From NCBI GenBank assembly GCA_963575655.1, contig CAUYTY010000177.1:1-42973 (forward strand): a stretch of 42,973 bases of DNA, given 5' to 3'. Under the pieces are notes generated by a model, which searched no databases, was not told the DNA's origin, and worked only from the letters and a program-made list of their open reading frames with translations. This DNA comes from Gammaproteobacteria bacterium (lineage in GTDB: Bacteria; Pseudomonadota; Gammaproteobacteria; CAIRSR01). A program made the position numbers and the translations under genes. Of the stretch, positions 1 through 42,973 are shown piece by piece; positions within the stretch are counted from its first letter, which is position 1; each line of letters opens with the position of its first letter.

Positions 1-66
1 CCCCCTCTCCTGTTAAGGAGAGGGGGGCGGGGGTGAGGTTTTGGGTTTCCGATAAGGTCTAATGTA
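1..66. repeat. Right half of a MITE-like dispersed repeat (family R1)
   Basis: The window opens inside a repeat. A hairpin with CCCCTCTCC / GGAGAGGGG arms (about 1-26) is followed by GGGGGTGAGG and by the terminal motif GTTTCCGATAAGGTCTAAT. The same order of parts is seen in the right half of the complete copy at 28294-28465. The left half lies outside the window. Confidence 0.7.
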
Positions 67-117
67 CATTTTCTAAGAAATGATTTTTCGGAGGGGATTC
101 AACATTGCACATGAAGG

Positions 118-200
118 AACTCAAGTTACTATCTAAAAAATCCCACATCGCCATCCCAGCAGATGATTGCCGGAATGACGGATAGATAGCAACTTGAGTT
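118..200. repeat. Inverted repeat, family R2 (ACTCAAGTT arms)
   Basis: The left arm (118-133, AACTCAAGTTACTATC) and right arm (185-200, GATAGCAACTTGAGTT) pair with a single mismatch around a ~50-nt centre containing CCGGAATGACGG. A second complete copy lies at 40170-40263. Right-arm fragments lie near 18704 and 41750. It sits just downstream of the CARDB gene stop and could form a long hairpin at the end of that transcript. Confidence 0.65.
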
Positions 201-216
201 AAACTATTCCTACTCT

Positions 217-1575
217 CTACTGAATAGTAATCATCCTCGGAGTAGAATCTAGCCTATTATTCTCTTCGTCGGACTCGCTTACGCTGTGACCCGAATCTGC
301 AAATGCACCGAGATAATAAGTTCCAGGAGCTGCCGACGGGGGAATACCCATCCTACCACTGCATTTGAAAGTAGCTCCCGCCGCTAAACTATCCACTCTG
401 CATCTCCAGCGGGTGTCAACATAATTGGCAAGTGAAATGGGGGCATCGATATTCCGCAGATAGAACGTAATGTAGAAGGGATTAGCAAAGACCGTCCCAT
501 TATTCTTAATCGTCGCAACCACGCCACCACTTAGCATGTCTCCTGGGGCTAGTGTAGTATTCAACGATGGACTGTCCATATCAATAACGGTAAGGTCTGG
601 GCTACCGGTTCCCGGATTGACAGCAATTGGGTTAGCGCTAGCCTTCCAATTATTGTGATCGTTATATTCTATTACCTGATTGGTTGGGTCTGCGTAGGCC
701 CCAAGGTAATACTGCTGTGGAATCACATTAAGCCCTACGGTACTACTGCACTTAAAAGTACCGCCCGGTGCTAAGCTGGTAACGTCACACCCCCACCCGG
801 TATCAATATCGGTTGCATTATACAACCTATCTCTAGAAAGATAGAATCTCACATTAAACGCACCCGCCGATGCACTTCCTTGGTTCTTAACCATCGCGAC
901 GGCCCCGTTAACGGTTCCCCCTTCAATACCCGACGATGGACTGCTCACGTTCGTAACAATCAGATCTGGCCTACCACCAGAGGCATTAACGGTCATTGGC
1001 GTTGAGGCAACTCCCCAATTATTATTTTCGTTACTTTCAGCCACGTTACGAGATGGGTCCGCATAGACACCGAGATAATACTGCCCCGGAGCAGCAGGAA
1101 TACCCACCGTTCCCGTGCATACAAAGGTGCCTCCCGCGCTCAAGCGAGGAACATCGCATCCCCACCCTGTATCGATATCAGATGCGTCATACGAAGTATT
1201 TCTCGAAAGATAGAATCTCGCATTAAACCCACCGACCGCTACCGTTCCTAGGTTTTTAAGTGTTACCTCCCCAGTGATGATACCCCCCTCAACTCCTGTG
1301 GATGGACTTACCACATTCGTGACAGTAAGGTCCGGCCGTGCAGCAACAGACACGACAACTTTCTCGGTCACGCCTTTGGCAGCAGCCACACTCGACGTAT
1401 AGGTCCCAATTCCCGTATCAGGCTCACTGGTCAAGCTGTTCTGACCAGCGTGGCTAAAAGAAGTGGTACCTGTGCCATCGGGGCTGGCAGCACATAAGGG
1501 GGCTAAGGGAAGAGTCAATGCCAAAAAGGCAGCAACAGACATCCGTTGGCGATACGCAAAAGTAATTGTGTGCAT
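217..1575 (-). CDS. Secreted protein with three CARDB-type repeats
   Basis: A 452-residue protein when started at the ATG at 1575, which has a GGAGG ribosome binding site 5 nt upstream. A longer in-frame start at 1629 lacks such a site. Residues 1-30 form a signal peptide (basic n-region, hydrophobic AAFLALTLPLAPL, then CAA). Three repeats of about 120 residues follow, starting near residues 81, 203 and 326. Each opens with a PDLTV-like strand and ends with YYLG.YAD...V.E...NNN. This is typical of CARDB (cell adhesion related domain found in bacteria) modules, which are extracellular beta-sandwiches. The first two repeats also share DIDTGWGCDV, with paired cysteines suggesting disulphides in the periplasm or outside. 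The ligand is unknown. No operon partner is visible, and the gene is flanked by repeats. Confidence 0.75.
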   Translation of the reverse strand: MHTITFAYRQRMSVAAFLALTLPLAPLCAASPDGTGTTSFSHAGQNSLTSEPDTGIGTYTSSVAAAKGVTEKVVVSVAARPDLTVTNVVSPSTGVEGGIITGEVTLKNLGTVAVGGFNARFYLSRNTSYDASDIDTGWGCDVPRLSAGGTFVCTGTVGIPAAPGQYYLGVYADPSRNVAESNENNNWGVASTPMTVNASGGRPDLIVTNVSSPSSGIEGGTVNGAVAMVKNQGSASAGAFNVRFYLSRDRLYNATDIDTGWGCDVTSLAPGGTFKCSSTVGLNVIPQQYYLGAYADPTNQVIEYNDHNNWKASANPIAVNPGTGSPDLTVIDMDSPSLNTTLAPGDMLSGGVVATIKNNGTVFANPFYITFYLRNIDAPISLANYVDTRWRCRVDSLAAGATFKCSGRMGIPPSAAPGTYYLGAFADSGHSVSESDEENNRLDSTPRMITIQ

Positions 1576-2144
1576 AAAACCTCCAATAAAAGGGAAAGAC
1601 AGTAAATCCAAACGCAAGAAAGACATCACAGCCCTAAGACATTCAGAATCTCTGTGAGAAAAGAACCGACTTTAGACATTTTCGCTCGATCAACCCACAC
1701 TCAACGTGAATCCAGCAGCACCTAACGCCCAGGAATTCTGATAGGTAAGACCAAGCCAATGTACCGAGCAATCTAAAGTCAAACCGAACAAAGAGTGGCC
1801 CAGACTACCGGACCCGCACGGTTTCTCACAATTTCAGTTTAATAATCAAGAATATAAACCAAGATATCTGATGTCCGAACGCCGCAAAACTGCCCGATGG
1901 TATTACAAATTCAGACAATTGTAAATAACTCAAGTCACCACCTTAAGTGTTTGACCGGAAACTGTCTTGATTTTGCAGCCCGGATAGTTGCCAGCCATTA
2001 ATCGGGATTGGCAAAGAGGTACCCCTGGATTCTGCGGAAAGGATTCACAACCCTGGAGAGGCCGTAGAATTCTACACCCCTTCCCGGAGTCGAAAGAAAG
2101 TTTTCACTGCAATCCGGGAGCACTTCGCTCACTCCCTTCCAAAC
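1576..2144. other. Intergenic region without a supported gene
   Basis: This 569-nt stretch lies between the CARDB gene start and the arsC stop. It is AT-rich from about 1820 to 1970. It contains one R2-like left-arm fragment (AACTCAAGTCACC, near 1927). Open frames here lack a convincing ribosome site and run antisense into arsC. I could not place a promoter with confidence. Confidence 0.5.
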
Positions 2145-2561
2145 TCACTCTCCGTCAATATCCTTCAGTGCCTCAACTACCGCTGGAACCAATTGGGCGG
2201 CGATTTCATCGCGAACGCGAAGAAAAGATTCGAGTGGCTCACCATGGGGGTCGTGGAAAGGAAGGTGAATGGTGCGTATCGGTCGGGGAAAGAGCGGGCA
2301 AGATTCCTTGGCATTGTCACACACGGTCACCACCAAATCGATGGACTCATTCAGGAAAATACTCACATCCTTGGGATAGAGCTCTTCAGTAGTAATACCA
2401 AGACGACGCAGAACCTCAATCGCCCCCTCGGCTACTTTGGGTTGAGGACGAGTACCCGCAGAAAGCGCACGTACCCTACCCACCAGGTGATAATTGACCA
2501 AGGCCTCAGCCATCTGAGAACGACAAGAGTTTCCAGTACAGAGGATGAGTACGGTTTTCAT
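2145..2561 (-). CDS. arsC: Arsenate reductase, thioredoxin-coupled (LMW-PTP fold)
   Basis: A 138-residue protein of the low-molecular-weight phosphotyrosine phosphatase fold. The P-loop is C8-T-G-N-S-C-R14 (CX5R). The general acid is probably D104 in FHDPHGEP. Cysteines at 81 and 88 (VCDNAKESC) match the redox relay of the pI258-type arsenate reductase (Cys10/82/89), and true tyrosine phosphatases lack this pair. It would reduce arsenate to arsenite in the cytoplasm using thioredoxin. No arsenite efflux pump or arsR regulator is beside it. It is transcribed in the same direction as CARDB and downstream of map, with a 40-nt gap to the map stop. The ribosome site is weak (GAGGTG about 12 nt upstream). 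A general phosphatase role is the main alternative. Confidence 0.85.
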   Translation of the reverse strand: MKTVLILCTGNSCRSQMAEALVNYHLVGRVRALSAGTRPQPKVAEGAIEVLRRLGITTEELYPKDVSIFLNESIDLVVTVCDNAKESCPLFPRPIRTIHLPFHDPHGEPLESFLRVRDEIAAQLVPAVVEALKDIDGE

Positions 2562-2601
2562 CGTGATTATCGCACCTCTCTAGTTAGCAGCTTGGATTAA
2601 C

Positions 2602-3381
2602 CTATTTCTTCAATGTCAGGTCTTCTTCGGGAAAAAGAGAAAGAACCTCGACACCATTTTCGGTAACCAACAACGTGTGTTCCCATTGTGCGGAAAGACT
2701 GTGATCTTTGGTAATCACCGTCCATTTATCAGGCATCAACTTCACTGCTGCCTTACCTGCATTGATCATCGGCTCAAGGGTGAAAGTCATTCCAGGAACC
2801 AATATTACCCCCTTCCCCGGATCACCGTAGTGCAACACCTGGGGCTCTTCGTGGAATGCCCGGCCAATCCCGTGACCACAATACTCCCGCACCACCGAAC
2901 ACCCCTGACGCTCGGCATGCCACTGAATGGCATGACCAATATCCCCCAAGGAAACCCCCGGACGGACGCTGGCAATTCCGATACACAGGCATTCATAACA
3001 AATCCGCACAATACGTCGTGCGGCGACATTAGGCTCCCCTACGAAAAACATCCTGCTGGTATCACCATGCCAACCGTCCTTGATGACGGTAATGTCAACA
3101 TTGATGATATCCCCGCTCTTGAGTACCCGATCTCCCGGAATTCCATGACAAACCTGGTGATTAACCGAGGTGCAGATGGACCGCGGGAAACCATGGTAAT
3201 TAAGGGGGGCAGGAATGGCTCGCTGAACGTTCACGATGTAGTCATGGCAGATCCAGTTCAGTTCGTCGGTAGTCACCCCAGGACGAACATAAGGTTCGAT
3301 CATCAGCAACACATCGACCGCCAAACGGCTGGCGATGCGCATTTTCTCAATCTCCGAAGGCCCTTTGATAATGATCGACAT
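2602..3381 (-). CDS. map: Methionine aminopeptidase, type I
   Basis: Removes the initiator methionine from new proteins in the cytoplasm. With the ATG at 3381 the product is 259 residues, the normal length for type I enzymes (about 264), beginning MSIIIKGPSEIEKM. The open frame extends to 3726, but that extension is unlike the family and overlaps rpsB. All five metal ligands are visible in order: the two Asp of NVDITVIKDGWHGDTSR, His in GHGIGRAFHEEP, Glu in TFTLEPMI and Glu in QWEHTLLV. It is divergent from rpsB, the arrangement known in E. coli. A GGAG lies about 12 nt upstream of the start. Confidence 0.95.
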   Translation of the reverse strand: MSIIIKGPSEIEKMRIASRLAVDVLLMIEPYVRPGVTTDELNWICHDYIVNVQRAIPAPLNYHGFPRSICTSVNHQVCHGIPGDRVLKSGDIINVDITVIKDGWHGDTSRMFFVGEPNVAARRIVRICYECLCIGIASVRPGVSLGDIGHAIQWHAERQGCSVVREYCGHGIGRAFHEEPQVLHYGDPGKGVILVPGMTFTLEPMINAGKAAVKLMPDKWTVITKDHSLSAQWEHTLLVTENGVEVLSLFPEEDLTLKK

Positions 3382-3459
3382 GCGCGGCGGGTTCTCCACA
3401 ACGATATGATTGTAAAAGTATTTGTTGGCTAGACCGGGAAGCTCCGGGGCGGGCCGGGT

Positions 3460-3488
3460 TTGTTCTACAAAAAAGGTTATGGTATAAA
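3460..3488 (+). promoter_or_regulatory. Probable sigma-70 promoter of rpsB-tsf
   Basis: TTGTTC (3460-3465) and TATAAA (3483-3488) are separated by 17 nt, and a TGG precedes the -10 box (extended -10). Transcription would start near 3495, leaving a ~115-nt GC-rich leader before the rpsB start. In E. coli the rpsB leader binds S2 for autoregulation. Whether this leader does so is inference. Confidence 0.6.
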
Positions 3489-3609
3489 GCGCCGGCCTTA
3501 CTGGCAAATATCCCACACACGCATCGTCACGACCGCCTGGGTGCCTGGCAACAGGTTGGCGCTCGGGGTGCGTGGAGGTCCATAACCCAACTCTACTGGA
3601 GTACATCCC

Positions 3610-4350
3610 ATGGCCAATGTGTCCATGCGCCAAATGCTGGAAGCTGGTGTCCACTTCGGTCACCAGACCCGTTACTGGAACCCCAAGATGGCCCCGTACA
3701 TCTTCGGGGAGCGCAATAAGATCCACATTATCAACCTAGAACGGACACTGCCCCTCTACCAGGAGGCAATGAATTATCTGGGGAAGATCGCTGCCCGGAA
3801 GGGGACCATCCTCTTCGTAGGGACCAAGAGCGCCGCAGGCGCCTGCGTCAAGGAAGAGGCCGAGCGTTGTGGAATGCCTTACGTCAACCACCGCTGGTTG
3901 GGTGGAATGCTCACCAACTTCAAGACTGTCCGTCAGTCCATCAAGCGTCTGCGCGAGCTGGAGGCGATGCTCGCCGACAACAGCGCGGTTCGTCTCACCA
4001 AAAAGGAAGTGTTGGGACTACGTCGTGACCTCGACAAACTGGAGCGTAGCCTCGGCGGTATTAAGGATATGTCTGGGGTTCCAGACGTATTGTTCGTCAT
4101 CGACGTAGGCAACGAAAAGATCGCCGTGAGCGAGGCGAATAAACTCGGTATCTCCGTAGTGGGTGTGGTGGACACCAACAACAGCCTGAACGGTATCGAA
4201 TACGTGATCCCAGGCAACGACGACGCCATCCGAGCCATCCAGCTCTATGTCCACGGCGCCGCTGACGCCATCCTGGACGCCCGGACCGGAATGGGTGGAG
4301 AGTTCGTGGAAGTCGAAGAGGCGGCACCTACCTCCGTCGAAGGGATGTGA
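3610..4350 (+). CDS. rpsB: 30S ribosomal protein S2
   Basis: A 246-residue S2 protein, close to the E. coli length (241). It carries the family signatures [20 protein letters not shown] near the N-terminus, then FVGTKSAA, and [11 protein letters not shown] near residue 95-105. The C-terminal half has [19 protein letters not shown] and GVVDTN. It binds the 30S head/platform junction and is needed to load S1. The start has a short GGAG about 9 nt upstream. It is the first gene of the rpsB-tsf pair; the 246-nt gap to tsf holds a large palindrome. Confidence 0.97.
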
Positions 4351-4445
4351 GTGCTGACGCCCCGCGCCAATCCATACCACCATTCTTCATAACTACTCTT
4401 CCGTTATCGGAAAATAGGTGAGATCAGGATTATCCCTCAGGATCT

Positions 4446-4519
4446 AGTCATTCCCCCCGACCTCGCTGTTCTTAACCTCCTTAGGTAAAGACGAGGAGGC
4501 GGGGGAATTGAATGGTTAT
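4446..4519. repeat. Palindromic element between rpsB and tsf (long variant of family R3)
   Basis: The left arm TAGTCATTCCCCCCGACCTCG pairs imperfectly with the right arm (about 4491-4519, CGAGGAGGCGGGGGAATTG then AATGGTTAT), with a ~27-nt loop. The outer ATAACCATTCA-like ends resemble the R3 arms. In E. coli an attenuator lies in the rpsB-tsf gap. This hairpin has no U-tract and may instead be an mRNA-stability or processing element. Confidence 0.5.
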
Positions 4520-4596
4520 CCTCAACGATGGTCCTCCGTTATTTCACATATATATCCGACGAGGAATAACTACTTTTACCTGTAGAGGAAAGTTTC

Positions 4597-5484
4597 ATGC
4601 AGATCACTGCTGCCATGGTGAAGGAGCTACGTGAACGCACCGGCTCCGGCATGATGGAATGCAAAAAGGCCCTGACCGAGGCTGCCGGCGATATTGACGC
4701 CGCAGTCGAGGCCATGCGTAAGGCCGGGCTGGCCAAGGCCGACAAGCGTGCGGGTCGAGTAGCCGCCGAAGGCCGCGTTATCATTAAGGTCGATACTGGT
4801 AATCAACGTGCGGTGATCGTAGAGGTCAATTGCGAGACCGATTTCGTGGCTCGTGGCGATGACTTCCTGGATTTTGCCGACACCGTGGCAATGAAAATCC
4901 TAGCGACCGACCCTAGCGATCTCACGGTCCTGTCGGGATTGCCTCTAAAGTCCGACGGCGCCAGCGTAGAACAGGTACGTCAGGCGCTCGTGGCCAAGAT
5001 TGGCGAAAACATGTCAATACGCCGCTTCAGCGTCCTCAATAGTGGCGGCGGGCAGTTCTCTACCTATATCCACGGAACCCGTATCGGCGTTTTAGTTGAA
5101 ATGACCGGTGGTTCCAACGAATTGTGCAAGGATATCGCGATGCATATCGCGGCAAGCCGCCCGGTATGCGTCTCTCCTGATCAAGTACCGGCCGAGTTGG
5201 TGGCCAAAGAACGCGAAATCTTTACCGCCGTATCTGCGGCTGAGACCGGTAAGCCCCCTGCAATTGTCGAGAAGATGGTCGCCGGTCGGATGCGCAAGTT
5301 TCTCGACGAGGTAGCACTGATTGGCCAGCCCTTCGTCAAGGATCCAAATCTAACGGTCGGGAAACTACTCGCCGAACATAAGGCAACGGTAGTGCGTTTC
5401 GTGCGTTACGAGGTCGGCGAAGGCATCGAAAAAAAGTCTGCGGACTTCGCTGCCGAAGTGATGGCCCAGGTCCGAGGCGATTGA
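4597..5484 (+). CDS. tsf: Translation elongation factor Ts
   Basis: A 295-residue EF-Ts, the nucleotide exchange factor for EF-Tu (E. coli 283 residues). The N-terminal UBA-like domain carries [19 protein letters not shown], and the core carries [15 protein letters not shown] (TDFV contacts EF-Tu). A C-terminal module follows ([14 protein letters not shown]). The ATG at 4597 has AGGAA about 7 nt upstream. It overlaps the proposed pyrH start by a few bases, so translational coupling is likely. An upstream promoter or read-through from rpsB across the 4446-4519 palindrome would drive it. Confidence 0.97.
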
Positions 5485-6206
5485 GCAATCCTATGGCTCC
5501 CCTCTACCGCCGGATTCTGCTCAAACTCAGCGGCGAGGCTCTCGCCGGTGACGGGGGCGAACAGGGACTTGCCCCCGAGGTCCTGACACGAATGGCCACG
5601 GAGATCCGTGAAGTTGTCGAGTGTGGGGTCCAGGTGGGGGTCGTGGTTGGTGGGGGCAACCTCTTCCGTGGTGCTGCCTTGGTTAAGTCAGGACTGTCGC
5701 GCGTTGCTGGCGACACTCTGGGGATGCTCGCCACCATGATGAACGCCCTGGCGCTCCAGGATGTGCTCGAACGCCACGCACTACCCGCCCGGGTCATGTC
5801 GGCCTTGCCCATCCCCACGGTGTGCGAGTCCTTCAATGCCCGGGAGGCCCGAGCTCACCTCGAAGCCGGACGGGTGGTGATCTGTGCCGCCGGTACGGGC
5901 AACCCATTTTTCACCACTGATTCAGCAGCGGCCTTGCGCGCTATCGAGATCGGTGCGGAGGTCATGCTCAAGGCAACCAAGGTAGACGGGATCTATGACC
6001 GCGACCCGGTACGCGACCCCGCTGCACAGCGCTTCTCACATCTGAGTTATGACGAGGTACTAGCGCGCCGTCTCGGGGTGATGGACCTGACCGCCATCCT
6101 ACTGTGCCAAGACCACGGCATGCCGGTACGAGTATTCAATATGAACCGCCCTGGAGCACTACACCGGGCCGTCACCGACCCCGAAGAAGGTACTCTGGTC
6201 GAGTAG
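5481..6206 (+). CDS. pyrH: UMP kinase (uridylate kinase)
   Basis: Phosphorylates UMP to UDP in pyrimidine synthesis, cytoplasmic. It belongs to the amino acid kinase family: [13 protein letters not shown] at the N-terminus, [12 protein letters not shown] at about 55-66, and [17 protein letters not shown] at about 140-155. The TTG at 5481 overlaps the tsf stop (TTGA) and gives 241 residues, exactly the E. coli length, with GAGG just upstream. An ATG at 5493 would shorten it by four residues and is poorly spaced from that GAGG. The TTG is preferred but not proven. Confidence 0.95.
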
Positions 6207-6216
6207 AGAAAAATCT

Positions 6217-6774
6217 ATGACCGACGATATCAAAAAAACCACTGTCCAACGCATGACGAAGACCATCGAGGCCCTTCGTCACGAACTCGGCAAGCTGCGC
6301 ACAGGTCGTGCCCATCCGAGTCTGTTGGACCATGTCACTGCCCCCTATTACGGCAATGAAGTGCCTCTCAACCAGGTGGCCAACATCACGGTATCCGATG
6401 CTAGAACGCTAGTCGTTACCCCCTGGGAAAAAAACATGGTGTCTGTGATAGACAAGGCCATTCGCGCCTCGGATCTCGGACTGAACCCAACGACTGTGGG
6501 TAATGTCATCCGAGTACCGCTACCGCCATTAACCGAGGAGCGCCGTCGCGACTTGGTCAAGGTGGTACGCCATGAAGGAGAAGGGACCAAGGTGGCGGTG
6601 CGTAATATTCGTCGCGACGCCAACCAAGAATTTAAGACCCTGCTTAAGGACCACAAGATCTCCGAGGATGCGGAGCGTCGTGCCCAGGATGAGGTCCAGA
6701 AAATCACCGATAAACATATCACCGAGATTGATAAGGTCCTCACCACCAAAGAGGCCGACCTGATGGAAGTCTGA
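6217..6774 (+). CDS. frr: Ribosome recycling factor
   Basis: A 185-residue RRF, identical in length to E. coli. With EF-G it splits post-termination ribosomes. Family motifs are visible: [13 protein letters not shown] (domain I tip), [24 protein letters not shown], and a C-terminal helix with [18 protein letters not shown]. It begins 10 nt after pyrH, so it is cotranscribed. Downstream is a 327-nt gap with an R3 palindrome before uppS. Confidence 0.97.
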
Positions 6775-6834
6775 GAATCTACATGATTCTCCCAAGATAA
6801 ATCTCACGTCGGAGAGCAGCGTTAAAAACCTAGA

Positions 6835-6879
6835 GTAACCATTACCTCCCCCTCCGATAGAGAGAATGTGAACGGTTAC
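6835..6879. repeat. R3 palindromic repeat, 45 nt
   Basis: Left arm GTAACCATTAC and right arm GTGAACGGTTAC enclose a C-rich to purine-rich centre. The copy lies 60 nt after the frr stop in the frr-uppS gap. It belongs to the family at 14262, 18767, 28505, 29566 and 38596. Confidence 0.7.
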
Positions 6880-7101
6880 AAGATTAGGTGACTATCCCCC
6901 TTTAGGATGGGGGGGGCGGTCATGAGATCCCTTGACGCTATCTTTAATTGGTTTGCAAATGTTCACTCCCTCTCGTGGAAACGCGGGCGTTTTGCCCGCT
7001 CTGATGCCGACCAAGGTGTCCGCACTCCCGGAGAAATTTGAACGGTTGCGTTGGTTTCTTCGCGTTTTACCCAAAGCTATGGGACTGAACGGAGCCTTGC
7101 C

Positions 7102-7860
7102 ATGTCTGCCCCTACGCCGGATCCCTTGCCCCGTCATGTTGCCATCATTATGGACGGCAATGGGCGCTGGGCCAGCCGTCGCCACTTACCTCGTTTTGCC
7201 GGTCACCGAGCGGGCGTAGGACGGGTGACGGAGATGGTCCGCGTCTGCAATCAGCGAGGGATTCAGGTCCTCACCTTGTTCGCATTTAGCAGCGAGAATT
7301 GGCGTCGCCCCGCCCAAGAAGTGAGTTTGTTGATGGAGTTATTTATAACTACGTTGCGACGCGAGGTACAAGAATTACACCGTAATAATGTCCAACTCCG
7401 CATCATCGGTGCCCGCACCGCTTTTCCCGAACGGCTCCAAAAACAGATCCGCATCGCCGAGGAGCGCACTGCGGCCAATACTGGTTTGGTTCTAGCGATC
7501 GCAGCCAATTACGGTGGACGTTGGGATATCGCCGAGACCGCCCGACGCTTGGCAGAACGTGTGGCCGCAGGTCAAATCATTCCCGCAGATATCACCCCCG
7601 ACTATTTTGGACGAGAGATATGCCTGGGAGAGTTTCCAGAACCCGATCTCTTTATCCGTACCGGTAGTGAACAACGCATCAGCAATTTCCTACTCTGGCA
7701 AGTCGCGTATTCCGAGTTGTACTTCACCGATACCCTCTGGCCAGATTTTGACGAGGCCTCCCTTGATGAGGCATTGCGCTGGTTTGGCTCTCGCCAGCGG
7801 CGCTTCGGGCGTACCAGCGAACAGATAGATACAGGAACCACTGCCGACGTTTCCACATGA
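7102..7860 (+). CDS. uppS: Undecaprenyl diphosphate synthase (cis-prenyltransferase)
   Basis: Condenses eight isopentenyl units onto farnesyl diphosphate to make the C55 carrier for peptidoglycan and O-antigen. The ATG at 7102, with GGAG 7 nt upstream, gives 252 residues (E. coli 253). An upstream TTG at 7051 is less likely. The catalytic motif MDGNGRW is at 17-23, followed by HRAGVGRV. FAFSSENWRRP (about 65-75) and the C-terminal RTGSEQRISNFLLWQ and YSELYFTDTLWPDF are all present. It follows frr across a repeat-bearing gap. Confidence 0.97.
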   Translation: MSAPTPDPLPRHVAIIMDGNGRWASRRHLPRFAGHRAGVGRVTEMVRVCNQRGIQVLTLFAFSSENWRRPAQEVSLLMELFITTLRREVQELHRNNVQLRIIGARTAFPERLQKQIRIAEERTAANTGLVLAIAANYGGRWDIAETARRLAERVAAGQIIPADITPDYFGREICLGEFPEPDLFIRTGSEQRISNFLLWQVAYSELYFTDTLWPDFDEASLDEALRWFGSRQRRFGRTSEQIDTGTTADVST

Positions 7861-8259
7861 CGTAATCATTCACTCCTTCCCTATTGGGGGGGAAGTAAGG
7901 GAAAAAGCGTGTAGGATATTTTTGTGTATACGATATTGTTCAACTCTTTCGGAAATGCTAAAAATCTAGAATGCTAAGAATCTAGGTGGAAGAATACAGA
8001 TATAGCTTCGATCTAAACTGCGAGTCGTATCGTGAAATGGTAAAAACGTGTAATGAGCTGTTAAAGGAGTTGGTTTCCTTTGAAATTGGAAGAAATTAAA
8101 AATGTACGGGGTTGAGTATTTTTCCCTTAGAAGAAAAAGTACCTGACCCCGTGCATTCTACTAATTACCGCCAGTAACCTAAAAGTGATGCACCACGAAA
8201 TAAAATGCTTCATGATTAATTAATGGACACTATTCACCATTCAACCGATTATTCCACGT
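7861..8259. other. Repeat-bearing intergenic region upstream of cdsA
   Basis: This 399-nt gap begins with half of an R3 repeat right after the uppS stop (GTAATCATTCACTCC, 7862-7876), followed by CTTCCC/GGGAAG arms. It includes a 57-nt palindrome (8101-8157, listed separately). It is AT-rich near 8190-8250, where a cdsA promoter could lie. No gene is seen. Confidence 0.5.
8101..8157. repeat. 57-nt near-perfect palindrome (GGGGTCAGGTACTTTTTC type)
   Basis: The left arm (8101-8124, AATGTACGGGGTTGAGTATT then TTTC) pairs with the right arm (8133-8157, GAAAAAGTACCTGACCCCGT then GCATT) over about 23 bp around an 8-nt loop. The stem ends TTTTTC/GAAAAA, so it could also act as a terminator of the upstream operon. 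Confidence 0.6.
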
Positions 8260-9099
8260 ATGCGTGCATCACCCCTCTATAGGCGCATTATCACTGCGTC
8301 TATTCTTATCCCGCCGGTAGTAATGGGAATATTGTTGTTGCCTACGGCAGTCTTGGCGCTGTTAACAGGACTGGTGATCGCGCTGGGTGCGTGGGAATGG
8401 GCGGTATTGGTAGGTCTTCCTCGTTATGGTTACGTTGCCCTAACCGGGAGCGCCCTCGTTGTTGCTTGGTGGTTTCTCCAGAATTCATCGACCCCGATGG
8501 ATCTACCGACTTTTGGGGTAGCCGTATGGGGATTGGGACTATTGGTCGTGTGGCGTTACCCGAGATTGCCCTCCTGGTGGTGGACACGCCCCACCAAGGT
8601 ATTGGCAGGAGTCTTGGTCTTAGTCCCGGCCTGGGCCTCGCTAATAGCCCTCCATGGCGGACACTTGCCTGGCGCATCCGATGGACCCCGCTATACCCTC
8701 TTTCTCTTCATCTTGGTATGGGCCGCTGATAGCGCCGCTTTTTTCACTGGAAAAAAGTGGGGGAACCGCCGGCTGGCCCCGCGCGTTAGTCCTGCTAAGA
8801 CCATGGAAGGGTTATGGGGAGCAATAGTGGCCACGATGGCAATAGCCGCAGGGGGCGCCTGGTGGCTAGGCCTAGGGACACAGCAGTGGATCCCATTTGC
8901 GGGCCTGTGCGTAGTGACGTTATTGTCCTCGGTCCTGGGCGATCTATTCGAGAGTGTCATCAAACGTACCCAAGGGGCCAAAGATAGCGGCACGTTGCTA
9001 CCCGGCCATGGAGGGGTCCTAGACCGCATTGACAGCCTGACGGCCGCTGCCCCGGTATTCGTCGTTGGATTGGTATGGCTGTGGAGACTGGCAACGTGA
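8260..9099 (+). CDS. cdsA: Phosphatidate cytidylyltransferase (CDP-diglyceride synthase)
   Basis: A 279-residue integral membrane enzyme making CDP-diacylglycerol from phosphatidate and CTP. It has about eight hydrophobic segments. The family signature is complete near the C-terminus: S-V-I-K-R-T-x3-K-D-S-G-x3[11 protein letters not shown] (about 229-256). The conserved inner-membrane loop [20 protein letters not shown] is present. The ATG start lacks an obvious Shine-Dalgarno. The 3' end overlaps dxr. Confidence 0.96.
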
Positions 9100-10304
9100 G
9101 GGTCGCAACAACGGGATCTCCCCAGGGGATAGCAGTACTCGGGGCGACGGGCTCCATAGGGGTCAGTACCCTCGACGTACTGGCCAATCACCCTGATCGA
9201 TTCCGGGTCATCGCCCTCGCGGCGCACCATTCCGTGGACCGCCTGTTGGCACAATGCCTACAATTCCGTCCACGTTATGCAGTACTGGCCGCCCCTGAGG
9301 CGGCCGCTGTGTTTGCAGCGCGGACACGTGAGTTACTCCCAGAATTGACGGTGTTGACCGGGGAGGAAGGGTTGGCCACGGTTGCCTCCCTGCCAGAGGT
9401 CGATCAGGTCATGGCAGCCATTGTGGGGGCCGCTGGACTACGTTCGACATTGGCGGCGGTACGCGCCGGTAAACGTGTTCTGCTCGCCAACAAGGAATCC
9501 CTGGTAATGGCCGGGCGGTTATTCATGGAAGAGGTACGCACCCACGGGGCAGAGATCCTCCCGGTCGATAGCGAGCACAACGCTGTCTTTCAGTGCCTAC
9601 CTAGTGGCGCGGGACATCTCACGGAGAAAGGGATACGCCGCATCCTACTCACGGCATCGGGGGGGCCCTTTCGTACCTGGTCGATGGAGGCCCTGGCCGA
9701 GGTTACCCCAGAGCAGGCCATCGCCCACCCCAATTGGGTCATGGGTCGCAAGATCTCCGTAGACTCCGCCACCATGATGAACAAGGGCCTGGAAGTCATC
9801 GAGGCGTGCTGGCTGTTCGATGCCCCACCAGAACGGGTAGAGGTGTTAATTCACCCCCAGAGCGTGGTCCACTCCATGGTAGAGTACGAAGATCGTTCGG
9901 TACTGGCCCAGCTTGGCAATCCCGATATGCGTACCCCCATCGCCCACGCCCTGGCGTGGCCGGAACGCATCGAATCGGGGGTGGCAAGTCTCGATTTCTG
10001 GAGCATGAAGGCGTTGCACTTCGAGCCGGTAGATCGCAGTCGTTTTCCGTGCCTGGACCTTGCCTATCAGGCCCTACGCAGAGGTGGTACCGCCCCTGCC
10101 GTGATGAATGCGGCCAATGAAATAGCGGTACAGGCATTTTTGGAGCGACAGATTCGATTTACCGACATCGTGCGTACCGTCGAGACCACATTGACCACAG
10201 TACCAATCCAATCCGCCGATAATCTCTCCAACATATTTGAGGCAGATACTGCGGCAAGGGATTGCGCGACAGATTGGATACAACACAATTTTCTCCAGCA
10301 ATAG
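9096..10304 (+). CDS. dxr: 1-deoxy-D-xylulose 5-phosphate reductoisomerase
   Basis: Second enzyme of the MEP isoprenoid pathway (DXP to MEP, NADPH and divalent metal), supplying precursors for uppS in the same cluster. The NADPH loop is [14 protein letters not shown]. The metal/substrate residues are in [13 protein letters not shown] and [20 protein letters not shown]. The C-terminal [13 protein letters not shown] is typical. I prefer the GTG at 9096: it overlaps the cdsA stop as GTGA, has GGAG 9 nt upstream, and leaves a short N-terminus (402 residues; E. coli 398). The ATG at 9075 would add seven residues with a poorer site. Confidence 0.96.
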
Positions 10305-10395
10305 AGACACTAGGAATTTTTCTGTACGATAAAAATTCTTTAATGTTTCTTGCCCGGACTGATTTCTTAATTCCGTTTTTTGCGATACAGATAAC

Positions 10396-11763
10396 GTGGA
10401 CGAACTATTACTCTCCCTCGGATCCTTTCTCGTCACTTTGGGCCTACTGGTAACGGTCCACGAATTTGGCCATTTCTGGGTAGCGCGCCGCTTGGGGGTC
10501 AAGGTGTTGCGCTTCTCGGTGGGTTTCGGTAAGCCGCTGTGGTCGCGTCGTGCGGGAGCTGATCAGACCGAATACGTCATTGGGATGCTCCCCCTCGGGG
10601 GCTACGTGAACATGCTGGACGAAACGGAGGCCCCCGTTGATGCCGAAGAGGTCCATCGTGCGTTCAATCGCCAAGGAGTCGGTCGACGGATGGCAATTGT
10701 GGTAGCAGGTCCAGTTGCCAACCTCTTGTTCGCAGTCGTTGCCTATTGGTTGATGTTCATCATCGGCGTAACTGGAGTCCGGCCGCTGTTAGGGATCGTA
10801 GAGCCAGGAACCCCAGCGGCACGGGCGGGATTTAGCGCTGGTGAGGAGATCATCAGCGTGGAGGGGTCCCCTACCCCGACCTGGGAGGCGGTTACCATCG
10901 CCCTGCTCCAGAACTCCATGGATCAGGAGGTGGTTCGCCTGGAAACTGTAGGTCCATCGGAGAAACACCACATTCGAAGCATCAACGTGGAAGGAGTGAT
11001 GCTGGGTGAGCCAGGTACGGCGCTACATGATCTGGGCTTTCATCCGGGCCGCTTCCCCCTGATACCGGTGCTGGACACGGTCGAGCCAGGCGGTGCAGCA
11101 TTCAAGGCGGGCCTCGAACCAGGAGATCGAATACGGAGTGCCAACGATCAACCCATCGAATATTGGGAACAGTGGGTGGAGTATGTGCGTACCCATCCTG
11201 GACAAACTATCCAGATCGAGGTGGACCATCTAGGTGGACACCGAGCCCTGACCATAGTCCCCGTCGCCCAGGCTGGCCCCCACGGAGCAACGGTCGGACG
11301 AATTGGGGCCTCGGTTCGCATCCCGGAAGGGTACGGCGAACGTCTGCGCGCCGATCTGAGCTATCCACCGAAAGAGGCCTTGGGGGCAGCACTGACCAAG
11401 GTGAGGGAAATGTCAATCCTCACCCTGCGCCTACTTGGGAAAATGATCGAAGGGGAGGCATCGGTAGATAACCTCTCAGGCCCGCTGAGCATCGCGCAAC
11501 TTGCTGGAAAATCAGCAGCCGTCGGCCTTTCTCCATTCCTTGCCTTCCTTGGTTTGGTGAGTCTGAGCCTGGGCGTCCTGAACTTGTTTCCTATTCCGGT
11601 CTTGGATGGGGGACATCTTCTGTATTACCTTATTGAACTGGTCACCGGGAAACCCCTCCCGGAGTGGATCCTGGCATGGGGACAGAAGTTGGGTACCGCG
11701 CTCCTCCTCAGCTTGATGACTCTTGCGGTATTTAATGACCTAAACCGGCTCTTCGGCTCCTGA
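10396..11763 (+). CDS. rseP: Site-2 intramembrane metalloprotease RseP
   Basis: A 455-residue inner-membrane zinc protease (E. coli 450) that cleaves anti-sigma-E RseA and remnant signal peptides. The zinc motif HEFGH is at 22-26 in the first membrane helix. The third zinc ligand is in [16 protein letters not shown], near residue 400. Between them lie two PDZ domains (about 115-200 and 210-300), with [15 protein letters not shown] and [19 protein letters not shown] start is used, with a weak ribosome site. It sits directly upstream of bamA, as in many Gammaproteobacteria. Confidence 0.96.
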
Positions 11764-11881
11764 CAATAACATGAATCGTACAGATCGGCAGGTAGGCACG
11801 CGCGGCGTGGATTGGAATGGGCGCCCCAAATTTAGTCAATGTTCGACAGAATTCCATTGGGTTACCCTTCTGATACTCACC

Positions 11882-14215
11882 ATGAGACGCCCCCCGATGC
11901 AATGGCTCCTCTTCCTGGCAACCCTCTGGACAATCACACCAGCACTAGCGGGGACCGATCCCTTCACCATTCGCGATATCCGTATCGAAGGGTTACAACG
12001 CATCGCACCAGGTACCGTCTTTAATTATCTCCCCCTCAAGGTCGGTGATCGCATTGATAATACCGGGTCGAGCGCCGCGATTCGTGCCCTATTCAAGACG
12101 GGTTTCTTTCAGGATGTACGTTTAGAGCGGGAAAATGACCTGCTGGTGGTCGCCGTAGTGGAACGCCCCGCCATTGCCAGCGTGGAATTCTCTGGTAATC
12201 GTGAGATTGAGACCGACAAACTCAAAAGTGCCCTCAAAGATACGGGACTGGCCGAAGGCCGAGTCTTCGACCGTTCCATGCTCGCCCGCGTCGAACAAGA
12301 ATTGCAACGCCAGTATTTTGGCCGTGGCAAATACGCCATCAAGCTCCAAACCACCGTCACCCCACTCGAACGCAATCGGGTTGGGATCACCATCACCATT
12401 AACGAGGGTCGTGCGGCACGGATCCATCGTATTGCCTTAGTCGGCAATCGCGCATTCTCCGACGCAGAGCTACGTAAACAAATGGAATTGGATACCGGGG
12501 GCTGGTGGTCTTGGTTGACCAAGGATGATCAATATTCCAAAGCCAAACTAGCCGGCGACCTCGAAACTTTGCGCTCGTGGTACATGGACCGGGGGTATCT
12601 CAATTTCACTATTGACTCAACCCAGGTCTCACTTACCCCCGATAAGAAAGATGTCTACGTCACGATTAATCTCACCGAGGGTGAGGTCTACACCTACAAA
12701 GAGGTCAAACTCTCTGGCAACTTGATCGTGTCTGAGGAAAAGTTGCGCGAACTCCTTAAACTAAACCCTAACGAGGTATTTTCTCGACGTAAGGTCACCG
12801 ATGCCACCACCGCAGTCAGTGACCGTCTCGGTGAGGAGGGTTATGCCTTCGCCAATGTCAATCCGGTCCCGGAGCTGGATAAGAATACCCACCAGGTGTC
12901 GCTAACCTTCTTCATAGACCCAGGTAAGCGGACCTACGTAAATCGTATTAATTTCTCTGGTAACACCAAGACCGCAGATGTCGTATTGCGTCGGGAGATG
13001 CGTCAAATGGAAGGAGCGATGGTAGACGCTGCTAAACTAAAACGCTCCCGCACCCGACTGGATCGCCTCGGTTTTTTTGACGAGGTTACTATGCAGACCC
13101 CAGCGGTGAAAGGTACAGCAGACCTTATGGATGTAAATTTTAATGTCACCGAACGCCCCTCCGGGAGCGTCATGGCGGGTATTGGCTATGGACAGACCCA
13201 GGGTGTTATCTTGAGCGCCAGCGTCAATCAAGATAATTTTATGGGTACCGGTAACCGCGTGGTGGCATCCTTCAATAACAGTCAAATCACCCGCATCTAC
13301 AGCGCCTCCTATACCAACCCCTATTGGACAGCTGATGGTATCAGCCGCACCATTGGTATCTACGACCGTTCCACTGATGCCGCTCAGGCCAACCTCGCGG
13401 CCTATACCGCTAATAGCTATGGCACCAACATCTCGTTCGGGGTACCCATCAACGAATTCGACGGCGTCCGCTTCGGAATAGGTTATGACAATTACAATAT
13501 CACTGAAATATTCAATAGTACCCCTAAAGTCTACAGCGACTATCTAGCGGTAAACGGCCATATCTTCGGTGATGCCAAGCTTACCGCCGCTTGGGCTCAC
13601 GATACCCGCAATCGCGCCATCTTCCCCGACCGTGGCGTATGGCAATACACCTCCCTGGAAACAACTATCCCGGGCAGCACCCTTGACTATTACAAGTTGG
13701 AGTATCGTCACCACTGGTATCACCCCCTTACGGACACATTAACTTTGCTCCTACGGGGGGAAGTTGGTTATGGTGCGGGCTGGGGTAAAAACGAGAGTTC
13801 GCTCCCCTTTTTCGACCGGTTCTATGCGGGTGGGATCACCTCGGTACGTGGTTTCCGCGACAATGCCCTGGGTCCCAAGGTTAATCAACCTCTCAATCTC
13901 GATGGAACGGCCAACCTGTCAAATGGTCGACCGCTGGGCGGTGACCTGCGACTGGTGGGCGGTGCCGAAGTCCTGTTTCCCGCACCTTTTGCCAAAGATA
14001 ACAAACAATTGCGTCTAAGCGGTTTCGTTGACTTCGGCAATGTTTACGGCGTCGGTGAAAAATTCGACACCGGACAATTGCGTTATACTGCCGGTCTCGC
14101 CGCTAACTGGCAGTCCCCACTCGGCCCGCTGGTATTCAGCCTGGCCAAGCCACTTAATTCCTCAGCGGACGACGAGCGGCAGATGTTCCAATTCACCATT
14201 GGTACATCCTTCTAA
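11882..14215 (+). CDS. bamA: Outer membrane protein assembly factor BamA
   Basis: Core of the BAM complex, which folds beta-barrel proteins into the outer membrane. From the ATG at 11882 the product is 777 residues with a signal peptide (1-23, ending PALA). An upstream in-frame ATG at 11771 would place 37 residues before the signal, so it is rejected. Five POTRA domains occupy about 24-425 (opening [31 protein letters not shown]-like sequence in POTRA5). The Omp85 barrel follows. The conserved loop-6 VRGFRDN is near 654, and the chain ends FQFTIGTSF with the terminal Phe of barrel proteins. Confidence 0.97.
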
Positions 14216-14261
14216 ATTCCTGATATCACCCCTAGAGGTGAAAGGCGAATTTGAAATAAAC

Positions 14262-14306
14262 GTGACCGTTTACCCCTCTTTCCAACGGAAAGGGGTGAAC
14301 GATTAC
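14262..14306. repeat. R3 palindromic repeat, 45 nt, inside the bamA-skp gap
   Basis: GTGACCGTTTACCCC pairs with GGGGTGAACGATTAC, and the inner CTTTCC/GGAAAG closes on a 3-nt loop, so almost the whole unit can fold. It ends 21 nt before the skp start, just upstream of the skp ribosome site. Confidence 0.75.
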
Positions 14307-14327
14307 CAGCAAACGTGGAGGTCACAT

Positions 14328-14837
14328 TTGAAACGGTCGTATCTATTGCTCTCGGTATTTACTACCGGATTTCTACTGCCCGCACTACCAGCAGCAGCAG
14401 AGACCAAGATTGGTTTTGTCAACATGGCCCGGATTGAAGAAGAGGCACCGCAACTGGATGCCCTTCGTAAAAAATTTGAGCATGAGTTCTCACCTCGGGA
14501 AAAAGAACTGGTCACCAGCCAACGGGATCTCAAAAAGCTTGAGGATCAACTCGAACGCGACGGCGCCACCATGAGCGATAACCAACGTGCCAAACTCGAG
14601 CGTGATATCCTCGCACGACGCCGCGACCTTAAACGCACTACCGATGATTTCCGTGAAGACCTAACCATTCGTCGTAACGAGGAATTGGCCAGCCTCAACC
14701 ATCAGGTCGGAGACGTAATTCGAGACCTCGCCCGTGCTGAAAAATTCGATCTCATATTTACCGCCGGGGTGGTCTACGCCAGCGATCGAGTCGATGTTAC
14801 AGGAAGGGTGCTCGAACAACTCAGGTCGATGAAGTAG
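14328..14837 (+). CDS. skp: Periplasmic chaperone Skp/OmpH
   Basis: A 169-residue chaperone that holds unfolded outer-membrane proteins for BamA (E. coli 161). The TTG at 14328 is chosen because GGAGG lies 6 nt upstream and because translation then begins with a signal peptide (MKRSYLLLSVFTTGF...AAA, 1-24). The longer open frame runs antisense-like through the bamA end. The mature part starts KIGFVNMARIEEEAPQ, followed by the long charged coiled-coil arms of the jellyfish fold. The C-terminus FDLIFTAGVVYASDRVDVT is the OmpH body strand. It is part of the bamA-skp-lpxD-fabZ-lpxA run. Confidence 0.95.
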   Translation: MKRSYLLLSVFTTGFLLPALPAAAETKIGFVNMARIEEEAPQLDALRKKFEHEFSPREKELVTSQRDLKKLEDQLERDGATMSDNQRAKLERDILARRRDLKRTTDDFREDLTIRRNEELASLNHQVGDVIRDLARAEKFDLIFTAGVVYASDRVDVTGRVLEQLRSMK

Positions 14838-14865
14838 AAACTATCCACCAAGGGAGAGCCATCAC

Positions 14866-15900
14866 ATGGGATTAACCTTGGGTGAATTAGCGCAGCAAGT
14901 AGGCGCGACCTTCCATGGCGATACCACTATCACCATCCAGCGGATTACGACCTTAACCAATGCGGGTCCAGGAGATCTAAGTTTTCTCTCCAACCCGCGC
15001 TACCGTCGTTATCTGGCGGATACCCGAGCGGCGGCGGTGATCCTCGGTCCCGAAGATCTAGCGCAGTGCCCGGTCCCAGCTTTAGTGAGTAAAAATCCGT
15101 ATCTCGCCTTTGCCAAAGCGGTGGCAGCCTTGAATCCTGCCCCGCCTTTCCTCCAAGGCATACACCCTACTGCGGTGGTCGACCCAAATGCGGAAATAGA
15201 CGAGAGTGCCTGCATCGGTCCATTGGCTGTAGTTGAGGCCGGCGCTAAGATCGAGGCTGGGGTGATTGTCGGTCCAAGCTGCATAGTGGGTGCCGAGAGT
15301 AGCATTGGGCCAGCAAGCCGATTAGTAGCCAATGTCACCATCTGTCACGGTGTACGCATTGGGGCGCGCGTCATTCTCCATCCCGGAACGGTAATCGGCA
15401 GTGATGGCTTTGGATTGGCCCGAGATGGGGAACGCTGGTTTAAAATTCCACAAGTAGGTAGCGTAATTGTTGGTGACGACGTCGAGATCGGTGCCAATAC
15501 CACCGTAGACCGCGGCACCCTGGAGGATACAGTAATCGAAGAGGATGTTCGCATCGATAATCAGGTACAGGTCGCCCACAATTGCTACATCGGCGCCCAC
15601 ACCGCCATTGCCGGCTGCGTGGGAATTGCCGGAAGTGCTCGGATTGGACGCCGCTGCACCATTGCCGGCGCCGCAGGAATCGCCGGACACCTGGAGATCT
15701 GCGATGATGTGCATATCACCGCGATGAGCATGGTCGTCCAACCAATAACCGAACCCGGCGTCTATTCCTCAAATCTCCCCGCCGAACCTAATCGGCAGTG
15801 GCGGCGCAATGTTGCCCGTTTTCATCATCTCGATGCGATGGCCTATCGCCTGCGAACAGTAGAACAAAAATTGGCAACGCTCCTAAAAAAGGAGCCGTGA
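14866..15900 (+). CDS. lpxD: UDP-3-O-(3-hydroxyacyl)glucosamine N-acyltransferase
   Basis: Third step of lipid A synthesis, cytoplasmic, acyl-ACP dependent; 344 residues (E. coli 341). The N-terminal uridine-binding domain ([17 protein letters not shown]) is followed by left-handed beta-helix hexapeptide repeats from about 100 to 300. The catalytic His is in [17 protein letters not shown]. The C-terminal helix is [23 protein letters not shown] lies about 10 nt upstream of the ATG. It lies 28 nt after skp and so is likely cotranscribed. Confidence 0.97.
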
Positions 15901-15940
15901 ATCTTCCCGACGCAATCGTCGCGACTTTTTGGAGGCTTTA

Positions 15941-16441
15941 GTGACTGACTCAAAAGGTAGTTCTTTAAATACCCTCGATATCCATCAGGTGCTCAAACAC
16001 CTGCCACATCGTTATCCATTCTTACTCGTCGATCGCGTCCTCGATTACGAACCAAATAAGTCTCTGCGCGCCATCAAGAATGTCACCATCAACGAGCCAT
16101 TCTTCCAGGGGCACTTCCCCTTCCGTCCCGTGATGCCCGGGGTATTGATCCTGGAGGCAATTGCCCAGGCCACCGGGATCCTCGCCTTTCTTTCCACGGG
16201 AACCCTCCCCAGCGAACGCTCGCTGTATTACTTTGTGGGCGTGGACAATGCACGCTTTAAGCAACCCGTAGAACCCGGCGACCAAATGGTGCTAGAGGTC
16301 GAGGTATTACGCACCATGCGGGGAGTCTGGAAATTTCGGGGCGAAGCTAAAGTAGACGGTAAAGTAGTGGCCAGCGCCGAAATGATGTGCGCTGAACGGG
16401 AGATCGAACCTCCCACCCTCCCCGGAGGAAAGGCGTCTTGA
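15941..16441 (+). CDS. fabZ: 3-hydroxyacyl-ACP dehydratase FabZ
   Basis: Dehydrates 3-hydroxyacyl-ACP in fatty acid elongation and competes with LpxA/LpxD for the same substrate. The hot-dog fold signature [13 protein letters not shown] opens the domain. The catalytic His is in [13 protein letters not shown] and the Glu in [10 protein letters not shown]. The GTG at 15941 has GGAGG 5 nt upstream and gives 166 residues. A TTG at 15929 would include the ribosome site in the coding region, so it is rejected. The 3' end overlaps lpxA by four bases. Confidence 0.96.
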
Positions 16442-17208
16442 TCGATCCGCGTGCGGTAATAGATCCTGGGGCCTCACTGGCCTCAGATGTAACTATTGGT
16501 CCCTATACCATCGTTGGACCCGGTGTAGAGATTGGGGCCGGCACTCGAATCGGTCCTCACTCCGTCATCCAGGGACCCACTCGTATTGGACGAGATAACC
16601 AAATCTTCCAATTCACATCGATCGGCGACAGCCCTCAGGATAAAAAATATCAAGGTGAACCCACCGAACTCCATATTGGTGACGGCAACACCATCCGTGA
16701 GTATTGCACGATAAATCGTGGTACCGTCCAAGGGGGAGGCATCACCAGAATTGGCGATGATAATTGGATCATGGCCTACGCTCATATTGCCCACGATTGC
16801 CAGATCGGTAGCCATGCCATCTTCGCCAATGCCGCCTCGCTTGCCGGCCATGTCAACGTAGGGGATTGGGCGATTCTCGGTGGTTTTACCTTGGTCCATC
16901 AATTCTGTTCTCTGGGTGTCCATTGTTTCACCGCCTTTGGGAGCGTCATTGGCCAGGATGTACCCCCCTATGTCCTGGTCTCCGGCCATATGGCCCGTCC
17001 CCATGGTCTTAACACCGAGGGATTACGCCGCCGTGGTTTTTCCCCCGAAACATTGCAACAGCTACGACGCGCCTACAAAATCATCTATCGCTCAGGATTT
17101 ACCCTAGAACAGGCCATTGCCCGTCTCCGGGAAATGACTGAGGAATGCCCCGAGGTTGGCTTATTCGTAGATGCACTATCGAAGGCAACTCGGGGCATTA
17201 TTCGTTAA
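16438..17208 (+). CDS. lpxA: Acyl-ACP:UDP-N-acetylglucosamine O-acyltransferase
   Basis: First step of lipid A synthesis; 256 residues (E. coli 262). It is a left-handed beta-helix with hexapeptide repeats from the N-terminus ([20 protein letters not shown]). The catalytic His lies in [12 protein letters not shown] (near 122), and the C-terminal helical domain contains [11 protein letters not shown]. The TTG start at 16438 overlaps the fabZ stop (TTGA), with GGAGG 9 nt upstream inside fabZ, so translation is probably coupled. It is the last gene of the cluster: the lpxB and rnhB that follow in E. coli are not here, and a convergent aminopeptidase gene begins 66 nt further on. Confidence 0.97.
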
Positions 17209-17274
17209 ACGGCGTTTTCTACACACCCAGCCTAAAATTAATCATCCTCTTAGATGGAAACAATCAGACCAGTA

Positions 17275-18579
17275 TTACCCACGAAAGAATCCCCGTAGGG
17301 CCTCGCACAGGTATATTGGGTCAAACACACCACCACTTTCCCGAATACTGTGCATAGCCCAAATGGGACAACCAACATCAACCGTTGTAATCCCCAACCT
17401 GGCCGCAGTCATCGGGCCAATGGTTGACCCGCAGGCAAGATCGCTACGATGCGTGTATCTCTGAAAGGGCACTCCGACCCGTTCGCAGATCCGGATGAAC
17501 TGTGCCTCACCGACACAATCCGTGGCGTAACGCTGATTGGTGTTGATCTTGATCGCCGGTCCAGCGTTGACTTTAACCATATGCAACGGCTCGTAGGCTC
17601 TGGGAAAATTTGGGTGGTAGGCATGGGCAGCATCAGCACTAATTAGCAGACTCCGCGCCAGGGTTTGCTTATAGCTTGATGACTGCAATTCTATGACATC
17701 ACTGATTCTTTCCAGGACATCTGAGATAAAACTACCCATGGCGCCCTTGCTGCTTTCACTGCCGATTTCTTCGTGGTCAAAAAACGCGCCCACGCAGGTA
17801 TTGTCCATAGGCTCCGTTTCCAATAGCGCAGTCAAACCCGCATAGCAAGAACTGAGATTGTCAAGTTGACGGTTGGCAATAAACTCCTGTTGAGGTCCCC
17901 ATAAGCTTCCTTTTTGGGTATCGTAGACGTTGATCTCCCAGCTTATAATGTCGGAAAAATCGCATCTGAGCGACTCACTCAAGAGTTCTCCAAAATATTG
18001 ATGCGGTACTTGGTTGGGTTTAAGTCCAGCAATCAACAAAGGTAATTCCGTTTGTTTGTTGAATTTGAGCCCATCCTCATTGACGGAGCGATTCATATGG
18101 ATAGCGAGATTGGGCAGCCGTACCAACGGCGCTTCAAAACGGAACAGACGGGTTACCATCGCATCGCCAACCCGCAGACAGACTCGGCCCGCAAGACTGA
18201 GATCTCGGTCGGAAAAACTAGCCAGAATCGGACCACCGTAGACCTCGACACCCAATCGCATCATATTCTCAACCCCATGCGGCGCCAATGGCTTGAGTCG
18301 TAATCCTGGTGAATCCGTGTGGGCACCCACGATACGAAATCCGATCTCCGGTAATGGCATACTTCCTAAAATGAAGGCGATGAGCGCAGAATCTCCCCGC
18401 GTCACATAATACTTGCCCCCCGGTATTAACGACCAGGATTGAATTTCTTCCAACCGCGTAAATCCCTTCCCTCGCAATTCTCGCTCCATCGTGGCGATAA
18501 CATGCCAGGGGCTTGGGCTAGCGTCGATAAAGTCCAATAGATTCTGGGCATTTTGGCGGATCCCATTAGAGATAATCAT
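17275..18579 (-). CDS. apeB: M18 family aminopeptidase
   Basis: A 434-residue zinc aminopeptidase of the aspartyl aminopeptidase (M18) family, close to bacterial ApeB (about 430). Metal and catalytic residues appear in the usual order: His/Asp in GAHTDSPG, bridging Asp in NRQLDNLSS, the Glu pair in FFDHEEIGSES, Asp in ISADAAHAYHPN, and a terminal His in WAMHSIRESGG. It acts in the cytoplasm on N-terminal residues of peptides. The ATG at 18579 begins MIISNGIRQNAQNLLDF; GAGG lies about 13 nt upstream. It converges on lpxA. The gene symbol follows the family name and may not be used in this organism. Confidence 0.92.
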   Translation of the reverse strand: MIISNGIRQNAQNLLDFIDASPSPWHVIATMERELRGKGFTRLEEIQSWSLIPGGKYYVTRGDSALIAFILGSMPLPEIGFRIVGAHTDSPGLRLKPLAPHGVENMMRLGVEVYGGPILASFSDRDLSLAGRVCLRVGDAMVTRLFRFEAPLVRLPNLAIHMNRSVNEDGLKFNKQTELPLLIAGLKPNQVPHQYFGELLSESLRCDFSDIISWEINVYDTQKGSLWGPQQEFIANRQLDNLSSCYAGLTALLETEPMDNTCVGAFFDHEEIGSESSKGAMGSFISDVLERISDVIELQSSSYKQTLARSLLISADAAHAYHPNFPRAYEPLHMVKVNAGPAIKINTNQRYATDCVGEAQFIRICERVGVPFQRYTHRSDLACGSTIGPMTAARLGITTVDVGCPIWAMHSIRESGGVFDPIYLCEALRGFFRG

Positions 18580-18766
18580 GATGTATTAATCCTCGCTTAC
18601 CATTAGAGATTATTGGGAATAGAACCTCTCCCCCCCTCCTTAACAAGAAGAAAGTGGGAGTTGTTTCTGGACATGTTATTCCCTACCGAAATAACAAATA
18701 AGTAGCGACTTGAGTTAGGTAATTCAGACACCGGATCACCTCCTCCGCTAATGACACTAGAGCCTT
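18580..18766. other. Intergenic region with degenerate R2 repeat
   Basis: It contains GTTATTCCCTACCGAAATAAC (palindromic ends GTTATT/AATAAC, near 18673-18693). This is followed by an R2 right arm (TAGCGACTTGAGTTA, near 18704-18718). Closely similar sequence (GAAATAACAAAT followed by GGTAACTTGGGTTA) recurs near 41740-41766. Confidence 0.45.
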
Positions 18767-18810
18767 GTAACTGTTTATTCCTTCCGCAACAGGAGTGCGT
18801 GAACAGTTAC
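18767..18810. repeat. R3 palindromic repeat, 44 nt
   Basis: GTAACTGTTTA pairs with TGAACAGTTAC. Relative to the other copies, both arms carry the same C-to-T / G-to-A change (GTAACT / AGTTAC), a compensatory pair. It lies 66 nt upstream of the GGDEF/EAL gene start. Confidence 0.75.
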
Positions 18811-18875
18811 GAGCACCGACCAAAAATCCCGCCGCCCCCTTCGCGACTTATACAGGGTAATACGGATTAATTCAC

Positions 18876-21842
18876 ATGAAAATAATCCATAAATTTTCTT
18901 TAATGGTGGCAGTGATTATTATTATGATCGTTACCATTGGGGCTTCCACACTAATCTCCGCCAAGAAGATTATGCGCAATACTGCCAAAGAAGAAATCGC
19001 CGAATTCGTTGCAAATCAAATAAAGAGTTTCGATTGGAATTTTAACGATACTATCTCCCTAGTCGAAGTATTTGTTCGCCAAACCGATGTACTGGACTGG
19101 GTGCAGCGCTCGAATCTCGCATATGAAGCCATGCCAGATACCCAAAGCTATATTGATCACATGGATCAAGATTGGATTTCGAAAAGAACGCCTGCAACCG
19201 ACTTATTCAAGGAATTGGCGGCCAATCCTCTGTCTCGGGAAATAAGTAAAATGGCCACGCTCCACAACCGAGGCACCTCGCCGGGTCCTTTTGGTGAGAT
19301 CTTCATCACCAATCGTTGGGGGGCCGTCGTTAGTCTAAATAATCGGACCTCAGACTTTAGACAAGACGACGAATACTGGTGGCAAGCTGCGAAGGAAAGT
19401 ATGAAACACGGTGGGGTCTATCTCGCCCCGCTCGCCTATGATGAAAGCTCGGAATCGTGGGATGTTGCTCTTGCCATTGCGTTGCAACTACCCGATGGTA
19501 CCTTCGCCGGAGTTATCAAGGTTAGCATTCGTGCCCAATGGATTATTGCACGTTTTGGTGAACAGCTAGAATTAACCCACGAAAATCCACATGAACGCGA
19601 ACATCGCCATTGGTACTTGCTAACTGCCGAGGGACGTGTTCTGTACTCCTCGGAACCATTCATTTTCTTACAACAGGTATCAGATCATATCAATTTCCAA
19701 GAAATAAGTAGGTTGGGCACCGGGATATTGGATGAGGATCATAGTAAATATCTGGATGTGTTTACCACCTCTAAAGGGTTTGGCAAGTTTCCAGGATTAG
19801 GTTGGATACTACTCTTGAAACATAATAAAAAACAATCATTTGCTGCTATCGACAGTCTTTTGAATCATCTCGCCACCACCGTTCTAATCGTAACCGGGAT
19901 CGCTTTTCTGTTTGGCGTAGGTATTTTTCGCTATCTCAGAATACATATTGCCCAATTGACTCGATGGGTATGCGACATTGGCCAAGGTCAGCCTAACGTA
20001 ACTCACGGCGTATATCCTAACGATGAATTCGGGACATTGGCCGGCGCCTTGCATAATATGGTAGGTAAACTGACTCAGATAACCGTCTCACGCAACCAGC
20101 TACAACGAGAGACTCAGGAACGAGCTAAAGTAGAGAAAATATTACGCAAAGAACGAGACTTTAATGCATTACTCTTGGCTTCCACCGTTGATGGGATTTA
20201 TGTTACTGACCTGAACGGGCGCTGTACCTTCATCAATCACAGCGGGTTAACATTTCTGGGCTTCTCTTCAACTGAGGAAGTCATTGGCCGGGAAATGCAC
20301 GCTTTGATTCATCATACTCGTAGCAACGGCACAGCCTATCCGTTGTCCGAATGTCTTGCCCATGGCCCTAGTCATCAGGATCAAACATTGGCGGTGACCG
20401 AAGATTTATTTTTCCGTCATCATGATATTGCCTTCCCAGTAGAATATTCAACCCAGCCAATGTATCAGCATGGGATCATCGTAGGCTCAGTAACTGTATT
20501 CCGCGACATTACCGAACGCAAGGCCTACGAAACCAATCTCCAATACATGGCAAACTATGATTTTTTGACTGGATTGCCCAACCGCCACTTATTTCTCACG
20601 TTACTCGAACATGCCTCACATCAGGCTGATCGGCTCGAGACACTGCTTGCGATAATTATCCTTGACATCGATCACTTCAAAAACATCAACGATGCATTTG
20701 GCCATCTAATAGGTGATAAATTACTGAAAGTAGTGGCGTCAGATTGTTCCCGATGCCTGCGCAACAGCGACACTGTGGCACGCTTCGCGAGCGATGAATT
20801 TGTGTTGATCTGTGAGAATTTCCATAATATTGAACAAGTTGAAACTCTGATGGGAAATATCATCGGGAAAATCAGTGCACACTCCTATCCCGTGGACGGT
20901 CTTAATCTGCACATTACTGCTAGCATCGGTTTTTCTATCTACCCTTTCACGGAGAATCCAGAAAAACTGCTCCAGCAGGCCGACATGGCTATGTACCAGG
21001 CTAAAAAAGCGGGGCGAAATAGTTACCAGCACTTTTCCTGGACAATGGAGAATGATATCTCCAAACGCGTACAAATTGATCTAATGCTGCGCGTAGCCCT
21101 CGATAAAGATGAATTCGAGTTGGTGTACCAACCAAAGCAGAATCTATCACAAGGGAGTTTAGTGGGCATGGAAGTTCTCTTGCGCCTAAATAGTTCTTTG
21201 GTCGGACAGGTATCCCCCGCTGTTTTTATCCCCGCTGCTGAGGAGACCGGGCATATTCTAAAGATCGGTACCTGGGTGCTACGCACTGCTTGTGAGAAAT
21301 TCGTCTCCTGGCCCCCCGAGATGACCAAATCGTTGGTGATGTCGGTCAATATTTCTACGCGCCAGATCCAAGAAGCGAATTTCCAGGGAATCGTCGAACA
21401 GATCCTGCGTGAAACCGGGATGGACGGACATCATCTGGAACTAGAGATCACCGAGAGTACCATCATGAAAAATATCTCGAGGATTAGACCAGTACTCCAA
21501 GCAATGCGCACCTATGGCATTCGTATCGCCATCGATGATTTTGGTACGGGTTATTCCTCGTTGGGGTATCTAAAGAATCTTCCCATCGATACCCTGAAGA
21601 TCGACCGTAGCTTTGTCCGTGATCTTGATGTTAGCGAAAGTGATCGGGCCATCGTTGACACGATTATCTCGATGGCGCACCGATTAGGACTACATGTGAT
21701 AGCCGAAGGGGCGGAGGAAGCGCCTCATGTAAATATTCTGCGGGAGAGAGGTTGTGACGAATTGCAGGGCTATTTCTACTCTAAACCATTATCTGAAGCA
21801 AAATTCCTGGAGTTTTGCCATCAAAAGCAAAGTACATTGTAA
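18876..21842 (+). CDS. Membrane sensor with PAS, degenerate GGDEF and EAL domains
   Basis: A 988-residue cyclic di-GMP signalling protein. Order: transmembrane helix (about 9-27), extracytoplasmic sensor (about 30-320, Cache-like in appearance), second helix (about 330-350), HAMP-like linker, PAS (about 425-560), GGDEF (about 570-725) and EAL (about 735-975). The GGDEF signature reads A638-S-D-E-F, so both glycines are lost and cyclase activity is doubtful. The EAL signature reads E766-V-L. The other phosphodiesterase residues are present (LEITEST, IDDFGTGYSS, LKIDRSF, VIAEGAE, LQGYFYS). I infer a phosphodiesterase whose GGDEF may serve as a GTP sensor. The stop codon touches a half R3 repeat. 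Confidence 0.9.
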   Translation: MKIIHKFSLMVAVIIIMIVTIGASTLISAKKIMRNTAKEEIAEFVANQIKSFDWNFNDTISLVEVFVRQTDVLDWVQRSNLAYEAMPDTQSYIDHMDQDWISKRTPATDLFKELAANPLSREISKMATLHNRGTSPGPFGEIFITNRWGAVVSLNNRTSDFRQDDEYWWQAAKESMKHGGVYLAPLAYDESSESWDVALAIALQLPDGTFAGVIKVSIRAQWIIARFGEQLELTHENPHEREHRHWYLLTAEGRVLYSSEPFIFLQQVSDHINFQEISRLGTGILDEDHSKYLDVFTTSKGFGKFPGLGWILLLKHNKKQSFAAIDSLLNHLATTVLIVTGIAFLFGVGIFRYLRIHIAQLTRWVCDIGQGQPNVTHGVYPNDEFGTLAGALHNMVGKLTQITVSRNQLQRETQERAKVEKILRKERDFNALLLASTVDGIYVTDLNGRCTFINHSGLTFLGFSSTEEVIGREMHALIHHTRSNGTAYPLSECLAHGPSHQDQTLAVTEDLFFRHHDIAFPVEYSTQPMYQHGIIVGSVTVFRDITERKAYETNLQYMANYDFLTGLPNRHLFLTLLEHASHQADRLETLLAIIILDIDHFKNINDAFGHLIGDKLLKVVASDCSRCLRNSDTVARFASDEFVLICENFHNIEQVETLMGNIIGKISAHSYPVDGLNLHITASIGFSIYPFTENPEKLLQQADMAMYQAKKAGRNSYQHFSWTMENDISKRVQIDLMLRVALDKDEFELVYQPKQNLSQGSLVGMEVLLRLNSSLVGQVSPAVFIPAAEETGHILKIGTWVLRTACEKFVSWPPEMTKSLVMSVNISTRQIQEANFQGIVEQILRETGMDGHHLELEITESTIMKNISRIRPVLQAMRTYGIRIAIDDFGTGYSSLGYLKNLPIDTLKIDRSFVRDLDVSESDRAIVDTIISMAHRLGLHVIAEGAEEAPHVNILRERGCDELQGYFYSKPLSEAKFLEFCHQKQSTL

Positions 21843-21886
21843 CCATTCACCTCCGTTCAATAATGTCTAATAACTTCGCTTGCCTA

Positions 21887-23338
21887 TTAAAGGAACGGGG
21901 CATCTAAATGCACCCCGGTAATCGTGGTCAGATGGTGGAGAAAATCACTACGCCAGTCTCCACGACTATCGTCATGGTGTGGACGAATTAGATTGACGCC
22001 ACGCTCCAAAGACTCGTAGCTATAGTGCGGCTGATAAAGTCGTGGTGCTTCCATGTTGGTAGGGTGCCATAGATAATAGGGGCCAACATGAGACCATTCG
22101 ACCACACTCACTCCCGCAATTCGCAGTAACAAGGCGACATGGCGGGCGCGCGCGCCTGTCGTAGTACCCAACCCGGCATAGCGTCGCGCACATGGACCGA
22201 GACTACGCATGGCCTCAGGCAATAAAGACGGACCAATGGCGATCCAGGCATCGGTCAATACCCCTTGGGCACGACAAAACTCCCACAAGACGCGACGCTG
22301 CTGACGGTAACGATCGACAGCAGAATCTCGAGCCGAAATAATCTCGAGTAGCCCGAAAAAATGTTCTAAAACCTCTCCGGCCAAATACTGCCCCATGACC
22401 TTACGACTTGGTTCTGAAACCCTCTCCCATGCAGTGTCGAGTCCCCGGAAATCTCCCAGGTGGGTAAATAATAGGTTTCGTATCCCCGCTGGCAATTCTG
22501 TTCCCCGTCCTACCCAAGGTGCCAATATGGCCTCCGCTAAATCAATTGCCCGTGCAGGGAAGCGTAGCTCGGCACCACTATTATCCAACGACAGCGCCAG
22601 TAGTACCCGTAACGCGGCACCAAATCCGTGCGCCACCGCCCCCCCCTCCCCAACCGAATGAAAAGAGGCCACCTCTGCCGCCAAATATTCCCAAGCGGCT
22701 TCCACGAAACGACTTCGGCTCAATTCACCGGTGAGACCAATCGTGGCCAAATAAGGTCCTGGATCGGTTTCCAAAAGGTGACGCGCCAGCAATGCCGGTC
22801 CGTTGGGGGCAAGCAGACCGTGGCGCACGGCAGCACGTCGCACTCGAGCAGCATTCCCCGTGCCTTGAGTAAGTAACTGGATAAGCGTGGTACGCAATGG
22901 CTCTAAACAAGGTCGGCCACTCGGATAAAGGCGTAGATAGGAATTCAGCAAAATTCGCCCACCGAGCACGCCTCCACGTTCTGCTAAAGCCGAGAGATAA
23001 TTGGAAAACAATACTGGGTCGTCAATCGGGGCGGTACACTGGGAAGAAGGGTCGGTTGCGGCGGCGGTGTCACCCAAGGGATTGACATCCAGCATAATCC
23101 AACCACTGGCACGTAACAGGGTCAACGACCACTGTGAAGGCAACAAACCCTCACGTCGAGCGTTCGCCAGGGTGGTACGTAAGGATTGAAGACAATCCGG
23201 AGAAGGACGATGTATTGGCAGACCAACTACTAACTGTCCAACCATTTCCATCGTTGCCATCGCCGTCCGCGATTCTCCAAAGTCAACCGAAGAGAGCGGC
23301 TGCCATTCCGAAAGCCGAGCACGTAGAATACCGCTCAC
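21887..23338 (-). CDS. Uncharacterised 483-residue protein, possibly EH_Signature (ZorC-like)
   Basis: Mostly helical, soluble-looking, with no signal peptide. The C-terminal 72 residues resemble, from memory, the EH_Signature domain found in ZorC of Zorya defence systems. VVEWSHVGPYYLW has its Glu at 414 in the place of the conserved E. It is followed by a tyrosine-rich stretch and RPHHDDSRGDW (H454/H455, W462) at the H position, then a final helix. Upstream, LLNSYLRLYP and DPGPYLATIGLTGELSR fit the helical N-terminal region of that family. The GTG start at 23338 has only a weak ribosome site, and a start near residue 27 is possible. It is divergent from the OmpA/TPR-CHAT ORFs, which share its 142-nt upstream region. 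No MotA- or SNF2-like genes are in the window. The family call is tentative. Confidence 0.5.
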   Translation of the reverse strand: MSGILRARLSEWQPLSSVDFGESRTAMATMEMVGQLVVGLPIHRPSPDCLQSLRTTLANARREGLLPSQWSLTLLRASGWIMLDVNPLGDTAAATDPSSQCTAPIDDPVLFSNYLSALAERGGVLGGRILLNSYLRLYPSGRPCLEPLRTTLIQLLTQGTGNAARVRRAAVRHGLLAPNGPALLARHLLETDPGPYLATIGLTGELSRSRFVEAAWEYLAAEVASFHSVGEGGAVAHGFGAALRVLLALSLDNSGAELRFPARAIDLAEAILAPWVGRGTELPAGIRNLLFTHLGDFRGLDTAWERVSEPSRKVMGQYLAGEVLEHFFGLLEIISARDSAVDRYRQQRRVLWEFCRAQGVLTDAWIAIGPSLLPEAMRSLGPCARRYAGLGTTTGARARHVALLLRIAGVSVVEWSHVGPYYLWHPTNMEAPRLYQPHYSYESLERGVNLIRPHHDDSRGDWRSDFLHHLTTITGVHLDAPFL

Positions 23339-23350
23339 GGTCGTAACTCT

Positions 23351-23378
23351 GGCAGATAGGTTACTGTATCTACCTGCC
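23351..23378. promoter_or_regulatory. Palindrome upstream of the divergent accessory genes
   Basis: GGCAGATA and TATCTACCTGCC form broken inverted repeats (GGCA...TGCC, GATA...TATC) 12 nt upstream of the GTG of the 483-residue gene. It may be an operator or leader hairpin. No firm promoter was identified in 23339-23480. On the + strand a TTGACA occurs at 23444-23449, but its spacing to the nearest AT-rich -10 is poor. Confidence 0.3.
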
Positions 23379-23480
23379 GTCCTTGATAAAATCCAACGTA
23401 GGGAACATATATCCGCAAACCATCATGTACCATGAAATCGATATTGACAACGCCAATCTCTTTCATAAAGGGAAGATTAT

Positions 23481-24335
23481 ATGAGTGGACTACTCTATAA
23501 AACAGGGAAGCCATCTAATCCGATATTCGGGCTAGTATTATTAACAATGCTGATTGCGGTGCAGATTCCTGTTCAAAGCGAGGGATTTACCAAAGAGTGG
23601 GTATCCCAGGATACTACGGTTAGGCCGTCAACAGCATCGACTAAATATCGCGTTACCGATTCTCCACTGGTAACGCAGGTCATCGATCTCAATATTACCT
23701 TTGGACCCAACACCATCGCCGTACCCCCCAAAGTCAGAAAATCACTCAATAGCCTAGCTGCGGCTCTCAATACGCCGGCTTTTGCCAGTTCTCGACTACG
23801 AATCTCTGGCTACAGCGACTCCAGTGGTTCAGAAATAACCAACCAACATCTATCTCAACAACGCGCCGATTCGGTTCGTATCTATTTGATCACCCATGGC
23901 GTATCGAACAAGCGTTTGTCTGCGATCGGCTATGGTTCTAAACATCTCAAATTTCCGAAACGTCCCAAGGATGAAAAGAATCGACGAATTGAAATAGTAG
24001 CCGTCGGACGAACATTGCTACCCCTAGAGATATTACAATCATCGACGTTAGCGATCTCCCCTCCCCCCCCTATCTCAGCATTGCCAACACCCGCAGTCGA
24101 ACGCTCAACATCCATAGCAACAATATCCCAACCACCTCGGGAAACTGCGCCAAGAGAAATCGCACCAGCCTCACCAAAAATAGAAAATTCGCCAAGAGCA
24201 TCAGGCAGCGAGCCACCGAAAAAGATGGGAGCGGAATTATTATCACCCCCCCCCCCGCAGAGTTCTCTCCCTCTCTCATCGATAGAGCAAGGAATTCCTC
24301 AGACGAACAACCACCACGACCAGAACATGCACTAG
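23481..24335 (+). CDS. OmpA-domain protein; 5' part of a possible OmpA-TPR-CHAT gene
   Basis: A 284-residue ORF with AGGGA 8 nt upstream of its ATG. Residues 14-33 are a hydrophobic signal or anchor. An OmpA C-terminal peptidoglycan-binding domain spans about 68-175: NITFGPNTIAVPP, then GYSDSSGSEITNQHLSQQRA with the conserved Asp, and KNRRIEIV with the conserved Arg. A Pro/Ser-rich linker follows. At an 11-C tract (24246-24256) this frame runs on only 26 residues to a TAG. The -1 frame stays open across the tract into the TPR-CHAT ORF. One extra C, or two fewer, would join both ORFs into about 1397 residues. ZorB of Zorya also carries an OmpA-like domain, but this protein looks secreted or anchored rather than MotB-like. 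Confidence 0.8.
   Translation: MSGLLYKTGKPSNPIFGLVLLTMLIAVQIPVQSEGFTKEWVSQDTTVRPSTASTKYRVTDSPLVTQVIDLNITFGPNTIAVPPKVRKSLNSLAAALNTPAFASSRLRISGYSDSSGSEITNQHLSQQRADSVRIYLITHGVSNKRLSAIGYGSKHLKFPKRPKDEKNRRIEIVAVGRTLLPLEILQSSTLAISPPPPISALPTPAVERSTSIATISQPPRETAPREIAPASPKIENSPRASGSEPPKKMGAELLSPPPPQSSLPLSSIEQGIPQTNNHHDQNMH
24246..24256 (+). repeat. Poly-C tract (11 nt), candidate frame switch
   Basis: Eleven consecutive C lie in the coding linker of the OmpA ORF, a length prone to slippage. Upstream the frame encodes OmpA. Downstream the frame that matches the TPR-CHAT ORF is open from the tract to the first ATG at 24437 without a stop. A second, 8-nt C tract lies at 24063-24070. Confidence 0.7.
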
Positions 24336-24436
24336 GCATCCCGTCACTCCCCCTCTCTGCGGAATTTGGAGAAAAAGATAGTGATTCTCAAAATTCACAA
24401 GAGTCCCCGGAAATACTCACCTCCGTCAAAACGGAG

Positions 24437-27400
24437 ATGACCTACTCAACTGCGCCAATCATTTCTCCCTCCGTCACCCCATCCTTGCAACTGGATGCAG
24501 AAAAGGTTTCTATTCCACCACTTGCTAGCGCCGAACGTAATCAGGTTAGAGAGTCTACCCAACCCGCGCCGATATCTCCACAACCAGACACTACGCCGCC
24601 AAGAATGATTGCCATCCCACCTGCTGCTAGTATCGAGCGTAATCAGGTTGGAGAGGTTAATTCAGCCACACCGTCCCCTTCACTTCAAGGGGATAGCATA
24701 CCTGTGGCTACATCTCTAACACCGGTGTCCTCACCACCTTCCGCGACGCCAACAGATTCTCAGAATCTACTAAACTCAACGAACTCGTTGCCACTGATAA
24801 ATCCACAAGGTTCACTAGCAACAATCAGTCCGATATCGGTTACACCTATTATCGACACATCTCAACCAGGCAGAGATAATATCAGCAAACCGCTCCTGAA
24901 CAACATTCAGAAATCAACTGCCATTAATTCTGGAAAGTCGCAGGAGACTACTATAGAAAAGCCAGCAGAAGCTGAATCTGCTCAACCGGTAGCAACCGAC
25001 TACGCCGAAGAAGATCTCTTGGCCCTGGCCGAATCATACGATGATCAAGGTCGCTACGGAGACGCCGAATCGCTCTACAAACGTTTCCTAGCCATTCGTG
25101 GAAAAACCTCGGGGTTGCATCATTCCGAGGTGGGCCGATGCCTCAATGGATTGGCTGTACTCTATGAGGAGCAAGGACGTTATCAGGAGGCAGAATCATT
25201 GTATAAACAGGCCCTGGCCATTCGAGAACAGACTCTGCCCCCCAATCACCCCGATATCGCTACCAGTCTCAATAATCTGGCCGAGTGGTACCGTAATCAG
25301 GGTCGTTATGCAGAGGCCGAACCGCTGCATCAACGCGCATTGGCGATCCGAATCCAGGCATTGGGACCCAGTCACCCCAATGTCGCCCAAAGTCTCAATA
25401 ATCTAGCCGCCTGGTACGATGATCAGGGGCGTGATAACGAGGCTGAACCACTATATCAGCGTGCCCAGATCATCTGGACGCAAACCCTGGGACCTAATCA
25501 CCCCAACGTTGCCACCGTCCTTGGCAATCTGGCTAGGTTGTACGGCGACCAAGACCGTTATCGAGAGACCGTAACCTTGATTGATCGTGCTCGGACAATT
25601 TGGGCACAGACTTTAGAAATTAACCAGCCAGTGACCGGATCACCCGAAAGTAACAACTTTCCCACCAACTACGGACAAGATGCCCTCAGTAGCCGCGCTA
25701 TCGCGGCATTAGAACGTCTCCGACAGATCAATGCAACCTTACGCCGACGTTTGATCACAAAAGCGAACCGCCTTCCTACTGAGGGCAAGAGTAATATTGA
25801 CACCACAGTGGGCGGCAATGCTATCGGTACCCCTGGCGAGAAAACAAGCAACGATGCCCGTGGAGGAACTTCTCCCGTGAATCCGCTCGATCTCCTCGCC
25901 ACATACCTCGGCGAAGATCCTGCGCTACGGCCCTTTCTAATTGCCGAGGGATTCGAGATAGGTCAACTACTCCATGATGAGTTAATTAAGGAACCACTGA
26001 CCCAGGCAGCTACACGTTATGCCATGGCTAATGGCCCTTTGCTGGTTTTGAAACACGACTATAATGAAATCCTACCCATCTGGGAAAAGGCCGATACCGA
26101 ATTACTTGCCATCACTAATCAACCACTAGACCAATCTCCACCAGCCACCAAACGGATACTCCGCGACTATACCCACGCACTCAGCAGGAAACTGGATAAC
26201 ATCGATCTACGAGTCGATCGGGAATTCCCTACCTATGCCAAATTGACCCAGCAACTTCCCATTTCTCTTGAACAGCTTCAGGCATTGCTGCACCCAGAAG
26301 AGGCATTGTTGGCCTATGCTATTGGTAACGGAAAGGGGGATCAGACCTCTTATGTCTGGCTCATTCGCACCAATCATGCGAGTGTCCGCCGTTTACCATT
26401 CGGTAATGAAAGACTGCGACAGCGCATCGCTGTTTTGCGCGCCCAACTTAACCCCGAGGGAGATCCGTGGTCAATGGTTTTTCCCGTAGCAGATGCCTAT
26501 GCGTTGTTTCAGGATCTAATGGGACCAGAAGCGGCGAGACTTGATGGAATTAAGACACTATTCATCGTGCCTGACGGCGCATTGGAACGGCTGCCGTTCT
26601 CGGTATTGGTGACCGAACCCTCTCCCACCGGAGAAATTAATTATCAGAAGGTTGCCTGGCTGGTACGGCAATGGGCGACCGTAACTCTTCCCTCCGTTGC
26701 TTCACTACGCACGCTGCGCGCCATGCCCATAGCCCCCAAGGCACGCGAATCGTTTATTGGTTTCGGTAATCCTAATCTGGGGGTCCTCCCTCCTCAAGCT
26801 TCTACGCAAAAGGAAGAGGGGAAGGAGGAAACTCCACCAATCCCGACCAATACGGTAGATACAGAAATTACCGGCGCCACTCCCAAAAAACGACATACCC
26901 GCACCAAAGCGTCGCCCATACTAAAGGTAGTAACAACCACGATAACCGTCCCTGCCGTAGCACTTCCGTCTATCATGGCCACCACAGCTAGCGTGGCATT
27001 AACTAATCGTCTCATCGCAGATCCGAATCAACTTCGTACCTCGCTTCCCTCTTTACCAGAAACGGCTGACGAGATGAAAGCAATTTCCATCAACCTTGGC
27101 GCCAAACCAGACGGATTGAATCTGGAGGAACGTGCCAGTGTCAACATGGTACGCATTGCCAATCTGGTAAATTACCGGGTGGTTGCATTCGCCACCCCGG
27201 TACTGATAGACGGAAATTTCGAGGGTTTGGCCGAACCGGCTCTTGTCCTTACCCCACCACAGAATCCAACCTCCGACAATGACGGACTACTACGTGCATC
27301 GCAGATAGCACGACTGCGATTAGACGCCGACTGGGTATTGCTCCCTATCTGCAATACTGCCATGAACCAGAACGCTAGTAAGGAGATTGGTATCCCAGGT

Positions 27401-27673
27401 CTATCAGGATTATCCAAAGCATTCTTCCAGGCAGGAGCGCGGGCATTGTTGGTATCGCACTGGCCAACCCGACCCGAACCAACCGTGGCACTAATTACAG
27501 ATATGCTCCACACCTGGCAAACCCACCCAGAACTCGACCGTGCTGCGGCACTACGCCATTCGATAATAACTTTTCTTGATTCCCCGCAAACCGATCCACG
27601 TTATCTCCATCCGGTGATATGGGCGCCATTTATCATTGAGGGCGAAAATATCAGAGGTCGCGACACAAATTAA
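24437..27673 (+). CDS. TPR-CHAT domain protein; 3' part of a possible OmpA-TPR-CHAT gene
   Basis: A 1078-residue ORF with a Pro/Ser-rich N-terminus (about 1-185) containing a repeated ERNQV motif. Next come five 42-residue kinesin-light-chain-type TPRs (about 190-400; LNNLAEWYRNQGRYAEAEPL, NHPDIA and similar) and a C-terminal CHAT domain (about 610-1070). CHAT domains are caspase-like proteases with a His-Cys dyad. Here the Cys is kept (LPICNTA, C972), but the His position reads AFATPVL with P921 instead of ATHG, so catalysis is doubtful. FIVPDGALERLPFSVL, LLRASQIARLRLDAD and ARALLVSHWPTRPEP are typical. The ATG at 24437 has GGAG directly adjoining it and no properly spaced ribosome site, which supports translation as part of the upstream OmpA frame. 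Confidence 0.85.
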   Translation: MTYSTAPIISPSVTPSLQLDAEKVSIPPLASAERNQVRESTQPAPISPQPDTTPPRMIAIPPAASIERNQVGEVNSATPSPSLQGDSIPVATSLTPVSSPPSATPTDSQNLLNSTNSLPLINPQGSLATISPISVTPIIDTSQPGRDNISKPLLNNIQKSTAINSGKSQETTIEKPAEAESAQPVATDYAEEDLLALAESYDDQGRYGDAESLYKRFLAIRGKTSGLHHSEVGRCLNGLAVLYEEQGRYQEAESLYKQALAIREQTLPPNHPDIATSLNNLAEWYRNQGRYAEAEPLHQRALAIRIQALGPSHPNVAQSLNNLAAWYDDQGRDNEAEPLYQRAQIIWTQTLGPNHPNVATVLGNLARLYGDQDRYRETVTLIDRARTIWAQTLEINQPVTGSPESNNFPTNYGQDALSSRAIAALERLRQINATLRRRLITKANRLPTEGKSNIDTTVGGNAIGTPGEKTSNDARGGTSPVNPLDLLATYLGEDPALRPFLIAEGFEIGQLLHDELIKEPLTQAATRYAMANGPLLVLKHDYNEILPIWEKADTELLAITNQPLDQSPPATKRILRDYTHALSRKLDNIDLRVDREFPTYAKLTQQLPISLEQLQALLHPEEALLAYAIGNGKGDQTSYVWLIRTNHASVRRLPFGNERLRQRIAVLRAQLNPEGDPWSMVFPVADAYALFQDLMGPEAARLDGIKTLFIVPDGALERLPFSVLVTEPSPTGEINYQKVAWLVRQWATVTLPSVASLRTLRAMPIAPKARESFIGFGNPNLGVLPPQASTQKEEGKEETPPIPTNTVDTEITGATPKKRHTRTKASPILKVVTTTITVPAVALPSIMATTASVALTNRLIADPNQLRTSLPSLPETADEMKAISINLGAKPDGLNLEERASVNMVRIANLVNYRVVAFATPVLIDGNFEGLAEPALVLTPPQNPTSDNDGLLRASQIARLRLDADWVLLPICNTAMNQNASKEIGIPGLSGLSKAFFQAGARALLVSHWPTRPEPTVALITDMLHTWQTHPELDRAAALRHSIITFLDSPQTDPRYLHPVIWAPFIIEGENIRGRDTN

Positions 27674-27692
27674 TGTAATTTCTAGAAACGAA

Positions 27693-27756
27693 CATACCCA
27701 TCTGGGAACGTCAGACCCGAGAATTACCTGGGTGCCAACGTTTGCAGATGGGTATG
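27693..27756. terminator. Nested inverted repeat between convergent genes
   Basis: CATACCCATCTG (27693-27704) and CAGATGGGTATG (27745-27756) are perfectly complementary. Inside the loop, AACGT/ACGTT and ACCC/GGGT can extend the fold. It lies between the convergent TPR-CHAT and hsp20 stop codons, so a bidirectional terminator or 3'-end stabiliser is likely. No U-tract follows. Confidence 0.5.
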
Positions 27757-27776
27757 ATTACTTTTCAGCAAATCAC

Positions 27777-28265
27777 CTAGACATCGGTACGACGAGTACT
27801 AGCCGAGGTCAATTTAGGTAAAGTAACGGTGAGCACTCCATGAAGATAACGCGCGCGGGTACGGGTAGGATCTACGGCCATAGGCAAACGCACCGCTCGC
27901 TCGAAACGTCCATAGGCACATTCCATAAGATGATAACGACCGTGGGCCTCTTCTCGTTCTACGCGCTTTTCACCACGCACCACCAGAAAATCGTCCACCA
28001 CATCCACCTCAAGCTGTTCAGGATCGGATCCTGGAACCTCTAGCTTAATTACCAGAACATCGCCATTCTCCCGCAATTCCGCCGCTAATAAACCCCAACG
28101 CGGCGCACAACGCTCTACTAATGCCTCAGGTCCTTCTACCTCCTGACGTACCGGGTGAAAATGGGTAAGAGATTCACAGGTTCGCATCAAGAGGTAGCGC
28201 CATCCTTCAGCAAATCTCTCCCAAGCGCAGCCGATCCCCTGGCGTAATTGGTCCATGGTACTCAT
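27777..28265 (-). CDS. Small heat-shock protein (Hsp20/alpha-crystallin)
   Basis: A 162-residue small heat-shock protein, an ATP-independent holdase in the cytoplasm. The alpha-crystallin domain occupies about 60-150: VLVIKLEVPGSDPEQLEVDV, VVRGEKRVE, YGRFERAVRLP and the closing LHGVLTVTLPK. The N-terminal helix region (about 1-55) is longer and more charged than in the second copy. The ATG at 28265 has GGAG 9 nt upstream. It is the last gene of the hsp20-cbpA-hsp20 island, separated from cbpA by repeats of families R1 and R3. The sequence differs clearly from the hsp20 at 29644-30093, so these are not recent duplicates. Confidence 0.9.
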   Translation of the reverse strand: MSTMDQLRQGIGCAWERFAEGWRYLLMRTCESLTHFHPVRQEVEGPEALVERCAPRWGLLAAELRENGDVLVIKLEVPGSDPEQLEVDVVDDFLVVRGEKRVEREEAHGRYHLMECAYGRFERAVRLPMAVDPTRTRARYLHGVLTVTLPKLTSASTRRTDV

Positions 28266-28293
28266 TTAACAATTCTCCGGGTAAGGCATGATC

Positions 28294-28465
28294 AATAGAC
28301 ATTATCGGAAACTCTAACCTCACCCCCCGGCCCCCTCTCCTTGACAGGAGAGGGGGAGATTTTTTGCCTGTTCCGTCCGGGAGTTAAGAAGACCCTTAGA
28401 ATGTTCCTCCCCCTCTCCTGCTAAGGAGAGGGGGTTGGGGGGTGAGGTTTCCGATAATGTCCAAT
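28294..28465. repeat. Complete MITE-like dispersed repeat (family R1)
   Basis: The ends are inverted: GACATTATCGGAAACTC... on the left and ...GGTTTCCGATAATGTCCAAT on the right, each followed inward by CCTCACCCCCC or its complement. Inside are two hairpins with CCCCTCTCC/GGAGAGGGG arms (28331-28356 and 28409-28434). Related copies are at 1-66 (right half), 37010-37103 (left half) and 42917-42945 (terminus only). No transposase is encoded. The target duplication is unclear. Confidence 0.7.
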
Positions 28466-28504
28466 ATCAACGCAGACGCCAGCCCTTCCACTTCATGATC
28501 GACC

Positions 28505-28549
28505 GTAATTGTCTACGCTCTCTCCCTGAGAGGGGGAATAAACAATTAC
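28505..28549. repeat. R3 palindromic repeat overlapping the cbpA stop codon
   Basis: GTAATTGTCTA pairs with TAAACAATTAC. Both arms share the ATT/AAT change relative to GTAACCG copies, again compensatory. The cbpA stop codon (28546-28548, minus strand) lies inside the outer arm. Confidence 0.75.
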
Positions 28550-29478
28550 GATCTACCCAGATTAGCACGAGGTTCAAAGGGCATCTCTCGCGCCATGCGC
28601 TCGTACAACTCGCGGTGGAGATGCGTCGTGACAGGAGGGACTTGGATCTGGAGGATTGCGTATTGATCCCCCGGTGGGTTACCGGGCAAACCGCGTCCCC
28701 GCAGACGCAGACGTTGACCGGAGTAGGCTACAGCAGGTAGCTTGACCTCTACTAGCCCTCCCAAGGTGGGAACAGCCACCTTCGCGGCCCCCAGGGCCGC
28801 CTCCCAAGGGGAGATCGGCAGGTCAAGATAGATGTCCTTTCCTTCCAGACGGTAGAACGGATGGGGAGCAATCGCGATCTCCAAACACAAGTCGCGCCCT
28901 CCCTTATCACTACGACGCTGAGACCTTGGATGCGGAAGCCGGATTCTACTCCCTTGCGTAGCACCAGCGGGAATTTTTACCGACAGAGTACCCTTCTCAC
29001 CCCTCTCTAAATTAGAGACTTGTAACACTCGGACCGTTCCTTGAAAGGCCTCCTCAAGGGTAATCGATACGCGCCGACACTCACTGCCCTTTTCAGCGCT
29101 AAAACTCCAGTCACGGAATTTTCTATTCTGGGAATGGGTAGCACTACTGCCAAAGAGCGTTTCGAAAAAATCACTGAAGCGTTCAGCATCATCATTGGTA
29201 ACCCCCCCTGCCCAAAAATCACTCTCGTCACCCGAGGGTGGGCGGAACTCTTCTCCCGCCTGGTAGAGGGTCCCCAGTCGATCATAGGCCGCACGTTTTT
29301 TTGAATCCTTGAGGACCTCGTAGGCCTCCTGAAGGTCTTTAAATCGCTCTTCACCATCCAATTCTTTGGAAACGTCAGGATGATATTTACGGGCCAAGCG
29401 GCGATAGGCACGCCGAATGTCTTCAGGCAGTGCATCTCGGGGTATTCCCATGACTCGATAATAGTCCTGGTAGCGCAT
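28546..29478 (-). CDS. cbpA: DnaJ-class co-chaperone CbpA
   Basis: A 310-residue J-domain protein (E. coli CbpA 306). The J domain is 1-70 (DYYRVMGIPRDALPEDIRRA) with HPD at 33-35, which stimulates DnaK. A Gly/Phe-type linker with a DFFETLFG motif follows. There is no zinc-finger CXXCXGXG region, which separates it from DnaJ. Two C-terminal substrate-binding domains follow (VSITLEEAFQGTVRVL; LRLRGRGLPGNPPGDQYAIL). A purine-rich AGGGGG precedes the ATG by about 8 nt. It sits between two hsp20 genes on the same strand, probably under the sigma-32 promoter at 30242-30270. Confidence 0.93.
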   Translation of the reverse strand: MRYQDYYRVMGIPRDALPEDIRRAYRRLARKYHPDVSKELDGEERFKDLQEAYEVLKDSKKRAAYDRLGTLYQAGEEFRPPSGDESDFWAGGVTNDDAERFSDFFETLFGSSATHSQNRKFRDWSFSAEKGSECRRVSITLEEAFQGTVRVLQVSNLERGEKGTLSVKIPAGATQGSRIRLPHPRSQRRSDKGGRDLCLEIAIAPHPFYRLEGKDIYLDLPISPWEAALGAAKVAVPTLGGLVEVKLPAVAYSGQRLRLRGRGLPGNPPGDQYAILQIQVPPVTTHLHRELYERMAREMPFEPRANLGRS

Positions 29479-29565
29479 AACCCACCCCCTTTCACTTCAC
29501 TAGAGCACCGCTATTCTCCCGTGCACCGAAACAGATTGGTAGTAATTCGAATTTGTAACAATTTT

Positions 29566-29610
29566 GTAACCGTTCACGCCCTCCCAAGTCGAGAAGAAAT
29601 GAACGGTTAC
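29566..29610. repeat. R3 palindromic repeat between hsp20 and cbpA
   Basis: GTAACCGTTCAC and ATGAACGGTTAC arms with a CCCTCCC/GAGAAG centre, 45 nt. It lies within the presumed heat-shock transcript, 34 nt after the hsp20 stop. Confidence 0.75.
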
Positions 29611-29643
29611 GTAATTGTGCCGGGATATACCCCCGATCCTCCG

Positions 29644-30093
29644 TTATGCCTCTACGGCAATCTTGCGAGGCTGCACTTTGCTTTGCTTGGGGATTACGAT
29701 CTCGATCACGCCGTTGTTACCTCGGGCGGTGACACGATCCGTATCGGCAACATCTGGCAGGGCAAAACGTCGATAGAAAATACCATAGGGGCGCTCCACA
29801 CGCTTGAAACCAGACTGTTCCTCGGGGGTCGGGAAATGGCGCTCGCCTTTGATCGATAACACACCGCCATCCATAGTTACTTCAATATCCTTGCATTCTA
29901 CCCCAGGGATATCAGCGTGTAGCAAGAATCGTTCGGGCTCTTCCTTAATATCCACGGTGGGCATCCAATCGGCGGTCACAACCGTACCATTCTCTGCTTC
30001 GCGCGGATTCGCTCGATTGAACAAGTGACGATTCATTTCTTCTTGGACCTTAGCCAAGCTAACCCACGGGTCGTAGTAACGTAATACGCTCAT
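29644..30093 (-). CDS. Small heat-shock protein (Hsp20/IbpA-like)
   Basis: A 149-residue small heat-shock protein with a standard class layout. The N-terminus is MSVLRYYDPWVSLAKVQEEM. The alpha-crystallin domain is at about 45-140 (ADWMPTVDIKEEPERFLLHA, DIPGVECKDIEV, LSIKGER, YGIFYRRFALPD, NNGVIEIVIPK), followed by a short tail. GAGGAG lies 8 nt upstream of the ATG and may be masked by a weak hairpin (30101-30132). It is the first gene of the heat-shock island, about 140 nt downstream of the sigma-32 promoter. Confidence 0.95.
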   Translation of the reverse strand: MSVLRYYDPWVSLAKVQEEMNRHLFNRANPREAENGTVVTADWMPTVDIKEEPERFLLHADIPGVECKDIEVTMDGGVLSIKGERHFPTPEEQSGFKRVERPYGIFYRRFALPDVADTDRVTARGNNGVIEIVIPKQSKVQPRKIAVEA

Positions 30094-30100
30094 GATGACT

Positions 30101-30132
30101 ACTCCTCATTATTTCGTTGGGATGAATAGAGT
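30101..30132 (-). promoter_or_regulatory. Possible SD-masking hairpin (RNA thermometer candidate)
   Basis: On the transcript, ACUC and UCAU upstream pair with AUGA and GAGU, interrupted by a UA bulge and one U-G pair, so the GAGGAG ribosome site sits in a weak stem with a ~12-nt loop. Small heat-shock genes often carry such thermometers. This is inference from one sequence only. Confidence 0.35.
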
Positions 30133-30241
30133 GGCACGCCACGGCTATCAGTTCCCCTCTTCTTATCGCGGTCCTTCTCTACGAAAGGTAAGACAAGGAC
30201 CGGAGGAACCAAGCACTCAGCGCGATGCTTCATGGATTATA

Positions 30242-30270
30242 AAATGGGGAGGGCCGTCACGGTTTTCAAG
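30242..30270 (-). promoter_or_regulatory. Near-consensus sigma-32 heat-shock promoter
   Basis: Read on the minus strand: CTTGAA (30270-30265), a 15-nt spacer, then CCCCATTT (30249-30242). Both boxes match the RpoH consensus (CTTGAA / CCCCATnT) at an allowed spacing. Transcription would start near 30235 and run into hsp20, cbpA and the second hsp20. Confidence 0.8.
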
Positions 30271-30470
30271 TACCGGAAGGTTTCAGTACGGGAGAAGCTC
30301 GATGCAATTCAATGGCGGCGGATACCACAACACAAAGCGGAGGGAAGGGATGCAAACGGCGTGGGAAGAAAGGACCAGCAAGACCTTGGAGGAGAATTCG
30401 GATACGAAAAATACGAAAATAAACGCTTACTTTCGTGTTTCTCGTGATAGATCGCACGCCCAGTAAAGGC

Positions 30471-30538
30471 ATAACCGCTTAACCGCCCCCTCCCCTAGAA
30501 CCTTCATTATTCGGGGGGAAGGGGGGCTAAACGATTAC
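30471..30538. repeat. Long variant of the R3 palindrome after the giant gene
   Basis: TAACCGCTTAACCGCCCCCT on the left pairs imperfectly with AGGGGGGCTAAACGATTAC on the right, with a longer loop than the 45-nt copies. It begins 10 nt beyond the stop codon of the 2083-residue gene and could serve as its terminator. The rest of 30271-30470 holds no supported gene. Confidence 0.55.
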
Positions 30539-30547
30539 TGACAACGG

Positions 30548-33500
30548 TTAGTCTCTGCTACCTCCTAGAACGGGGTTCGTAGCGGACGCAACCGTAAAGT
30601 ACTGAGTCGCAGTCGTTGCAGGGTTGTAATTGCCATTCCCTCCCTGACTCGCCCTCAAGACGCAGACACCGGCGCTCACCAGGGTTACCGTGCTTCCTGA
30701 CACGGTGCACACCGTTTGCGTTGCGCTTGAGAAACTCACCGTCAAACCAGAGTTAACCGTAGCCGCCACCGAGAAAGGCAGATCACCCAAGGTCTTGTTA
30801 CTCAAAGAACCGAAGGTGATAGTCTGGGTTGCCTTGGCGATGTTCAAAACACCGCTACGGCTACCCGTATAACCTGCCTCGGTAACCGTACAACGCACAC
30901 CATAGTTACCCGCATTGACGCGACCAGTACCCGAACCAAGGTCCGTATAGGTGGTCGCCGTACCCAATCCAGCCGGTGTAGTGGTGCAGGTGGCTGATTT
31001 CTGGTTACCGTCATAGGTCTGAGTAAGCGCTCCTAGGGCGACTGTAGCCGAAACAGTGGCGCCAGTAATATCAAAGCTCTGGCTCACCGCCGTGGCAGCG
31101 TTGTAATTAACGTTACCACTCTGGCTCGCCTGTAGGGTGCAAGTTCCCGTTCCCACCAAGGTCACGGTATTGCTCGCTACCGTACACACCCCACTGGTGA
31201 GGCTCGCAATGTTTACCGCGAGACCAGACGTAGAGCTGGCGGTCACGGCAAAGGACGCACTACCAAGAGTCTTGTTAGCCAGGGGAGCGAAAGTGATGAC
31301 TTGTCCCCGCTGGTTAATGACCAAGGTACCCGTGGCACTACCGCTGTAACCCATCTGGGTCACGGCGCAGCTCACCCCATAACTACCGGTGTTAATTCGC
31401 CCGAGACCAGACCCTAAGTCACTGTAGGTAAGACTGGTCGCGAGCATGATCTGGCCCGCCCCGCTCCCGAATCGAGCATCGCAAGCAGCACTCCGTATAC
31501 CACCGTTGTAGGTATAGGTAAGGTTACTGAGGGTAACCCTGGCCTGTGCAGGGTTCACCGTAAAGCTCCGTTCCACGGCAGGGGCAGCGTTGTAGTTGAC
31601 GTTTCCGGCCTGTGTCACCCGTACCGTGCAGGTTCCAAGGCCCACCAGAGTTACTCCAGCCATAAACTGGGTCGGAGTAACAGTGCATACCTGGGGAGTG
31701 GTCCCTACAAAGCTCACGAGCAACCCAGAAGTAGCCGTAGCCTTGATGACAAAGGGTGGCTCTCCATAGGTCCTATCGGGTAGTGAAGTCATATTGACCA
31801 TCTGATCACCCTTCTCAACCGTGACGTTACTGGTCACCTGAGGGGCCGCCCGATAGTTGGCGTCACCGGCTTGGTTGGCAACAATCGTGCAGCTACCCAC
31901 CTTGACCCCAGTTACAGCACCACCGTTTACCGTGCAGAAACCAGGCGTAGTCGTTCTAAAGCTCACCATCAGCCCGGAAGAGGCCGTAGCACTGAGCAAC
32001 GATGTCGCCCCTGCCTTCAACGTGGCCGGATTGAGCCCGATCACACCGATGGTTTGGTCGCCCTGACCCACCGTAAGCGTTGCCACTACCTTTTCAGCGG
32101 GGTAGTAGAAACTATTACCAGGCTGATCGGCAGCGATGGTGCAGCTACCAATGGCGATACCGGATACGGTGTTACCACTGACGGTGCAGGTATTCGGAGT
32201 AGCCGAGCTAAAGACCACCGCGAGACCAGAACTGACCGAGGTATTTGCCCTAATGCTCGTCCCCGCCGTCAGCGTGGAGGGGGTAAAGCTGATCGGGGAG
32301 ATAGTCTGAGCGCCTTTGACGATCAAGGATCCGGTCACCTGGGGCGCTGGGTTGTAGTTAGCGTCACCGGCTTGGTCCGCCGCTACAACGCAGGAGCCAA
32401 CACTGACCCCGGTCACCGTATTACCACTCACGGTGCAAACGGTCGGCGTGGTAGAACTAAAGGTCAACGGACTGCTCGACGCCCCACCACCTGCCACTCC
32501 AGCCGTAACGGCGCCACCAATCGCCAAAACAGGTGGGGTAAAGCTAATACCACCCACGATGGCCTGACTGCCTTTGCCGATCACGATATCCTGCGTCACC
32601 TGGTTGGCAGCCGTGTAATTGGCCGCACTGGCCTGATTGGCCGCCACGGTACAAGTTGCCGCACGGAGACCAGTGACCACGTTGCCGCTTACCGAGCAAA
32701 CCGTAGGCGTGGTAGAGCTAAAGGTGACTGGATTACCCGAGGCCCCTCCAACTGCGGAGACCACCCCAGTGCCACCCACCACCACAGCCGGGGCCGCATT
32801 AAAGCGGATCGTCTGCTTGGCCTCGGCGATAAAGAGTCGGCCACTAGCACTACCGGTGTAGCCCGTCTGATTGACCGCGCAGGTCACGCCGTATTCCCCA
32901 GCGTTGATCCGACTCGTTCCAAAGCCTACGTCGCTGTAGGTAATGTCGGTAGTAAGCCCTTCAGGCGTAGTAGCGCAGGCACCTACTTTCGCGGTCCCAT
33001 CGTAAGTCTGATTAAGCCCACCCAAAGTAACCGTAGCCCCCACAATACGTACCTTGATATCCGTTCCGAGCAGGGTAAAACTTCCCGGCGCGAAAGACCC
33101 CGTCAATTTAATCACCAGGTCGGCACCCGGTGCAGCATTGGTACCGATATAGAGCATCGTCATTCCATTCGCGGGCGACGATACCTGCACCTGATTATTC
33201 CCAACGGTGGTTCCATCCCCCAGAGTAACGTCACTCGAAAAATTGACTCCTTCGACACGAATCGTACTCTGTGTGGACAGATCGGTAATGGTATCAACCC
33301 CCTGACCAGCTCCGCCCGCGTAGTAATAGAAGATGTCATTACCCGCTCCACCGGTTAACGTATCATCACCACCACCACCGATTAGGAAGTCGTTTCCGTT
33401 ACCGCCACGCAGAATATCCACCCCACCTGTCCCATATAAGCGGTCGTTTCCTGCTCCACCATCAAGAGTTCCACCACCACCCCATATTCCATCATCTCCG

Positions 33501-36500
33501 CTAGAACCTGTGGTGACAGTATTTGAATCTGCTGCCATCGGAGTCGCATGAGTAAGTGAACCCACCATCATCCCTGTAGTTCGTGCTTCGCCAATCTTGA
33601 GCCAAACACCGGTACTACCGTAATTGTCACCAAGACTCACACTAATCGAACTTGATTGGAGTGAAGAAAGATTAACTGTATTCAGCGTCGTGGAACACGA
33701 AGCTACCGTTGCCCCACCCTGGTCGTCGTAATTGCTCGTGCTTATATTCTCCGTCAAGCTTCCGTTATTATTGATTCGGAAGTGAGCGTATAACCAAACA
33801 TTCTGCGGTAACACCGTGCTTCCGTTCCAACTGTGATCGGTGGTCGTACCGCATCCCAATCCTGCCATCGGGCTACTCACCCCAACACCTACACCCATAT
33901 AACCTGGTCCACCGTTTACCATCCACTTCACATACAGATCGGAACTTCGTAGGTCATAGACTTGTCGTGCAAGTAATCCCGACCCTCTACGATAACCAGC
34001 ACCATAAATTTTGATGCCATCTGTTTCTTCTACAACCGTAGGAGTAGGATAACCTTGCCACCAAATTGGCAACCAATTCAGCGCATTCCCCGGAATAAGA
34101 TTCGCGAACACGGTAAAGCTTTGGCTCACTCGTGGGGCAGCGTTGAAATTGGTATTACCGGCTTGGTCAGCGGCGACGGTGCAGGTACCCACGGTATTGA
34201 GGGTCACGGTATTACCACTTACCGAGCAAACGGAGGACGTCGTGGAACTAAAACTAGCCGCAAGACCAGAACTGGTCGTGGCTGCTACTGTGAATGGCGC
34301 ATCACCGTAGACTTTCTGAACCAAGGGGGCAAAGGTGATCGTTTGATCCGCCTTGACAACGGTCTGGCCCAGAGTGGCAGAACTTCCGGTATAGGCACTA
34401 TTACCGCTGTAGGTAGCGGTCACGGTATGAGTACCCGCGCTCAGAGTAGAAACAACGCAAGTCGCCACACCATTACTCACCGTCGCAGGATTGGCAGCGG
34501 CGCAAGAAAGCATCGTTCCGCCTTCTTGGAAACTAACAGTGCCGCCCGCCGCAACCGGAGAAACATTGGCCGTCAGGGTAATCGGAGTACCGTATGCAGA
34601 AGCCGGGGGAGGAGTAATCGAGACTTGAACATTGTCTAGGCCCCAACCTTCGTCACCTGGACCTTGATTTGGCGTACCCGTAAAGGTCAATGCGAGAGTA
34701 TTTGCAGCGTGATCGAACGTGTAAGAGAGGCGATAGATCGCATCCCTCCAACCACTCCCAAAGAAATATCCCGTGCTAAACGCACCAGTATCCGGTGAGA
34801 AAGATCCACCTGGACCATAGGGTGGCAATTGATTGGGGTAAGTCTGGCTAACATCACTACCACCCACATCAGTGTGAGCAAAGTTTGTAAATAGTAGGTT
34901 GTTCCCATCAGCAGTTAATTGCCAATTATCTGGACCACAGCAGTGAGTTCCTCTTCCATCCCATGAGTCAATGGTATACAAATCGAAATTCACCGTCACC
35001 TTAGTGTGGGCTGGCAGACTATTTAAACTCAAGATGTCAGAGCCGGAACCAAATCCATAAGTACTTGCCCCGAGGAAAGATTCACCATTACTGGCCACCG
35101 CCGTCGTTCGATTCGACCACTCAGGACCCGCACCGGCGCTAAAGTCATTGGAATAGACCACCGTCGGCGTCGGAGAAGCCGTATTACTGGAACTCAGGGT
35201 GGTGGTAGTCGTTGCCTGTACTACCTGGGTCAGATTGGCGGTACTGGGGAGATAGTTGGCATTGCCGGCATAGTTGACCACTACCGCGTGACTACCAGGG
35301 GTAAGCGAGGTGGTGGTATAGCTAGCCTGACCATTCACCAGGCTGGCAAGACCGGCTGTAGCGCCATCGATAGTAAAGATGACGGTACCGGTGGGGCTAG
35401 GTGATTGCGGAGTTACGCTGGCAGTGAAGGTAACGCTCTGATTCACAACCACGGGGTTGGCAGTAGCCGTCAAGGCAACCCGTGAAGAGACCGCAGGCGC
35501 GGGTACCGTAACCGCTTGACTGACACTCTGAACCGGGAAATTCGTACCTACCGCATTGGCCGAGAAGGTGAGTACCCCGGTGGCCGCACCTGTGGCGCGT
35601 ACGCTCCAAGAGGCCTGCCCAGTAGCGCCAGGATTGATCGTACCGATGGTCTGGCTCAGGTTACCGGAGACTAACGCCAGGCCAGCGGGCAGGGTCAGGG
35701 TCGTGGTCATGCCAGAGAGCGCCGTTGACCCTGTATTGGCCACGTAGACCGTGATCGGGAAGGGGTTGGGGCTGTAACTACCGTTCACAACGGTCAGTTC
35801 CATCGGGTCGCTTAGGGCAATTGACCCGCTAACCGTCACTCCGCTGAGACCGTAGTAGGTGGTGCGAGTGATCGACTGACCAGGCGCAAGGGTCACCGGA
35901 TTCCAATAAACCGCTACCGCACTGTCGCTAGTCACTCCGATTCCGGTGTTCACGGCAAAGTCCCATGAGGTACCGTAGATACGCGGCCAAGAGACAAAGA
36001 CAACTCGGTCGGGAAGTGCGCCCGCATCCAGGAGGGTACCGCGCGCACTGGTAGCACTGGAGTCTGTCAAACTTTCAAAAGCCTCCCAATAGATCGGTAC
36101 GGCCGTCCCGATGAATTCCCGCTCCGTCGTAATCTCACCCACATTGGGCACCCGGAAGGGGGCACCATCATTTCTGCCCAACATGGTGTCCAGCATGACG
36201 CGAACGCCGGCAGTGTGCGCAACCGTGCTGGTGTTGTTCAAAACGTAAGAAATCTTGAGGGTATCCGCACGCCCGGAACTACCATTGATGATCTGTAGAC
36301 TCTGGGTAACATTGACACCACCCAAGCTCCACACCCCCTCATTTGTAGTGGCGTTGATGTCTCTTGGAGCAGTTAGCATGGCGCCAAACGAGGGCCGATC
36401 CACATAATCGGTACCATCGACCTTGACCGTCGTCACCGACGACCATGGATACGGATGACCGTAGAGCAGAATCGGACCGGACGGAATACCACAGGTGAAG

Positions 36501-36799
36501 GGGCCATTCGAGGCAACCGCCGCCCCCAAGTAGCTACTGGTCACATTGGGCGCTAACGCCCGTGCCGCAGAGGACCCACCAGGGGGTCGTGCGGGCAAGA
36601 TGGACACCGGTCCCTTTGGTTTCTTGTTGCTGTACTTAAGATTTTCATAATTCTCTGCACTACTGGCAGAGCCAGAGGCGACCGCATCGGAGGTAAGCTC
36701 GATCAAGTCATTAGGTGTGAGCGGCTGGGCGTTCAGGGGAACAACCGACAGCAGCAGCGCACCCAGAATCACCAGGAAAACACCAATTCTGTGTTTCAT
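30548..36799 (-). CDS. Giant secreted protein with Ig-like, MBG-like and RTX repeats
   Basis: 2083 residues with a signal peptide (1-24, ending PLNA). The N-terminal ~330 residues have an unrecognised beta-rich domain. Then come CARDB/DUF11-like and BIG_3-like modules (about 330-540 and 725-810) and a lectin-like region (about 540-725, starting VVYSNDFSAG). A further beta domain at about 897-1080 is followed by RTX calcium nonapeptides at about 1095-1160 (GGAGNDRLYG, GGNGNDFLIG, GGAGNDIFYY). The C-terminal half is eight ~80-residue repeats in all, one of them before the RTX block, each with paired Cys (VCTVSGN...GTCTVAADQAG.ANY). Three MBG-like QTYDG...YGV.C.V...GYTGS units alternate with them. 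It is likely an exported adhesin or matrix protein. RTX suggests type I secretion, but a Sec signal is present and no exporter gene is nearby. Confidence 0.85.
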   Translation of the reverse strand: MKHRIGVFLVILGALLLSVVPLNAQPLTPNDLIELTSDAVASGSASSAENYENLKYSNKKPKGPVSILPARPPGGSSAARALAPNVTSSYLGAAVASNGPFTCGIPSGPILLYGHPYPWSSVTTVKVDGTDYVDRPSFGAMLTAPRDINATTNEGVWSLGGVNVTQSLQIINGSSGRADTLKISYVLNNTSTVAHTAGVRVMLDTMLGRNDGAPFRVPNVGEITTEREFIGTAVPIYWEAFESLTDSSATSARGTLLDAGALPDRVVFVSWPRIYGTSWDFAVNTGIGVTSDSAVAVYWNPVTLAPGQSITRTTYYGLSGVTVSGSIALSDPMELTVVNGSYSPNPFPITVYVANTGSTALSGMTTTLTLPAGLALVSGNLSQTIGTINPGATGQASWSVRATGAATGVLTFSANAVGTNFPVQSVSQAVTVPAPAVSSRVALTATANPVVVNQSVTFTASVTPQSPSPTGTVIFTIDGATAGLASLVNGQASYTTTSLTPGSHAVVVNYAGNANYLPSTANLTQVVQATTTTTLSSSNTASPTPTVVYSNDFSAGAGPEWSNRTTAVASNGESFLGASTYGFGSGSDILSLNSLPAHTKVTVNFDLYTIDSWDGRGTHCCGPDNWQLTADGNNLLFTNFAHTDVGGSDVSQTYPNQLPPYGPGGSFSPDTGAFSTGYFFGSGWRDAIYRLSYTFDHAANTLALTFTGTPNQGPGDEGWGLDNVQVSITPPPASAYGTPITLTANVSPVAAGGTVSFQEGGTMLSCAAANPATVSNGVATCVVSTLSAGTHTVTATYSGNSAYTGSSATLGQTVVKADQTITFAPLVQKVYGDAPFTVAATTSSGLAASFSSTTSSVCSVSGNTVTLNTVGTCTVAADQAGNTNFNAAPRVSQSFTVFANLIPGNALNWLPIWWQGYPTPTVVEETDGIKIYGAGYRRGSGLLARQVYDLRSSDLYVKWMVNGGPGYMGVGVGVSSPMAGLGCGTTTDHSWNGSTVLPQNVWLYAHFRINNNGSLTENISTSNYDDQGGATVASCSTTLNTVNLSSLQSSSISVSLGDNYGSTGVWLKIGEARTTGMMVGSLTHATPMAADSNTVTTGSSGDDGIWGGGGTLDGGAGNDRLYGTGGVDILRGGNGNDFLIGGGGDDTLTGGAGNDIFYYYAGGAGQGVDTITDLSTQSTIRVEGVNFSSDVTLGDGTTVGNNQVQVSSPANGMTMLYIGTNAAPGADLVIKLTGSFAPGSFTLLGTDIKVRIVGATVTLGGLNQTYDGTAKVGACATTPEGLTTDITYSDVGFGTSRINAGEYGVTCAVNQTGYTGSASGRLFIAEAKQTIRFNAAPAVVVGGTGVVSAVGGASGNPVTFSSTTPTVCSVSGNVVTGLRAATCTVAANQASAANYTAANQVTQDIVIGKGSQAIVGGISFTPPVLAIGGAVTAGVAGGGASSSPLTFSSTTPTVCTVSGNTVTGVSVGSCVVAADQAGDANYNPAPQVTGSLIVKGAQTISPISFTPSTLTAGTSIRANTSVSSGLAVVFSSATPNTCTVSGNTVSGIAIGSCTIAADQPGNSFYYPAEKVVATLTVGQGDQTIGVIGLNPATLKAGATSLLSATASSGLMVSFRTTTPGFCTVNGGAVTGVKVGSCTIVANQAGDANYRAAPQVTSNVTVEKGDQMVNMTSLPDRTYGEPPFVIKATATSGLLVSFVGTTPQVCTVTPTQFMAGVTLVGLGTCTVRVTQAGNVNYNAAPAVERSFTVNPAQARVTLSNLTYTYNGGIRSAACDARFGSGAGQIMLATSLTYSDLGSGLGRINTGSYGVSCAVTQMGYSGSATGTLVINQRGQVITFAPLANKTLGSASFAVTASSTSGLAVNIASLTSGVCTVASNTVTLVGTGTCTLQASQSGNVNYNAATAVSQSFDITGATVSATVALGALTQTYDGNQKSATCTTTPAGLGTATTYTDLGSGTGRVNAGNYGVRCTVTEAGYTGSRSGVLNIAKATQTITFGSLSNKTLGDLPFSVAATVNSGLTVSFSSATQTVCTVSGSTVTLVSAGVCVLRASQGGNGNYNPATTATQYFTVASATNPVLGGSRD

Positions 36800-37009
36800 C
36801 AGGGTTGCTCGTTAGTTAATGGAGGAAATGTACAAAGAAGTCCGACTAATTTCATAAAGAACATAACCACAGAAGAATGGAAGCTTAAAAGTGTCACCTT
36901 TACCAGGCATGTTGTCAATAGATTAGGGATGGTAAAAATTAACATGATGACCGTTACCACATCACAGTTCCGGGACACAAGGTAATATGGTAGCGAAATC
37001 AGAATAATT
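36800..37009. other. Intergenic region upstream of the giant gene
   Basis: AT-rich, with no supported gene. It should hold the promoter of the 2083-residue gene, but I could not place a convincing -35/-10 pair. Confidence 0.4.
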
Positions 37010-37103
37010 ATTGGACATTATCCGAAACTCTAACCTCACCCCCCGGCCCCCTCTCCTTGCCAGGAGAGGGGGAGATTTTTTGCTTGTTCCGTCAAAGAGT
37101 TAA
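37010..37103. repeat. Left half of an R1 repeat
   Basis: TTGGACATTATCCGAAACTC, then CTAACCTCACCCCCCGGCCC, a CCCCTCTCC/GGAGAGGGG hairpin, AGATTTTTTGC and TGTTCCGTC...GAGTTAA. It matches 28297-28390 nearly base for base. The right half is absent; the 37123-37325 element follows instead. Confidence 0.7.
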
Positions 37104-37122
37104 TAAAGAACAAAAAATGACT

Positions 37123-37325
37123 TACATCGTTCCCACGCTCCGCGTGGGAATGCATCCCGCGACGCTCCTGCGTCGCGTATTGGTGGGGATCACGGACAAG
37201 CCGGAAGTCATTGTTGTATATGACCGCATGGAACGGAATCACCACAATGGATGTGCCGTGTTTCGAGACACGCGATGCAGGAGCGTCGCGGGATGCATTC
37301 CCACGCGGAGCGTGGGAACGATGTA
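37123..37325. repeat. 203-nt element with 56-nt inverted arms
   Basis: Arms 37123-37178 and 37270-37325 are complementary at 55 of 56 positions around a 91-nt centre. Each arm holds two small palindromes, CCCACGCTCCGCGTGGG and CGCGACGCTCCTGCGTCGCG. The unit resembles the CGTTCCCACGCTCCGCGTGG repeats common in proteobacterial intergenic DNA. The centre encodes nothing recognisable. Confidence 0.8.
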
Positions 37326-37430
37326 ACTAATTTGTTTTATTGGAGATTCCCTTAACTTAATGACAGTAACCCCCAGGGTAAGGTAAACGACAATCTTCAT
37401 TTTCTGTCACCAGAAAACGAATACCATCCT

Positions 37431-38552
<1,122 letters not shown>

Positions 38553-38595
38553 CTACCGAAATGATGAAACCAAATTACACAAGCCCAAAAATATC

Positions 38596-38643
38596 GTAAC
38601 CATTCATTCCCCCATCCTAACGGGATGGGAAGTAAACGGTTAC
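38596..38643. repeat. R3 palindromic repeat, 48 nt
   Basis: GTAACCATTCATT pairs with AAGTAAACGGTTAC, and the centre CCCATCC/GGGATGGG closes on TAAC. It is the longest full hairpin of the family in the window, located in the divergent tgt-flippase gap. Confidence 0.75.
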
Positions 38644-38685
38644 CATTATTCACACACCATGCGGAAAATAGATAAAATAGCAACG

Positions 38686-38704
38686 GCATACCCTCCTGGT
38701 ATGC
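38686..38704. promoter_or_regulatory. Small perfect palindrome upstream of the flippase gene
   Basis: GCATACC-CTCCT-GGTATGC: a 7-bp perfect inverted repeat 42 nt before the flippase start. It could be an operator or a leader hairpin. It is preceded by an AT-rich ATAGATAAAATAG stretch. Confidence 0.4.
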
Positions 38705-38746
38705 TGTAAACGTACCCTTTTCCCGACTTGAGCGAATTGAGAGCTG

Positions 38747-40120
38747 ATGAATAATATTACCAAACGATTTCGAACCCTGATACTCGGCAACGGACTACAT
38801 GCGTTAGTGGCCCGGGGTGCAAGTGGTGCATTTATCGCACACCTGGGGGGAGTCTTGGCTGCGTTTGGGGTTCAGATTGTGCTAGCCCGTTTGCTAGGCG
38901 CCACGCGCTATGGTGATTTCATCTATGCGTTCAGTGTCGCCAGCCTGGCCGCAACCTGGCTTAAACTCGGCCTGGATGCCGGAATCATTCGTTTTGTACC
39001 AGCGTACCGTGCTCAGGGCGAATGGGGGCTTATCCGGGGATTGTTAATCCGTAGCCTCCAAACCATGCTGCTAACCGGTTCAGTGGTCGTAATCGTATCC
39101 TCAATAGCACTCCAGATCTGGTCCACTCGGCTGGGACCAGAACTAAAATCTACTCTACAGATCGCTAGCTTTCTGGTACCAGTAATGATGCTGCAATTTT
39201 TATTTGAGTCGCGGCTCCGCGCCTTTGATCGCGTATTTTTCGCACGACTCCCGCATGAGGTAGTCCAACCGACGCTTCAAATCATTCTCGTCGCCGGCGC
39301 TGCCGGGTTTACTACGTTAACGCTAGAGGCCGATCAGGTGATGATGTTAACGGTGGCAAGTGTCCTTCTGAGCCTGGGCCTAGGACAAATCTTCTTCAGG
39401 CGTTTTGCTCCCACCGAGATTAGCATCGCCCCACCAGAATATCGGACACGAACCTGGATCACGACAGCCATCCAACTTTCGTTATTTTCAAGTATGCTGC
39501 TAGCAATTGGTCAGATTGACATTGTACTGAGCGGAATCTTCTTGGGTACAACCGATGCGGGTATCTACTCGATCGCTAGTCGCGCATCGAGACTTATTCC
39601 ATTCGGACTGTCAGCCATCAATATGGCAACAGCGCCACTCATTTCGCGGCTTTACGCTGAGCAGAAAATTAAGGATCTGCAACGTATCTTGACAATAGCT
39701 GCGGGGCTCATCCTGGTAGTGATGCTGTTCGCTTCTTTAGTGATTGTCGGGTTCAGCGACATTATTCTGAGGCTATTTGGGGATGATTTTGGTGCTGCCC
39801 GTCCAGCACTTTTAATACTCGCACTAGGACAATTCGTTAATACGCTAAGCGGCGCCGCAGCTTTGCTCATGACAATGACGGGACACCAAATCCAGGCGCT
39901 CCGCGTAGCGGGAATCAGTCTGGTGATCGATTTTATACTCAATATCCTCCTTATTCCCCGCTACGGCATCATTGGTGCGGCAATCGCCACGGCCATCACC
40001 ACCGCCACCTGGAATATATTGCTCGTCCGCTTAGTAAAGAAACTCGTGGGCGTCAATCCTACGGTCCTGACCTTGCTTCCAATCGTCATCGCCTTTCTGA
40101 AAAGAAGCAAGTCCACGTAG
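38747..40120 (+). CDS. Polysaccharide/oligosaccharide flippase (MOP superfamily)
   Basis: A 457-residue integral inner-membrane protein with about 12-14 hydrophobic helices. The N-terminal GASGAFIAHLGGVLAAFGVQ and VLARLLGATRYGDFIYAFSV are typical of Wzx/RfbX-type polysaccharide transporters. Middle and C-terminal helix pairs follow the MOP pattern (TTDAGIYSIASRASRLIPFG; GAAALLMTMTGHQIQALRVA). It would flip lipid-linked sugar units across the membrane. GAGAG lies about 4 nt upstream of the ATG. No glycosyltransferase genes are adjacent, so the substrate cannot be inferred. Confidence 0.88.
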   Translation: MNNITKRFRTLILGNGLHALVARGASGAFIAHLGGVLAAFGVQIVLARLLGATRYGDFIYAFSVASLAATWLKLGLDAGIIRFVPAYRAQGEWGLIRGLLIRSLQTMLLTGSVVVIVSSIALQIWSTRLGPELKSTLQIASFLVPVMMLQFLFESRLRAFDRVFFARLPHEVVQPTLQIILVAGAAGFTTLTLEADQVMMLTVASVLLSLGLGQIFFRRFAPTEISIAPPEYRTRTWITTAIQLSLFSSMLLAIGQIDIVLSGIFLGTTDAGIYSIASRASRLIPFGLSAINMATAPLISRLYAEQKIKDLQRILTIAAGLILVVMLFASLVIVGFSDIILRLFGDDFGAARPALLILALGQFVNTLSGAAALLMTMTGHQIQALRVAGISLVIDFILNILLIPRYGIIGAAIATAITTATWNILLVRLVKKLVGVNPTVLTLLPIVIAFLKRSKST

Positions 40121-40169
40121 GATGCTCCTACGCAGACTAACGAAAAAATGATCAAGGCTCAATCCAACT

Positions 40170-40263
40170 ACTCAAGTTGCTACCTATGGATCAATTCAAC
40201 CGCCATTTCGGCAGAAACTACCGGAATGGTGATCGAATCGGATTATCGGTAGCAACCTGAGTT
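40170..40263. repeat. Inverted repeat, family R2
   Basis: ACTCAAGTTGCTACC (40170-40184) pairs with GGTAGCAACCTGAGT (40249-40263) with one mismatch. The centre contains ACCGGAATGGTGATCG, like the copy at 118-200. It lies between the convergent flippase and binding-protein genes and may act as a shared 3' structure. Confidence 0.65.
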
Positions 40264-40265
40264 AT

Positions 40266-41516
40266 TTAGAATTCAAGTTCGGCAGATACCCTAGCCAACT
40301 TTCTTTCCACCCCCCATTCGGCACGGGTTTGGGTAGCTTCTGCACCAGAGAGAGTATTGATAACCTCGAAATAGTTTTGTTTATATTTATCATTCAAAAC
40401 ATCGACTTGTTTCTTACATTTAACAGCATAGACCGTTTGGAGGCTCTGATGGTCGAAACTTCGCCACTCCTGTTCGTCTTTCAGGGAGGTGTATTTGTGT
40501 CCCTCAAGCGCGGCAATGACGCTCTTCGAATCGAAACTGTGGGCACGCTCCACCGCTGCCTTATATTCAAATAGGATGGTGTAGGCCGATGCGGCAGAAG
40601 TTGAGGGGTAACCACCATACTTGGCTGAGAATTTCTCAACAAACTTTTTACCACTCTCGTAACCATACTGGTAAGGAATAGACCATTCCCAAGGAGTGGC
40701 GCCCACAACATCCTCCATGACTTTGGGACCAGCACTTTCGGCCATACCCAGGGTAAGATTGGGCACCACAATGGCCATGGTCTTCTTGAGACCCATGGCC
40801 GTGGCGCGTTTCAAGGCCTCAGCCATATCATTACCAAAGAGAACCAAAACCAATACATCAGGATTGCGATCCTTTGCCAGAATTAAGACCTTATTGAAAT
40901 CGTCCTCAGTAGCACCGGGAAAAGGGGTCAGAGTATTCCCATGAACCGTAGCATCCTCGGTATGAGTGAACTTTCGGATAGAGGCCTCGGTGGTATGCCC
41001 CCAGGTATAATTCGCCGTGATATAGAAATATTTCTTGCCAGAAAATCTCTCGTTCAAATACTTGGATAATACCTTGGCCCCCATCCAGGCGTTATAACAT
41101 TCACGAAACATATATTTATGGCCATTGGCACCAGTGGTTTCGTTCGAATAAGTCAGCGTACCAAAATAAATCCGGTCTCTGGAACGAGCAACCTCGCCAG
41201 CAGCAATGGCCACAGCACTACTCGCCCCACCAAAAAGCATCACCGCCCCTTCCTGGTCGATCAACTCCATCACGTTACTCTTTGCAATATCAGGTCTAGA
41301 TTTAGAATCACGCTTAGCAAGCCTGATCTGCCTACCAAGAATGCCATTACTGCTGTTGATCTCTTCGGCGGCAAGATCCGCCGCCCGAACTTGATCTAAA
41401 CCCTGAACGGCATAAGGGCCAGTTTCAGGGTAATTCAGCCCAATCACCACATCATTAGCCACTGCCGTGCCCACTACACCAAATAGTAAGATAAGTAGGA
41501 GGCATAATTTTCTCAT
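40266..41516 (-). CDS. Periplasmic substrate-binding protein (LivK/AmiC-like, type I fold)
   Basis: 416 residues with a clear Sec signal (1-20, ending GTAVA). The mature protein starts DVVIGLNYPETGPYAVQGLD, typical of the branched-chain amino acid / amide / urea binding family (Peripla_BP_6). Further signatures are AAEEINSSNGILGRQIRL, MLFGGASSAVAIAAGEVA and YITANYTWGHT. AGGGAG lies 7 nt upstream of the ATG. No permease or ATPase genes are nearby, so it is either an orphan receptor for a transporter elsewhere or a ligand sensor for a signalling protein. The ligand is not predictable from this reading. Confidence 0.9.
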   Translation of the reverse strand: MRKLCLLLILLFGVVGTAVANDVVIGLNYPETGPYAVQGLDQVRAADLAAEEINSSNGILGRQIRLAKRDSKSRPDIAKSNVMELIDQEGAVMLFGGASSAVAIAAGEVARSRDRIYFGTLTYSNETTGANGHKYMFRECYNAWMGAKVLSKYLNERFSGKKYFYITANYTWGHTTEASIRKFTHTEDATVHGNTLTPFPGATEDDFNKVLILAKDRNPDVLVLVLFGNDMAEALKRATAMGLKKTMAIVVPNLTLGMAESAGPKVMEDVVGATPWEWSIPYQYGYESGKKFVEKFSAKYGGYPSTSAASAYTILFEYKAAVERAHSFDSKSVIAALEGHKYTSLKDEQEWRSFDHQSLQTVYAVKCKKQVDVLNDKYKQNYFEVINTLSGAEATQTRAEWGVERKLARVSAELEF

Positions 41517-41789
41517 GAGAAAACTCCCTTAGCCGAGACAGAGAAAGACAAAAATGTAGTGACTTGGCCCCTAGCATATGCCAACACCATCCATATTAAT
41601 AATGAAGGGAAGAGGCGCCTTATTAAATTGACCAAAACCACCCCTTCGTCATTCCGCTCGGGGTTGTCGGAACGCCAGGACACTGGGAATGATCTCTCGA
41701 CCATACCGACACCTGGATTCCAGTATTCCCGGTCGAAATAACAAATGAAGGCGGTAACTTGGGTTAATTAATACTTTGCGCCAAGACAA
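41517..41789. repeat. Repeat-derived intergenic DNA (CGTCATTCC / CTGGATTCC type plus R2 right arm)
   Basis: CGTCATTCCGCTCGG (41646), GGGAATGATCTCTCG and CTGGATTCCAGTATTCCCGG resemble widespread proteobacterial intergenic repeats. They are followed by GAAATAACAAATG and GGTAACTTGGGTTA, matching the R2-related segment at 18685-18719. No gene is seen. Confidence 0.45.
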
Positions 41790-42920
41790 TAGACTTGCCC
41801 CTAAATAACTTTTCTTATATTTTTCAATCCGTTACTCAAGATTGACGAAGATTCTAAGTTATTTATCAGGGGGTTGGGATTGATTATTTCTGCAATAGCC
41901 CCATATATAAATTAATACGGATAAATTTAGGAATTTTCCCATGAAAACGCTTCCATTCACTATTCGCAATGAACGCCAATTTATAGCTCTGACAGGGGTA
42001 TCCCAAGAAGTCTTTGATATTCTCTTATTAGAGTTTACAAAATGTTTGGATCTATCCAAAAAGCTTCTGGACAAAAAGCGACAAATCCCTCGGAGTAGAA
42101 AGCCAGGGGGTGGCCGCAAAGGATCCTTATCTACTCCAGAACAGAAACTTTTCTTTACCCTTTTCTACTTAAAGAATTACCCCACCTATGATGTATTGGG
42201 TGCTCTATTCGATCTAAGTTCAACAAAAGCAGGTGAGAATATAAATAAATTGCTTCCAATTTTAAAAAATGCGCAACAACACCTGCACGTTTTACCTCAT
42301 CGTCATTTAGATTCAAGAAGTAATATTGCGCAGAACGCTAAAAATGTTACAAAAATTATTATTGACGCCACTGAAAAGCCTGTTTGTCGGCCCCCATCAT
42401 GCTCGAAAACAAAAACGCTATTACAGCGGTATAAAGATGCCGTCATACCCTAAAAAACACAGTAATCACTGATTCAAATTTAGGGATTTCTGTAATTGGT
42501 CCAACCGCGCCCGGCAGTCGACATGATTACTCTTTATTGAAAGAAGAGTTAGATTCAAAACAACCGGGGCTCTCTTCTATTGAGGTTTGGGTTGATTTTG
42601 GGTATCAGGGAATTAAAGATTTGTACCCCACTTTCAAGGATATCCATATTCCACACAAGAAGCCAAGAAAGTCGAAAAATAATCCAGATCCCACTCTGAC
42701 CCCTAAACAAAAAAAGGAAAATCGAGTAGTTAGCCGAGTTCGTGTCGCTGTAGAACATTTGATTGGGGATATGAAAAACTTTCAAATTTTAACCATTAAA
42801 TTCCGAAACCGAATAAGGAACATCGGCGATCAGGTCATTTTATTGGTCGCAGGCATTTGCAACCTAAGGAATCATTATACTGTTCAATAGGTTACCTTTG
42901 GCTATTTAGGGGCATATCTA
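41790..42920 (+). mobile_element. IS5-superfamily insertion sequence (about 1.13 kb)
   Basis: Terminal inverted repeats TAGACTTGCCCCTAAATAAC (41790-41809) and the complement of TAGATATGCCCCTAAATAGC (42901-42920) match at 17 of 20 positions. They enclose a single DDE transposase interrupted by frameshifts. AAT occurs on both outer borders (41788-41790 and 42920-42922), a possible short target duplication, though this shifts the ends by one base. The right flank runs straight into an R1 terminus. Confidence 0.75.
41941..42890 (+). pseudogene. Frameshifted IS5-type (DDE_Tnp_4) transposase
   Basis: The 5' part (41941-42453, 170 residues) holds the N-terminal helix-turn-helix region (GGGRKGSLSTPEQKLFFTLF) and the first catalytic Asp (KIIIDATEKP). 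The 3' part, in the -1 frame (open from about 42450, first ATG-like codon 42537), holds the second Asp (VWVDFGYQGI) and the Glu (RVRVAVEHLIGDMKNF). Between them a short piece in the third frame (RKQKRYYSG, about 42403-42430) fits the family consensus. Two small indels, near 42400 and 42435, therefore best explain the break. All DDE residues survive. A programmed frameshift would need only one slip, so decay is more likely. Confidence 0.8.
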
Positions 42921-42945
42921 ATAGACCTTATCGGAAACCCCCTAC
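42917..42945. repeat. Terminus of an R1 repeat
   Basis: TCTAATAGACCTTATCGGAA followed by ACCCCC, the same end as in the inverted copy at about 45-66 (which also reads GACCTTATC rather than GACATTATC). The following bases do not continue the C-rich hairpin. Confidence 0.5.
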
Positions 42946-42973
42946 CTAGCTCTGCCGGACAACGCAACCTCAT

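Follow-up and report, generated by a model that had tools for sequence, protein, structure and literature searches.

The window (the whole stretch of DNA analyzed here, 42,973 nucleotides) is one complete contig of a 4.2-Mb, 261-contig assembly. Two open reading frames on its forward strand, an OmpA ORF and a TPR-CHAT ORF, lie beside a divergent gene with an EH_Signature domain, and Pfam searches of the window returned an OmpA domain (3.4e-19), TPRs (TPR_10, five stretches), and a CHAT domain (2.1e-38). The TPR-CHAT frame is offset by +2 relative to the OmpA frame, and a tract of 12 or 9 C residues where the assembly has 11 would join the two. A first-pass annotation of this DNA had proposed that the two ORFs are one gene switched by this tract; the positions that it gave for the ORFs and the tract, and the difference of one frame between them, were all confirmed. 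The features considered below are as follows.

21887–23338, minus strand: EH_Signature (ZorC-like) gene, the divergent neighbor (PF15611, 1.2e-26; PADLOC ZorC, 7.4e-53; synteny).
23481–24335, plus strand: 5' part of the gene as assembled (OmpA ORF, 284 aa), with an N-terminal hydrophobic export segment, the OmpA domain, and the start of a Pro/Ser-rich linker (Pfam; AAGG; homolog on G002:C2).
24063–24070, plus strand: 8-C tract in the linker (frame model log-likelihood ∼38 units worse than at the 11-C tract).
24201–24335, plus strand: interval in which the OmpA frame changes to the TPR-CHAT frame (single-switch posterior of the linker frame model; contains the 11-C tract).
24246–24256, plus strand: 11-C tract, the sole long homopolymer in the frame-change interval, its recorded length unreliable (sequence; genome-wide tract test).
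24284–24352, plus strand: linker stretch ARNSSDEQPPRPEHALGIPSLPL in the TPR-CHAT frame, which matches AAETTEESSTKSEHAMGTPTLPL of a continuous OmpA frame in the related genome G002 (ungapped score 58).
24437–27673, plus strand: 3' part of the gene as listed (TPR-CHAT ORF, 1078 aa), with the remaining linker, five TPRs, and CHAT (Pfam; ATG with neither a spaced Shine-Dalgarno (SD) sequence nor a signal peptide).
27197–27199, plus strand: position of the CHAT catalytic His, here CCG (Pro) (FATPV versus FATHG/FATHA in 5/5 aligned relatives).
27350–27352, plus strand: CHAT catalytic Cys, kept in an altered context (LPICNTA versus LSACNTA; alignment).

Reading frame of the linker and extent of the gene

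The TPR-CHAT frame is free of stop codons over 1226 codons (stop to stop), from the mid-23990s onward, and carries a strong coding signal downstream. It is therefore open from the poly-C tract through 24437, as the first-pass annotation had stated, and both the arithmetic and the Pfam matches agree with its claim that 12 or 9 C residues would give a single protein of ∼1397 codons with OmpA, linker, five TPRs, and CHAT.

Within the linker, a standard codon model was unusable, since it disagreed with the amino acid composition ahead of the 11-C tract. Synonymous codon usage was set aside as well, because it showed the same disagreement and failed on known coding linker too. For these reasons, we used a frame model trained on the undisputed coding linker (24437–24994). 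This model placed a single frame change in the interval that contains the 11-C tract, and a model trained on the G002 linker preferred the same frames on either side of the tract. The linker frame model excluded both the 8-C tract, which the first-pass annotation had left unmentioned, as the switch point and a pair of shifts at the 8-C and 11-C tracts. A frameshift-aware alignment to the whole G002 protein put the shift at 24284 through a weak pairing of Pro-rich sequence; the break was not placed by this alignment.

In G002, which belongs to the same family as the source genome, a syntenic OmpA homolog (contig C2, 42% identical) lies in the same divergent arrangement, an EH_Signature gene followed by the OmpA gene. 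The OmpA frame of G002 stays open through its Pro-rich linker, without a change of frame, until the contig ends. The ungapped match between ARNSSDEQPPRPEHALGIPSLPL and AAETTEESSTKSEHAMGTPTLPL sits 85 to 153 bases upstream of the ATG at 24437, and its score was reached by shuffled sequences in 1/1000, 3/2000, and 0/2000 cases under three schemes. The available sequence of the G002 linker contains no long C tract.

The search for a homolog with a continuous OmpA-TPR-CHAT frame, which had been proposed as a check, succeeded for OmpA and linker in G002. A complete frame was seen in no genome: the G002 contig stops within the linker, short of TPR and CHAT sequence, and the TPR-CHAT contig of G003, a metagenome-assembled genome of the same family ("uncultured Thiotrichales"), begins within the TPRs. 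Two further G002 contigs (C91 and C260), considered as the rest of its OmpA gene, are not a continuation of it.

The start signals of the two ORFs differ. The OmpA ATG at 23481 is preceded by AAGG at a spacing of 9, whereas a GGAG directly abuts the ATG at 24437 (spacing 0) and other nearby in-frame starts have no spaced SD, as had been claimed for this ORF. Since 16% of random positions carry a four-base SD match, the contrast taken alone is weak evidence. A promoter for the TPR-CHAT ORF, which would have spoken against a single gene, was looked for ahead of 24437 and was not found. By inspection, TPR-CHAT relatives with a readable complete N terminus open with a hydrophobic export-type segment, and the window ORF, unlike them, has none at its start at 24437.

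Given the continuous frame of the syntenic G002 gene, the single change placed by the linker frame model, the lack of start signals at 24437, and the export-type N termini of TPR-CHAT relatives, the OmpA and TPR-CHAT ORFs are most likely one gene of ∼1397 codons.

Domains of the protein and the CHAT active site

The OmpA domain occupies residues 73–168 of the protein. Like OmpA C-terminal-like or Pal-type domains, it gives a full-length match to PF00691, including the SDSSG and LSQQRAD motif regions; it differs from them in that a Pro/Ser linker connects it to TPR-CHAT. G002 shares the two residues that we take to bind the peptide, the Asp of SDSSG and the Arg of LSQQRAD. At the N terminus, a hydrophobic segment (IFGLVLLTMLIAVQI) that follows KTGKPSNP is, by inspection, a putative signal or anchor. 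Solved structures matched only the TPRs, and most of them were kinesin light chains.

The CHAT match spans profile positions 4–288 of 289 (PF12770). Of the His-Cys dyad, the Cys is retained and the His is replaced by Pro, a change that the first-pass annotation had not noted. At CHAT columns that are invariant in the other five sequences, the window has 13 changes versus 6 in G003, its closest relative (p = 0.17). Because this difference is not significant, and because two relatives that retain the His show 12 and 15 changes at the corresponding columns, we read the window protein as a pseudoprotease, whether decaying or not; the loss of the His makes it probable that the protein either is a pseudoprotease or is decaying. 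Annotation as two ORFs had most likely concealed an OmpA-TPR-CHAT protein whose active site is dead.

TPR-CHAT proteins exported by members of the same bacterial class (on G343:C163, G341:C10, and G070:C249; signal peptide, TPRs, and PF12770) share with the window protein a TPR array followed by CHAT, and CHAT-region identity between the window and TPR-CHAT relatives is 37–55%. In the exported relatives examined, the OmpA domain is absent and the catalytic His is intact, whereas the window protein has an OmpA domain and a long linker ahead of the TPRs and has Pro in place of the His. From its domains alone, the protein is most likely an exported, cell wall–bound TPR scaffold. In such an arrangement, the N-terminal signal segment would export the protein, the OmpA domain would anchor it to the cell wall, the Pro/Ser-rich linker would span the periplasm, the TPRs would bind a partner, and the CHAT fold would serve as a scaffold and not as a protease.

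Long C/G tracts and the cause of the frame break

The reading frame on both sides of C/G tracts was tested with a codon model from the source genome. The test drew on a sample of ∼0.56 Mb, on almost every internal tract of exactly 10 or 11, and on some of those of 9 and 12. Among classifiable cases in this genome, the frame was kept at 54/55 tracts of 7–8 (broken at 1/55), at 11/18 tracts of 9 (a partial sample), and at 7/28 tracts of at least 10, with 21/28 broken; the difference in frame breaks between tracts of 7–8 and tracts of at least 10 is strong (Fisher p ∼1e-12). Earlier runs with other thresholds agree on frame breaks at long tracts. About half of the tracts of at least 10 were unclassifiable, including the 11-C tract of the window, because it lies in a linker with atypical coding sequence.

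Among the broken genes are lysA, carB, purL, cysG, and rng, each split at a long tract into halves that match adjoining parts of one NCBIfam profile. In lysA, for example, the two frames match profile positions 4–237 and 235–416. These five were checked by profile, and the remaining frame calls rest on codon usage. It is unlikely that lysA, carB, purL, cysG, and rng are all off. When the same classifier was applied to two same-family genomes (G002 and G003), the frame was kept at 14/15 tracts and broken at 1/15, the classifiable tracts there all being 10 or 11 long. The difference between the source genome and these relatives has a Fisher p of ∼1e-4, computed with an earlier count of 12 to 1 for the relatives.

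An 11-C tract is nothing unusual here: the source genome records 36 tracts that are exactly 10 long and 29 that are exactly 11 long, several of them contig-end junk. A count of 468 overlapping C10 matches was discarded as inflated by such junk. Alternating poly-C and poly-G runs that resemble read or assembly junk are present at the contig ends of L027 (1500–1748) and L051 (1480–1720). Frame breaks at C/G tracts of at least 9 are scattered through the source genome (G000; for example, in L071, L130, L132, L151, and L152), and nearly all of these tracts are one base too long.

Since long C/G tracts break ordinary and often essential genes here and do not do so in two relatives, an error of length in the assembly is the default reading of such a break. 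In this assembly, the length recorded for an 11-C tract is no evidence about biology, and C/G tracts of at least 10 in this public assembly are unusable for inferring phase variation or pseudogenes.

At tracts of at least 10, 20/21 breaks belong to the class "one base too many," and the 11-C tract of the window belongs to the opposite class, one too short or two too long. Its class is shared by one other tract of at least 10 (L147, 11 G) and one 9-mer (L200). The 11-G tract of L147 (1077–1087) lies in an RCC1-like repeat protein. The usual one-base overcall would leave the window gene out of frame, so real slippage or decay keeps some weight.

Taking these data together, we think it probable, with a good deal of room for doubt, that the window carries one gene of ∼1397 codons whose frame is broken by a wrongly recorded length of the 11-C tract, as at most C/G tracts of at least 10 in this assembly. 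From the behavior of tracts across the genome, the 11-C tract itself is most likely among the wrongly recorded ones. Our confidence in an assembly error stops at this level because of the opposite error class, which leaves weight to slippage and decay. Sequencing error and decay had both been named earlier as alternatives to switching; the tract test now favors sequencing or assembly error, and decay ranks below it.

Decay, in which the gene is truly out of frame, the tract having slipped without selection after the CHAT active site was already lost, is an appreciable but minor possibility. It would account for the Pro at the catalytic His and the altered SAC motif, and for the 13 window-only changes at otherwise invariant CHAT columns compared with 6 in the closest relative; also in its favor, a typical one-base error at the tract would leave the frame broken. 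Against it stand the long stop-free downstream frame and its strong coding signal, and the counts of changes neither differ significantly nor exceed those of both His-intact relatives.

Phase variation, with genuine differences in tract length from cell to cell and an assembly that happened to sample the OFF state, in which OmpA is made free of TPR-CHAT, is improbable. Simple-sequence contingency loci have been surveyed in Neisseria (PMC5084427) and Campylobacter (PMC6321876). The window gene resembles them: it encodes an envelope protein, and its coding sequence holds a long C tract, a homopolymer that sets the frame within the interval of change. The linker around the tract would tolerate change, the protein is exported, and the single gene is otherwise intact. 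Unlike at those loci, no length variation was observed at the window tract, a second allele was not found in the assembly, and the available G002 linker sequence does not conserve the tract as a switch. Nor are out-of-frame tracts in this genome concentrated in surface or dispensable genes; the breaks fall in the five housekeeping genes named above and in others. Of the proposal of one gene switched by the 11-C tract, the single gene is well supported and the switching is not.

A fuller version of the switching account, in which an exported OmpA-linker-TPR-CHAT pseudoprotease, paired with the divergent orphan ZorC-like gene, is truly switched between a short wall-bound OmpA form and the full-length form by its poly-C tract, one of a larger group of C/G tracts that vary in the lineage, is more doubtful still. 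If switching were real, this would be an unusual case of a periplasmic CHAT protein turned on and off.

Recoding, by which transcriptional slippage or ribosomal frameshifting on poly-C would yield some full-length protein, possibly as a habit of the whole organism, fits the many frame breaks at tracts of at least 10 and their mostly single direction. We consider it very unlikely, because same-family relatives keep frame at such tracts, in-frame 10-, 11-, and 12-mers are also present in the source genome, the shift needed at the window tract is of the opposite class to nearly all others, and the homopolymer junk at contig ends is a sign of poor reads or assembly. Equally remote is a pair of separate genes, in which TPR-CHAT would be translated on its own alongside a short OmpA protein. 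Although both ORFs have an ATG as assembled, 24437 lacks a spaced SD, a promoter, and the signal peptide of its relatives, and the downstream frame ahead of that ATG is homologous to the continuous frame of G002.

The divergent ZorC-like gene and its surroundings

Relatives of the ZorC-like gene were present in all three same-family genomes searched (G001, G002, and G003), at 57–60% identity. The gene lies beside an OmpA gene only in the window and G002, and its surroundings differ in G001 and G003. Among the close neighbors read in the window, G001, and G003, no other Zorya genes were recognized; the close neighbors in the window do not supply the ZorA, ZorB, ZorC, and ZorD set of Zorya type I, and the ZorC-like gene is an orphan there, as it is in G001 and G003.

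The OmpA protein of the window matches ZorB weakly (1.8e-6). As in Zorya, in which ZorB has an OmpA/MotB domain and ZorC an EH_Signature domain, the EH_Signature gene of the window adjoins an OmpA-domain gene. Unlike in Zorya, the two genes are divergent, no ZorA- or ZorD-like gene was recognized beside them, and the OmpA protein carries TPR-CHAT.

Adjoining matches to ZorA, ZorB, and ZorC of Zorya type I are present elsewhere in G002 (L243, G002:C223, 216–5339), separate from its OmpA locus. They are followed by an open frame that is cut by the contig end and may be ZorD. Farther along the window, a 2083-aa ORF on the minus strand (30548–36799) apparently consists of repeated Ig-like or MBG-type segments.
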